Assembly (NCBI RefSeq): GCF_000026945.1
Contig: NC_012860.1
Location: 3,038,001 to 3,102,000, forward strand
Reading direction: 5' to 3'
DNA length: 64,000 nt
From: Candida dubliniensis CD36
Lineage: Eukaryota > Ascomycota > Pichiomycetes > Serinales > Debaryomycetaceae
The notes beneath the pieces are model-generated. The model had not been told where the DNA came from. It did no database searches and was given only the letters and a program-made list of their open reading frames with translations. Positions within the stretch are counted from its first letter, which is position 1. Each line of letters begins with the position of its first letter. Both the position numbers and the translations under genes were made by a program. Below, one piece after another: positions 1 through 64,000 of the stretch.

Positions 1-1663
1 ATGTCTTGCATTAATGTGGACATTGCTTCGACAATCACCAAGAGGGAAGAGAACAATAGAAAAATGTATTATTGTTTGTCCTTCTTCATTAGTTAGAAAT
101 TGGGCTAATGAAATTGTCAAATGGTTAGGTGAAGGTGCACTAACTCCTTTGGCTGTTGATGGTAAAAGTACCAAATCTAGTGACTTGGGTACTGCTTTAC
201 AACAATGGTCAACTGCTCAAGGGAGAAATATAGTTCGACCGGTGTTAATCATATCGTATGAAACATTACGTAGGAATGTCGACAAATTAGCTGGTACTGA
301 GGTTGGTTTAATGTTGGCCGATGAAGGTCATCGATTGAAAAATGGTGACTCGTTAACATTCACAGCATTGAATTCATTGAGGTGTGAAAGAAGAGTCATT
401 TTATCTGGTACTCCTATCCAAAATGATTTATCGGAATATTTTTCATTATTGAATTTTGCCAACCCAGGTTATTTGGGTACAAGAAATGAATTTAGAAAAA
501 ATTATGAAAATGCTATTTTGAGAGGCAGAGATTCTACTGCAACTGATGAAGAACGTGCAAAAGGTGACAAGAAATTAGGAGAATTGTCACAAATGGTTTC
601 TAAATTTATTATTAGAAGAACCAATGATATTTTATCAAAATACTTGCCCATCAAATACGAGTATGTGTTGTTCACGGGTTTATCACCAATGCAGAAAACT
701 TTGTATAATCATTTCATTACATCTCCAGAAATTAAAAAGTTAATTAAAGGTATTGGATCACAACCATTAAAAGCGATTGGTATGTTGAAAAAACTTTGTA
801 ATCATCCTGATTTGTTAGATTTACCTGATGATATCGAAGGTTCAGCAGATTTAATTCCAGATGATTATCAATCATCGATTGCTGGTGGGTCAGCAGGTCG
901 TAATCGTGAAATTCAGACTTGGTTTAGTGGTAAATTTCTAATATTGGAGAGATTTCTTCGGAAAATCAATAAAGAAACTGATGATAAAATTGTCTTAATT
1001 TCAAATTATACACAAACTTTGGATTTGATTGAAAAAATGTGTCGTTACAAGAAGTATGGGGTTTTGAGATTAGATGGTACTATGAATATAAATAAACGAC
1101 AAAAATTGGTCGATAAATTCAATGATCCAAATGGACCAGAGTTTATCTTTTTGCTTTCTTCCAAAGCTGGTGGTTGTGGCATCAACTTAATTGGTGCTAA
1201 CCGATTAGTTTTGATTGATCCCGATTGGAATCCGGCCCTGGACCAACAAGCTTTGGCTCGTGTCTGGAGAGACGGTCAGAAAAAGGATTGTTTCATATAC
1301 AGGCTTATATCTACTGGCACAATTGAAGAAAAGATTTTCCAAAGACAATCAATGAAAATGTCATTATCGAGTTGTGTTGTTGATGAAAAAGAAGACGTTG
1401 AAAGACTTTTCTCTTCTGAAAATTTAAGGCAATTATTTAAATTCCAACCTGATACTGAATGTGATACTCATGATACCTTCCATTGTAATCGTTGTAAAAA
1501 GGATAAAGGACAATTCATAAAGGCACCAGCAATGCTTTATGGTGATGCCACGACTTGGAATCATTTGAATCATCAAGCATTAGGTAATAACGAGGATATT
1601 CTAGTAGCCAATGAGGCTCAGCACAATGATGTATCTTTTGCATTCCAGTATATATCTCATTAA
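1..1663 (+). CDS. RAD54: Rad54 DNA translocase / recombination factor, 5' end cut by window edge
   Basis: Snf2-family ATPase that works with Rad51 in homologous recombination in the nucleus, moving along duplex DNA and promoting strand exchange. The reading frame is open from base 2, where Cys-Leu-Ala-Leu precede the first ATG at 14, so the true start and Walker A lie upstream. About 553 C-terminal residues are visible. Counting from the ATG at 14, the motif II box DEGH is at 103-106 and the motif III box SGTPIQND at 131-138. The C-terminal helicase lobe ends with the motif V/VI segment containing ARVWRDGQ. The extreme C-terminus (VSF-FQYISH) is the conserved Rad54 ending. The Rad54-type spacing and this ending separate it from the paralogue Rdh54. 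Tandem with the next gene, 382 bp away. Confidence 0.95.
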   Translation, partial: CLALMWTLLRQSPRGKRTIEKCIIVCPSSLVRNWANEIVKWLGEGALTPLAVDGKSTKSSDLGTALQQWSTAQGRNIVRPVLIISYETLRRNVDKLAGTEVGLMLADEGHRLKNGDSLTFTALNSLRCERRVILSGTPIQNDLSEYFSLLNFANPGYLGTRNEFRKNYENAILRGRDSTATDEERAKGDKKLGELSQMVSKFIIRRTNDILSKYLPIKYEYVLFTGLSPMQKTLYNHFITSPEIKKLIKGIGSQPLKAIGMLKKLCNHPDLLDLPDDIEGSADLIPDDYQSSIAGGSAGRNREIQTWFSGKFLILERFLRKINKETDDKIVLISNYTQTLDLIEKMCRYKKYGVLRLDGTMNINKRQKLVDKFNDPNGPEFIFLLSSKAGGCGINLIGANRLVLIDPDWNPALDQQALARVWRDGQKKDCFIYRLISTGTIEEKIFQRQSMKMSLSSCVVDEKEDVERLFSSENLRQLFKFQPDTECDTHDTFHCNRCKKDKGQFIKAPAMLYGDATTWNHLNHQALGNNEDILVANEAQHNDVSFAFQYISH

Positions 1664-2045
1664 ATAGAGTTAATGCATTAATTGTTATACTTAATTTGTG
1701 GGGAGTGGTGGTGGGGGGAATGTTTGCCGGAAAACTACAATGAAAAAAACCGAAACAATAAAGCTGCCATGGATGTGGGAACACGGTCCGAGGTGGTGAA
1801 TAGGAAGCGGGAGCACTTACCCGCAAGAGTATTGTTTTTGTGTGTACTTGCTTCTTCTGCTTTAATCTCCAGATTTTTTCCGTTTCTCTCTCCCCCTCCC
1901 CACACACTAAATTAACTGCACCCAATGAAAATTGATTTATAAGTAATCTGTCAAATGACTCAAGTTTAATTTTTCTTCAATCATATTCTATTCCATTATC
2001 ATTACAACTAACCTATTCCAATTGAATCTTATAAACTAAATTACA
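1664..2045. other. intergenic: RAD54 3' end / fumarate reductase promoter
   Basis: No gene seen. A pyrimidine-rich patch (TC and C runs, about 1883-1910) is followed by AT-rich leader sequence up to the ATG at 2046. Small frames on both strands here are random. Confidence 0.6.
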
Positions 2046-3962
2046 ATGTCAACAACTATTCCTTCAAACCCTATACTTATCGTTGGTGGTGGATTAGCTG
2101 GTCTTTCTGCTGCTCATCAAGCATATCTTCGTGGTGCCAATATTGTTTTATTAGATAAAGAAAGTTTTCTTAGTGGTAACAGTGGGAAAGCAACTTCAGG
2201 TATCAATGGTGCCTTGACCAGAACCCAAGTCAATTTAAAAATTCCTGATTCAGTAGAACAATTTTATCAAGATACATTAGCTAGTGCTAAAGACCGGGCC
2301 CATCCAGAGTTAATTAAAGTTTTAACTTATAATTCAGCTGATGCGGTTCATTGGTTACAAGAAGTTTTTGATTTAGATTTGACGGTTGTTTCTAGATTAG
2401 GAGGACATTCTCAACCTAGAACCCATCGTGGGCATGATGCCAAATTTCCTGGAATGGCAATCACCTATAGATTATTGGAGAGATTGGAAACTCTTGCTGA
2501 AACTGAACCTGATCGTGTTGTTATTCTTAAGAATAGTCAAGTTATTGATTTAATTTTGGAAGATGATAATAAAGTTGTTGGTGTCAAATACAAAAATTTG
2601 AAAGATAAATCTAAACATGAATTACATGGACCAGTGATTTTACTGACTGGTGGATATGCTGCTGATTTTACGAAAAATAGTTTAATCAGAAAGTATCGAC
2701 CAGATATCATTGATTTGCCTTCTACAAATGGTGGACACGCTACTGGGGACGGTCAGAAAATCGTCCAGAAAAACAAGGGTCAAGTTTTGGATATGGATAA
2801 AATTCAAGTACATCCAACTGGACTTATTAGTTATAAGGATAAAGATGTTGTTGAAAGGAAAAAAACGCCACGATTCTTGTTTCTTGGTGCTGAGGCCTTA
2901 CGAGGTGAAGGTGGGATAATTTTCAATTCTAAAGGTGAACGATTTGTTGATGAATTGGGAACTCGTGATTGGGTATCTGGAGAAATGGATAAACAAATTA
3001 AACAAGGCAATTTCTCAATTCGATTAGTTTTAAGTGAAAAAGCTGGTGAAAACTTAAAATTCCATGTAAAACATTATACTCAAAGAGGGTTAATGAGGAC
3101 AGTTTCTGGTAAAGAACTTGTTGAAGAGATTGGTTGCTCTGAAGACACTATTAAAAGGCAACTCGATACTTACAATGATGCTGCCTCGGGTGCCATCAAG
3201 GATCCATTTGGGAAAAAGTATTTCCCAGCTACACCTTTTGAATACTCTCCAGATGCCAAGTATCATGTATCGTTTATTACTCCAGTTCTTCACTTTACAA
3301 TGGGTGGTGTGAAAATCAATGACAAGACCCAAGTTATTGCTTCCAATGATAGTCCATTTGAAGGATTATATGCTGCTGGTGAAGTCGCAGGGGGTGTTCA
3401 TGGCCACAATCGTTTAGGTGGATCTTCGTTGTTGGCATGTGTTGTTTATGGGAGATTAGCTGCTGATCAAGCTTCTAGTTACAAGTTCCATAAATTGAGT
3501 TTTGGTGATGGTGACAACATTGCTTCTGCTAGTCAAAGATTGAAAATGATCAACTTACATATTGATCCTAGTAATGGTAGAATTATTATAGACACTAATG
3601 GAAATGTCCCTGAAAATCAATCAACCTCAAACCTGACTAATGGTGCTTCAGCTGCTGCACCACAAAAGAAAACCCCTAAAGAACCCAAAACATTTTCAGT
3701 TCCTGACAAGGAATTTACTGCTGAAGAGGTTGCTCAACATAATAAGCCTAATGATTGTTGGTGTATTATCAAAAATGTAGTTCTTGATTTAACTCCATTT
3801 TTGGGTGATCACCCTGGAGGTAAAGAATCAATTGCCAATTTTGCAGGAAGAGATGCCACTGAAAGTTTTGCTATGTTGCATGATGATGATTTCATCCCCA
3901 AGTATGTTGCTAGTTGTGTGTTGGGTAGATTGAAAGGTAAAACACCAGAGTTACAATTGTAG
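2046..3962 (+). CDS. OSM2: soluble fumarate reductase flavoprotein with C-terminal cytochrome b5 domain
   Basis: 638 aa. FAD-dependent reduction of fumarate to succinate, used in yeast to reoxidise FADH2 and support redox balance under low oxygen. An N-terminal dinucleotide-binding GGGLAGLSAA lies near residue 14. It is followed by the flavoprotein motifs SGKATSGINGA, HPTGL, the TRD segment (arginine of the active site) and HNRLGGSS near the second FAD contact. Residues of about 555-630 form a cytochrome b5 fold with HPGG (His589) and a second likely haem ligand, His612. Baker's yeast Frd1 and Osm1 (about 470-500 aa) lack this tail. No N-terminal signal peptide precedes the FAD motif, so a cytosolic site is likely. 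The symbol OSM2 follows my memory of the C. albicans orthologue at this locus. The enzyme family is certain; the exact name is less so. It converges on GCV3 with a 69-bp gap. Confidence 0.9.
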   Translation: MSTTIPSNPILIVGGGLAGLSAAHQAYLRGANIVLLDKESFLSGNSGKATSGINGALTRTQVNLKIPDSVEQFYQDTLASAKDRAHPELIKVLTYNSADAVHWLQEVFDLDLTVVSRLGGHSQPRTHRGHDAKFPGMAITYRLLERLETLAETEPDRVVILKNSQVIDLILEDDNKVVGVKYKNLKDKSKHELHGPVILLTGGYAADFTKNSLIRKYRPDIIDLPSTNGGHATGDGQKIVQKNKGQVLDMDKIQVHPTGLISYKDKDVVERKKTPRFLFLGAEALRGEGGIIFNSKGERFVDELGTRDWVSGEMDKQIKQGNFSIRLVLSEKAGENLKFHVKHYTQRGLMRTVSGKELVEEIGCSEDTIKRQLDTYNDAASGAIKDPFGKKYFPATPFEYSPDAKYHVSFITPVLHFTMGGVKINDKTQVIASNDSPFEGLYAAGEVAGGVHGHNRLGGSSLLACVVYGRLAADQASSYKFHKLSFGDGDNIASASQRLKMINLHIDPSNGRIIIDTNGNVPENQSTSNLTNGASAAAPQKKTPKEPKTFSVPDKEFTAEEVAQHNKPNDCWCIIKNVVLDLTPFLGDHPGGKESIANFAGRDATESFAMLHDDDFIPKYVASCVLGRLKGKTPELQL

Positions 3963-4031
3963 AATTTTAACTGTGTAAAATTAGATATGCATTTTTAAAT
4001 AAATTTACAACTTTCTTTTTTATTCAACTAT

Positions 4032-4565
4032 TTAATGTCCTTCTTCTTCTTCTTCTAAAAATTTCTTGTATTGCTCTTCATTCATTAAAGTTTCAGAATT
4101 GGTAACTTGAGCAGGATCATCCAATTTAATGTGAACGATCCACCCGTCTTTTGTTGGGTCGTGGTTCAAAATACCTGGTTCACTTTCTAAATTGAGATTG
4201 ACACCAACAACTTCACCGTCAACTGGAGAATAAACATCAGCAGATGATTTGACAGATTCAACAGAACCCAAAGTTTCATTCAATTCCAAACGATCACCAA
4301 CTTCTGGTAAATCAACAAAAGTAACATCACCTAAAGCTTGAGCAGCATATTGAGTGATACCTACAAAAGCAGAATCATCATCGTACAAATGAACCCATTC
4401 ATGATCTTCAGTAAATTTCGTTGCAACTGGTGTCTTTTCATGTAAATACTTGTAGGCGTGTGAGTCTTTATCTATCAATTGAAATCTGGTTGAAAATGTG
4501 GAGAAGGTTCTGAAACTTGGTGTGACGAGTCTCAATGAAGTTGGTCTTAATAATGTTCTAATCAT
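4032..4565 (-). CDS. GCV3: glycine cleavage system H protein (lipoyl carrier), mitochondrial
   Basis: 177 aa when started at the ATG at 4565 (MIRTLLRPTS...). This gives a basic, Arg/Ser/Thr-rich mitochondrial presequence of about 30 residues before the mature H protein. The H protein carries the aminomethyl group between the P, T and L proteins of glycine decarboxylase on a lipoyl arm. The lipoylated lysine is Lys106 in ESVKSSADV. DHEWVHL and the FVDLPEVGD region are family signatures, and the C-terminus is an unusual Glu run. The frame stays open upstream to 4757, but that part encodes Phe/Ser homopolymers from poly-A/T DNA and is not conserved-looking. It is therefore taken as 5' leader. 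Confidence 0.95.
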   Translation of the reverse strand: MIRTLLRPTSLRLVTPSFRTFSTFSTRFQLIDKDSHAYKYLHEKTPVATKFTEDHEWVHLYDDDSAFVGITQYAAQALGDVTFVDLPEVGDRLELNETLGSVESVKSSADVYSPVDGEVVGVNLNLESEPGILNHDPTKDGWIVHIKLDDPAQVTNSETLMNEEQYKKFLEEEEEGH

Positions 4566-5132
4566 GATTGGCAATGCTTGATGTTTGAGATATAAGAAAA
4601 AAAAGTAATATATTAATCTAAGATGAAAGATGTTAGGAATATCTGAAATAAAGTTGAAGAAAAACAATGAAAAAAAAAAAAAAAAAAAATTGGTTAGTGG
4701 TGGTGGGAGGGAGGAGGAGGAGAAGAATGGCTCCATAAACCAGATTTCATTGGACATTTATTTTGACTTCTTTCACAAAGGGTTAGGAAAAAAAAAATGT
4801 TAGCAACATCAACACCAAGAGAAAACACCAACTTGACTTCTGTTTTCTCATCAGAGTCACTTGGTTGGAAAAAAAAAAAAAAAAACACTCATACAAAGCT
4901 GATCAGACTGATTATTGTTCTTTTATATATAGCGAATAAATACAATCTTACATATATTCACCGTAAGTAATAACTAACATAAAATATTAAACAAAAATAA
5001 AAACTACCACAATGAAAAGAAGAAGAAGAAGAAAAAGAAAAATACCAAGCAAATAAAGAGGGCTACAGATTCCATTCCACCCCCCACTCCCCAATTTTCG
5101 AAAAGATGATTTATACACAGCTAATATTTCAA
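4566..5132. other. intergenic: GCV3 upstream / SNC2 downstream
   Basis: No gene seen. It contains A-runs (about 4673-4689 and 4870-4886), a purine-rich GAAGAA stretch near 5018-5040, and a TATATATA element at about 4924-4931 that could serve GCV3 on the minus strand. Confidence 0.5.
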
Positions 5133-5545
5133 TTAACTAAAATGAACAGCAATTGGAACCACAATAACTATGATGACAATGATTATACCAAAAATAAGAC
5201 ACATTCTCATTTTAAAATCTTTCCACCACATATCTTTTCTCACTCTGTTAGCACCTCTTCTAAAACCCTGGGCACTGATTGCCAAATTATCCGTTTTATT
5301 TTCAATAGAGTCTAACCTCTCACCTCTTTCGGCCACTTTGTTGATGTTGTCTCTCATAATACCAACAGTATCATCGATTTGCTAAATCATATGTTAGTAT
5401 ATGTGCTCTACCACCTTAAAAATCAAATGAAAACTACTAAATGTTATGCAATACATACAGCCTGTATGGCAGCGGTTCTGGAGTTTGATTGATCACCAGT
5501 AGTTTGGTTTGGAATGTATGGATCATATGGTGCTGAAGATGACAT
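5133..5545 (-). CDS. SNC2: synaptobrevin-type v-SNARE, spliced (two exons)
   Basis: 111 aa encoded by exon 1 (5545-5459, 29 codons) and exon 2 (5381-5133). The frame is lost in an unspliced reading. The donor GTATGT follows codon 29, a TACTAAC branch point is present, and the acceptor TTTAG precedes CAA ATC GAT. The joined protein has a short disordered N-terminus and a single SNARE motif containing [13 protein letters not shown] with the central R-SNARE arginine in [10 protein letters not shown] Trp-Trp juxtamembrane segment and a C-terminal membrane anchor of about 20 residues rich in Ile/Val follow. It acts on secretory vesicles in fusion with the plasma membrane (partners Sso/Sec9). It is near-identical in the core to baker's yeast Snc1/Snc2. 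Divergent from ACT1 across 1.5 kb. Confidence 0.95.
5382..5458 (-). other. SNC2: SNC2 intron (77 bp)
   Basis: On the minus strand it begins GTATGT and ends TTTAG, with a TACTAAC branch point about 13 nt before the acceptor. It lies between two complete codons (phase 0). It is short, with the compact branch-to-acceptor distance typical of this clade. Confidence 0.93.
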
Positions 5546-7038
5546 TTTTATTTTCTTTATGTATTAAGAACTCTTGGTTGTTGTATTTCTATGGAGATAT
5601 AATGCTTGTATGTGAACGCAAAAAGGATTCAAAAAAAACAAAAAAGAATCTATTGTGCTTGAATGATATGATAAATAATTTGTTTATGTAATGATATATG
5701 ATTGATTGATTGGGATCTATTTGATAAATTGTAATCAATGTTTTCCAGATAGACCTTATACCTTTAATAGAGCAAGGGAGAGATTAAATGACCAGGATGT
5801 TTTTTTGGTTGTTCGGTTTTTTTTTTTTCTTGTCTTTCCTTTTTCTTCTTTATTGGCAAAACTTACTACTCTTTCTTTGCCCAACTACCACGACTACTTA
5901 TTATTTATTCTTTTTCTTTTGCTCTAACCAACCTATTTCAGTCCAATACTTTGTTTACAAATTATATTGGTGGGTTTTAATATTGATACAGATGTTAGAA
6001 TTACCAGCCTCGTTTATAATGAGCTTTGCCTGGAATTTTGAAGCAGTAAAAGAAATTGTTTTTATAGTGGCAAAAGCACCTAAAGTCTTAGAAATTAAAA
6101 CACCAAAAAAAAAAAAAGATCTCGGCTATGCCAACCAAAACGAATGACATTATTATGTAAAAGAAGAAGAAACCTGTAATTCCGACAAAAAAAATAAAAA
6201 TGAAACTATCTGACTGTACTGCAGCTGATATCCGTGGTCAGGGGTCTTTCAGCATCTCAAAGAGGTTTATACTCGAAGTAAATAGGTTTAATGACTTCAA
6301 AGCTTTCAGGACCAGCTAATAAATGACTGCAAAACCCGAGAAGCAATCTCTTACATAAGCAAGTAGTTCTTACACATAGGGCTATATTAATCAGCAAATA
6401 ATAATACCTACATCTGGCAAACCTGAGACCACCAGTTTGTAATTTATTACGGCTCGTATGTGACACCGATCAGTAGAAGGAAAGAGAAAAGACAGACCAA
6501 ATACACATTTGCAACAGCACAAGTACAACGAATATTTCAGCGTCAAAAACAAAGCATAAAAGAAAAACGGTATTTCCAACAACAACACCCTTTACTTTTA
6601 CTTTGTTGTTGTTGTTGTTGTTGTTTGTATTGCAATTTTTTTTTTCACTCGTAATACCATAAAATTTCGGTCTGAGTAGGATATTTTTAATAGTTAATTT
6701 TCTAATCGTGTAATTTATTTCTATGTATATGTTTAATAGTGTGCGCTGCACAAAAATTGTTTTGTTGTTCTTTATTCGGTTAAAAAAAAAAAGATCCAAA
6801 CACACACGCTATTAATTAACATTTTGGTTGTTCAACGTAGTAAACACATTTTTTTTCTTCTTCTTCTTCTTCATTTTGCTCACTCACTCAACTGAAAATT
6901 TACTTGCCAACGAAACAATTTTTATATATTTCACTTTTTTCCTTAATCTTTTTTTTTTTTCTTCCTTTTAATTTTCACTTTGGTTTTCTTTCTTTTTTGA
7001 AACATTATCTCGACATTAATATAAAATAATCATTAAAA
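5546..7038. other. divergent promoter region SNC2 / ACT1
   Basis: 1.5 kb without a supported gene. Around 6190-6480 the sequence is less repetitive and may hold regulatory sites. A GTT trinucleotide run is at about 6605-6630. T-rich tracts (6845-6980) sit directly upstream of the actin start, as is usual for strongly expressed yeast genes with nucleosome-free promoters. Frames in this region end quickly or encode homopolymers. Confidence 0.5.
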
Positions 7039-8801
7039 ATGGACGGTGGTATGTTTATATTTAACTTAGATTTAATTGATTGATTAATCAGTTGGATGAT
7101 TTCATTTCGATAGAGTGTTGTTGTTTAGATCTGGGTGGGAAAAGAACCCATTTCCATTCAGATCAAGTTTTTTGTTGTCGACATAATATTTCTCGTTTGG
7201 GATGTTACTGTCACATTAACACACAAGCTTATAATTTTGAAGTGGTACATCAGGAGTTTGACTACCATTGGATGTGTTCCAATTTAGTGTATTTGTCGTT
7301 CCCCTTTCAATTTCGTGTTTAAGTTTAATTGATTGATTGATTGATCTGTCGGCAATGGTTTCAAACCATTCGGTGAATAATATCATTGATCAATTAAAAA
7401 ACAAGGTTTAATACTTCAATGACAATGTTTAATGTTTTTCAACAAGCGTTTGTGCAAATCAATTGATTCATGATTGCCTTTGATGTTGACGAGTTTCCAA
7501 TTTCGAGTTCTGGTTATCTGACCTATAACAGATTTCCGGTTCATTGTAAATTTTTCGACGTTAGTGCACACAACACACAACAAAAACAGCAACAAAAAAA
7601 AAATATTGTATTGAAACCAACAACTGCAACAAGTCCCCTTTTTTTTTTTAATGACTGTCGTACTAACCCATTTTTTATAGAAGAAGTTGCTGCTTTAGTT
7701 ATCGATAACGGTTCTGGTATGTGTAAAGCCGGTTTTGCCGGTGATGACGCTCCAAGAGCTGTGTTCCCATCTCTCGTTGGTAGACCAAGACATCAAGGTA
7801 TCATGGTTGGTATGGGTCAAAAAGATTCTTACGTCGGTGACGAAGCCCAATCCAAAAGAGGTATTTTGACCTTGAGATACCCAATTGAACACGGTATTGT
7901 TTCCAACTGGGACGATATGGAAAAAATCTGGCATCACACTTTCTACAACGAATTGAGAGTTGCTCCAGAAGAACATCCAGTTTTGTTGACCGAAGCTCCA
8001 ATGAATCCAAAATCTAACAGAGAAAAGATGACTCAAATCATGTTTGAAACATTCAATGTTCCAGCTTTCTACGTTTCCATTCAAGCTGTTTTGTCTTTGT
8101 ACTCTTCTGGTAGAACCACCGGTATTGTTTTGGATTCTGGTGATGGTGTTACTCACGTTGTTCCAATTTACGCTGGTTTCTCCTTACCACATGGTATTTT
8201 GAGAATTGATTTGGCTGGTAGAGACTTGACCAACCACTTGTCCAAGATTTTGTCTGAACGTGGTTACAGTTTCACTACTAGTGCTGAAAGAGAAATTGTC
8301 AGAGACATTAAAGAAAGATTATGTTACGTTGCTTTGGATTTCGAACAAGAAATGCAAACTTCTTCTCAATCTTCTGCTATTGAAAAATCTTATGAATTGC
8401 CAGATGGTCAAGTTATCACTATTGGTAACGAAAGATTCAGAGCTCCAGAAGCTTTGTTCAGACCAGCTGATTTGGGTTTGGAAGCTGCTGGTATTGACCA
8501 AACCACTTTCAACTCCATCATGAAGTGTGACATGGATGTTAGAAAGGAATTATACGGTAACATTGTTATGTCTGGTGGTACTACCATGTTCCCAGGTATT
8601 GCTGAACGTATGCAAAAGGAAATTACTGCTTTGGCTCCATCTTCTATGAAAGTTAAGATTATTGCTCCTCCAGAAAGAAAATACTCTGTCTGGATTGGTG
8701 GTTCTATCTTGGCTTCATTGTCTACTTTCCAACAAATGTGGATTTCAAAACAAGAATACGACGAATCTGGTCCATCTATTGTTCATCACAAATGTTTCTA
8801 A
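7039..8801 (+). CDS. ACT1: actin, spliced (two exons)
   Basis: 376 aa. Exon 1 is only 10 nt (7039-7048, ATG GAC GGT G) and exon 2 runs from 7681 to 8801. Joined, the N-terminus reads [16 protein letters not shown], the standard fungal actin start, and the C-terminus is the universal KCF. Phosphate-binding loops [15 protein letters not shown] and LDSGDGVTH and the hinge and nucleotide-binding residues are intact. It is the sole conventional actin, forming cortical patches, cables and the cytokinetic ring, and providing tracks for the myosin V encoded at 21.5 kb. Third-position choice is strongly biased (GGT, GAC, TTG, AGA), as expected for a highly expressed gene. The first exon is too short to be seen by ORF finding. 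Confidence 0.99.
7049..7680 (+). other. ACT1: ACT1 intron (632 bp)
   Basis: Donor GTATGT at 7049, branch point TACTAAC at 7661-7667 and acceptor ATAG ending at 7680; the intron splits codon 4 after its first base. It is the largest intron but one in the window. It contains GATT-rich repeats near 7075, 7330 and 7388 that can pair with each other, and the species-diagnostic segment 7289-7576. The 3' part is open in the exon 2 frame from 7470, which makes a spurious 443-aa ORF. Confidence 0.97.
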
Positions 8802-9017
8802 GTTAAATCTGGAACTGATTTTGTATTCTTGTTATTCTTCTTTTTGTTATTACATATATAACTTGTTACTTTTTAAAAAATCTTTGTTTATTTTATAAAT
8901 ATATAAAACTAAATTAAGAAGAGAGAGAATGAAATTTTGCTGGTTTTTTGTAGCTTTAGCTGGAAGAACAAATATTATATATTAAAAAGTTCAGACAATT
9001 AAAACTGTTGACTCTTT

Positions 9018-9320
9018 CTATATGTTGTTGTTGTTGCTGTTTTCATCTTCTATGTCGGAAGAATTTGTTTTATTATTATTTTCATCATGAGTACTCTCTC
9101 TTGTTTGGCGATTCATCCCATCATAAAATGTAGACCATAATCTAGCAACATCATCAAATTCTTTACCTATTTGTTTCAGTTCATGTAATGATCTATTCAA
9201 AGTTTCTAAGTTTGTATGTATTTTAGTTAAATTGTTAGATATTTCTTGTATTAGTAAATCACGTTGTTTTATGAAATATTCATTTTTAGGAGGAGTAGAT
9301 AAAGATGAAGAATTTGACAT
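9018..9320 (-). CDS. DAD1: DASH/Dam1 complex subunit Dad1
   Basis: 100 aa. A small coiled-coil subunit of the ten-protein DASH ring that couples kinetochores to spindle microtubules; the complex is essential in C. albicans. The conserved core runs from about residue 14 to 68: YFIKQRDLLIQEI, then NLETLNRSLHEL, then a G-EFDDVARLWSTFYDG block matching the Dad1 family. The C-terminus is a low-complexity Asn/Ser/Asp tail. It shares a 216-bp convergent 3' region with ACT1 and a 238-bp divergent promoter with KEL3. Confidence 0.93.
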   Translation of the reverse strand: MSNSSSLSTPPKNEYFIKQRDLLIQEISNNLTKIHTNLETLNRSLHELKQIGKEFDDVARLWSTFYDGMNRQTRESTHDENNNKTNSSDIEDENSNNNNI

Positions 9321-9558
9321 TTTCAGAAAGCTTTTGTCAATAAAGAAATTATTTGATGGTTTTGAATTTGTTGTTGTAGTTGTTGTTGTTGTTGTTGTTT
9401 ATAGTTTTTATTTTTTTGTCGCTTCAACTTTATCTGAAAAATACAAGAGTGCGGTTCCAAGGGATCCTGTCCGCGTACAGATCTCCAAAGTGGTTTTAAA
9501 AAATTTTCTTTTTCATTTTTCAACTTTTACATATTTCTAAAACATCTAACCTTCCAGT

Positions 9559-11448
9559 ATGGCAAAGAAAGATAAAAAGTCCAAAGAGGCTAAAAAGGCT
9601 AGAGCTGCTGAAAAGCAAAAAAAAAGTGCTGCTAAAGCTGAATTAAAAGATAAAAAATTGGCAAAAAAATTAGGTGAAGAAGAAGATGATGATGATATTG
9701 ATGCTATTTTAGAAAAATATGCTCAAGAACAATTAGAATTTACTGAAATCAAAATTGATATTTGTGATCATCACCCTACGAAAAGATTAAATCCAACTAT
9801 GGTTAGTAATCCTTTACATAATAAACGTGAATTGATATTATTTGGAGGTGAAAATAGTGATGGACATGTCAGTAAATTTTATAATGATTTATATACTTAT
9901 TCCATTGATAATGATATTTGGAGGAAATTTTCTAGTAAAAATTCTCCATTACCAAGATCTTCTCATGCCATGTGTTCTCATCCTTCAGGGATAATATTAA
10001 TGTTTGGTGGGGAATTTTCTTCTCCAAAACAATCGACATTTTATCATTATGGTGATACTTGGATACTTGATGCCGATACAAAAGAATGGCAAAAATTAGA
10101 TTCTAAAAAAGGTCCTAGTGCAAGATCAGGTCATAGAATGGCAGTTTGGAAAAATTATATTATTTTACATGGTGGATTTAGAGATTTGGGTACCATGACT
10201 ACTTATTTAAATGATATTTGGTTATTTGATGTAACTGAATTCAAATGGATTCAAGTTGAATTTCCTCCAAATCATCCTATTCCTGATGCTAGATCAGGAC
10301 ATTCTTTATTACCATGTGCTGATGGGGCAGTTGTTTATGGAGGCTATACCAAAGTGAAAGCTAAAAAAGGTTTACAAAAGGGTAAAGTGTTGAATGATTG
10401 TTGGTTATTAAAAATGAAACCAGATCCTAAAGCTGTACGATTTGAAAGAAGGAAAAAACAGGGGGCTTTACCATCACCAAGAGTTGGATGTTCTTTAGTT
10501 TATCATAAAAATAGAGGAATGTTATTTGGAGGGGTTTACGATTTTGAAGAAAGTGAGGAAAATTTGGATTCAGAATTTTATAATCAATTATATACTTATC
10601 ATATTGAAAGTAACCGTTGGTATAATTTATATTTGAAACCTCAAAGAAAGAAAAAGGAAACAATTAAAGAAAAAACTCGAGATGAAGATTTAGAAGAAAT
10701 TTTGAATTCAATTTTGGCAAAAGCAAATTTAAATGATGAAATAGATAATGAAGAAGTAACCAAAATTGAACAATTAAAACAACTTGAAAAAAATAATAAT
10801 GAACCAGAACGGGAAACCATTGAATATCCAATTATGAATCAATTACCTCATCCTAGATTCAATGCTACCACGTGTGTTGTCGATGATGTCTTGTATATAT
10901 ATGGGGGTATTTTTGAAAGAGGAGAACAAGAATTTAATTTAGATTCATTTTATGCTATTGATTTGGGAAGATTAGATGGGGTTAAAGTATTTTGGGAAGA
11001 TTTATCTGAATTAGACAAGAGTGAGGCCAATTCTGATGAAGAAGAAGATGATGATGAGGATGAAGGTGGTGATGATGAAGAAGAAGATGAGGTGGATAAT
11101 ATTCTTGAAGATGAATTAGAGGACGAAGAAGTGGAAGAAGAGGAGGAGGAAGGAGAAATTGAAGAAGAGTTCCCAGATGCAAGATCATGGTTGCCTCATC
11201 CAAAACCATTTGAGTCGTTGCGTGCTTTCTATTCTCGTACTGGGGCCCAATTTTTGGAATGGGCTATTTCAAGTAATAGAGACGCTCGTGGTAAAGATTT
11301 GAAAAAGGCTGCATTTGATATGTGTGAAGATAGATTTTGGGAAAGAAGAGAAGCAGTGTCTGTTGCTGAGGATAACTTGGAAGAAATGGGTGGTGTTGGT
11401 GAAGTTGTTGAAAAAGACACTAGCAAAACCCCATCTAAAAGAAGATAG
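9559..11448 (+). CDS. KEL3: Kelch-repeat protein, Kel3-like
   Basis: 629 aa, cytoplasmic Kelch protein orthologous to baker's yeast Kel3 (YPL263C, 651 aa). The first 40 residues are highly basic (Lys/Ala), followed by an Asp-rich patch. From about residue 75 to 370 come Kelch blades with the repeated pattern hydrophobic-FGG / W / P-R-S-G/S-H (for example LILFGG, ILMFGG, IILHGG, AVVYGG, GMLFGG), and one more blade with LYIYGG lies near 450. A strongly acidic stretch covers about 490-540. The C-terminal DUF4110-type region (RSWLPHPKPFESLRAFYSRT..., FDMCEDRFWERRE) is characteristic of Kel3-like proteins. Molecular function is not well defined. It converges on DIM1 with only 60 bp between stops. 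Confidence 0.9.
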   Translation: MAKKDKKSKEAKKARAAEKQKKSAAKAELKDKKLAKKLGEEEDDDDIDAILEKYAQEQLEFTEIKIDICDHHPTKRLNPTMVSNPLHNKRELILFGGENSDGHVSKFYNDLYTYSIDNDIWRKFSSKNSPLPRSSHAMCSHPSGIILMFGGEFSSPKQSTFYHYGDTWILDADTKEWQKLDSKKGPSARSGHRMAVWKNYIILHGGFRDLGTMTTYLNDIWLFDVTEFKWIQVEFPPNHPIPDARSGHSLLPCADGAVVYGGYTKVKAKKGLQKGKVLNDCWLLKMKPDPKAVRFERRKKQGALPSPRVGCSLVYHKNRGMLFGGVYDFEESEENLDSEFYNQLYTYHIESNRWYNLYLKPQRKKKETIKEKTRDEDLEEILNSILAKANLNDEIDNEEVTKIEQLKQLEKNNNEPERETIEYPIMNQLPHPRFNATTCVVDDVLYIYGGIFERGEQEFNLDSFYAIDLGRLDGVKVFWEDLSELDKSEANSDEEEDDDEDEGGDDEEEDEVDNILEDELEDEEVEEEEEEGEIEEEFPDARSWLPHPKPFESLRAFYSRTGAQFLEWAISSNRDARGKDLKKAAFDMCEDRFWERREAVSVAEDNLEEMGGVGEVVEKDTSKTPSKRR

Positions 11449-11452
11449 AAAG

Positions 11453-11483
<31 letters not shown>

Positions 11484-11508
11484 CTTATTTTGTGTTATTA
11501 TTATAATT
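11449..11508. other. 60-bp convergent 3' region KEL3/DIM1 with GATA tetranucleotide repeat
   Basis: TA and ATAG repeats (about 11456-11482) occupy nearly all of the gap between two facing stop codons. The TATATA/TAGATA elements resemble yeast efficiency elements for polyadenylation and could work for both strands. The transcripts are likely to overlap. Confidence 0.5.
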
Positions 11509-13343
<1,835 letters not shown>

Positions 13344-15584
13344 ATGAGTAATTCTAGCTTTCTAAGTAATGGTAACAGGCATCTGATGCTAAGAAACCCT
13401 CCTCCAGTCAAATTATCCCATGTTTTATCAACCATACCAAACTTTTCCTTTTTTGACGAATTGATTAATCTTCCTCAACCGCTGTCGACAAATCCTCCCC
13501 AATCATCCTTCAATCTACTGCAACGTGATGTTTTCCAAATAGCCAAATTGTTGGAAGATATTGATCTTTATTTGAATGATTTACTTATGATTTTTAATAA
13601 TGTTGAACAGGCGTCAAAAAATGTGGTTGATGTTTTGGATTGGTATTTTGAAGGGAAATCCATGTTACAAGACCTACTACGAAATATAGAAAATATTGAC
13701 TCCATTATATCACAATTATTATTAGTGGTTGAGTCATCTAATAATCATGAAAGTATTGGTAATAATCTTTTAGGGGTATTTGAAGAAGTTAGTGATTTAG
13801 TATTGGATGTGAAAAAATCCCTGATTATGTTTAAAAAATATCTTGAGATCTCAATCAATTATCGAGAAATTATTGATTCAGTTATAAAATCATTGAGTAA
13901 TGAAATTGAAGATTGTATAAAATGTATTTTAAAATTAAAAGAATTGAAATTGGCTAGTCCTAAAAATGTATTACCCAATTTTACTTTACAATCTATTATT
14001 TCCAAAATGAAAATTAATGATTTATCAAGTGGAACTTTTTCTTTTAAATTAATGAGACTACCTACATTTAGTGATTTGGATGAAAAATTATATAATGATT
14101 ATCTTGAATTAGAATCCAAAATTGATCCCTTGAGAACTTCTTTAAGTATTGTTCCTTTAAGAATTGATGATTTTAATACAATGTGTGCAGGTCAATTTTT
14201 TGTGAAATCTCGAGAAAATGTTTTGGATGCCTATGAAATATTAGTTCTGAAGTGGAACATGTTGTTGAAAGAGAAAAATTCCTATAAAAAGGATAACATT
14301 AATGTTAAATGGAATGAAATATTTGAGTATTTGATTGAAGAAATTTTTAAAGAATGTGGCAGGTTGATTAAAGAAGTGGGGTCTGGGTATGGCTCTGGTT
14401 CGGGTGATGTCACCATACCACCTGCTATTGGCGGTAGTACAACAATAACCGATGAAGTTGGTAATAAATACAAAATGTGTTCTAACTCGATAACTTTAAT
14501 TCAAAAGGCATTTAAAGAGAATATCATTACTGATCCGGAATTGGTTACAATTTTTAATCATGATTTGGTGCCCCGATGGGAAGAACTTAACAATTTAATA
14601 ACTAATAACGGTAATCTGAATAAAAATGAGAAACGAGCCCTGCTATATAGTGGTGGTGGTGTTGGCAATAGTATTGAATCCAATGGATTGAGATCTTTTC
14701 AAACAGGTTCCAGAAGCTCTTCTTCAGGGGAAAGGCCAATCAGTAATGGTATTGGAATTGATTTCAACCTTGCTGTTGATTCCACTTCGGTACCTTTGAG
14801 TGTTTACAAAAGTGATAGAGTTAGAGACGTGATTGGTAGTGCTGGCACCACTGGTGGTCCCCTGGAGGGTATTCCGAGGAGCAAGAATTTACGTCATTCA
14901 CTTATCAGTGTTTTTGAAGATAGCAGTATGCGTGAAGATGAAGATGAAGCGACAACTTTAGTTAAAAGTCCGAGTTCTAAAGTTGTTAAAGAAGAAAATC
15001 AAATTTGCCAGAATAAGGATATGAATACTCTGTTTGAATCCCAGAAACTGATTGAAAATAATCAAAATGACACACAAAAACGTATTGATTTTGCTACCTA
15101 TATTGAAAAAGTTATTCATTCACCTGTCAAGATTGAATCAAAATTGCCGAGAATTCCGTTGGAGTATATTAAACAGGGATGTCATATTACTCATAAACGA
15201 CCTGATTTTGCAAACACAAGAATCCCAAGAGTTAATCTAATGGATTCACCTTACAGTTCCCCACAATCAAATGCTAAACGATTAGAAAAACTAAATTCTT
15301 CCAATGTTGGTTCGTTTGTGTCTCCATTACGAAGTAGAAAGAATGAATCCTATACTTTTAATCGTTCACGAGCTAGTTCCAATGCCACAGTAATTGGTAG
15401 ACCCAATTCATTGCTTCATGAAATGAAAGTACCCAATTTAACTTTTTCTAAAAGGCTAACTTATAATTTAGAAGGTTTACATGAAACCAATGGTTGTGGT
15501 GGTGGTGGAATTTCATCTTTTGAATCCCGATTTGATGAAGAAAATTTGCTACATTCTTTGAAAGAAACTAGTATTTGGAAATAA
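13344..15584 (+). CDS. KAR9: Kar9-family spindle-positioning adaptor
   Basis: 746 aa. Kar9 links the microtubule plus-end protein Bim1 to the tail of myosin V, so that astral microtubules are pulled along actin cables into the bud. The helical N-terminal domain (about residues 30-330) matches the Kar9 pattern with LEDIDLYLNDLL, VVDVLDWYFEGKSMLQDLL and MCAGQFFVKSREN. A disordered, Ser-rich C-terminal half follows, with TRIP at 625-628, which fits the [S/T]xIP EB1/Bim1-binding motif. It is longer than baker's yeast Kar9 (644 aa). Several CTG codons (for example in LPQP[CTG]STNP) must be read as Ser. Its motor partner gene MYO2 lies 6 kb downstream. Alternative assignments are unlikely, but sequence conservation in this family is weak. 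Confidence 0.82.
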   Translation: MSNSSFLSNGNRHLMLRNPPPVKLSHVLSTIPNFSFFDELINLPQPLSTNPPQSSFNLLQRDVFQIAKLLEDIDLYLNDLLMIFNNVEQASKNVVDVLDWYFEGKSMLQDLLRNIENIDSIISQLLLVVESSNNHESIGNNLLGVFEEVSDLVLDVKKSLIMFKKYLEISINYREIIDSVIKSLSNEIEDCIKCILKLKELKLASPKNVLPNFTLQSIISKMKINDLSSGTFSFKLMRLPTFSDLDEKLYNDYLELESKIDPLRTSLSIVPLRIDDFNTMCAGQFFVKSRENVLDAYEILVLKWNMLLKEKNSYKKDNINVKWNEIFEYLIEEIFKECGRLIKEVGSGYGSGSGDVTIPPAIGGSTTITDEVGNKYKMCSNSITLIQKAFKENIITDPELVTIFNHDLVPRWEELNNLITNNGNLNKNEKRALLYSGGGVGNSIESNGLRSFQTGSRSSSSGERPISNGIGIDFNLAVDSTSVPLSVYKSDRVRDVIGSAGTTGGPLEGIPRSKNLRHSLISVFEDSSMREDEDEATTLVKSPSSKVVKEENQICQNKDMNTLFESQKLIENNQNDTQKRIDFATYIEKVIHSPVKIESKLPRIPLEYIKQGCHITHKRPDFANTRIPRVNLMDSPYSSPQSNAKRLEKLNSSNVGSFVSPLRSRKNESYTFNRSRASSNATVIGRPNSLLHEMKVPNLTFSKRLTYNLEGLHETNGCGGGGISSFESRFDEENLLHSLKETSIWK

Positions 15585-15651
15585 ATCAGATTATCTTTTT
15601 TTTTTTTTTTTAGCTATTTACAAGATGACAAATAAATACAAAAGTGTGAAT

Positions 15652-16143
15652 CTACTCTTTCTTTTCTGAATTATTCTTTATTGTCTTACTGGTAAACCCA
15701 TCCAAGAAGAAATCTTTACCAAATATTTTATACATTATAGATTCTTTTTCTACTTTAATTTTTTCTTGTTCATCGAAATCTCGATTAATTCCATTAGGTA
15801 ATCTTTCTCCTTGTTGGATTTTCTTAGTAGATCTCCCTTCAAGTCTTTGAATAATTTCAAAAGTAGTTATTCCAATTATTGGTATGGATAATAAGATTAA
15901 ATAAATCCCTTTATATCGTTGTTTGATTTGTTGAGGAGCTTTTTTCCAATTTGGTCGTCCAGTTAATACCAATTCTTCAACAAATGGTGAATCTTGAGGT
16001 TTCAGTAAAGATGATGATGCTTGTGATGGGATATCTTTTGGGGTAATGGGTCGTTTCTGTGTCTTCGGGTTGTGCTTATTATCGTGAACTATTTTGATAG
16101 TTGATTTTCCTTCTTTATGAAACGATGGTTTATCTGATGTCAT
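15652..16143 (-). CDS. small single-pass membrane protein of unknown function
   Basis: 163 aa from the ATG at 16143. The frame extends to a GTG at 16155, which is unlikely to be used. A polar, Lys/Ser/Pro-rich N-terminal half of about 75 residues leads to RPNWKKAPQQIKQRYKG, then one hydrophobic segment of about 20 residues (ILLSIPIIGIT region, about residues 82-100). A charged C-terminal tail of about 60 residues follows. No signal peptide or recognised domain. The RPNW...RYKG block before the membrane span looks like a conserved motif rather than random sequence. It converges on KAR9 (67 bp between stops) and is divergent from AGM1. I do not recognise the family. Confidence 0.72.
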   Translation of the reverse strand: MTSDKPSFHKEGKSTIKIVHDNKHNPKTQKRPITPKDIPSQASSSLLKPQDSPFVEELVLTGRPNWKKAPQQIKQRYKGIYLILLSIPIIGITTFEIIQRLEGRSTKKIQQGERLPNGINRDFDEQEKIKVEKESIMYKIFGKDFFLDGFTSKTIKNNSEKKE

Positions 16144-16422
16144 TGTTGAATACACCCGGTTTGGTTGTTATAGTAGTAGTAAATTCTTCAGAAGATAGTA
16201 GAGTGAAGGATATATCTGAATCAATGTTGTCTTTTTTAAGTACTTTTTTCTTGGTTGTGGAAATTTCCCAATTTCGTCATAAAATTATTTACTTACTAAC
16301 AATCTCAAGGTTTCAGAAATCATGAAAATAGCCTACGAAAGAAAATTTCAATTGAAATATTTATTTTTTTTTAAAATACCACGTTTCATATTCTTCATTC
16401 TTCGTCAAACCCACTAAGAACT

Positions 16423-18048
16423 ATGTCAATTGAACAAACCTTATCAAAATATTTACCATCACATCCAAGACCGGAAGGGGTAACTTTTACTTATGGAACC
16501 GCAGGGTTTCGTATGAAAGCAGATAAATTAGATTATGTGACTTATACCGTTGGGATCATTGCTTCATTAAGATCGAAATATTTACAAGGGAAAACTGTTG
16601 GTGTTATGATTACTGCTTCTCATAATCCACCGGAAGATAATGGAGTTAAAGTTGTTGATCCATTAGGTAGTATGTTGGAAAGTTCATGGGAAAAATATGC
16701 TACCGATTTAGCCAATGCTTCTTCAACAAAAGAAAATCTGTTGTTGGAAGTTATTAATGAATTGGTGACAGATTTGAAAATTGATTTATCTGTTCCTGCT
16801 AATGTTGTTATTGCTAGAGATTCAAGAGAATCTAGTCCAGCATTATCTAAAGCTACTATTGATGGATTTCAAAGTGTTCCCAATACCAAATATCAAGATT
16901 TCGGGTTATTCACTACACCAGAATTACATTATGTTACAAGAACATTAAATGACCCAAAATTTGGTGAACCTACTGAAGATGGTTATTATTCTAAATTAGC
17001 CAAATCATTTAAAGAAATTTATGCCATTTGTGATTCTAATGAAAAAATCGATATAACTATTGATGCCGCTAATGGAGTTGGTGCTCCTAAAATTCAAGAA
17101 TTATTAGAAAAATATTTATCACAAGAAATTAGTTTTACCGTAGTTAATGGTGATTATAAACAACCAAATTTATTAAATTTTGATTGTGGAGCTGATTATG
17201 TCAAGACAAATCAAAAATTACCTAAAAATGTTCAACCAGACAATAATAATAAATTATATGCATCATTTGATGGAGATGCTGATAGATTAATTTGTTATTA
17301 TCAAAACAATGAAAATAAATTTAAATTATTAGATGGAGATAAATTATCAACGTTATTTGCGTTATTTTTACAACAATTATTTAAACAAATCGATCCAACA
17401 AAACTTTCATTAAATATTGGGGTGATTCAGACTGCTTATGCTAATGGATCTTCTACAAAATATGTTGAAGATGTTTTGAAAATCCCCGTTCGTTGTACTC
17501 CAACAGGGGTTAAACATTTACATCATGAAGCAGAAAATTTCGATATTGGAGTATATTTTGAAGCTAATGGTCATGGTACAGTTATTTTTAATCCTGAAGC
17601 GGAAAAGAAAATTTTTAATTATAAACCAAGTAATGGTAATGATAATAACGAAGAAGTTAAAGCTATTAAAATTTTACAAAATTTTAGTCAATTAATTAAT
17701 CAAACTGTTGGTGATGCAATTTCAGATTTATTAGCAGTTTTAATTGTTATTCATTATTTAAAATTATCACCAAGTAATTGGGATAATGAATATACTGATT
17801 TACCTAATAAATTAGTTAAAGTGATTGTTCCTGATAGATCTATATTTAAAACTACAAATGCTGAAAGAACTTTGGTTGAACCAAAAGGTATGCAAGATGA
17901 AATTGATAAATTAGTAGCCAAATACCCCAATGGAAGATCTTTTGTAAGAGCTTCTGGTACTGAAGATGCTGTTAGGGTTTATGCTGAAGCTGATACGAAA
18001 AGTAACGTTGAAGAATTGTCTAAAGCAGTATCTGAATTAGTTAAATAG
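16423..18048 (+). CDS. AGM1: phosphoacetylglucosamine mutase
   Basis: 541 aa; called PCM1 in baker's yeast. Converts GlcNAc-6-phosphate to GlcNAc-1-phosphate for UDP-GlcNAc, and so for chitin, N-glycans and GPI anchors, in the cytosol. The active-site phosphoserine loop is TASHNPP with Ser66. The metal-binding loop is DGDADR and the sugar-binding region has EANGHG. The phosphate-binding loop is RASGTEDAVRVYAEA near the C-terminus. All four domains of the alpha-D-phosphohexomutase fold are present. The segment around residues 100-112 is shorter and different from the C. albicans enzyme as I remember it (544 aa), which supports a sister species. Confidence 0.97.
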   Translation: MSIEQTLSKYLPSHPRPEGVTFTYGTAGFRMKADKLDYVTYTVGIIASLRSKYLQGKTVGVMITASHNPPEDNGVKVVDPLGSMLESSWEKYATDLANASSTKENLLLEVINELVTDLKIDLSVPANVVIARDSRESSPALSKATIDGFQSVPNTKYQDFGLFTTPELHYVTRTLNDPKFGEPTEDGYYSKLAKSFKEIYAICDSNEKIDITIDAANGVGAPKIQELLEKYLSQEISFTVVNGDYKQPNLLNFDCGADYVKTNQKLPKNVQPDNNNKLYASFDGDADRLICYYQNNENKFKLLDGDKLSTLFALFLQQLFKQIDPTKLSLNIGVIQTAYANGSSTKYVEDVLKIPVRCTPTGVKHLHHEAENFDIGVYFEANGHGTVIFNPEAEKKIFNYKPSNGNDNNEEVKAIKILQNFSQLINQTVGDAISDLLAVLIVIHYLKLSPSNWDNEYTDLPNKLVKVIVPDRSIFKTTNAERTLVEPKGMQDEIDKLVAKYPNGRSFVRASGTEDAVRVYAEADTKSNVEELSKAVSELVK

Positions 18049-18144
18049 AAAGACGTCTTCCTCTCTGAAAAAAAAAAATCAAAAAAAACAGACACTCAAA
18101 TAAAACAAAAAAGTCTATCCTTTCCTCTTTACGTAGATACTCAT

Positions 18145-18852
18145 TTATTCACCTCGATAATGTATTCGTTTGAATTCTCCAGGAGTTGTCAAATTTTTAC
18201 CTAATGACCAAACTCCTTTTCTTAACAATTTTGCACGTGACTCTAGTTTGCGATACCAATCTTCATTATCACCAAATTCGGCTTCTGCTTTACCTTCATA
18301 GACAATAGCATATCCGACTTTTAACATTTCTGCTGATATGTCTTTTTTCCCAGTCCATTTCCAAATTTGTGCTCGAGCCACCACCCGTTTATATTGATCT
18401 ATAGAATAAGGAGTTATAGTGACATATTTCCCATCAACATATTCTCGTAACCAATGCAATGCTTCTTTGGAAAATGGTTGAGCTGGTTTACCAAAATGAG
18501 CTCCTTCAGGAGCATCTACTCCACATAATCGAATCATTAAAGTTTCATCTTTCAAATCTTTTCTAGTGGTAGGGATTTTACGTAGCCATCCCCAACCGAA
18601 AATCCATCCACCTGGAGTATGATAAAATCGAAAATTATCACCATCACCAACTCTAGTTACATATCCATATAATTTAGTATTATTTTCAATTATGGTGGGG
18701 GTTAGATCTAAATAAGTTTTAATTCTTCTAATATATCGTTTATAAAATTTATATCCAAAAAATAATGATGTTGTAACACCAGCAGATAATAGTATTACCT
18801 TAGGATGGAAAATAGATATACTTTCAGTCGGGTCTGGTGGAATAGGTGGCAT
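18145..18852 (-). CDS. LCL3: Lcl3, membrane-anchored staphylococcal-nuclease-like endonuclease
   Basis: 235 aa. A transmembrane segment (about residues 17-36) is followed by an SNase-type fold. [14 protein letters not shown] gives the first catalytic Asp region, [26 protein letters not shown] carries the conserved Arg, Asp and Glu, and QYKRVVARA carries the second conserved Arg. This is the fungal Lcl3 family, whose yeast member is mitochondrial and linked to lifespan. The length (yeast 274 aa) and domain order fit. It converges on AGM1 (96-bp gap). Confidence 0.93.
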
Positions 18853-21458
18853 TGAAAATTTTAAAGAAAGAAAGATTTTGCTTAATGTGGAGATTTATTT
18901 GTTCACATATCTTCTCTTATTTTTTTTTTTTTTGATGGTGGTGGTTGCTCTTTGATCTTGAAATTTGTTTACTTTTTGGTAAAAGGTACACGAGTTGCGC
19001 CGAGGTGGTGGTGGTCGCAGTTATAGAGTTTTAACATAAAAGACTAAACCACATTTATCGTTGAATAATGCAACAAATGAAATCAAATATTTTTCTTGGT
19101 TGCAAATGTTGATAAATAAATTGTTAAATATTGTTATAGTAACCTGAAAAAATATTGTGGTTTCTTTAGGTTGTAAGTTACAATTTGGTATCTTTTTATT
19201 TTTGTCTAGAATTGGTACCCAACTTGCTGCAAAAAAAAAAAAAAAGAAGAACTACCACCACGATTACTAATTATAACAAAGATATTCTGGAAACAATCTT
19301 AAGGCTTTGAGCTACGTAATATCTTGTACCAGATTTTTTCAATTTAGATATTTTTGTTAAGAAATAGGTTACTGTGATTTTATCAGGTAAGTTAAAGTCA
19401 CGCGATAGTTAATTCCAATTGTGTCAGCACCATTCGTCTATGTCATCAATCTTACTGAACCAAGCACTGATTACATCAAAATCTAAATACCTACATTTCC
19501 ATTGGCAAACTTACAGATTAGCCAATTCTTTTGGAGTCAAGCAAAACGTCGAACCCCAGTTTTTCTTTGTTTAGGTTCGTAAATCTTCGCCGTACAAAAA
19601 ACCTCAATGACCAATTGCGTAGTATTGCTCCTTCTTATTTCCTGATGTCCAAATTGAAACGCAACCACAAATAACACTGTCAATCTAACAAAGAATCACA
19701 TCCTATTTTAAATTATGTTGAAAGAAATAAAAATAAAACGTCGGAAGCAGTTTCATGCAGGGTCTACCAAACGCTACCAACTACAAATATATAATGAAAA
19801 GTCGAAGGGGTTTTATGTATTCACAACAATGTATGAACCTACAAGGTTAAATCTTTGAAATCATTTCTAAACATAATTACAGAAAAGGTAAATTACAACG
19901 TAGAGGAATTATTGTTTTTTAGGTTTGATGGTTTTTGATTTGGAGATTGTAATACAATTGTTTTATGTTAAAACGCGTATTGTAGAAAATTGATTTCTCT
20001 TTTTTTTTTTTAGGAAGATTTGAATTGGACACACAGACACACAGACAGACAACAAATATATAATTCTTGATTAACATACACGACAAACAATGCACAATAC
20101 AATAACTTCAAGTTTTAAGTGTTTTTGTGTGATGGGTTGTACTATAATGCAAGTATGTGCTGTCATTTAATTATCCTTCTTCCCACAATTCATTAACTAA
20201 AGAGAGAAGGTAGAAGGCAGAGTCCAAGATCAGAAACAAAAACAGACATTTTTGATTCAAAATTCTTTTTGCTTTTTTAAAATTCTTCCTTTTTTTTTTG
20301 GAGACGACGACTAATATTTATTAAACGTTCTAGACACTAATAATAGATCTTCAAATATTATTTATGTAATTCGTTGTTCTGTAGATATTATATGTATTGT
20401 AGTATTATGCTATATTCTGTCCTTCAACTGGGACTTTCACATGCCAAATAAACACCTAAAGAGATATTGTTGAAAAAACAGGTAATAATAAAGGACTGTA
20501 CTGCTATTGTTTGAATATGACCTCAAATACTGTCATTTGAACAATACTGAAGAGGAAACTTACTAATTGTTACAGTAATGAAAAAAGTAGGAGAATTTTA
20601 TACTATTCTCTGATCCGTGTGTTCACTATGCAAGACTATATACAGGATGTTATGACATAGATCAATCAATCACGTAGTAAAATTGTAAAGAAATTTTATA
20701 ACAACAACACAACAACAACACAACAACAAATTACAACAGAAATCTTTTTCTCTCTCTCTCGTTCCTCTTATTAAGTTTTAATATTTGACTTAACACGCCA
20801 AAGGGGAAAAATTTTTTTTTTTTTTTTCTTTCTCTTTTGTATCAACAATTCTTTTTTTTTTTATACTTTACAACCAAACCACAATTCACAAACAACATCA
20901 AAACATTAATACACCGTGAATTTGAAACCATTTACCCAATTACAACCATCACCACAACCACATCTATCATTATACTGTACTTCAAGAAAAGAAACAAAGA
21001 AACAGAACGAGTTTTAGTGTAGTCTTTTTTTTTTTTTTGATTTCGGATCAAAGCACACAAAAGAACGGAATAATAAATACGCCCAAAATCCAAACAACAA
21101 AGCCAAACCCAAACTAAAAAAAAAATCTAAGAGAAAAAAAAAAGTAGACGAGTTCTGTTTTTGTCGATTCATTCCTATTTTTTTTTTTTTTAAGAAGTTG
21201 ATTGGGCATTATAATAGTATAATTTGATTGTTTTAATTGAGTTAACACTTATTTTTTTTCATTTTCATTTAACTATTTGTTGTTGTTTTTTCTTTATTTT
21301 TTTTCATTTTCAATTTCAGCCTTCGTTTCAATCCTTTCTTTTCCTTTTTATTTGATCTCTTGGAAAAGTATAACCAAACGATTCCTATTTTTAAAGAAAA
21401 AAAAAAGAGACATTATAGAGTGAAGATTATACATTAGAATACCCTCCCTCAATAGAAT
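18853..21458. other. 2.6-kb gene-free region upstream of MYO2
   Basis: No credible protein gene, tRNA or repeat family recognised. It holds the LCL3 promoter on the left and, on the right, what is probably a long MYO2 promoter and 5' leader. A CAA/ACAACAAC repeat (20701-20738), CT-rich tracts, and T runs (20812-20827, 21027-21038, 21178-21192) are present. A frame at 20837-21022 encodes Thr/Ile low complexity only. Confidence 0.5.
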
Positions 21459-24400
21459 ATGGTATCATTATACGATGTGGGAACCCGTTGTTGGTATCCT
21501 GATGAAAAACTAGGCTGGATCAGTGCTACTGTAAAGTCAAACAAGAAAAATGGGGACAAGCACATTATAGAATTTGTACCTGAAAACGATGATTCTCAGA
21601 TACTTACTATTGAAACTGACAATTTATCAGAAGACAATGACAAATTACCTCCATTAAGAAATCCTCCAATATTAGAAGCTGCAGAAGATTTGACTAGTTT
21701 GTCATATTTAAATGAACCTGCGGTTTTACAGGCGATTAAATTACGTTATTCACAATTGAACATTTACACTTATTCTGGTATTGTTTTAATTGCCACCAAC
21801 CCTTTCCAAAGAGTTGAGCAATTGTATTCACAAGACATTATACAAGCCTATGCCGGTAAAAGAAGAGGAGAATTGGATCCTCATCTTTTTGCCATCGCCG
21901 AAGACGCTTACAGGTGCATGAAAGAAGATGGTGAAAACCAAACTATAGTTGTCAGTGGTGAATCTGGGGCCGGTAAAACTGTTTCTGCTAAATATATTAT
22001 GAGATATTTTGCTACCGTGGAAGAAGATTCCGAATTGCAAACCAACATTGGCACTGAACACAAATCTGACATGTCTGATGTTGAAAAACAAATTTTAGCC
22101 ACCAATCCTATTATGGAAGCTTTTGGTAATGCCAAAACCACAAGAAATGACAACTCATCACGTTTTGGTAAGTATTTGGAAATCTTGTTTGATAAAGACA
22201 CATCTATTATTGGTGCTAGAATAAGAACATACCTTTTAGAAAGATCTAGATTAGTATTCCAACCAAGTACAGAAAGAAACTACCATATCTTTTACCAAAT
22301 GTTGGCAGGTATGAGCAGTACTGAAAAGGAAGCCTTAGGGTTGAAAACTGCTGATGATTACAAGTACACCAACCAAGGAGGAATGCCTCAAATAGAAGGT
22401 ATTGACGATGCTGACGAGTTCCGTATCACCAATGAGGCATTATCTTTAATTGGTATTGATAACTCCAAGCAATCAGAAATTTACAAGATTTTGGCAGCAC
22501 TTTTACACATTGGTAACATTGATATTGCTGCCACCAAAAACGACGCACACTTATCCAGTGATGAACCTAATTTAGTTAAAGCATGTGAATTATTGGGCAT
22601 TGACGCAGTATCATTTGCCAAATGGTGTGTTAAAAAGCAAATAACAACCAGAAACGAAAAAATCACCAGTAATTTAAACCACAAACAAGCTTTAGTTGCC
22701 AGAGACTCGTTTGCTAAATACATTTATTCAGCTTTATTTGATTGGTTGGTTGACTATGTCAATTCTGATTTATGTCCAGAAGAAGTTGCTGCCAGAGTGA
22801 AATCATTTATTGGTGTGTTGGATATTTATGGTTTCGAACATTTCGAAAAGAATTCTTTTGAACAGTTTTGTATCAATTATGCCAATGAAAAATTACAACA
22901 AGAATTTAACCAGCATGTTTTCAAATTGGAACAAGAGGAATATATTAAAGAACAAATTGAATGGTCTTTTATTGACTTTGCCGATAATCAACCTTGCATT
23001 GATGTTATTGAAAATAGATTGGGTATATTGTCCCTTTTGGATGAAGAGTCCAGACTTCCGGCAGGGAATGATGAATCATGGATTGAAAAAATGTATCAAA
23101 ACTTGGATAAAGAACCAACAAATAAAGTGTTTAAAAAGCCAAGATTCGGTCAGACCAAGTTTATTGTTTCTCATTATGCCTTGGACGTTACTTATGATAT
23201 TGAAGGTTTTATTGAAAAGAATAGAGATACTGTTGGTGAAGGACATCTTGAAGTTATGAAGAACTCTACTAATCCTTTGTTACAATCCATTTTGGAAATT
23301 ATTGATAAAAATGCCGCTGCCTTGGAAGCCTCTAAACCAGAAACGAAAACTCCAAGAGCAAAGATTGCTAATAAGAAACCAACTTTGGGTTCCATGTTCA
23401 AGAATTCTTTGATTGAATTAATGAAAACTATCAACTCCACAAACGTTCATTATATCAGATGTATAAAACCAAATGAACGAAAGAAAGCTTGGGAATTTGA
23501 CACATTAATGGTGTTGTCTCAATTGAGAGCTTGTGGTGTGTTGGAAACAATCAGAATTTCATGTGCTGGGTTCCCTTCAAGATGGACTTATGTGGAATTT
23601 GCTGACAGATATCATATTTTGGTTCCTTCACAAGATTGGATTAGAGTCATGAGTGGTAACACTACCCAAGAATCTGTGACTGGCTTGTGTAACCAAATAT
23701 TGACAGCTAATATTGAGAATAAGGAGAAATATCAATTGGGTAATACCAAGATATTTTTCAAAGCTGGTATGTTGGCTCATTTTGAAAAATTGAGATCCGA
23801 TAAATTGTTCAAATCCGCTGTGATGATCCAAAAGAACATGAGAAAGAGATTCTACAGAAAGAAATATCTCGAAACCAGAGCTTCTCATATTCAATTACAA
23901 GGTTTAATTCGTGGTTATATGTCCAGAAAACGCGTCAGAGAAGAACAAGAAAGAGTCGCTGCTACTTTAATCCAAACTTCAATCAGAGGTTACTTGGCCA
24001 GAAAGCAATTTGCTCAAACACTTTTATCTGTTATTACGATTCAAAAATCCGTCAGAGGATTACATGCAAGAAGAAATTACCAAAAATTACGCGAATCAAG
24101 CTCAGCTGTTGTTATTCAAAAATCTTGGAAGGCTTATCAAGCCAGATCCAGTTATCAAATTCAACGGAAATCTGCTGTTATTATTCAATCAGCATTTAGA
24201 AGACAATATGCTATTCGTGAATTGCAACAATTGAAAGTTGAAGCTAAATCATTGAATAAATTGAAGGAAGTATCTTATCAATTAGAAAACAAGGTGATTG
24301 ATTTAACTCAATCATTAACTTCCAAGATCCAAGATAATAAGAAATTAATGGAAGAAATTGCCAATTTGAAAGTTTTATTAGAACAACAAGGCCAAGCACA

Positions 24401-26144
24401 TGAAACTTTGAAAACTCGTGAACTTGAATTTAGTGAGAAGTTTGACTCCCAGAATGCCGAACATCAACAAGAAGTTGAAAACTTGAATCGTGAATTGGAG
24501 ACTATCAAGAACGAGTATGCGTCAGCAGGTGCCAAGATTGAACAATTGTATAAAGAACAAGCTGAATTGAAACAAGAAGTACAAAGAAACATTGAAGAAT
24601 TGAACAAGGCTAAAGACGACCTTGTTAAGCGTGACACCATTGAAGTTGACTTGAAATCACACATTGAACAATTAAAGACTGAATTAGCAAAATTGCAACA
24701 ACAACAATCAGAAGCCAGAAACGGGTCAGCTGTTCTTGTGAATAGTAAGACTAGAAATGTCAATAAGCGTCACAGTAGTGCCGTAGCATGGAACTCACCA
24801 AACTCCCTTGATAATAGCAACAGACCAGTGTCAGTCATTGCCGTTTCCAATGACGATGATGCTAACATTGATGATATCAACGACGAATTATTTAAATTAT
24901 TGAGAGACTCACGTCAATTACATCGTGAAATTGTTGATGGATTATTGAAAGGTTTGAAAATCCCACCATCTGGTATTGCCGCTGATTTGACAAGAAAGGA
25001 AGTTCTCTTCCCATCAAGAATTATCATCATCATTTTGTCAGACATGTGGAGATTGGGGTTGACCAAAGAAAGTGAAGATTTCCTTGGAGAAGTCTTGTCA
25101 TCAATTCAAATGATTGTTTCTGCTTTGAAGGATGATGATGTTATACCTCATGGTGCATTTTGGTTATCAAACACCCATGAATTGTATTCCTTTGTGTCAT
25201 ATGCTCAACATACTATCATTGCTAATGACAACTTGGCTCATGAAATGAGTGAAGAAGAGTTTGATGAATATCTTAAGTTGGTGGCAGTTGTGAAGGAAGA
25301 TTTCGAATCACTTTCCTACAATATTTACAATATGTGGATGAAGAAGATGGAAAAAGATTTGGAGAAGAAAGCTGTGTCGGCCGTTGTATTGTCACAAGCA
25401 TTGCCCGGGTTCATGGCTCCTGAGAGCTCTCCATTCTTGGCCAAAGTGTTTTCCGGTGGAGTTCAATACAAAATGGATGATATTTTAAGTTTCTTCAACA
25501 CAGTCTACTGGGCTATGAAATCATATTTTATTGAAATGGAGGTTATAAATGAAGTTATCATTGAATTATTGAGATTTGTTGATGCCTTGTGTTTCAATGA
25601 TTTGATCATGAGAAGAAATTTCTTGTCTTGGAAAAGAGGTTTGCAATTAAACTATAATGTTACAAGATTGGAAGAATGGTGTAAAAGTCATGATATTGAA
25701 GAAGGATCAAACTATTTGAGTCATTTGTTACAAGCAGCTAAATTGTTACAATTGAGAAAGAATACCCCTGATGATATTAGCATAATATATGAAATTTGTT
25801 TTGCTTTGAAACCAATCCAAATTCAAAAATTGATTTCTCAATATTATGTTGCTGATTATGAAACTCCAATTGCTCCTAATGTGTTACAAGCTGTTGCTGA
25901 TAAAGTCAAAGAAAGTGATTCCAGTAATTCGGACGATTTGTTTGAATTGGTTTCAACCGATGGACATTTCAATGATCCTTTCAGAAATATTGCATTAAGA
26001 CCATTCTCAAGAGTTGAAGCTTATGTTCCAGCTTGGTTGAATTTACCAGTCATTAGAAGAATAGTTGAATTGGTTGCTAAAAACGCTTCTGTACAAGAAT
26101 CACAATCTGCAATAGGAGTCGAAGAAGAAGCTAACGGATTGTGA
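21459..26144 (+). CDS. MYO2: class V myosin heavy chain
   Basis: 1561 aa. The actin-based motor that carries secretory vesicles, vacuole, mitochondria, peroxisomes and spindle microtubules (via Kar9) into bud or hypha. Domains in order: SH3-like N-terminus (1-60); motor domain (about 70-770) with P-loop GESGAGKT at 167-174, switch I NDNSSRFGK and switch II DIYGFE; six IQ motifs (about 785-930) for calmodulin and light chains; a broken coiled coil (about 935-1090) for dimerisation; a linker; and the globular DIL/cargo-binding tail (about 1140-1530). The length is close to baker's yeast Myo2 (1574 aa). The ATG at 21459 follows a long AT-rich leader. No intron or frameshift seen. Confidence 0.98.
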   Translation: MVSLYDVGTRCWYPDEKLGWISATVKSNKKNGDKHIIEFVPENDDSQILTIETDNLSEDNDKLPPLRNPPILEAAEDLTSLSYLNEPAVLQAIKLRYSQLNIYTYSGIVLIATNPFQRVEQLYSQDIIQAYAGKRRGELDPHLFAIAEDAYRCMKEDGENQTIVVSGESGAGKTVSAKYIMRYFATVEEDSELQTNIGTEHKSDMSDVEKQILATNPIMEAFGNAKTTRNDNSSRFGKYLEILFDKDTSIIGARIRTYLLERSRLVFQPSTERNYHIFYQMLAGMSSTEKEALGLKTADDYKYTNQGGMPQIEGIDDADEFRITNEALSLIGIDNSKQSEIYKILAALLHIGNIDIAATKNDAHLSSDEPNLVKACELLGIDAVSFAKWCVKKQITTRNEKITSNLNHKQALVARDSFAKYIYSALFDWLVDYVNSDLCPEEVAARVKSFIGVLDIYGFEHFEKNSFEQFCINYANEKLQQEFNQHVFKLEQEEYIKEQIEWSFIDFADNQPCIDVIENRLGILSLLDEESRLPAGNDESWIEKMYQNLDKEPTNKVFKKPRFGQTKFIVSHYALDVTYDIEGFIEKNRDTVGEGHLEVMKNSTNPLLQSILEIIDKNAAALEASKPETKTPRAKIANKKPTLGSMFKNSLIELMKTINSTNVHYIRCIKPNERKKAWEFDTLMVLSQLRACGVLETIRISCAGFPSRWTYVEFADRYHILVPSQDWIRVMSGNTTQESVTGLCNQILTANIENKEKYQLGNTKIFFKAGMLAHFEKLRSDKLFKSAVMIQKNMRKRFYRKKYLETRASHIQLQGLIRGYMSRKRVREEQERVAATLIQTSIRGYLARKQFAQTLLSVITIQKSVRGLHARRNYQKLRESSSAVVIQKSWKAYQARSSYQIQRKSAVIIQSAFRRQYAIRELQQLKVEAKSLNKLKEVSYQLENKVIDLTQSLTSKIQDNKKLMEEIANLKVLLEQQGQAHETLKTRELEFSEKFDSQNAEHQQEVENLNRELETIKNEYASAGAKIEQLYKEQAELKQEVQRNIEELNKAKDDLVKRDTIEVDLKSHIEQLKTELAKLQQQQSEARNGSAVLVNSKTRNVNKRHSSAVAWNSPNSLDNSNRPVSVIAVSNDDDANIDDINDELFKLLRDSRQLHREIVDGLLKGLKIPPSGIAADLTRKEVLFPSRIIIIILSDMWRLGLTKESEDFLGEVLSSIQMIVSALKDDDVIPHGAFWLSNTHELYSFVSYAQHTIIANDNLAHEMSEEEFDEYLKLVAVVKEDFESLSYNIYNMWMKKMEKDLEKKAVSAVVLSQALPGFMAPESSPFLAKVFSGGVQYKMDDILSFFNTVYWAMKSYFIEMEVINEVIIELLRFVDALCFNDLIMRRNFLSWKRGLQLNYNVTRLEEWCKSHDIEEGSNYLSHLLQAAKLLQLRKNTPDDISIIYEICFALKPIQIQKLISQYYVADYETPIAPNVLQAVADKVKESDSSNSDDLFELVSTDGHFNDPFRNIALRPFSRVEAYVPAWLNLPVIRRIVELVAKNASVQESQSAIGVEEEANGL

Positions 26145-26358
26145 TATAATAGATATTAATGTGTATTTTTGTTATTCGTCGTTGACTGACTAACCAAAAC
26201 TTTTTATTATTATTAGTTTTTTTTTTTTATTATTATTATTATTACTAATACTTTTTATATTGTTTATTTTCATTTATATAGGGTTTCTTTTGTTTTATTA
26301 TTATATAAATTCTAACTAGTGTATAATGAATATTTCTTATTGGTTTAATTTTGCACTT

Positions 26359-26715
26359 TTATTTATTTATTTCTTCTGGAGTTTTCGTTTTCATTTGTAC
26401 GGCATGAACACCATGGTTTTTTAACTCATCAGATATTAATGAATACACTAATCTATGTCTAGCAGGTAATGATTTCCCTTTAAATACATCACTAACAATT
26501 TCTAATCTAAAATGTGATTCTGTGGTATTTTTAGCTCCTCTAATGCCAGCATGATGTGCATGTTTATATGAATCATTATCAATTTTGAAATATGACGGTT
26601 TGAATTCGTTTGTGATTTTGGATATTATCGATGATTCAATTGGTCCTGGAGTTTCCGAATGTAATATTTGAGGAGTTGTAGCTGTGGACATTCTGCGTAT
26701 AAACAGCCTTAGCAT
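26359..26715 (-). CDS. BOL1: mitochondrial BolA-like protein (Bol1)
   Basis: 118 aa from the ATG at 26715 (MLRLFIRRMS...); an ATG at 26691 would give 110 aa without the basic, amphipathic N-terminus. BolA proteins act with monothiol glutaredoxin Grx5 in late transfer of iron-sulphur clusters, for example to lipoate synthase. The conserved features are the FKIDNDSYKHAHHAG loop with potential metal-binding His, HFRLEIVSDVFKGKSLPARHRLVY with the invariant RHR histidine, and VHAVQMKTKTPEE. The Arg-rich presequence supports mitochondrial import. The TTG at 26721 extends the frame but is not a likely start. The link to the lipoylated proteins GCV3 and PDX1 in the same window is probably chance. Confidence 0.92.
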   Translation of the reverse strand: MLRLFIRRMSTATTPQILHSETPGPIESSIISKITNEFKPSYFKIDNDSYKHAHHAGIRGAKNTTESHFRLEIVSDVFKGKSLPARHRLVYSLISDELKNHGVHAVQMKTKTPEEINK

Positions 26716-26916
26716 AATCAAGCGACGAAGAGAGTGAGAAGGATGTGGTGTATAGTTCTAGGATACAATATTTTGTAGAAAATGTTCTGGAGGTGAAAGT
26801 AATTTTTCTCTTTTGTTTCTGTCTGGGTGGATTTTTTTTTTTTTTTTTGGCTGATTCATGGCACTACCAATTTCTATAATAATAATTGTATAATATAGAA
26901 GTACATTATATAAACT

Positions 26917-28935
26917 CTACTTTCTTTTGATATAGTCATTATAGACACCTCTAAACACTTTAGCAGCTGAATGTCTTCCGGTATAAAATGGTACCAATCC
27001 AATCACAATCAATGTGGTATATAACCAAATTAAAGCAACAGTGACATACCCTTTAAAGTACGCTCCTGTGAATACCCAATCTCGATACACAGACATTGGC
27101 CAAATGACCCAAGTAACTAACAATATAAAAACCACAGAACCAGTAGATATTTTGATCCAAAAATCGATTTCTCGATCGGTTAATTGAGAAGGCAGCTTTT
27201 GTTGTTGTTGTTGTTGTTCCAAACTAGATGCTTCATCAGATTCAAAATTCACATCTACCCCATCTTGCTTTTCCTTAGGAGTAATTGGTGTGTCACCAAC
27301 AATATCTACTTCAGATGAACTATCACCATCAACTATCAAATTCACTTGTTTCAATTTATTCCAGTCAAATTTTTCTGGTTTAATAAATGAAATAATAATG
27401 CTCAATATTCCAGGCAACAACAACGCTGTTAATGACCCGTATAATGCTGGTAATTGACCACCAGTTGATTCTATGGTGACTGATCCATAAAAGTGATAAG
27501 CTGTTGAAATCCACACCGCTAACCCTGCAGCAAACCCAACAATTGGAGAAATAAATGCTGCCCAAAATGTTTGTCTGTCCCATGTAACAGTGAAAATCAA
27601 TGGAATAACACCTGGACAAATAGCCATGGGTATAAAATATCCAAACCAAGTCATATTGACACCAACATAATGTAGCATAATACTGAATCCAGCAATACCC
27701 AACCCAAACACGACACAAGTTATATGGGAAACATTGATCATAGACTTGTTTTGTGCATTAGGGTGAATATATTTTTTGTAAATGTCAAATGAGACAATCG
27801 AAGATACCGAAACCATTTGAGCAGAAACAGTTGATGTGACTGCTAAATACAAAATCAATAATAATGCACCAACCCCTCCATTCCCTAAAATTGCTTTTAA
27901 CACATAAGGTAAAACAAATCCAGAATCAATTTCATATTGTGTCATCTTTCGAGGATATGTGGGGAATGATGGATCAGATTCCAAAAAATGCAGTGACCCT
28001 CCAATAATGGCACTAATTGGCCACACATTGGAAAATATTAAAAATGCCGTTAAAAGATAAGCTGGAACTGTAGCTCTAGGACTGGCTGAAAATGTTTTCT
28101 GCCAAAATGAAGAGTCCATGACTGTTAATCCAAAATTACCAGCAGTTAATACCAATCCAAATATTACTGACCCTTTTGATTTCCCTGTAAGAATTGATCC
28201 ATCATAATTTCCCTCAATAAATTTAGTTTTACTGACTTCAAGAATTTTGTCATATAAACCATCTATCCCACCAACTTGTTCTGATGTCAAAACAGCAGTA
28301 TTTATATAACACAAAACAATGAGCAATACTGTGGTGTGGACAAAATCTGTAAGGAAAGTTGCTTTCAACCCACCAACCACAGTATACAATAAAACACCAA
28401 ATGGAATCAACATTGTAGAGGCAACAATATGAAGATTACCAGCAATAATAGAAATACCAGATGCACATGCCAAAATCATTGCCAGACAAGAACAAATATT
28501 ACAAATCAAAGATAACACCAAGTAAAGTAAATGTGCTGCCTTACCATATCGCAATTGCACAGCTTCTAATGAAGTATGTGCTGTTGGAATCCTTTTCTTA
28601 GCATGAATACCAATAACACTCATCACCGCAATCTGAATTGCAAGACCAGCTCCGTAATAATACCCAGCCTGTACCCCATAATTATAAGTCATCAGTGATA
28701 CAAATAAAAATTCTGTACTCCAACTCCAACTCGAATAAACTGCTGATGCTGAAAGGAAAGTACCCACTGAACGATTTGCAACAGAAAATGTTTCAGTACT
28801 ATTTGCGTTCTCATGAAGGTATTTTTGTAACAAAAATGTAGTTAAGATCATACCTCCAGCAAACACTGCTCCAACACCAATTAAAACACCATACCCAGCT
28901 GCTTGGTTTAACAAATGAACTGAACTTTCCGACAT
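26917..28935 (-). CDS. DUR4: sodium:solute symporter family permease, DUR3-type (urea/polyamine)
   Basis: 672 aa, SSF-family transporter of the plasma membrane. Fungal Dur3 proteins take up urea and polyamines by proton symport. About fifteen membrane spans are visible. Family landmarks include the first helix GYGVLIGVGAVF and the motif SVYSSWSWSTEFLF. A cytosolic loop near residues 540-590 has a Gln run (QQQQQQQ) before the last two helices. The length is slightly below yeast Dur3 (735 aa). C. albicans has several DUR paralogues; the DUR4 name comes from memory of this locus and is less certain than the family. The upstream region holds palindromes that may be regulatory. Confidence 0.85.
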   Translation of the reverse strand: MSESSVHLLNQAAGYGVLIGVGAVFAGGMILTTFLLQKYLHENANSTETFSVANRSVGTFLSASAVYSSWSWSTEFLFVSLMTYNYGVQAGYYYGAGLAIQIAVMSVIGIHAKKRIPTAHTSLEAVQLRYGKAAHLLYLVLSLICNICSCLAMILACASGISIIAGNLHIVASTMLIPFGVLLYTVVGGLKATFLTDFVHTTVLLIVLCYINTAVLTSEQVGGIDGLYDKILEVSKTKFIEGNYDGSILTGKSKGSVIFGLVLTAGNFGLTVMDSSFWQKTFSASPRATVPAYLLTAFLIFSNVWPISAIIGGSLHFLESDPSFPTYPRKMTQYEIDSGFVLPYVLKAILGNGGVGALLLILYLAVTSTVSAQMVSVSSIVSFDIYKKYIHPNAQNKSMINVSHITCVVFGLGIAGFSIMLHYVGVNMTWFGYFIPMAICPGVIPLIFTVTWDRQTFWAAFISPIVGFAAGLAVWISTAYHFYGSVTIESTGGQLPALYGSLTALLLPGILSIIISFIKPEKFDWNKLKQVNLIVDGDSSSEVDIVGDTPITPKEKQDGVDVNFESDEASSLEQQQQQQKLPSQLTDREIDFWIKISTGSVVFILLVTWVIWPMSVYRDWVFTGAYFKGYVTVALIWLYTTLIVIGLVPFYTGRHSAAKVFRGVYNDYIKRK

Positions 28936-29067
28936 CGTGATTTATATATATATATAAAAACAGTCAATGTGTAAAAAGTCCTCTAATTAAACTTGGTAGT
29001 CTGTTAAATTTTCAGAACAATCAAATCACACTGGCTTTCTTGTCTATTTATAGATGTCATAATCTGG

Positions 29068-29081
29068 AAAGATCGATCTTT
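29068..29081. promoter_or_regulatory. 14-bp perfect palindrome upstream of the DUR-type permease
   Basis: AAAGATCGATCTTT, 133 bp from the permease ATG. It is symmetric with GATC on each side, so it could bind a dimeric factor. Function is inferred only. Confidence 0.35.
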
Positions 29082-29430
29082 AATCAAATTAATCATTGTT
29101 TTCCACAAAAGTTACATATTACACACAGTTATTCGGCTGACATTTATTCCTAGCCGAAACAGGTTTGCTCACATAAAAAGGATTGCGAGTACTAAAATTA
29201 AAAAATTTAAATGAATGTGCATATTATATTATGTGAACTGTGGCGTATCTTTTGCAATTATGTGGTTTGAATCTCAGTGCACTTTTGCCAAGATGGGTTT
29301 TTGGAACAACTGAAAAAACGTCGATCAAATAAGAGGTTTGTTCTTATATCTGATTCAACAATTTAGATCTAACCTATCAGGATGCATGGATTAACAAGAT
29401 CTAGTAGAATATTCCCCGGTTCTAGACTTT

Positions 29431-30093
29431 ATGGTGAGATTTAGTTTCTTTAATCTAACAAACTGTGATCTCCAAGACATTTTTCAATCAATTGCCAATA
29501 CAGTAAGTCAACAGTTCAGTCATATTTTATATATCCATAGAAGATGTAAGAATAACGCTAAAAGATATTGAGGGAGACAGAAGAACCATGGTTTGCGCTA
29601 ATATCAAGGATTTTTCACACCACAAATGGTTGATTGTATATGGTAGTGTCAATGCTCAAATTATACTTGATTTTCCAAGGCAACTTAGACTGTAATGATG
29701 TAGTCTTGTTGTATTTCATTTCAATTAAACTTTCCCAATCTTGTTCTTTTGATGATGAAGTTTTAATCAAAAATTCGAAATTGTTAAAAGTCTTGGCTAG
29801 AGTTTGTTTGTTTTACACTTGTGAATGTAAAATCAAACAAGTTGTAAAAGTAGTCCACCATTTAAAGTTTCAATATGGTAAAAGTCTCAATTCGAGAGTT
29901 TTTGGCCAGGCATTGTGGAACTTCATCTAGAAGCCCTTTGTCTTTTTTGCATCAAGTTTTCTCTACTAACAATAGATTGTCTAAGGACGTTAGAAACCAC
30001 AAGGCGTACGAAAATTATAAAATAAAGTCATTACGCTGGTTCATAATATCGTCAAATGAAAAAAAAAAAAAATACTTGTGCCATTTTTGTTAG
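29431..30093 (+). pseudogene. possible decayed coding sequence in three frames
   Basis: Three open stretches follow each other in different frames on the plus strand: 29431 to about 29570 (MVRFSFFNLTNCDLQDIF...), then about 29508 to 29694 (containing DIEGDRRTMVCANIKDFSHHK), then 29634-29930 and 29875-30093. The amino-acid composition is mixed rather than homopolymeric, unlike most random frames here, which would fit an old gene broken by frameshifts. I recognise no family, and the signal could be chance in AT-rich DNA. Confidence 0.25.
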
Positions 30094-30637
30094 TTGTTCT
30101 TGCAGGATCCAGATATTTGGTATTCAGTAACTTTGTTTCCATTGGGAATCTCTCCAGTTAGAGTTATTCAACAGTAAGATAAACCAGAACCACGATCAAA
30201 CGCCCGTAAAGATAATAAGAAAGGGATTATTTGATGCCTGTTTTGGTATACCATGAGGCTTTGTTTATTGTTGTCTAATCAAGAAGTCTTAGTGGGATAT
30301 TTTAAACGAGGTACATACAGGAACGTGTTACTAAATCAAAAAAAAAAAAAAAAAAAAATATTTTACTTTAAACTGAAATTGCCAGCCATTTTTAATCACT
30401 CATTCACTCAATCATTATTATTTAGTATTGTTATTGAGATGTACATTATTCTATTGTGATTCATTATATAAGTAAGCAGACACACATAAGAAGATGATCT
30501 CTCCACTCTCTTATCACCACTTGTAATTACAAATATATTGACAACTGCTCTTTCCAAAGAAAAAAAAAATCTCTTCTTCGTTTTACTTTTACTTATCTAT
30601 ATAATTAAGAGTCCAATCAAGTAAGCTCACTACAACA

Positions 30638-32758
30638 ATGAATGTCACCAGTAACGGATATTACTCTTCACAATATTTAAGTGAGCAACAAAGAAAACAA
30701 CCTCGTTACCATTACAACTATGCCCTGAACCTACCACCATCCCCTAAAGAATTTATCGTTGAAGTGGATGAAGATGATCCTGCTCCATATATGCCTCCAA
30801 TGGAATTTCTACCACTGCAAAGACAAGCATTCATGAATAATGTCAGACCCAAGACCCCTAAATCGCAATCAGAGTCTATGATCTCACCTCCGGGTAGTGC
30901 TCATCGTAGCACATCCTCGTTACCAATTGAGTACGATGATTTGGAACCGGACAACCAACTTGAAGAAACCATAACTCCAGCGCAATTGAATTATCTCCAA
31001 GAACAAAACCATTATGTGCCGTATCAGCCAGAGCCAAGACAACCTTATCAGCCGCAACAGTATTACCCTCCCAAACAAAAATACCCGAAAAATAAAAACA
31101 ATGACTATTATATTCGTCAGAAAAAGAGATACGACAAAGCTCAGGTCGTCAAACCTAAATTGTACTCACATAAAACCTTCCACGATGTTTTTGAAGACAA
31201 AACAGAAAAATTGGATAGGTATAATCCTATGGATCTTGTTTTTGAAGGCAAAGACACCAAAGACAAACTGACTTTTTTAGAGAAGATGCAGACTAAATTA
31301 ACTAAAGAAAAGTATGATGATTATAATTATTACGACCATAGACCGAAAAAGAGTCCAGTCAAAGAAGAAATTTTTGTTGATAACCAAAGCGATGACGACG
31401 AAGAGAACACTCCAGAGGAAGTCGAAGTAGAGGAAGTAGTCACTGTTGGAGAGGGCAAAGATAAAGAAACCAAAGTCATAAAGAAGAAAGTACCTTTGAA
31501 AAAACTAATGAAGAAAAAGTTCAATCAAGCAAAGAAGGAATTGGGAAGAGATTTTGTGGATTATTCCCGAAGACAAAAAGAGATCAATGAAAAAATCAAG
31601 GAGTCAAAACTTCAATTGAAGAAGAAAAGGGAATTGGAAAGAGCAGCAGAGAAAGAAAAGTTACGTAAGGAACAGAAGGAAAAGGCTTCTGGTGAAGCTA
31701 AGGCTGAGGAAAAGACATCTGATGATAAAAAGGACGACAAAAAGGAAGAAGAAGAAAAGAAACCAGATGGAGAAGGCGAAGAAAAGAAAGTTGAAAAGGC
31801 AACAGAAGAAACTAATGCTGGTTGGTGGCCATATCTTGCTTCATGGTTGTATTACCCGGAGGAGGAAGAAGAAAAGAAGGAAGACGAGAAGAAAGAGGAA
31901 GATAAGGATAAAGATGATTCCAAAAAGGAAGATGATGATAAGGATAAAGAGAAAGACAAAGAGAAGAAGGACGACACCAAATCTGTGAAGAAGGTAGTCT
32001 ACCCGCCTACCCCATTTGAAAAAAACATGAAAAAATTAAAAGTGTTTTCAAAGAATTCCAAAGTGGTGTTTGACAATTGGAACCAACCAGCAACTAAAAT
32101 GTTTTATCGTGAATTACTAAATGAGCCTAGGCTGCTGAATGCACTGGTAATATCAAAGAAGAAGTCAGAACAACCACTGAATGCACTGGTAATGTCAAAG
32201 AAAAATACAGAACCACTGAATGCACTGGTAGTGTCAAAGAAAAAGTCAGAAGCACTGATCCATCCTTCCAATAAATCGGTTATAAAAGTAGTAGAAGAGA
32301 ATGGTAACCCCATGGAATTCATTATTGAATGCAGTGATAGTGAAGCTGAATCCCAATTAACCCAAGAAATGTATTACAACCCTGTGACGAAACAATTGGA
32401 AACAAGTCCTCCAACTTCATCATCATCAATGATATCTGGAGAAGAAGAGAAAGATGAAGTCGAACCTGAGGTCACCACTCATGGATTGCAGTTCGATCCA
32501 AATGCCCCTGTAGTAGTCATATCAACTTGGATGGATTTGATTAAACGAGTACAAATAATGAAAATGATTTTTGCTCCCATTGATATTATTGGAGAATTCA
32601 TACCTGGTCTACAGGGTTTGGTCGTGGTTATTGAATTACTTTTGTTTATTTGGATATTATACGAGTTGAGTAGATTGGTGAACGCGATATGTATGATGAT
32701 TACCGCTGTGTGTGCACCAATGATAGCGGTCGGGAAGTTTATGAATAGGATTGTTTGA
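30638..32758 (+). CDS. 706-aa charged protein with C-terminal membrane segments, unknown function
   Basis: 706 aa. The N-terminus is Pro/Gln/Tyr-rich and disordered (to about 170). A conserved-looking block with KTFHDVFED and LDRYNPMDLVFEGKDTKDKLTFLEKMQ (about 180-225) follows. Next is a very long Lys/Glu/Asp-rich segment of coiled-coil type (about 250-450), interrupted by a Trp-rich GWWPYLASWLYYP. A KNMKKLKVFSKNSKVVFDNWNQPATKMFY block precedes three tandem 13-14 codon repeats (codons 500-539). The last 80 residues hold a helix and two hydrophobic segments (GLVVVIELLLFIWILY; AICMMITAVCAPMIAV), so the protein is probably tail-anchored with a cytosolic bulk. The family is not recognised. Eight CTG codons at 499-540 are Ser in this clade. 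Confidence 0.88.
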   Translation: MNVTSNGYYSSQYLSEQQRKQPRYHYNYALNLPPSPKEFIVEVDEDDPAPYMPPMEFLPLQRQAFMNNVRPKTPKSQSESMISPPGSAHRSTSSLPIEYDDLEPDNQLEETITPAQLNYLQEQNHYVPYQPEPRQPYQPQQYYPPKQKYPKNKNNDYYIRQKKRYDKAQVVKPKLYSHKTFHDVFEDKTEKLDRYNPMDLVFEGKDTKDKLTFLEKMQTKLTKEKYDDYNYYDHRPKKSPVKEEIFVDNQSDDDEENTPEEVEVEEVVTVGEGKDKETKVIKKKVPLKKLMKKKFNQAKKELGRDFVDYSRRQKEINEKIKESKLQLKKKRELERAAEKEKLRKEQKEKASGEAKAEEKTSDDKKDDKKEEEEKKPDGEGEEKKVEKATEETNAGWWPYLASWLYYPEEEEEKKEDEKKEEDKDKDDSKKEDDDKDKEKDKEKKDDTKSVKKVVYPPTPFEKNMKKLKVFSKNSKVVFDNWNQPATKMFYRELLNEPRLLNALVISKKKSEQPLNALVMSKKNTEPLNALVVSKKKSEALIHPSNKSVIKVVEENGNPMEFIIECSDSEAESQLTQEMYYNPVTKQLETSPPTSSSSMISGEEEKDEVEPEVTTHGLQFDPNAPVVVISTWMDLIKRVQIMKMIFAPIDIIGEFIPGLQGLVVVIELLLFIWILYELSRLVNAICMMITAVCAPMIAVGKFMNRIV
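32135..32254 (+). repeat. three tandem coding repeats (42+39+39 bp), rich in CTG
   Basis: Three successive units begin CTG AAT GCA CTG GTA and end with a Lys/Ser/Glu tail. In the CUG-Ser code each unit reads Ser-Asn-Ala-Ser-Val-x-Ser-Lys-Lys. CTG occurs at codons 499, 500, 503, 514, 517, 527, 530 and 540 of the surrounding gene. Confidence 0.9.
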
Positions 32759-33046
32759 TTTCATTTAGATTAATAGTGTATAGTACAAAACGGAGTTTTT
32801 CTTTATATATATATATATTTATTTCTTTCTTGTTTTTTTATATTGATAGTGAACGAAGTAAATAAAAGTAATAGAATACAATGATAACAAATAATAATAA
32901 TAAAAGTAATTAAAACAACCACAACTCAATATTGAGTAATGAATATTCCTAGCTAGTCTTTTGTTGAAGAATATAAGAATATGATAATAATGAAAAATAG
33001 TATAAAAAAAAAACATAATAATAAATCGATAAGAATATATTACAAA

Positions 33047-34060
33047 CTAATTTTTGGTTTTAGAAATACTGCTTCCGTTGATTCTAACACCTTTAATAGT
33101 AACCCCAGTTTCTTCAACAGTAAATTTTCTTGGTCGGCCCCTTCTGTCCTTCTTTTTCAATAATTCTTTTAACTCCAAATCATTGAATCCATCAACTGTA
33201 CCTGAAGAATTGAGCAATACGCTCATATCACTAATAGTAGTGCTGCTCCCATTGGACCTCACATCTTGGTCAATATTACCGTCTTTCAACGCCTTGTTTA
33301 ATTGTTTAAAGTTGGGATGTGTTGAGTCAATCATGGTATTTGTCGAGGGATCAAGTATGAATTTTTTGGGACGACCTCTTTTTTTCTTTCCAGTGGAAGG
33401 ATCTGTTTGATCAACAATTTTTGGAACTACTTGTGATTTATGTGTATTTTTGTGGTCGTTAGATTTACGCTGTTTATGGTTGTCTTCTTGAGTTGAGGAA
33501 GAGGAATGCACTTGATTATTGCTATTTCCCGGTGATGATAACTCACGCGTCTGCTGTCCCTGGGGATGTTGTGAGGAGTTCTGAGAATAATTCTGCAGTG
33601 ACTGTTGGTAATAACTTTGCTGCTGTTGAGGAGGAGGAGGAGATGATGATGATTGTGGAGATTGCTGATATGGTGATGATATTTTTTGAAGTTGTTTTGG
33701 ATCTAATTGTTGAGGTTGATCATTGCGGAAGCCAAGACGCTGGTTTGATGGCTGTGCCTGTTGATATTGTTTTGGTTGACTTCCATAGTTAGGTGGTGGT
33801 ACCCCAGTTAAAGGTGATGTTCCAACAAATGTACGAGGGGGAAGTATACCACCATAGGATAAATGAGGAAGAAGGTTTGGAGCCACATTACTCGGTGTAT
33901 TTCTTTGATAATAAGAATTGCTAGTGACGTTTTGTGATGGCACTTGTTGCAGGTACCCTTGTCTCAAATTGGATTGGGTTGGGGATGTGACTTGAGGTAT
34001 GTTTGTGGATGCATTTCCACTTGAAAGATTATTGTTGCCGCCAGCCTGATACGGATGCAT
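33047..34060 (-). CDS. AT-hook DNA-binding protein with Gln/Ser/Asn-rich N-terminus
   Basis: 337 aa. The first 200 residues are low-complexity, rich in Gln, Ser, Asn, Pro and Tyr (prion-like or activation-domain composition). Two AT-hook cores follow: KKRGRPKKF around 226-234 and RRGRPRKF at about 306-313. Each is followed by a short hydrophobic stretch. Such proteins bind the minor groove of AT-rich DNA and are usually chromatin or transcription factors; the nuclear location is inferred. No zinc finger or other domain seen, and I recognise no named orthologue. The C-terminal 30 residues after the second hook (VEETGVTIKGVRINGSS) look structured and may identify the family. Immediately upstream lies an 86-bp A-rich tract. 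Confidence 0.85.
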   Translation of the reverse strand: MHPYQAGGNNNLSSGNASTNIPQVTSPTQSNLRQGYLQQVPSQNVTSNSYYQRNTPSNVAPNLLPHLSYGGILPPRTFVGTSPLTGVPPPNYGSQPKQYQQAQPSNQRLGFRNDQPQQLDPKQLQKISSPYQQSPQSSSSPPPPQQQQSYYQQSLQNYSQNSSQHPQGQQTRELSSPGNSNNQVHSSSSTQEDNHKQRKSNDHKNTHKSQVVPKIVDQTDPSTGKKKRGRPKKFILDPSTNTMIDSTHPNFKQLNKALKDGNIDQDVRSNGSSTTISDMSVLLNSSGTVDGFNDLELKELLKKKDRRGRPRKFTVEETGVTIKGVRINGSSISKTKN

Positions 34061-34532
34061 TCTGTTTCTGGTTATTTATTTCAACTGCCAATTATAAACT
34101 CTTATCTATCCCTAATATTTAATGTGTCCCAAAAAAATAAAGCAAGAAACTGTTTGAAAATACTTTTGGTTTATCAAGATGGGATGGTATAACGGAATTG
34201 TAAAAAAAAAAAAAAAAAAAAAAATTAAAAAAAAAAAATACAAAAAATTAAAAAAAAAAAAAAGAAAAAAAAAAAAAAAAAAAAAAAGATGAGTTAATCA
34301 ATTCCTGTATATAAGCTGATGCGATGGTTCCAAATAATCATTGATAACTGGCCCTAGAAATTGATTATTGATTAAAGATTGTTACCATGTTATTGTTAAC
34401 AAGTTTAGAGTAAAACGAGATCATTAAAGTGTCAACAGTTATTATCTACATGTATTCGAGTTTCTTATTCATTAAATGTACATTGAATTATGACACAGGG
34501 TGCTGTCTAGTTCTCGCTGTTGTCGTTTTACT
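34061..34532. other. intergenic: AT-hook gene promoter / PDX1 3' region
   Basis: No gene seen. Contains the almost pure A tract at 34202-34287 and AT-rich sequence on either side. Confidence 0.6.
34202..34287. repeat. 86-bp poly-A-rich tract
   Basis: Apart from a few T, C and G interruptions this is adenine on the plus strand (poly-T reading with the AT-hook gene), 142 bp upstream of that gene's ATG. It is likely nucleosome-excluding and length-variable. Confidence 0.9.
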
Positions 34533-35786
34533 TCAGTTTGTGATCTTTAACTTGTTGGCAGGGATTTGTGAAAGTAATGAGTTTTCAAAATTCTCAACAA
34601 AAGATTTGGAATCTTGCAATTTATCATCAAATTTGATTTTAAACAGAACATTGACATTGGAAGACCCAGTCTCCAAATATTGAACAGGAGTCAGCAAACC
34701 CAAGATTTCGTCAAAACTGTCTGCTGAAACCTTGTTTTTGGAAGATTGCTCACCGTAGAATTTATACTTGATATCAAAAACTTCAAATCTGTTTTTTGTT
34801 ACCGGTGCAGAAAGTATTTCATCAAACACGTCATATTTGTCGTAAATTGAGGATGCTGTTGGAGACTGAGCAAATTGTGGGAATTTGGAGGCATATGTGT
34901 GTCTGATGGCTGCAGAAATGGATTTTTCAAAAGCAAACTTAAATTTGGATTGGGAAATGTCTTCCCCCAAGTTTGAGGTTAATTCAACTGTAAGAATATT
35001 TTTTGGTTTTGGTTTTTCGACTTTTGCCTTGTCTTCTTTTTGGGGCTTGGTTTCAGCTGATTCTTCTACCTTCGATGGCTCGGCAAGCACTATGTTGGAT
35101 AAATCCAAATGTTCCCTTGATTTTAAAAACTCGGTTAATTCAACAACCACACCTGTATCAATCTTTCCAAGATATGCTAAAACGTCACCTTTCAATATTC
35201 TCCCATTTGGACCAGAAGCTTGAATTTTTATAAAAGCATCTTCGTTCGAAATATTATTTTCATGTAACAACAATTCGACGGCTGGAGACAACTTTTGAGT
35301 TGGATTGGCTTTTTGAAGTACACTTGAATCAGTAGAAAGATCACGAGGACCTGTTTGTTGAACTTCTTTCTTTGTAGTCTTTTCATCTGGCTTTTTCTCT
35401 TGTGAGGCAGGTGCTTGAGTTTCTTTTTTGACGTCTTCTATGCTTGGTTTCTCCAAAGTGCTTAAATCATCATCTTGTTCTGCTAAAAAGGCAATTGGTT
35501 TACCAACTGGTACTCCGGAGGTACCTTCATTCACTAAAATCTCCCATAACTTCCCATCATCGGCTGCTTCGACATCAATAGTGGCCTTATCTGTTTCCAC
35601 TTCCAAAATAGGATCTCCAGCACTGAAAGTGTCTCCTGGTTTTACTTTCCAAGAAACAATACCACCTTCACTCATGGTTGGAGACATTGCTGGCATTTTA
35701 AACACCGATGCTGCATAATAAATCGATGAATTATGAATTGCACGTATCTGGCCTGCTGTTCTTCTGGTGAGGACTGCCCTGAGCAT
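34533..35786 (-). CDS. PDX1: pyruvate dehydrogenase complex protein X (E3-binding protein)
   Basis: 417 aa. It anchors dihydrolipoamide dehydrogenase (E3) to the E2 core of the mitochondrial pyruvate dehydrogenase complex. An Arg-rich presequence (MLRAVLTRRTAGQIRAIHNS) leads to a lipoyl domain (about 27-105) with FKMPAMSPTMSEGGIVSWKV and the lipoylated Lys67 in ETDKATIDVEA. A Lys/Glu/Pro-rich linker (about 110-160) precedes a peripheral-subunit-binding domain (about 165-208) with SPAVELLLHENNI and GPNGRILKGDVLAYL. The C-terminal region lacks the HxxxDG acyltransferase motif of E2, which identifies it as protein X rather than Lat1. Confidence 0.93.
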   Translation of the reverse strand: MLRAVLTRRTAGQIRAIHNSSIYYAASVFKMPAMSPTMSEGGIVSWKVKPGDTFSAGDPILEVETDKATIDVEAADDGKLWEILVNEGTSGVPVGKPIAFLAEQDDDLSTLEKPSIEDVKKETQAPASQEKKPDEKTTKKEVQQTGPRDLSTDSSVLQKANPTQKLSPAVELLLHENNISNEDAFIKIQASGPNGRILKGDVLAYLGKIDTGVVVELTEFLKSREHLDLSNIVLAEPSKVEESAETKPQKEDKAKVEKPKPKNILTVELTSNLGEDISQSKFKFAFEKSISAAIRHTYASKFPQFAQSPTASSIYDKYDVFDEILSAPVTKNRFEVFDIKYKFYGEQSSKNKVSADSFDEILGLLTPVQYLETGSSNVNVLFKIKFDDKLQDSKSFVENFENSLLSQIPANKLKITN

Positions 35787-36995
35787 GTTAATAACAATGA
35801 ATAGATAAATACGATTCCAAAAAGAATTGGGGAATAACTAAAATTCGAATGAATAAAGATGAGTGTTTCTCCTGTTAAAGAACGAAGGTCTTCTTTGATT
35901 TTTTTTTTTTTTCCTTTGTTGTCATCATCTACTAGGAAATACATGTCCGATGGTAGAGACATTTCCGTAGCCTGATAAAAAAATAAATGTCTATGAGCCA
36001 AAATGTCGCATGTATTTGTCACGTGACAATTAAACGCGACTCTGGAGTTCAGTGAGTTATTTCAATTCATTACTCGGGAAATTTAGGAACCAATTCTAAA
36101 GGAGGCTGGAAAAAACCGTGCAAGGAAAAATTCAACATTTGCCAAAAGGCAATACAGCCAATGCTAGTGTTTCTTTTTTTTCTCTCTCCTCCCCTATACA
36201 GCACAAATGGGGCTTAATACAGTACAGCTCATGGTGGTTAAATATTTTCAAGTGTAAGCTTAACTTTGAATAGGTATAGAAAGTTGAATAAAGAAATAAG
36301 ATTAAGAAAGACGGAATGGAGTGGAAAGGAGCTGTTGTTCTACAGTATTAAAAATAGCACAAAAAAAAAGGAATTGGTAAAATAGCGCAGCACAAGAAAT
36401 TAGAAAAACAACAACAAAAGCCCACACACACTTAGAAAAAAAAAAACACAACTTAATGCACAGAAAAGCAAACTCTCTTATGACCACTATAATTATTTTT
36501 TTTTTTTCTTCTTCCTTTTTTTTTTTATGTCTTTTCAACATTTCCAAGAGATCTATTCAGTTAAATATTAATCAAATCTATATTTCAAAGGGTGATTGTC
36601 ATCTAGCATTTTACTTCTTCTTGATTCAAACTTAACTATCGTTTATAATAACTTGTTTTTTTTAAATTCATTCTCAGAAAAAAACTAAATACACAAAGTA
36701 ATAAGGATAAAAGGAACTAAAATACAAACCAACTCTGGAGAAAGAAAAAAGAGGAATTCTGAAAAAAAAAAAAGGATTAAAGGAAAGCAAAATCCACAAC
36801 AGCGGTATCTTTGAAATTTTGAAACTAGAAACCATATCAATCTTCCATTCTATTTCAAATATTGAGGAAATCAGCATTATATTTTAGAGAATAACAGAGC
36901 AATCATCAAAACTGATAGATCACATTAGCGGATACTTGTTTATTTTCTTTTTCTTTTTTTTATTACCATTTTCTGAAACCAAATACATAGCAAAT
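35787..36995. other. divergent promoter PDX1 / SMF3
   Basis: No gene seen in 1.2 kb. Contains a palindromic E-box (36018-36027) and many A/T homopolymers. The frame that extends SMF3 upstream to 36936 starts with TTG and encodes a Phe run, so it is treated as leader. Confidence 0.5.
36018..36027. promoter_or_regulatory. palindromic E-box GTCACGTGAC
   Basis: Perfect 10-bp palindrome containing the TCACGTGA core recognised by Cbf1-type bHLH factors, 232 bp upstream of the PDX1 ATG and about 970 bp upstream of SMF3. In Candida, Cbf1 serves respiration, sulphur and ribosomal genes, so PDX1 is the more likely target. Inferred. Confidence 0.45.
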
Positions 36996-38990
36996 ATGGG
37001 CGTACTAACGAATTTCACAAACTTCAAGACTATCGCGGCAAGCATAAAAAAGTACATACGATTTATTGGGCCGGGGCTAATGGTGAGTGTGGCATATATG
37101 GATCCCGGGAATTACTCAACTGCAGTAGCAGCTGGTTCTGCTTATAAGTACAATTTATTATTTCTGATTCTATTGTCCAACTGTTTAGCCATTTTCCTAC
37201 AAATACTAGCTGCCAAATTAGGTGCTGTAACGGGGTTGGATCTAGCAGCAAATTGCAAGGCTCATTTTGGCTATAGGACGAATTTGATACTTTATGCCCT
37301 CACTGAAATAGCCATCATAGCAACAGACTTGGCCGAAGTGGTGGGGACGGCTATTGCACTAAACATTTTATTTCATATACCCTTATTTGCCGGTGTGGTA
37401 GTCACAGTTATTGATGTGCTAATTGTGCTAATGGCATACCGTCCAAAAGGTCCACTTTTGTTTATACGGATATTTGAGTCATTTGTGTCAGTATTGGTAG
37501 CAGCCACCGTTGTATGCTTTGGGATTGAATTGTACCAAGTGAGTCACGATGCATCAATTCATTTCTCGGTGGCCGAGGTGATGAAAGGTTTCCTCCCAAA
37601 TGAGGATGTTGTTGATATGTCTGACAGAGAAGGAGGCAATGGTTTGTTTTTAAGTTTAGCTATTTTAGGTGCAACTGTGATGCCACATTCTTTGTATCTT
37701 GGTTCTGGGTTAGTTCAAGCAAGATTGAAAGATTACGATATCAAAAACGGATTTCACAAGCCATGGGGTAAGCATTCTCTAGAAGAACCTATACAAGAGG
37801 ACATCACAGTTCACGATGATAACGACAACTTAACTCCAATAGCGACACCACTAATCCAGCATCAGGAACAACCAGGTTTTGAAAAAGATGATGATAGCAC
37901 TTTTGATGGCGATGAAGAAGACGATGATCATTACCGACCTTCGATACATGCGATCAAGGATACCATGAGTTACACTATTGTTGAGTTGGTGATATCCTTA
38001 TTCACGGTAGCCCTTTTTGTCAATGCTGCTATTTTGATTGTTGCCGGTGCTACATTAAGAAGTGGTGATTCAAAGTTTGTTCGAGATGATGACGGACACG
38101 AATCAGACTCTGATTCTGATGACGATTATCAAAATGCCGATTTATTCACTATATATCATTTATTGTCCAAGCATTTGTCGCCAACTGCTGGATTTGTATT
38201 TGCATTAGCATTATTGTGTTCTGGTCAAAGTGCAGGAGTGGTTTGTACTTTGGCTGGTCAAATGGTGTCGGAAGGGTTTTTATCATGGAGTTTACCGCCT
38301 GTTACTAGAAGATTGATCACAAGGGCATTGGCTATTGCTCCCTGTCTTTTTGTTGTGAGTTTTTCAGGGAGAGAAGGATTAGCTAAAATTTTGAATGCTA
38401 GTCAGGTGGTGTTGTCAGTTTTGTTACCAGTTGTTAGTGCTCCTCTTATTTGGTTCACATGCAACAAACATACCATGAGGGTCCCCATTTTTGTAAGGGA
38501 TGGTGACGAAGAGATTGATATGGAGTATGATGGAGAACAGACCACCCTGGTAGTTACATCGAGATTTAAAAGTTCTGAACCAGCAATCAGATTACAAAAT
38601 TTACGTAATTCTCACCCTTGTGCTAGTTGGGAAGATGACGACGATGAACAACAGCATTTACAAAATGAAGAGAACAGATTGTTGGTTGGTGAAAATACCA
38701 CTAATTTGGTTTATTCACTGCCACCAACATCGAACTTAATGTCTCGATCAAACTCCGTGTCTGCAACAAATGCCGCAACAGATAGTCTGTCGTCTTCCAG
38801 CACCGCTACACAACTTCCGATAGAAGTCTATGAGGATCTCAATCAAGATATTTTCCGAATCAAAGGATATAAAGATTTTAGCAATAGTTTGGCTACATCT
38901 TTTGTGGCGGTGTTGGTTTGGGTATTTGTTGCCTTTTTGAATTTATACTTGATTGGAAGTATGCTCCTTGGTTATGACGTACCATTGTAA
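36996..38990 (+). CDS. SMF3: NRAMP metal transporter, Smf3-like (vacuolar iron)
   Basis: 664 aa from the ATG at 36996. Natural-resistance-associated macrophage protein family; proton-coupled import of Fe2+/Mn2+, and Smf3 in baker's yeast mobilises iron from the vacuole. The metal-binding motif DPGNY starts at Asp36 in helix 1, and MPHSLYLGSG marks helix 6. Blocks such as AIIATDLAEVVGTAIAL, CSGQSAG and EGF-SWSLPP match yeast Smf3 closely, more than I expect for Smf1/Smf2. Unlike yeast Smf3 (473 aa), it carries an acidic Asp/Glu-rich insertion between helices 6 and 7 (about 245-305), another acidic loop before helix 8 and a Ser/Thr-rich tail insertion near 545-600. It has eleven or so membrane spans. 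The 3' end converges on the next gene with 85 bp. Confidence 0.92.
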   Translation: MGVLTNFTNFKTIAASIKKYIRFIGPGLMVSVAYMDPGNYSTAVAAGSAYKYNLLFLILLSNCLAIFLQILAAKLGAVTGLDLAANCKAHFGYRTNLILYALTEIAIIATDLAEVVGTAIALNILFHIPLFAGVVVTVIDVLIVLMAYRPKGPLLFIRIFESFVSVLVAATVVCFGIELYQVSHDASIHFSVAEVMKGFLPNEDVVDMSDREGGNGLFLSLAILGATVMPHSLYLGSGLVQARLKDYDIKNGFHKPWGKHSLEEPIQEDITVHDDNDNLTPIATPLIQHQEQPGFEKDDDSTFDGDEEDDDHYRPSIHAIKDTMSYTIVELVISLFTVALFVNAAILIVAGATLRSGDSKFVRDDDGHESDSDSDDDYQNADLFTIYHLLSKHLSPTAGFVFALALLCSGQSAGVVCTLAGQMVSEGFLSWSLPPVTRRLITRALAIAPCLFVVSFSGREGLAKILNASQVVLSVLLPVVSAPLIWFTCNKHTMRVPIFVRDGDEEIDMEYDGEQTTLVVTSRFKSSEPAIRLQNLRNSHPCASWEDDDDEQQHLQNEENRLLVGENTTNLVYSLPPTSNLMSRSNSVSATNAATDSLSSSSTATQLPIEVYEDLNQDIFRIKGYKDFSNSLATSFVAVLVWVFVAFLNLYLIGSMLLGYDVPL

Positions 38991-39075
38991 AATGAGAAGA
39001 CACCGTGTTTATATTCTATAGCATTTGGAATATATATATATATATATACATCGATAGAAAAACTGCTGTGTAAAA

Positions 39076-40605
39076 CTACAAAGAGTATCGGAATCCTGTA
39101 TTTTCAAAATCAGTCAAGCCTTTGAATCCATCTAATAATGCTTGTTCTGCAATTTGTTCATTGTAACCACCTTGTTCCAAGTTTCTCTTTCTGTTACGAT
39201 GCATAAAAACTAATCTTATTGCTATTGCCAAAACCATTATTCCACAATAGCTAGAAATTAGGCCAATTATACCACTACGGTATTTGGGTGCCTCTTTCGC
39301 ATAAAAGATATTTGGTGATATTATGTTGCCAGCGGCATACATAACAAACCAAACTCCATTAGCTATGGTTTTCTTTGAAGACCCTGACACATTGGCATTC
39401 AATAAAATCCAACACAAGATAACTGGTCCCCCAATGATAAACTGCAAGAAAGAACAACCAACTAGAGCCCATCTGTGTGTTAATGGAATAACATGGAGAC
39501 CAATGAGACCAGCCAAAGGTGGAATACAAATGACAAATAAAACTATGCAACGCATGTTCTTGACTGTAAAGACAACAATACCAGCAGCTACCACGACCAC
39601 TAATTCTACTGCACCAAGAGGCATTTGTAATGCTGTTGCTTGAATTCCTGTGAATCCGAATCCTTTGATTAATGAAGATGCAAAATTTGACGTCCCACCA
39701 TTGATTACTCCGCATGCAAGACCAATCAATGCAACAAAATATACAAACAAATCTTGTAATGCTTCAATTGCTTGATTCTTTTTAAATTTGGAATCTCCTA
39801 AACCTTGATTATTAGTGGCTACCTCTTTGATTAAAACAGCTTTTTCATCCTCAGTTAAGAATTTAACCAGTTTAGGTGAATCAGGACATAACCAAAGAAA
39901 AATTCCTGACCAAACAAAGTTCATAAGACCAATAACCAAGAAAATCAATTTCCATATTTTCAATTTTGATTCATCGGCATGTCCAAGCCCCCAACTAAGA
40001 AGTGACCCCACGATAGTAGCTACCCCATTGAAAGATAAGAAAATACACATTCTTAAAGGTTGGTTTTTCACAGTATAGAAATTGTTACAAATTGCCATAC
40101 ACGAAGGACTAATCATTGATTCAAACAATCCCAAAAGAAATCGAATCACCAAAATGCCACCATAATTTTGCAAACCAATATGACCAATCAAGATAATAGA
40201 CCACAAGAACAACATACATCCAGTGAATTTAGCAACGGGTAATTTTTGAATAACATAGTTTGCTGGTAATGCTCCAGCAAGATAACCAAAATTGAAAATG
40301 GCAGCACACCATGAATATCTTTGACCATACAAGTTCAAATCTTCTTTTAAAGTATAAGCAGCGGCATAATTTAATGATAATTTGTCTAAGAATTGTAATG
40401 TATATGTTATACACAATAATGGAACAATTCTCATATCCACTTTCCAAACCACTTTTTTCCTGATTGCTTCTTCCTCTTCTAGAGAGAGTTCTTGAGCTTT
40501 TTCATAAAATTCAAATCCTGTTGTTTTGTTTTCGGAAATAGTGGAAGCTGATACGTTAATTGCTGTGCCAGATTTTTCCAAATCGGTTTTTCCATTTAAT
40601 GACAT
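39076..40605 (-). CDS. major facilitator permease, Dal5/allantoate (ACS) family
   Basis: 509 aa with twelve predicted membrane spans and cytosolic ends. Anion:cation symporter subfamily of MFS, the group of yeast Dal5 (allantoate, ureidosuccinate, small peptides) and other carboxylate permeases. Landmarks are RIVPLLCITYTLQFLDKLSLNYA at helix 1, IRFLLGLFESMISPSCMAICNNFY at helix 4 and WSLLG-type loops. Candida has a large set of these permeases (DAL genes); in C. albicans I believe this one was named DAL7, but the substrate is not shown by sequence. Two GATAAG sites lie in the promoter (40718, 40771), which fits control by GATA factors of nitrogen catabolite repression. Confidence 0.85.
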   Translation of the reverse strand: MSLNGKTDLEKSGTAINVSASTISENKTTGFEFYEKAQELSLEEEEAIRKKVVWKVDMRIVPLLCITYTLQFLDKLSLNYAAAYTLKEDLNLYGQRYSWCAAIFNFGYLAGALPANYVIQKLPVAKFTGCMLFLWSIILIGHIGLQNYGGILVIRFLLGLFESMISPSCMAICNNFYTVKNQPLRMCIFLSFNGVATIVGSLLSWGLGHADESKLKIWKLIFLVIGLMNFVWSGIFLWLCPDSPKLVKFLTEDEKAVLIKEVATNNQGLGDSKFKKNQAIEALQDLFVYFVALIGLACGVINGGTSNFASSLIKGFGFTGIQATALQMPLGAVELVVVVAAGIVVFTVKNMRCIVLFVICIPPLAGLIGLHVIPLTHRWALVGCSFLQFIIGGPVILCWILLNANVSGSSKKTIANGVWFVMYAAGNIISPNIFYAKEAPKYRSGIIGLISSYCGIMVLAIAIRLVFMHRNRKRNLEQGGYNEQIAEQALLDGFKGLTDFENTGFRYSL

Positions 40606-40717
40606 CTTTGATTAGTTTAAGTTTTAATAATCGGAAAAGAGTGATAGTGTACATGTCTTGAAGGTTAATGGGGATATGAGCTATATATATAGTAGTGCTT
40701 TGGGAAGTGTAAGAGTT

Positions 40718-40776
40718 GATAAGATGATGGTACAAAAAGTACTATCTCTCTCCACTTTATTACATTATTAGATAAG
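40718..40776. promoter_or_regulatory. paired GATAAG sites upstream of the Dal5-type permease
   Basis: GATAAG occurs at 40718-40723 and 40771-40776, 113 and 166 bp upstream of the ATG. Pairs of GATA(A/G)G are the usual binding context for Gln3/Gat1 activators of nitrogen-source genes. Binding is inferred. Confidence 0.5.
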
Positions 40777-40793
40777 ATTAGAAATAAAAGCAA

Positions 40794-40807
40794 CCCCCCC
40801 CCCCCCC
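40794..40807. repeat. 14-base C homopolymer
   Basis: An uninterrupted run of 14 C (plus strand), 189 bp upstream of the permease ATG. Such G/C runs are rare in this AT-rich genome and prone to slippage. Confidence 0.85.
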
Positions 40808-41293
40808 ACCAAAAGCAGATAAACTGATCATTATTTACATATAATGTCTATCGAACTCCACGTTTGAGAATGATCTTCGGTTTGTGTTCAATATTGCCTA
40901 TTGGTAAGATCTAAATTGGTCGCTAACTACTTAAAATGGAATAATCTCTTCCAGTACTCATTTTTTGTTGCTTAAATTGCAAATGTGATGTTCATGAGCG
41001 CAAATACCTTCCCAATCGAGAAATTAGTAGAACAGTTAAAGCTTTTAATCTTGGCTTTATTAAAAAGAACTGTTCTTTACGGCTGAACGTTTACCAGTTT
41101 ATCATAAATAGCTGCTTGATCATTGTTATGAGATATATATATCTCTTCTACATGTTAGAATGTATCGATAGTGCTTATCAGTTGATGTTTAAGCAACTAT
41201 TTTTTTTTTTCTTAACGGAGATTTTAAGGACAAAAGCAGAGATAATTCACAGATGGTTAATCATTTATATCAACGAACACAGAAAAGTGATAA

Positions 41294-41311
41294 TGATCAG
41301 TAAACTGATCA
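41294..41311. repeat. inverted repeat TGATCAGT-AA-ACTGATCA
   Basis: Perfect 8-bp arms with a 2-bp centre, located 129 bp downstream of the GND1 stop codon. It could be a protein-binding site or fold in the GND1 3' transcript; nothing more can be said. Confidence 0.6.
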
Positions 41312-41439
41312 GTTAGTCTTTACATTTGTTAACACTTTCTCATGTTTCTTATTACACAAAATTTAATATTAATATTAACGTTCATTGAATGATAAAAAAA
41401 AACGATATAAATCAAAAACTCATGTTAACACCATTTTCT

Positions 41440-43618
41440 CTAAGCATCATAAGTAGTTGAAGAAACATCACCACCTCTACCGGTCCAGTTGATGTGAATC
41501 CATTCATCTTTCTTCAACAAGTCGTTTTCTTGACCTGGCAAGACTTTGAAAGTATGAGCACCAAAGTAATCTCTTTGAGCTTGCAACAAGTTAGCTGGTA
41601 ATCTTTCAGATCTTAAACCATCGTAGAAGGCCAAAGCGGTGGAGAAGGCTGGAGTTGGAACACCATATTGAATAGCTTTAGCAACAGAAGCTCTCCATCC
41701 AGATTGAGCTTTGGTAATAGCTTCGTTGAAGAATGGGTAGAGCAACAAGTTTTCCAAGTCTGGTTTCTTTCTGTAGGCAGCAGTGATTTCAGCCAAGAAA
41801 ACAGATCTGATAATACAACCACCTCTCCACATCAAGGCAATACCAGCATTGTTCAATTTCCAGCCGTAATCTTTAGCAGCTTGGTTCATCAACATGAAAC
41901 CTTGGGTGTATGAGATAATCTTAGAAGCATACAAAGCTTGTTCCAAATCGTCAATGAATTGTTGTTTGTCAGTGATTGGTGATTCACCAGAAACTTCTGG
42001 ACCTTTCAAGACTTTAGAGGCTTCAACTCTTTCTGGTTTCATGGCAGAAAGACATCTAGCAAACACAGCTTCACCAATCAAAGTAACTGGAATACCCAAA
42101 TCAAGAGCATTGACAGCAGTCCATTTACCAGTACCTTTTTGACCAGCAGTGTCCAAGATTTTTTCAACCAAAGGTTTACCGTCAGTTGGGTCGTTGTAGT
42201 ATAAAATGTCTCTGGTGATTTCAATCAAGAAAGAATCCAAAACACCCTTGTTCCATTTGGCAAACACGTCACCAATTTCTTTGTCGTCAAATTTACCGAC
42301 TCTCTTCATAAGATCGTAAGCTTCACAAATCAATTGCATATCACCATATTCAATACCATTGTGGACCATCTTGACGTAATGACCAGCACCGGCATCACCA
42401 ACCCAATCACAACATGGTTCGCCATCACTCTTGGCAGCAACATCTTGGAAGATATCCTTAATGTGTGGCCAAGCTTTTTCGTTACCACCTGGCATCAAAG
42501 ATGGACCAGTTCTAGCACCTTCTTCACCACCAGAAACACCAGAACCGACAAACAAAATACCTTTCTTGGCCAATTCTTCGTATCTTCTATTGGAATCTGG
42601 GAAATGGGAGTTACCACCATCAATGATGATGTCACCTTCTTCCAAGTATGGCAATAATTGGTTAATGAATTCGTCGACTGGGGCACCAGCTTTGACCAAA
42701 AGCATAATTCTTCTTGGTCTCTTTAATTGGTCAACCAATTCTTTGATGGAGTGAGCACCGAGGATGGATTTACCTTTAGCTTCGTTAGCTAAGAAACGAT
42801 CAACCTTAGCGGTGGTTCTGTTGTAAGCAACAACAGTGTAACCGTGGTCAGCCATGTTAAGAATCAAGTTTTGACCCATAACGGCTAAACCAATTAAACC
42901 GATATCACCTCTAGCAATGGAACTGTTAGTATTGTTGAACGATATTTGTTTCGACAAGATTGATAATCTTGACAAGGCATTCAAGTTTTTCATTTTCCTG
43001 ATCGTTTTTTTTTTATCTCGTTAATATTTGATAGATATGTAGACCCCTCCAATTACATGAAAAAAAAAAAAAAAGAAAATACTTGGGAATCATGATCAAA
43101 GGGAAATTTAGATGAATATTTAAATAAATCCTTCCTCCCTCCTCCCTCTCCACCGTTAGTCCCATTTTAATTAGTCTTGTTGCATTTTTTTTTCTCTTGC
43201 TTGTGCGCTAGTTCGGAAATCGGCCTGAAAGGAAAAAAAAATATATATATTTTCGGCGTGAGGGAGAATTTTCCAGCAATGATTAAATGTTGAAAAAAAA
43301 AAAAGCAAGCAAGGGGAGAATGAGTGTGAAATTTCTCCAATTCCCCTGTAAATGATAAACGGATCACATCTTTCCCCATTTAGAATTGGATTAATCAGAT
43401 TATTGGTTTGAAACCAATTGTAATAATAAACATATATCGTAATTAGATTTCATTTCTTTCAATTGTCCAATTAATTGTAACTTATCAAGATCACATTCAA
43501 TTTTCTCTTCATAGGAAAGATGTCAAACTATCGGATAAAAAAAAACGAAAAGTAAAAAAGAAAAAAAAAAAAACAGAAACTAAATGGAATAGCTAACATA
43601 CTTTGGAGCTGAAGACAT
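41440..43618 (-). CDS. GND1: 6-phosphogluconate dehydrogenase, spliced with alternative 3' splice sites
   Basis: Oxidative pentose phosphate pathway: 6-phosphogluconate + NADP to ribulose-5-phosphate, CO2 and NADPH. Exon 1 is 17 nt (43618-43602, ATG TCT TCA GCT CCA AA). Using the acceptor at 42911 (branch TACTAAC just upstream) the product is 495 aa and starts [18 protein letters not shown], the cytosolic form. Using the upstream acceptor CAG at 42998 (weaker branch TATTAAC) gives an in-frame 524-aa form. Its added segment contains RLSILSKQI, which resembles a PTS2 peroxisomal signal. NADP-binding [12 protein letters not shown] and the catalytic [13 protein letters not shown] are intact. For C. 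albicans, dual cytosol/peroxisome targeting of Gnd1 by alternative splicing is established; the sequence here shows the same arrangement. An ATG at 42993 gives an unspliced 517-aa frame. Confidence 0.96.
42911..43601 (-). other. GND1: GND1 5' intron (691 bp, or 604 bp with the upstream acceptor)
   Basis: Donor GTATGT at 43601. Distal acceptor TAG at 42911 with a consensus TACTAAC; proximal acceptor CAG at 42998 with TATTAAC at about 43020-43026. Both keep the reading frame. Between them lie 29 codons that specify the PTS2-like leader. Confidence 0.9.
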
Positions 43619-44493
43619 TGTTGTTGTAGTAAGTTGTTGTTTTTCTTAAATCAATTGAGTTGAATGAATAAAGACAAACTTCAATGGAGAAGAAAGAGTA
43701 AATGAGAAAGAAAGTACGAAATTCTCAATTGACATTGATGGCAAGAGAATTTGTTGAATATTTATATAATGCAGTTCAAACACACGCACACACGTACATA
43801 CACGCTAATTATTACTAAACAGTGAATCAATCATTTCCGTGCAGGAGAAAGAGAACAAAAAAAAAAAACAGCAAAAATTTGCTGGTGACAATAATATATG
43901 GCAAACTTTCGGACTATATACAATTGTAGAGTGTTCCTATGATTTTCTTTTTTTTCAACTTCTGTAATTATTGTTTTTCGTATTGACAGCTATATATTTG
44001 TCAATTGATTAATTGTTGACTTACATAATTGTATATGTATGTTCATTTGCATCTACTGATGGATTCTCCTTCAGCGGTGTTCAACAAAAAATATGAAAAA
44101 AAAATAAAGATAAAAATAGCCGCTGTATTGTGCAGGAAATGCTAGTTTAGTAATCAATTATACAACCTAGATCTCCTCTTACTCTTGATTTTCTGATTTT
44201 ACTAATTAGTTGGTAAAACTTTCTTTGTTGCTACTTTTATTTTATCTTTATTAAACGGGGCCTAATAAATAAACATATGTATAACAAACCTAATCGGCCC
44301 ATATAGATATGTATACATCTTATTGGAAAGTTATTTCAAATCAAGATTTCCAAAATTGAAGGAGTTCTATTTTTTTTTTTTTTGTTCTCTCAATTTGTTT
44401 GCGATTTCGGTCAACTATTATCCATATCGATTTTATGTGATTTATTAATTGTTGTGAGTGGAAGAAGAAAAAAAAACCCTGTTTTACGTGAGA

Positions 44494-44602
44494 TCCCCAA
44501 TGTTGCATTCAATAAATATTGGGGGACATTGGAGCAAATTTTCAATTCTTTTTCTTTTATTGAGATATAGTTTGGGGTAACTCCAAACTTGTAGTGTATC
44601 TC
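44494..44602. repeat. pair of short inverted repeats
   Basis: CCCCAAT (44494-44500) faces ATTGGGG (44517-44523). AGTTTGG (44569-44575) faces CCAAACT (44583-44589) and is enclosed by GAGATA (44562-44567) and TATCTC (44597-44602), making a bulged stem. Function unknown. Confidence 0.6.
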
Positions 44603-46612
44603 CCCCAATTTTCTGGATTAATGATGTGTTTAATTGTTGTTGTTGAAAAATGGCAAGGCTAGCTTGGTGGAGTAAAGTTTTTCCGTCCCTCCAGTTGCAT
44701 CTTTTAATCCGTTGGCAACTTCTTCAGGCACCTCATTCATCAAATTACTCAACTATATCTAACAGCACATTGATGTTGCTAGTTGCCGGTGGAGGAAAAG
44801 GAAAAAATACTCTTTGACTACAAGTGCTTGTTTGTTGCCAGTATTTTCGGAGTATCCCCCACGATCCCCCAAATCACTTGACAGTTGAAAGATATTTACA
44901 CAACGTATGAGTATTGTCTCCCCTCATTACAATCCCCCACTTCTTTTGTTCTTCCTTTTTTATTTTATTGACCGAACCATGAAGGCTGAATAGATCTGGA
45001 ATTTGAGAACGAAAACATAAATTACTTAGAACTAAATGTAAAAATTATGGGGTCTATGGATTAGCAAAATAAAAACCGTTCTGTATCTCTTCTTTTGGAT
45101 TTGTTTTTGAGCTTTTCTACAAATAAACTATAATCAAGGGCTTTACTTTCATTATTGTTACTTGCAATTTTTTCATCAGCCGAAGGCAAAGGTTCAATCG
45201 GCATTCTCAAAAGAAGTTGTTATGATAGGAAGAATAATATGCCTCTACTACTTAAAACTAAAGTCTATACTCTCCAACAATACTGATCCATTCATACCTG
45301 TTTCTTTGATTAAGGGCTACTGTTCTGATATTGAAGTTGGGTAGCATCAATTTGTGTTAGTGGTATTAAAAACAATAACAGTTTGGCCAATTGTTTTTTT
45401 TTTTTTGAAAATAACATTGAAGCATGTTTTTCTTGGACTTTGAATAAATATTGATTTATATTATTACAGGAATTCGTTTCATTCTAATCCAATTAAAGAC
45501 TGTGGATGCAAATTTGGCAAAAAAATACGATGCTATTGGTAGCGTGCACTATTTTTCTTATAAACTAAAAAGAACAATTGTTTACTTGAAGTTCGTGGCT
45601 TTTCTGACCATATATGGTATATTAATTGGCAAACGTCTTTCAATAAACTCGAACTTTTAGTGAAATGTTACGAATAGTCCCTTGTTTTTGAGAAATCGTA
45701 TTTTTTTTTTGCCAATCCTGTCTTGACAAACCCAAATCACTAGGTAGAAATAGTGTGACAAGTCCTCTGATTGAACATTAACACAATTACTAGAAAATAG
45801 TTGTAAGGAATACAAAGAAGTAACACCCCCAAATATGGTAAAGAGGGAATGATTTGAGACGTCTAAACTAAAGGTTGTATATCAACAACACAATACGAAA
45901 AGAATAATTATGTTTCTTCGCTAAGTAATCATTTAAATTGTGACTACAACTATATCCCTAAGATGGGTTCAAGAAATGTTATAGCCTGTTTTTGATCTTG
46001 TATGGATCAAGTTAACTGCGCAGAAAGGAGAAATTTGCTAAACGTTTGATCAAATTCATAACTCAACTTAACGTTATGGAAAACCGCAACAGGATGAATA
46101 TATCCGACACTAAAGAAGTGTAAAATCAAAGTAGGACAAATGAAATGAAATTCCATAAGCGATCTTTTTTTTTTTTTTTTTTTTGGGTAAAATTATGCGA
46201 TTGTGGCTCATACTAACGCAATTATACAGTACAACAAACATCATTTTATCCACGAATTCTTAATACCTCCCTTTCCCACACTTGGCTTCTATAACTATAT
46301 ATATATATCTATTCTGTATCCTTTGTTCATCATGTTGAATTGATTTTTTTTTTCTTGGTTGTTACTAGATTATCTATAAGAGTTTTTCTTGGTGCAAATT
46401 GTGGTGTTCTTTTGTCACAAGAAATAGCAGATTTTTTTTTTCAACGATTAAAGTATTTCTGGAACTTTTCTATAAGGAGGGAGACGGATACATTAATGCG
46501 CCCTTCTGAGACAATACCCACAATGTCTTCTTAACTATGCATCAGCTTATAAAGTACTTCTTAAGTTCGCTTTAGGTTGAATGTCGGCACGACAATCAAC
46601 TATTGCTTTTGA

Positions 46613-46619
46613 TCACGTG
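46613..46619. promoter_or_regulatory. TCACGTG sulphur-control site upstream of MET3
   Basis: TCACGTG, the Cbf1/Met4 recognition core, 320 bp from the MET3 ATG. A TGTGGC core of the Met31/Met32 type lies further up at 46202-46207. This fits the well-known repression of Candida MET3 by methionine and cysteine. Confidence 0.7.
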
Positions 46620-46653
46620 CAATCACTGAATTATGAGTTTCTTTTTTTTTTTG

Positions 46654-46656
<3 letters not shown>

Positions 46657-46686
<30 letters not shown>
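46657..46686. promoter_or_regulatory. 30-base poly-T tract in the MET3 promoter
   Basis: Uninterrupted run of 30 T between the E-box and a TATAAA at 46783-46788. Poly(dA:dT) of this length excludes nucleosomes and would hold the promoter open; its length is likely to vary between strains. Confidence 0.75.
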
Positions 46687-46932
46687 CACTTTGCTACTTA
46701 TGTTAGTCAACATATGTATACAGTTTTTGCAACTCTCACTATAATTGATCCAATTATAAAGTATATAATAGATCATCAAGTTTATAAAATCCCCAAAAAA
46801 GAAAAATTATAAATCTTTTTATTGGTTTTCCAATTACTCTTTTTTTTTTATTCCCTTTTGTTTTCTTATAAACATTCAAGTATTGTTTACTTTTCTTCTT
46901 GCTAATTATTTTAAAGTTAATATCATCCCTAG

Positions 46933-48525
<1,593 letters not shown>

Positions 48526-48728
48526 TGCGTGTGTGTATCTCTCATATTTTATGTGTTTGTGAATGGCATTGTAAATTATTACTATAGTAGCTTTATTAAA
48601 TAAATAAATATAAATACAAAATAAATAATGAGTTATAATTTATACATAAAATCTTACTCAATTATCATAACGTTATATCATCATAAGCATTCTATTGACT
48701 GGGCCCACCCTTTTGTCCTCCAACCTAA

Positions 48729-51700
48729 TCATTTTTCTATGTATTTTGCCCTACTTTTTAATGCCTCAGCAAATACCATTGCTAATGGCCAAACAGGTAC
48801 ATCAGCTAATATCCTAATCCCCAAATAAATTGATTTCATTGAGATTTTACTATCAATAAGACCTTTTCTGATTTCTTGATTTATTTGTACCAACTTGGAT
48901 TGATTATTTTCCACATCAATTCCTTCTGACAATGCATCATCACAGCTTTCTCTTTGTAAAATCAATTCTCGTAACTTCCCAACTACTTTTGTCTCATCAT
49001 TGAATTTATTCTTGAAATCTTTCGTTAAATCTTCCAGATAAGATGATCTGATACTCACACTTAAAATTGTCTCTAATTTAGAAAACAATTCTTGACAATC
49101 AAACCAACATTCCAACTCTTGATTGGTAATCTCTCTTTCAAGACTATTCCTTTCAATATGGTTCAAATAGGTCGCTACTAATATCACACTAACAAATAAA
49201 GTGCAACAGAAGAATGCTGGGGTGCGTCTAGCAGTTTCTCGAACATCGTAATTGATGGTTTCCATATTATACATCCATAACTCAAGAATATCACGGCAAT
49301 GAGGTAATGAGGTGGTTAGGACGTTGTACTTGCGTTCTCGGTACACTAATCGGTCCAAATCACTATTCATAGCAGTCCAATCCCTTTGAAGAACCGATGA
49401 TACTGCAAAAGTTAGTCTTACTTCTAATTTCATTTTCACCAATGCAAGCATGGGGAGTATTAATTTCAATTCATGTTTAGAACTAAGGCTGCCTCTGGTG
49501 CTAGTAATAATTTTTGAACTGCCATGGTTCTGATGAAATAAAACCTCCCAGTTCATGATTAAAGCTTGTAAAGGCTTCTTCTTCTCTAACCACCGTAAAT
49601 GAGTAAATGGTTGTACGGTATCAACGGCTTTGATTATTCTTTCATGGATGGTGAATAACAAAACAAGCAAATTGTTATACGAAATTGGTGTGTTGACATT
49701 TGTTGGGTCGTTTAAATAAGACACTAATGCGTCTATACCAGCACCATTGCTTACATCAATTAATGACCACTTGCTGGAGTAGGTTTGTCCCACTAAATTA
49801 TACCATCTGCTAGATCCTTCACACCACCATAATTTCTCATTGGTACAAAATGATCCACTTTTGAGCATATTAAAGCTGAAAAGAATAGGAACTCCGCCAA
49901 AAGCAGACCTAAAAGCTTGCAAAAAATAAAAAACGTGTAAGGTACGAATTCTAGATTGAGCCATAATAAAATAATCAAAATTCTTTTGAATCAATGATTT
50001 ATCTCCAGCTGAACCAGGAATTGCTGGTTGAGGTGGGATTATTAATTTCTCTAAAGGTTCATTAAAATTAGTGGACTTGATCAATCCAATCATTGATTTG
50101 ATTTGTCTCGAAGTGATATCCATCATATTAGGTTCATTGAGGAAAAGCGATATGAAAATATGCAACACAAGACATTGGTGAGCCATTAATGGGACTTTTT
50201 TGAAATGCAAATTATTTAATGTGATTTCTTTTTCAAAGAAATTTTGAATGTGAAATTTGGATAAGTTGAACAAGATTAAAGGATCATTGTCATGGTAAGC
50301 ATATAACGCTCCAATAGCAGCAATGGCTAACAACAATGGAACAGTTTCAAAATTTTGGTTTTTAGAATTTTTCAACGAAGGTAAATGTATAAATGGAAAG
50401 TACTTGTTAAAACCATACTCATATAATTGGAAATAACGTTTCAAATCTGACAATGAAGGCAAATCTTTGTCCTCAATATTACTCATGGCAAGAATTTTAT
50501 TTCGAAGTTCTTCAGTGATAAGTGTAGCATCTTCCAAGAAAAAACTAGTAGGATACTCTACTGAAAAATCAGCAACACTGTTAATATGAGTACGCATGGC
50601 CAGTGGAATTTCGTTCCCATTGTTTTTCGCAGTAAGCATCGGTTTATGATTGAAGTTGCCATTCATTTGTTGTTGATTCAACTGTTTACGGTAATTATCG
50701 TTTGTATCCGCCAATAAGCTTGTGGGGCCAAAGAAACCTTTCAAATCTTCAGAACTGGCGTGAGCACTAAAAGGTATATTCAAATCAAATGGCGGGAAAA
50801 CAAGATCCCTAAACCAATCATTCTGGTTTGGTTCTTCGAGTTTTTTGGGCTGGTTTAATTGTTGAGGGTTGATGCTTGCTTTTGAGGAGACAGAATTCAG
50901 ATGCGAGTTTGGAGGCAGATGTTGTTGTTGTTGTTGTTGTTGCGATCCTGGAATTATTGAGGGTGTGATATCTGACGCCAGTGAATGCTTTATTGGTGGG
51001 TGCTGCTGTGGTTGTTGTGGCACCGATTGAGTAATTATTTTATTGTTCATATCATTGTTTGAATGCAAACCATTAATCCCTGCACCAAACAAAGAAGATT
51101 GTGGATGATGCATTGATGAAGCTTTTAAGTTATCAGTGAAGAAATCATGCAAATTCTTGATGGATTTCTGTTTCATAGCTACCTTTCCTTCATCGTTCAA
51201 ATCCAAATGGTCAATAGTGTCCCAATCTAATAAGCCATTTGATTCTAATAACTTACCAAAATCTTCATTCTGGGGCCCAAATTGAGGAGTGGCAAATTCA
51301 ACTTGACCGGAAATACCAAAAAAATCAGCCTCCTTGAAACTAGAGTAGCACGGCCCTGATGCAGCAGAATAAGATGCGTGTCTATAATTATTGCTCAAAT
51401 GTGAAGGAATGCCATTATTATTCCCCATTGGAGAAGCTGAGGGTTTGAACTTTTTCAATTGCGGAGAATCTGGGGTCGGTTGTTGTTGTTGTTGCTGTTT
51501 AACACGACTATTGCTTCTGGATTCTTGTTTTGTTTCTATTTGATTTGCTGTTGTTGGTGTTGGTTGTATTGGTATGCCAGGTGCCGTGTTTGCTGTTGTT
51601 GGAGGAGTATTTGAAGGTCCAAAAGATACACTATCACGGTGGTGACTACTATGAAGTGTTATGCTGGGTCTTGGTGAGTTGGACATAGAATTGGCCTCAT

Positions 51701-52226
51701 CATCAATAATGATAGAACTTGCTGGAGCATGAGGCAGACCAGTGGTCGGATTATTTTCAAAAAGCGAGGTTCTAAACACTGGTTTTTCATTGTCCAAGCT
51801 TGCTGCTGGACAAGTTCCGTCAGGTAATGGGGCGTTGGCATTAGTATTATTGTGTAACACATTAATATGTTCATTTATCTCTCCGTCTTTCGAGGATCCT
51901 CTTCGTATTACGTGGGGTAAATCTGTGTGCAATTTTTGTTGATGTCTCAATACTAAATCTCGACGAGCAAAACATCGACCACATGCAGCACATTGGTAGG
52001 GTTTCTCGTTGGTATGGGCTCGTTCGTGACGTTTCAAATGTTCTAAACGGGCAAAGGCTCTGGTGCAGATAGTACAAACATGAGGTCTTGGCTTGTCAGT
52101 TCTGATTTGTTGGGATTTTTTGGGTATTGGTTGTTTAGGTATTGGAGGCATAAGGTCCAGCAGTATTGAACCATTGGACATAGTGGATAGCGGTGAGTTT
52201 ACCGAAACTGAAGGTTGCATATTCAT
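48729..52226 (-). CDS. ZMS1: C2H2 zinc-finger transcription factor with fungal regulatory domain
   Basis: 1165 aa. Two adjacent C2H2 fingers near the N-terminus: C51-C54-H67-H71 and C79-C82-H95-H100, linked by the TNEKPY linker. Finger residues (RLEHLKRH, RRDLVLRH) match the Adr1/Rsf2/Zms1 group, which reads C-rich sequences such as CCCC. A long Asn/Gln/Ser/Pro-rich region (100-560) precedes a helical fungal transcription-factor middle homology region (about 600-1000; YGFNKYFPFIHLPSL start). The C-terminal part is helical. The symbol ZMS1 is from memory of the C. albicans gene at this position; orthologues in baker's yeast (RSF2/TDA9) control growth on non-fermentable carbon. Located in the nucleus. 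The very large upstream spacer fits a regulated factor gene. Confidence 0.88.
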   Translation of the reverse strand: MNMQPSVSVNSPLSTMSNGSILLDLMPPIPKQPIPKKSQQIRTDKPRPHVCTICTRAFARLEHLKRHERAHTNEKPYQCAACGRCFARRDLVLRHQQKLHTDLPHVIRRGSSKDGEINEHINVLHNNTNANAPLPDGTCPAASLDNEKPVFRTSLFENNPTTGLPHAPASSIIIDDEANSMSNSPRPSITLHSSHHRDSVSFGPSNTPPTTANTAPGIPIQPTPTTANQIETKQESRSNSRVKQQQQQQPTPDSPQLKKFKPSASPMGNNNGIPSHLSNNYRHASYSAASGPCYSSFKEADFFGISGQVEFATPQFGPQNEDFGKLLESNGLLDWDTIDHLDLNDEGKVAMKQKSIKNLHDFFTDNLKASSMHHPQSSLFGAGINGLHSNNDMNNKIITQSVPQQPQQHPPIKHSLASDITPSIIPGSQQQQQQQHLPPNSHLNSVSSKASINPQQLNQPKKLEEPNQNDWFRDLVFPPFDLNIPFSAHASSEDLKGFFGPTSLLADTNDNYRKQLNQQQMNGNFNHKPMLTAKNNGNEIPLAMRTHINSVADFSVEYPTSFFLEDATLITEELRNKILAMSNIEDKDLPSLSDLKRYFQLYEYGFNKYFPFIHLPSLKNSKNQNFETVPLLLAIAAIGALYAYHDNDPLILFNLSKFHIQNFFEKEITLNNLHFKKVPLMAHQCLVLHIFISLFLNEPNMMDITSRQIKSMIGLIKSTNFNEPLEKLIIPPQPAIPGSAGDKSLIQKNFDYFIMAQSRIRTLHVFYFLQAFRSAFGGVPILFSFNMLKSGSFCTNEKLWWCEGSSRWYNLVGQTYSSKWSLIDVSNGAGIDALVSYLNDPTNVNTPISYNNLLVLLFTIHERIIKAVDTVQPFTHLRWLEKKKPLQALIMNWEVLFHQNHGSSKIITSTRGSLSSKHELKLILPMLALVKMKLEVRLTFAVSSVLQRDWTAMNSDLDRLVYRERKYNVLTTSLPHCRDILELWMYNMETINYDVRETARRTPAFFCCTLFVSVILVATYLNHIERNSLEREITNQELECWFDCQELFSKLETILSVSIRSSYLEDLTKDFKNKFNDETKVVGKLRELILQRESCDDALSEGIDVENNQSKLVQINQEIRKGLIDSKISMKSIYLGIRILADVPVWPLAMVFAEALKSRAKYIEK

Positions 52227-55200
52227 CTTGTAAGTGTGATGAATAGGGGTTTCAATATGGGGAAAGTAAATTGGTTAAAACTAGGGAAAAAAAAAAAAAA
52301 AAGAAAGATTAAAAAATTTGTTGCAAAGTTTTTTGGGAGTTCGAGTTTTTCTTTTTCTTTTTCTTTTTTTCAATCACTATTGGAATAACAGTAACAGTAA
52401 CAGTATCAGTAAATATTATTATTGTAGTAAAAAAAAAAAAAAAAAGAGTTTTGGTGTGTTGAAATTTTTAGTTAGGTTCCTTCTTTTTTTTTTTTTTCTT
52501 ATGTTGGGGGAGTGTATGTTTAGCGTTTTATTATGTTGTTTGTGTATGGGTGTTTCTTTTTTCTTCTCTTTTATTTTTATTGGTTTTTAGTTGAAGCACT
52601 TTTCAAAAAGATTTAAACCAAAAAGGGTAAATAATAATAAGAATAATAAAAGTTATGGGACGATGTAATAAAACGTACAGTCGTTCAACAATTATAATAA
52701 TATGTGTAGATATGTGTAGATGTGTGAGTTTAATGATTTAATAAAATGAAGTAACTTTTATGGACAATTCACTTTGAAGTATGGGGTAGGAAGTTTAATA
52801 GTTGGAAATTGGTGACTGTTTCTTACTCTCGAGTTCCCAAATTAAATAATATAAGGATAGTGGTTGTCGTTTAATAATAATATAGATTATATTATACAGA
52901 GACAACCTTAATGAAAATGAAATCAACCTTTCAAGTAGAAAGAAAAGAAAAAAAAAATGAAAGAGGAACAAAATATTACTTTATAGGATTTGATAATAAT
53001 TATATACTCTGTCTCTGTCTCTCTCTCTCTCTCTCCCCTATATAATACTAAACCTTGAGAGACAATCGGAGTGAATTCAATGCACTGTACTTGTTTTAGT
53101 TGTATTGTTAATCAACAATATTATTACTGGGTGAAAAAACACTCAAACGAAACAATTAAGACAAAAAAAAAATGACTAAATTACACTAAACAGATTGTAT
53201 TAGCAAACGTACAACTTCTTATTTTATTGTAATTGGCGTCAGTCTTTTTTTTTTTTTTTTTGTTTTACTTACCACACACATACACACTCTCTCGCTCTTT
53301 CTTCTCTGTCACTCCCCCTTTACTAAGGATAAAGTAAACTGTATAACCATAAACTAGAACAAAAAGTGCTGTTGGGAATAGTCATGATGATGTCAGAACA
53401 AAAAAAAAAAATAATGGTAAATGATCGGATACTAAATTTAAACAATCGACCCAAATAAATATAAGAAGCGTGGGACACGGTAGAAAAACAAAAGATAATC
53501 CCTCAATTCTGTAATACTTCAACTAAACATTTAGATACGAAATTTCTAGATTCGCTAAGTCAGTATGATACAGAGGCTGTATACATATATCTTTAAAACA
53601 GACATGTATGGAATCCACCGGTTTCGTTGTAAGCTTTATCAAGTCAAACGCAAGAAGATTTATGTGATATACTTTGGTAATGAGTAGGAGGCGTGCAAGT
53701 ACCTAATCGGTTCTTTATTTTTTGATAACTGTTACACTACACCAAGCATAATCGCGGAAGAGAAGACGAAGCTAATCAAGAAAAAAAAGTGTCTGCCGCT
53801 AATTTGTTTTTGGTTTTGTGACATCTCGGAGTTTTGATTGCTGAAATTATACAATTGTTTTAATTCTCTATTGGATCAAGAATAAAACTTGTCCGTTATT
53901 GTCGGTTGTCGTTTCAAAAAAGTTTTTATCAATTGTACTTTCTTCAACAACAAAATTAATCCCGTTCCGGTACACAAACCTTAGTTTTGTCTTTGTGTGT
54001 TTACTTAAACTTTTAATCGACCAATAGAATTTCAACTTAAACAGAACAAAGCTAAAAGTTATGAGAGAAGAAGAGAAAATTTTCTTGTTGTGGTTGTTTC
54101 CCCAGATTTTTTTGCTTTTCTTTTTTCCCCAGATTTTTGCTTTTCTTTTTTCAAATCTGGCCTCCCTTTATTTTTTTTCTCTCGCCCAGTTTTCTTTCTC
54201 CGGGATCATGTAAGAGATAGATCTATTCTTGTCACCAGTAATCATTAACAATGGCCACGTATTGTTTATAAAGTTGTTCATGGGGAACTTGTTATTGAAT
54301 CACACAACATCTGCAAAATGAGGGAGGGTGACTTGATAAATCAGGTTGTTGGGCAAAAAGTAAGAAACAATACACAGACATATACAAAAAGCTTATCCAA
54401 TATCCGAAATATCCTTAACCGATATAAGCAATCTTTCTTAAAAATCCATGTAGCAGATGAAGTTTAATAAAAGGGAACAACAATAGCAATATTCAAAATA
54501 AACTATAAAGTTGGATCCCGGAAAACTTTGTCTTTACACTAAGGGAAAAGAGTTTTGTGAACAAAAAAGGAGAAAGGGGGTTGAGCTTCATCAATTGATT
54601 TGTACTCTTTTAACAACTGTGGTTGCAAATAGCAAATTTGCTAGGAATTCTCTTGATGCTGCTATCATGTAATGAATAAAACCAAGAGACCTGCTGATCA
54701 GAGATCAACTGAAAACAACAAGAGAATAATTATTAATATTATTATGGTCCCATAGATGGTATTTCAAAAACTCGAGGTCCCTTTCACAGTGGGGCAATAT
54801 TAATGGGGGCATCATGGTGGGGCGAAAGAAAACAGAAAATGAACAAACGAAACGATTAGAAGGGTGGGCTTAGTGCTATCGACACGAACAACTACTAATC
54901 CGTCGTCAGGGTGCTAGATTCTTCGTGAAAATATGTAAGTATATGTATTATTATGCGTGATGAGATGAACATTAATCCTTGTAAACGACCAGATCAAAGT
55001 AAAACTATAATAATAATAATAATATAATACTCGTCTTAGCTTAAGGCCCAACGATTTACAAGCCAATTAATTAAATGGAATCAAATCAAGTATTAAAGAA
55101 ACGTTTGATCCCATATAGTTCTAATCATTCGCTTATTGTTGTAAATACTTTTCCTATCCCTTTTAAGTTTTCAATGTCAATGCAAAATCTGTTATTACCC

Positions 55201-56142
55201 CCTGTACTATTACCAATGGTGATAACAAAACATGAAACTGTTGATTAAGCACCAAATAAGCAACAAAGAGAAGAAAAAAAATGTTAGCAACTGACACGTT
55301 TGTTGTATGAAGTTAGATATTTATTTTTTTCTTTTCTTTTTTTTTTTTTTTCATATTTTTGTTGGGTCGACACAGAATATTCATTATTTTTCTTTTTATG
55401 GTATATTATATATGCTTTATTTCCTATGTGGCGATGTCAGCTAAGATTAGTATGGGTGTTTTAAACTAAGGTTTATACTAATCAAGTTAAAGGTTCAGAC
55501 ATTTCCTCTAATTTTTTTTTTTTTGGTGAGTTTATAAATGCGTGCGTATTATATTTGAAACTAAAGGAGGGACGACAACTAGTGTTGAGCCGGAGCGGGG
55601 CGGCATTTCATGGAAAAAAATCAAAAGAGGAAAAGGAAATTGATTTCCGAAATTTGGGGCATATTCATTTGTGTTAACAACAACAATAAGTACAAGGAAG
55701 TGTATAACTATAAAAAGCTGAATGTATGCTGAGGTGATAGTATCAAATATTCCCGTATTTTTTTTGTTATCACCGCTCTTGAATAGAGCAATAAGCTTTT
55801 TTCATAGTATTTTCCAGTTTAACATGATTTCAATAAGCTATCACAGTAAGATCTTTTCAAGATTAAATGATTGATCTGTATTTATAACATTTTTATTAAT
55901 ACAAATCTAGACCCGGCTTTTCTATTTGTCACAACTCCAATGATCAAATAAATTTTGGTGTATAATTATTCCAAAAACCATCAAAAAAACAAACCAAACC
56001 AGAAATCTTCCTCACAACAACATCATCACCTACTTGAGCACACTCCTATTACATAAAATACATAATACTCTCGTGTTACACAATTCTTAGTAAGTCAAAA
56101 AAATAAAAGTCTTCATGTTAGATAATGGAAAAAAAAAGATTA
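52227..56142. other. 3.9-kb gene-free region upstream of the zinc-finger regulator
   Basis: No protein gene recognised. Contents: A/T homopolymers; a CT microsatellite (about 53008-53036); an imperfect tandem repeat and inverted repeat (54100-54160); and dispersed CAA/TAA repeats. It probably consists mostly of a long promoter and 5' leader for the zinc-finger gene, a common arrangement for Candida regulators. Confidence 0.5.
54100..54160. repeat. two-copy tandem repeat with terminal inverted repeat
   Basis: Unit CCCCAGATTT...GCTTTTCTTTTTT occurs at 54100-54126 and 54127-54151 (27 and 25 bp). The second copy begins with CCAGATTT (54129-54136), which is complementary to AAATCTGG at 54153-54160, so an 8-bp stem can form. 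Confidence 0.75.
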
Positions 56143-56215
56143 TGGACGAGATAAGAGTCGAACTCATGACCTTTCCCATGCTAAGGGAACGCGCTACCAA
56201 CTACGCCACACGCCC
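56143..56215 (-). tRNA. tRNA-Ala (anticodon AGC)
   Basis: 73 nt, no intron. The acceptor GGGCGTG pairs with CTCGTCC (one mismatch and one G-U). The D arm has AGTTGGTAG; the anticodon stem TTCCC/GGGAA encloses TTAGCAT with AGC at 56182-56180. The T arm is ATGAG-TTCGACT-CTTAT and the discriminator is A73. Sequence up to the variable loop is nearly that of yeast tRNA-Ala(AGC); A34 would be edited to inosine. A run of T on the minus strand directly downstream (about 56128-56137) is the Pol III terminator. Confidence 0.97.
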
Positions 56216-56624
56216 ATTTTACAAACTTCTAAATTACACACAATTAGACAATCAAAAATAATGAAACCTAGCCTTATATTTAGTTGACAATGCAAGGCCT
56301 TCCATTATTGACGCTGATTTTTGGCGAAACATCAATAAACTCTACTTAGGTCACTAGACACTTATAAGCTGAGTTGTTTTCTCATCTCATTTAGCAAAAT
56401 ATACATTCAGTTTTGCACTGGATATCATACCAAAGTAAGGAAGAGGATCCCGTTAAAAGTCTAGGCGTAAAAATATATTATTATTAATATTAATAGTAAT
56501 TAAAGGTAATATTTGAAATATTTAATTAAGTACGGGTATATATAACATGATGGGTCATGTATATATGTTAATCTATTGTGTGTAAATGTGTAAATATGAG
56601 TGTCAGCAAGACATAAAAAAAGGA
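56216..56624. other. intergenic: tRNA 5' flank / LCB2 3' region
   Basis: 409 bp; AT-rich, with TTAT/TAAT repeats near 56476-56500. No gene or LTR recognised. Confidence 0.5.
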
Positions 56625-58334
56625 TTACATTAGTTTTGGTTTCTTACAATCTTCGACATTAGTAGCTAAAACGTCTTCAATTGACCACCGAGGTGGTTCG
56701 CCAGGGACTTTGCATCCACCAGCAATACCACTACTGAATTTCAAAAACACCAAATCACCAATGTCACTAATTTTCGTCAACACATAATCTAAATCTTCTT
56801 TGGTCAATGCCGAACTGACACATAATCTGGCACGCGCACTGGTTAAGGGGGTCGCGGGATAACTAACAATAACAACTGCTATACCCATGTCATAAAGCAT
56901 ACGAGATACCGCTGGCATTTTAGAAGGCACAAACAACAAAAATGGTATCACTGGAGAATCGTCAGCTCCATAGACAATGAATCCCAATTTTTTCAATCCC
57001 AATCTTAAATAACGAGAATTAAATGCAATTCTTTGTAATCTTTCTTTACCTTCACCAGGATTTAATTCACCTTTGATTACTTTTAAAGAGGAAATAATTT
57101 GCCCTAAAACCGGTGGTGGCACTCCTTCCGAATAACTTTGACTTATGTAATTAAGTCTCAATTTTTCAATCAATGTTTTATCACCAGCAATATATCCACC
57201 GGTGGCACCAAACGATTTGGTCAATGTGCCCATTAATACATCAACCCTAGCTGGGTCAACTGAAAAATAATCACAAATACCTCTTCCGTCAGGTCCCAAT
57301 GCCCCAATAGAATGTGCTTCATCAACAAACAAATAACATTTATACTTGTCTTTAATTCTAACAATCTCTGGTAAATTACACATGTTACCTTCCATTGAAT
57401 ATAACCCTTCCACAGCAACAATGATTTTACTCCATGGTCTATGAGTTTTGGGCTGACCTTGAGCAATTTGATTACGTATAAGGTTTTCCAAATCATTCAT
57501 ATCATTATGTTTAAACACTTTGACTGAAGCCCCCGATAATCGAATTCCAAATCTAATCGATGCATGATTTAACTCATCGGATATAACCAAAGTTTTAGAA
57601 TCTGCAATTGATGCAAATAAGTTGGCATTGGTCCCATAACCTTGACTGACAATAATAGCATCTTCTTTACCAACAAAATCAGCAATGACCTCTTCACATT
57701 GACGGTGCAAATCAGTAGTTCCACAATAAAGTCTTGGTGAGCAACCAGAAGTTCCATAATCATCAACACATTTAACAGAAAAATCAGTACAAACACCACT
57801 CGATTGAGCAAATCCAAGATAATTGTACGATGATAAATTAAGGCATTCTTTGGATGTGCCATCATATAAATAGCCAGTTTTCCCACTTCTAAAACGATTG
57901 AAGCATTTAATATAACGACCAGGAGCACCATGGATAGGACGAGCAAAACAGTCATCGATTCTAGTTTTCAATCTACGAACATAAAAACTTTCAAACCCAT
58001 CATACCACGGGGCATAACCATCTTTTTCCACCAAATGTTCATATTCTTTAGGTTTAAAGATCTTCCCGAAAAAATCACGAGTATGACCAATGATAATTAA
58101 AATTAAATAATTGATATAAGTAGCAATTAATATAGCATAAGGTGGCTCATCATCTATAGGAGTTGGTAATGGTTCTCCCAATGGATGTTTGGACACATAC
58201 AAATATTCATTTGATGTCAATTTACCATACTCTAGTTCACTTCTTTCACTCAAAGGTCTATTATCTTCTGGAGCATTTGGAATATTTTTCAGGTAAAGCT
58301 TCCCATTTTTTTCTACCATAGTTTCGGACGCCAT
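56625..58334 (-). CDS. LCB2: serine palmitoyltransferase subunit 2
   Basis: 569 aa. PLP-dependent alpha-oxoamine synthase; with Lcb1 it condenses serine and palmitoyl-CoA to 3-ketosphinganine, the committed step of sphingolipid synthesis, in the ER membrane. A hydrophobic segment (about 66-83) near the N-terminus anchors it. The catalytic part contains NYLGFA, DELNHASIRFGIRLSGA, DEAHSIGALGPDGRG and the PLP lysine Lys373 in TLTKSFGATGGY. These catalytic residues separate it from Lcb1, which lacks the lysine. Length matches yeast Lcb2 (561 aa). Confidence 0.97.
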   Translation of the reverse strand: MASETMVEKNGKLYLKNIPNAPEDNRPLSERSELEYGKLTSNEYLYVSKHPLGEPLPTPIDDEPPYAILIATYINYLILIIIGHTRDFFGKIFKPKEYEHLVEKDGYAPWYDGFESFYVRRLKTRIDDCFARPIHGAPGRYIKCFNRFRSGKTGYLYDGTSKECLNLSSYNYLGFAQSSGVCTDFSVKCVDDYGTSGCSPRLYCGTTDLHRQCEEVIADFVGKEDAIIVSQGYGTNANLFASIADSKTLVISDELNHASIRFGIRLSGASVKVFKHNDMNDLENLIRNQIAQGQPKTHRPWSKIIVAVEGLYSMEGNMCNLPEIVRIKDKYKCYLFVDEAHSIGALGPDGRGICDYFSVDPARVDVLMGTLTKSFGATGGYIAGDKTLIEKLRLNYISQSYSEGVPPPVLGQIISSLKVIKGELNPGEGKERLQRIAFNSRYLRLGLKKLGFIVYGADDSPVIPFLLFVPSKMPAVSRMLYDMGIAVVIVSYPATPLTSARARLCVSSALTKEDLDYVLTKISDIGDLVFLKFSSGIAGGCKVPGEPPRWSIEDVLATNVEDCKKPKLM

Positions 58335-58974
58335 TTTAGATCTAAAAAAGATATTTCCAAAGAAAGCTAATAAATAAATAAATGAAAAAGGAAAAAAAAT
58401 AAAACTAAAAAGGGGAAGATGCTGATATTAATGATTCAAATTATTAATAACCAATAAACAAATAAAACAACAGAAAAATCAACGGGGAAATGTAATTGAA
58501 AACAAACCTGATAGGAAAACGAATGTGGGGATGTCTATATACAAACAGAATGAGTGGGAAAAAGGATGAATTCAAGTCAAAATCCTCTATTCGTTGAAAT
58601 AATATAAAGTAGTTTATCGATAATTGAATGTAATAAGATTAAAGAAAGAGGATTTTCGTAGTATTGAAAAAAAATTTACCCAAATTTTTTTTTTTTTTTC
58701 TCTCAGTTGGTAACACCAATTGTTAAGAGTTACTTGTATTGTTGTTGTTGTTGTTGTTGGGAAGTTTAAGTTTTTAGACGTTCTTTTTTTTTTTTCTTCA
58801 TCTTTTATCTTCAAAGCGTCTCCTATTTTTTTTTTTTTTCCATATTCTTGTGGTGCGTGTACTATTTTACAACAAATAACTATCCGTTCTTTCTTTCTTT
58901 CTTTCAAGTCGCGTGTATTATTTATATTTTGTAATTACTTGCACTACCAAAGCCAACCTTACGCCATACTTACG
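58335..58974. other. intergenic: LCB2 promoter / MODF 3' region
   Basis: 640 bp. T and A runs, a GTT repeat (about 58739-58760) and a CTTT repeat near 58890; no gene seen. Confidence 0.5.
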
Positions 58975-60618
58975 CTAAGCCATTTCCCAGTTGACTTTAA
59001 ACACTTTGTAGTCTCTAACATTATTGTCGTTGATCAATTGGATCATATAATCGTATTTGCATAACTCCCACTCTAAATGTCCAATAGATATCACAGTAGT
59101 GTCGTTTAATTCTTTTTCAATCAATTCATGACATTTGATCATTATATCTTCATCATCCATACAGGAAAATGCTTCATCCAAAATCAACAATTCTGGCTCT
59201 TTAATAATTGCTCTTAAAAATAAAGCCAATTTCTGATCAGTTAAACTTAATTCGTTAAATACAGTATCTCCGTATTTATCAATTCTGTCCTTAAAATATT
59301 CCAAATACTTTTGTCCTCTGACAGTGATATTATTAGGATCGCCTTTAAAATAAAAATTGGAATTACCCACATTTTTAACCAATCCATTATATATGATATC
59401 TTTCATAGTTTTATTATGCCGAGGAACCAATGCATGCAATTCAGGGGACGATATACCGATTTTATCATTAATATCAAAAAATGTGACACCAGATCCAGTT
59501 TTCCTTAATATGCCATTTACTTTAATCACAGATTTCCATGATTGAGGATGATCAGCAGTAATAATAGATAACAATGTTGTTTTGCCGGTACCATTGTCTC
59601 CCAAGATTCTCCATTTGCTTCCCCTTGGTATTTTCCAATTAAAATCATCAAATATAACTAATTGTTTGTAGGCAACTGAAGCATTTTGAAATTCAATATG
59701 AATGCCATTGGTGTTTGCATCACTTTCTGCAAAATGATTATTTGAAATTTCAATTGGTTTTGATTGTTGTTGCTGTTTATTATGACGATGGACGTGTGAT
59801 TTGTGAGTTGCAGTAATCCGGCCCACTAATTGTTTATATTCATTGAAGATTTCGGATTTCTTCCCGGATAATTTAACCCCAGATTCATCAACATAACATA
59901 AACTATCGATCCAATCAGGTATATCATCTTGAACCCGTAATCCTAGAACAATACTTGTATCCAATTCTTCACCAACCGTTTTCAACGCTTCACTAACGCC
60001 TTGTGTATTGATTGGATCCAAACCTAAAAATGGATCATCGATAATTAACAACTTTGGTTTATTGATCAAAGACTTGGCAATTCTTGCACGTCGCAATTGT
60101 CCATTACTCAAACTATTAATCCATTTGTGTTTCAAATGTTGCAACTTAAAATAATCCAATAATTCATTGACAAAGTCTTTGGATACTGATGTGTGTTGGG
60201 TATTATAATTATTCAACCCAGTGACATAATTATACACTGAATTCACATCATCCAGCATTTCCAACACACCTTTATAAGAATATGTTTCGTATCTGGCCGA
60301 CATGTGCACCTTATCCAATCCTGATCCATCTCTAAAATTAAGGAATTGTAATTGTGTAGGCCGATTGTTAATTAAAGGGTATTGTCGTGATAATGGTGGA
60401 TCCAGAATATACTCACCAGCTATAATTTTTAGCATTGTGGTTTTAGAGTTCCCAGTAACTGCCCACATCGATGAATTGTTTTGAACATTAGCAGGAAAAA
60501 TGTTTACATTTGATATTGGATTAAGGTAAATGTAGGGTGTTTTCAGTAAAGTATCCTTTTTAAACTTGGCATTTTGAAAAGACACTAAACTTTTCTTTAA
60601 AGTTGAGATTTTACTCAT
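58975..60618 (-). CDS. MODF: ModF-like protein with two ABC ATPase domains, no membrane domain
   Basis: 547 aa from the ATG at 60618 (MSKISTLKKS); a TTG four codons upstream is not a likely start. Two ABC nucleotide-binding domains in tandem, as in baker's yeast YDR061W and bacterial ModF. Domain 1: an unusual Walker A-like GNSKTT, signature SNGQLRRARIAKSL and Walker B LLIIDDPFLGLD. Domain 2: intact Walker A GDNGTGKTTLL, a degenerate signature LSLTDQKLALFLRA and Walker B LLILDEAFSCMD. The basic N-terminus with Leu/Ser/Lys could be a mitochondrial presequence. Without membrane spans it is probably not a classical transporter; its true function is unknown. Symbol as used in C. albicans. Confidence 0.9.
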   Translation of the reverse strand: MSKISTLKKSLVSFQNAKFKKDTLLKTPYIYLNPISNVNIFPANVQNNSSMWAVTGNSKTTMLKIIAGEYILDPPLSRQYPLINNRPTQLQFLNFRDGSGLDKVHMSARYETYSYKGVLEMLDDVNSVYNYVTGLNNYNTQHTSVSKDFVNELLDYFKLQHLKHKWINSLSNGQLRRARIAKSLINKPKLLIIDDPFLGLDPINTQGVSEALKTVGEELDTSIVLGLRVQDDIPDWIDSLCYVDESGVKLSGKKSEIFNEYKQLVGRITATHKSHVHRHNKQQQQSKPIEISNNHFAESDANTNGIHIEFQNASVAYKQLVIFDDFNWKIPRGSKWRILGDNGTGKTTLLSIITADHPQSWKSVIKVNGILRKTGSGVTFFDINDKIGISSPELHALVPRHNKTMKDIIYNGLVKNVGNSNFYFKGDPNNITVRGQKYLEYFKDRIDKYGDTVFNELSLTDQKLALFLRAIIKEPELLILDEAFSCMDDEDIMIKCHELIEKELNDTTVISIGHLEWELCKYDYMIQLINDNNVRDYKVFKVNWEMA

Positions 60619-61107
60619 ATGTATGATCAATCAAATAAACCCTCTTTGAATTGTTTAATCTGTAAGGAAAATGAAAACAAGAAGTAGGAGTAAACTTGTT
60701 GTGGGAAAGGGGAAGCGGGGGGATATGGGACCTTATTTAACGAAAAATTCTTCCCTTAATGCAAGATTTCGGAACCGGACCGACGGGTGTGTGTGCGAGA
60801 GAAAACTCCTAAAGTATTCATGTACTTACAGGCACACTTGTACGGGTACCTTATTTCGTTGCAGGATAGATGTAGACATCAATTGTTCTGAACGATACCA
60901 TAATATGATATTATTTTGGAAGAAATGAATATTAGTGATGTGGGGTGAAGGGGTACACAAAACTCCTTAAAATCATACAATGAAACCACTTTCTGGGAAA
61001 AGATTTCGTCACTCAGTTCTTTATATATATAGATTTTTTTTTTTTTTTGATTGGTGTTTCTATCCCCTCCAGTTTTCGTTTCAAACCATCACTTTTTATC
61101 AAGAACA
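60619..61107. other. divergent promoter MODF / DOS2
   Basis: 489 bp without a gene. A locally GC-rich patch (60770-60787) repeats CGG/CCG triplets, the half-sites of Zn2Cys6 factors. A TATATATATAG element at 61022-61032 sits about 80 bp before the DOS2 ATG. Confidence 0.5.
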
Positions 61108-62157
61108 ATGGATTACATAGACCCAGTAACAACTCAAGAGCCATCCACGGAGTCTCAGACTTCAAACGCCAATACTTCTTCAGCACCACCCCATGATCCA
61201 GCTACTATCAAGACTGAAGAAACAATCGAGAAATTAGAGTCGGAAATTGATAAAGCGTATGGATTAGTCGAACACAAATTTCAAGAATTATGGGAGAATG
61301 CATCGAAAGGTGCCGAGAAGTATAATTTGGATGAATATAAACAAAGTTTTATTAAACAGTTGAATACTACGAAACAATCTTTAAATGAAAAATCTTCAGA
61401 ATTACATGTTCAAGAAAGGTTAAAATCAATTGAAGATCAATTGAAGAAAATCAAATTACAAGATATTTCCACACAAGCAAATTCTGCTTTGGATGTATTG
61501 GATTCCAAATTGGAAGTTGTTGAAAGAGAAGCCGGCAAGTATTTTGGGAATTTCACGTCGTTTTTATCGAACATTGTGTCTATTTCACCGGGCGACGACA
61601 ATACCAATAACCATACCAACCAGAAAACAAAAGAGGTGTTGTTTAACTCCTCATTGAACCAATTTAATAACTATGGAACAACACGTTATGATACCGATTT
61701 ATTAAAATTACATACTAGTGAAGAATTTTATCTTAGTAATGAATTAGATAACGAAAATGAGATTAAGCACTTCAATGCCGACGAAAAAACTAAGGAAATC
61801 AGTGATTTATTGGAAAAGTATTCCACTACACTTACCAAAACAATGAACGAATTGGTGCCTGTCAAGATTGCATACAACTTGTTTTGGTATAGATATTTCA
61901 AACAAGAAAATAAATTGAAAGAACACGAGAAGAAAAGAAAGGAATTATTGCAAAAGAAGGAAGGGTCGAAACATAATCATGTTGCAGCAGATGGAGACGA
62001 TGAAGAGGATTTTACATGGGATGATGATGAGGAGGAGGAAGAAGAAGAACCAATTGGTGATAAACCATCCAACGAGGCTATTCCCGATAAAGAAACCAAC
62101 AAAACGGATACTACGGCAAAGAAGGCAGAAGACGAAGAGGATGAAGATTGGGAATGA
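61108..62157 (+). CDS. DOS2: BSD-domain protein, Dos2-like
   Basis: 349 aa from the first ATG (61108, MDYIDPVTTQEP). The frame extends back to a TTG at 61051 only. An acidic Ser/Thr N-terminus is followed by helical regions of coiled-coil type (about 35-150) and then a BSD domain (about 205-275) ending in the signature F-W-x-R-Y-F (LFWYRYF). A very acidic C-terminus closes with DEDWE. It matches baker's yeast Dos2 (YDR068W, 310 aa), a cytosolic protein of poorly defined role linked to ubiquitin and endosome function. Divergent from MODF, tandem with SSK1. Confidence 0.88.
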   Translation: MDYIDPVTTQEPSTESQTSNANTSSAPPHDPATIKTEETIEKLESEIDKAYGLVEHKFQELWENASKGAEKYNLDEYKQSFIKQLNTTKQSLNEKSSELHVQERLKSIEDQLKKIKLQDISTQANSALDVLDSKLEVVEREAGKYFGNFTSFLSNIVSISPGDDNTNNHTNQKTKEVLFNSSLNQFNNYGTTRYDTDLLKLHTSEEFYLSNELDNENEIKHFNADEKTKEISDLLEKYSTTLTKTMNELVPVKIAYNLFWYRYFKQENKLKEHEKKRKELLQKKEGSKHNHVAADGDDEEDFTWDDDEEEEEEEPIGDKPSNEAIPDKETNKTDTTAKKAEDEEDEDWE

Positions 62158-62634
62158 CTTGAATAATTGTTATTGATGCAGTTTTTTTTGTACGTATGTT
62201 TGTTTTATCATTGTGTAGTTTCTGAATCTGCATTTTGCGTTTCCATATATATATATCCACACTTAATCTCGAGGAAGAGTGGGTAAGATAATTTAATCTA
62301 TTTCTTTACCTCTCAGTTTGTGTTCTTTTTGACCATACCTGGTACTGTAAGTGTGTGTGTATTCGTGGTTGACCAGTCAAAATTTCAAATCAATTAAAAC
62401 GGAGCGAAAAAAATAAAAAGAAACTAAATTGTAAAGGCTGCCCGCCTTGAGGTAGGTTTTCGATATTCACAACCAATTTTTATTAATACTAATCTAAGTT
62501 AAACTTTGCTTTGGTGCACACTTTCTCACATTGAGCAGTTTTAAAGGAACCAAAAAAAAAAAAAAAAAAATAACCAAGAAAGAAATAAAGCAACAAGAAT
62601 TCTGCTAACAAACCAAACCAAAAAATAATTACTT
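62158..62634. other. intergenic: DOS2 3' region / SSK1 promoter
   Basis: 477 bp, with TATATATATA at 62247-62256 and an A run (about 62552-62570). No gene seen. Confidence 0.5.
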
Positions 62635-64000
62635 ATGAGTTATCTATATAACAATTCAGATTATAGTACATCGCATACTATGAAGTCGCCCGTGGCATAC
62701 AACCAATTTCCTAAACTACAGCCAAGCAATTCGACAGCCACTACTAATAATACAGCCACAACAGCAACGGCAGCAGCGGCAGCAGCATCAGCATCAGCAT
62801 CAGTTACACCACTGTTGACATCACCAACATCATTGACAACACCACAGAACAAGTATAGACGTGGAGGATTGGATAATACGCTTCCCAAACTAGAAACTAC
62901 AAGAAAGAACAGACAAGATGATATCAGTTCAATCACGCCCAGCAATTCAATCAATAGTTCTACAACAAAGTTGACGTTACCTCCACGACGAGTTTGGGTT
63001 AAAAAGCCCCAAACAAATAATCCAACCACGGTACTTGCTTATGTTAATGATATAATTGACGATTTGAAAGTGGCAGTGGTGAATAAATATCCAAATACAA
63101 TTGGTAGATATGAAGACGCTGCTGATTTGCTTGTGAAAATAGATTTGAACAATATCAAAGTTCCAGTTTCCCCCAGTGTCAATCGAGTTTCCCAAAGAAT
63201 TCCATTTGATAATTGCATAATATTGGAGCCAGATCAAAATGTTTGGCAAATACTAGACAATTATTTTCCTAATGGAATGACCATGCACGATGCCTTGATA
63301 ATTGAGACACCAACATTCAAACCAGACCACCAAATGCCAACGCCAATCACATCCAGTATTAATAACAACTACAATAATAATAATAATAATAACAATTTTA
63401 TGCCTTTTCAAGAACGTCAATCAAGTATTGGGAACAACAACAATAAAACACCAGGAGTCAAACACCCGCAACCAATACAACCAAATTATACTCGTGTAGG
63501 TTTACACAAGCCTTATTCCATGAATAGAACAAGTTTCCTGACGGCTAACAACCCTGTCCCATCTATCATCAAGGATAGATCGGTGTCGCCATCAAACTTG
63601 GGAGTTTCAAGAAACTCTCCCGTGTCACACAAAAGATCATATTCAAACCCAGTTGCTTCACCAAATTCTATTGCAGCACAAGCTAATAATCCTCTGGCAG
63701 TCTTATTGTTGCCCAGGAATTTTTCATTAGCTAATAATAATAGTAATCAGGGACAGCAAAGTAACAACAGTACGCCTGCCAAAAAAAATTTATCGGAAGA
63801 TGGTAGTAAATCATTTAATGACAAGACACAAGATGATGTGTCATCAAAATTAAAAACAAATCCTGACAATACAAACTACCAGGAGAAGCAACAAGAACAG
63901 CAAAACACTGAACAATCTGAAAGTGGGTTTAGTGAATCTTCAGCATCACCTGAAGTGGTTCACAATTCTAAAGCAGCACCATTACCGTTGACTAAATCAT
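62635..64000 (+). CDS. SSK1: Ssk1 response regulator, N-terminal part, cut by the window edge
   Basis: The ATG at 62635 opens a frame that runs without stop to the window end (455 codons plus one base), so the 3' part is missing. Ssk1 is the response regulator that receives phosphate from Ypd1 and, when unphosphorylated, activates the Ssk2 MAPKKK of the Hog1 pathway; in C. albicans it also matters for oxidative stress and adhesion. The visible part is the long regulatory N-terminus. It has an Ala/Ser/Thr microsatellite (codons about 37-58), a conserved block RRVWVKKPQ...TVLAYVNDIIDDLKVAVVNKYPN, then IPFDNCIILEPDQNVWQIL. Asn/Gln/Ser-rich low complexity follows. The receiver domain with its phospho-Asp should lie past position 64000. 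Identification rests on the recognisable N-terminus and gene order next to MODF and DOS2. Confidence 0.88.
   Translation, partial: MSYLYNNSDYSTSHTMKSPVAYNQFPKLQPSNSTATTNNTATTATAAAAAASASASVTPLLTSPTSLTTPQNKYRRGGLDNTLPKLETTRKNRQDDISSITPSNSINSSTTKLTLPPRRVWVKKPQTNNPTTVLAYVNDIIDDLKVAVVNKYPNTIGRYEDAADLLVKIDLNNIKVPVSPSVNRVSQRIPFDNCIILEPDQNVWQILDNYFPNGMTMHDALIIETPTFKPDHQMPTPITSSINNNYNNNNNNNNFMPFQERQSSIGNNNNKTPGVKHPQPIQPNYTRVGLHKPYSMNRTSFLTANNPVPSIIKDRSVSPSNLGVSRNSPVSHKRSYSNPVASPNSIAAQANNPLAVLLLPRNFSLANNNSNQGQQSNNSTPAKKNLSEDGSKSFNDKTQDDVSSKLKTNPDNTNYQEKQQEQQNTEQSESGFSESSASPEVVHNSKAAPLPLTKS

Follow-up and report, generated by a model that had tools for sequence, protein, structure and literature searches.

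In Candida dubliniensis, GND1, the gene for 6-phosphogluconate dehydrogenase, carries in its sequence one 5' splice site and two in-frame 3' splice sites, the upstream of which includes a stretch with a PTS2-like motif that is conserved in GND1 of relatives. We consider it likely, with a probability of about 0.86, that these nested sites compete, and that the choice between them would yield either a cytosolic enzyme or a peroxisomal one bearing PTS2. Splicing at the consensus TACTAAC/TAG site would remove the PTS2 stretch, and the cytosolic enzyme that results is presumably the main product; splicing at the upstream TATTAAC/CAG site would retain 29 extra residues with the PTS2, and Pex7 would carry this form of Gnd1 into peroxisomes for NADPH production there. 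We infer the use of both junctions, the import of the long form and the dominance of the short one. Such a switch has been published for C. albicans, so the locus is the orthologue of an already known event. What is new here, and might be unexpected to a specialist, is the apparent wider distribution of the switch and the trace that its splice signals seem to leave in the protein.

Splice-site anatomy of GND1

The window analyzed is a 64,000-nt stretch of contig NC_012860.1 of strain CD36, and its features are collected in Table 1. The first-pass annotation had joined the donor at 43601 to an acceptor at 42998 or 42911, both in frame, which is correct to the base: joining exon 1 to 42997 gives an in-frame product of 524 aa, and joining it to 42910 gives an in-frame product of 495 aa that is 29 aa shorter and has the N-terminus MSSAPKGDIGLIG. 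The short form, MSSAPKGDIG, is also the annotated form in C. viswanathii (P0004). The donor is the sole GTATG on the minus strand within 43660-42860, and without splicing the frame of exon 1 runs into a TAG within the intron. The identity of the product as 6-phosphogluconate dehydrogenase is established by the domains PF03446 (172.7 bits) and PF00393 (432.9 bits); its top match among solved structures is 2p4q, and it shares 97% identity with a C. albicans cluster, a value that, along with the 92% of the neighbouring zinc-finger protein (Table 1), suits the sister species C. dubliniensis.

Table 1. Features of the GND1 locus and other genes in the window (positions are those of the window)
Feature	Position	Strand	Details
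GND1 gene	43618-41440	-	6-phosphogluconate dehydrogenase
Exon 1, coding part	43602..43618	-	17 bases = MSSAP + 2 bases; ATGTCTTCAGCTCCAAA
5' splice site GTATGT	43596..43601	-	common to both forms
Long (PTS2) form intron	42998..43601	-	604 nt; putative use
Short (cytosolic) form intron	42911..43601	-	691 nt
TATTAAC, putative branch point	43020..43026	-	for proximal acceptor
Proximal acceptor CAG	42998..43000	-	
TACTAAC, branch point of distal acceptor	42925..42931	-	N-T-N in long form
Distal acceptor TAG	42911..42913	-	AG = first two bases of AGA (Arg) codon in long form
Long-form-specific stretch	42911..42997	-	87 nt, 29 residues
In-frame ATG, possible alternative start	42991..42993	-	within long-form stretch
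PTS2-like RLSILSKQI	42943..42969	-	
Exon 2	41440..42910	-	common to both forms; 6-phosphogluconate dehydrogenase body + stop
Actin intron (yardstick)	7049-7680	+	donor GTATGT 7049, TACTAAC, TAG acceptor 7680; 14 nt branch-acceptor; 632 nt
Synaptobrevin intron (yardstick)	5458-5382	-	donor GTATGT 5458, TACTAAC, acceptor 5382; 12 nt branch-acceptor
Protein without Pfam match	33047-34060	-	
Lipoyl/E3-binding protein	34533-35786	-	
Nramp metal transporter	36996-38990	+	
MFS transporter	39076-40605	-	
ATP sulfurylase	46939-48525	+	
C2H2 zinc-finger protein	48729-52226	-	92% identity to nearest cluster; next rows 63% and 65%
tRNA-Ala (anticodon AGC)	56142-56216	-	sole Rfam match at gathering score in window

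The branch points that had been assigned, TATTAAC to the acceptor at 42998 and the consensus TACTAAC to that at 42911, were both located, with the branch A 23 nt from the proximal CAG and 15 nt from the distal TAG. Two further introns of the window served as yardsticks. One interrupts the actin gene (7039-8801, plus strand) after its tenth coding base, and the other is the short intron of a synaptobrevin-like SNARE gene (5545-5133, minus strand), both exons of which fall below the 150-aa threshold of the open reading frame list; both gene families were confirmed. The distal GND1 site resembles these introns in its branch sequence and spacing, and the proximal site departs from them in both. 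The proximal acceptor is also A-rich, with a pyrimidine fraction of 0.34 over the last 41 nt versus 0.49 for the distal one. Because the distal site is yardstick-like and the proximal site weaker, we infer from these signals that the short, cytosolic form would be the default.

TACTAAC is not enriched within the window (9 found vs 6.6 expected), and 87-nt open frames are not unusual in the shared part of the intron: of 511 stretches of this length, each read in its own starting frame, 163 are open. The first count was rejected as evidence and the second is weak evidence, and the weight of the argument therefore rests on placement and conservation. RNA structure near the two acceptors was below the shuffle-mean stability (z 0.96). 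Two other acceptors were considered and judged unlikely, namely an AAG at 42968, which keeps the frame without a stop, and an AG at 42923, likewise in frame without a stop, which is 3 nt from the branch A. The AG of the former (42968-42969, minus strand) lies within the PTS2 Arg codon, and its product would still carry K-L-x5-Q-I. A G-rich run, GGTGGAGAGGGAGGAGGGAGGAAGG, was observed in the GND1 intron at 43154-43130 (minus strand), directly after a GACTAAC, and may form a quadruplex or mark a third branch region; the in-frame joins to AGs near this run that were translated all hit a stop.

The PTS2-like motif and the splice signals read as protein

The 29 residues predicted to be gained by the long form were found to contain RLSILSKQI, as proposed. 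The PTS2 consensus near the N-terminus is printed in the available portion of PMC7214817 as (R/K)(L/V/I)x5(H/Q)(L/A); the motif fits its first three fixed positions, and the Ile at position 9 lies outside it. Ile is also found at this position in 5 of the 29 motifs of relatives among the matches listed. When the locus's own 28-residue extension was shuffled 100,000 times, 0.57% of the shuffles gave a PTS2-like match under a wide pattern, which was defined post hoc, once the relatives' rows were known. The extension is identical to that of C. albicans at 26 of 28 residues.

Relatives were collected by two protein searches, the best 120 of 8000 scored candidates from each giving 126 proteins, or 127 rows with the window. 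The core GLAVMG stands near the N-terminus in 109 of these rows and is absent there in 18. At least 12 residues precede the core region in 47 of the 109, and removal of 7 near-duplicates (including the window) left 40 listed extensions. Among these, the published PTS2 consensus occurs in 16 (shuffle mean 0.26, maximum 3 in 2000 shuffles) and the wider form in 29 (mean 0.34, maximum 4 in 2000 shuffles). Thr-Asn stands at most 9 residues from the core in 35 (mean 3.4, maximum 10), and the final residue is Arg or Ser in 38 (mean 9.8, maximum 19). All three marks, with PTS2 in its wide form, coincide in 28 of the 40 (mean 0.0045, maximum 1). In all these comparisons the shuffles overstate independence, because the rows share descent. 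At least one mark is missing in the other 12; among these, P0060 (Wickerhamomyces mucosus) and P0078 keep Thr-Asn and Arg/Ser and lack the PTS2 H/Q, and P0055 has the PTS2 without Thr-Asn or Arg/Ser.

The recurrence of Thr-Asn and Arg/Ser may be explained by the splice signals themselves. The distal TACTAAC had been placed inside the coding sequence of the long form, and it is indeed read there as aaT-ACT-AAC, or N-T-N; the distal TAG is read as gcT-AGa, or A-R. Both distal signals can therefore be recognized in the long protein. If relatives are read in the same way, the codon before Thr-Asn has to end in T and the one before Arg/Ser in a pyrimidine, so that K, Q, E, M and W could not stand at these positions. 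Among the matches listed, these five residues occur in 0 of 35 positions before Thr-Asn and 0 of 38 before Arg/Ser, versus 11.8% of extension residues. The implied branch-acceptor distances in the 35 listed rows are 9 nt (19 rows), 12 nt (11), 15 nt (4) and 6 nt (1), for comparison with 12, 14 and 15 nt at the distal-type sites in this window. Read from the proteins alone, the relatives' Thr-Asn and Arg/Ser would thus correspond to the distal branch point and acceptor. The long (P0024) and short (P0030, MSAPT) records of Yamadazyma tenuis share 486 of their 487 aligned residues, as would be expected of two readings of one gene.

Alternative explanations for the long form

An in-frame ATG inside the extension, at 42993, lies 5 nt past the proximal acceptor; it is kept in C. 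albicans (P0001) and was absent, as a second route, from the first-pass annotation. Because of this ATG, the proximal splice is not strictly necessary for the extension, and a start inside the intron could yield the peroxisomal form without it, in some yeasts if not here. The PTS2 form might then come mainly from transcripts starting inside the intron and translated from this ATG, with a choice of promoter or start deciding between the forms and splicing giving the short form only. The weak proximal splice signals are compatible with such an origin, as is the narrow spacing in relatives, where the nearest Met is 2 or 5 residues ahead of the PTS2 Arg in 19 of the 29 listed PTS2-bearing extensions; but these rows are open reading frame calls, and some Met is guaranteed by the way they were collected. 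The proximal acceptor, moreover, matches the frame of exon 1 exactly, and the C. albicans work is cited as demonstrating alternative splicing in the available portions of PMC3798809, PMC7426172, PMC7214817 and PMC9549241. We regard intron-internal transcripts as an unlikely main source of the PTS2 form at this locus.

The same weak proximal signals, together with the Ile at PTS2 position 9, would be expected if the proximal acceptor were splicing noise, the PTS2-like string a product of chance or decay, and the short protein alone of importance. PTS2 loss does happen, as P0060 and P0078 attest, but the scarcity of matches among shuffles of the extension itself, the wide PTS2 in 29 of the 40 listed extensions of relatives and the near identity of the extension to that of C. 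albicans make this explanation very improbable. A mitochondrial presequence, with a switch between cytosol and mitochondrion, is suggested by the basic and hydroxylated residues of the window's extension and by its lack of acidic ones. The pattern that recurs in relatives, however, is the PTS2 R-L-x5-H/Q-L, Glu is present in 3 of the 29 nine-residue motifs among the matches listed, and the excerpt of PMC3798809 refers to the form in C. albicans as peroxisomal; a mitochondrial role for the extension seems hardly credible. The switch between cytosol and peroxisome through alternative 3' splice sites, as originally proposed, fits the anatomy of the locus, the C. albicans precedent and the conservation of the extension, and it remains our preferred reading.

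Precedents and taxonomic spread

Dual targeting of C. albicans GND1 through alternative splicing was reportedly described by Strijbis et al. in 2012. That paper stands in the reference lists of PMC11323467, PMC8151747 and PMC4207609, as far as their available portions go. The event, which had been brought forward as established in C. albicans, is backed by excerpts of PMC3798809 and PMC7426172, according to which alternative splicing there yields an isoform with a PTS2, and of PMC7214817, which also credits it to "related ascomycetes"; the accessible text of PMC9549241 takes up GND1 splicing or dual targeting. In the portion available of PMC3597508 (2013), GND1 splicing is entered as described in one genus, and for most of the fungal events the list names a single species, genus or family. 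The open-access titles and abstract openings listed contained nothing on the Thr-Asn trace or on GND1 splicing in Wickerhamomyces, which is no proof of absence.

The closest comparison is C. albicans GND1, an orthologous gene (97% identity) in which an N-terminus with a PTS2 is gained through the choice of splice site and whose extension is nearly the same; its PTS2 ends in Leu, whereas the putative one of C. dubliniensis ends in Ile. From its excerpted text, PMC7214817 describes the same enzyme in Ustilago maydis, pgd1, with a PTS2, RISSLAAQL, upstream of the main start and a minor peroxisomal isoform, but that isoform arises by non-AUG initiation at about 2% and not by splicing. Alternative splicing also parts a cytosolic from a peroxisomal isoform in malate dehydrogenase of Yarrowia lipolytica (excerpts of PMC3798809 and PMC7426172), although the signal in that case is a PTS1 and the difference between the introns amounts to four nucleotides (PMC3798809, in the same excerpt).

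Listed extensions with all three marks come from Candida, Spathaspora, Yamadazyma and Wickerhamomyces. All three are carried by 33 of the 125 leaves of a midpoint-rooted FastTree built from the Gnd1 body. One 54-leaf clade (support 0.96), with Candida, Spathaspora, Yamadazyma and [Candida] railenensis, holds 29 of them; the other 4 belong to a distinct 7-leaf clade (support 0.99) with Wickerhamomyces ciferrii. In the NCBI taxonomy W. ciferrii, listed as Hansenula ciferrii, belongs to the Phaffomycetales (class Saccharomycetes), and the Serinales (class Pichiomycetes) include both C. dubliniensis and Y. tenuis; the marks thus extend over two taxonomic classes. Rows of Saccharomyces, Kluyveromyces and Lachancea among the matches listed start 0 to 5 residues ahead of the core, although a short row without extension may reflect annotation or a missing upstream ATG and not absence of the switch. 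We lean slightly toward the view that the GND1 switch is not specific to Candida and is either ancient, predating the split between Pichiomycetes and Saccharomycetes, or was gained twice, with no sign of it among the Saccharomyces, Kluyveromyces and Lachancea proteins listed. As its signals would be written as a Thr-Asn...Arg/Ser linker, dual-spliced orthologues may be recognizable from the protein alone.

At the level of sequence signals, the locus confirms the published switch in a sister species, which bears out, for these signals, the conservation claimed at the outset. The wider pattern, if true, would mean a conserved alternative splicing event across budding yeasts. Because one coding stretch also holds the branch point and the acceptor for the other isoform, selection on splicing would be traceable in protein databases.
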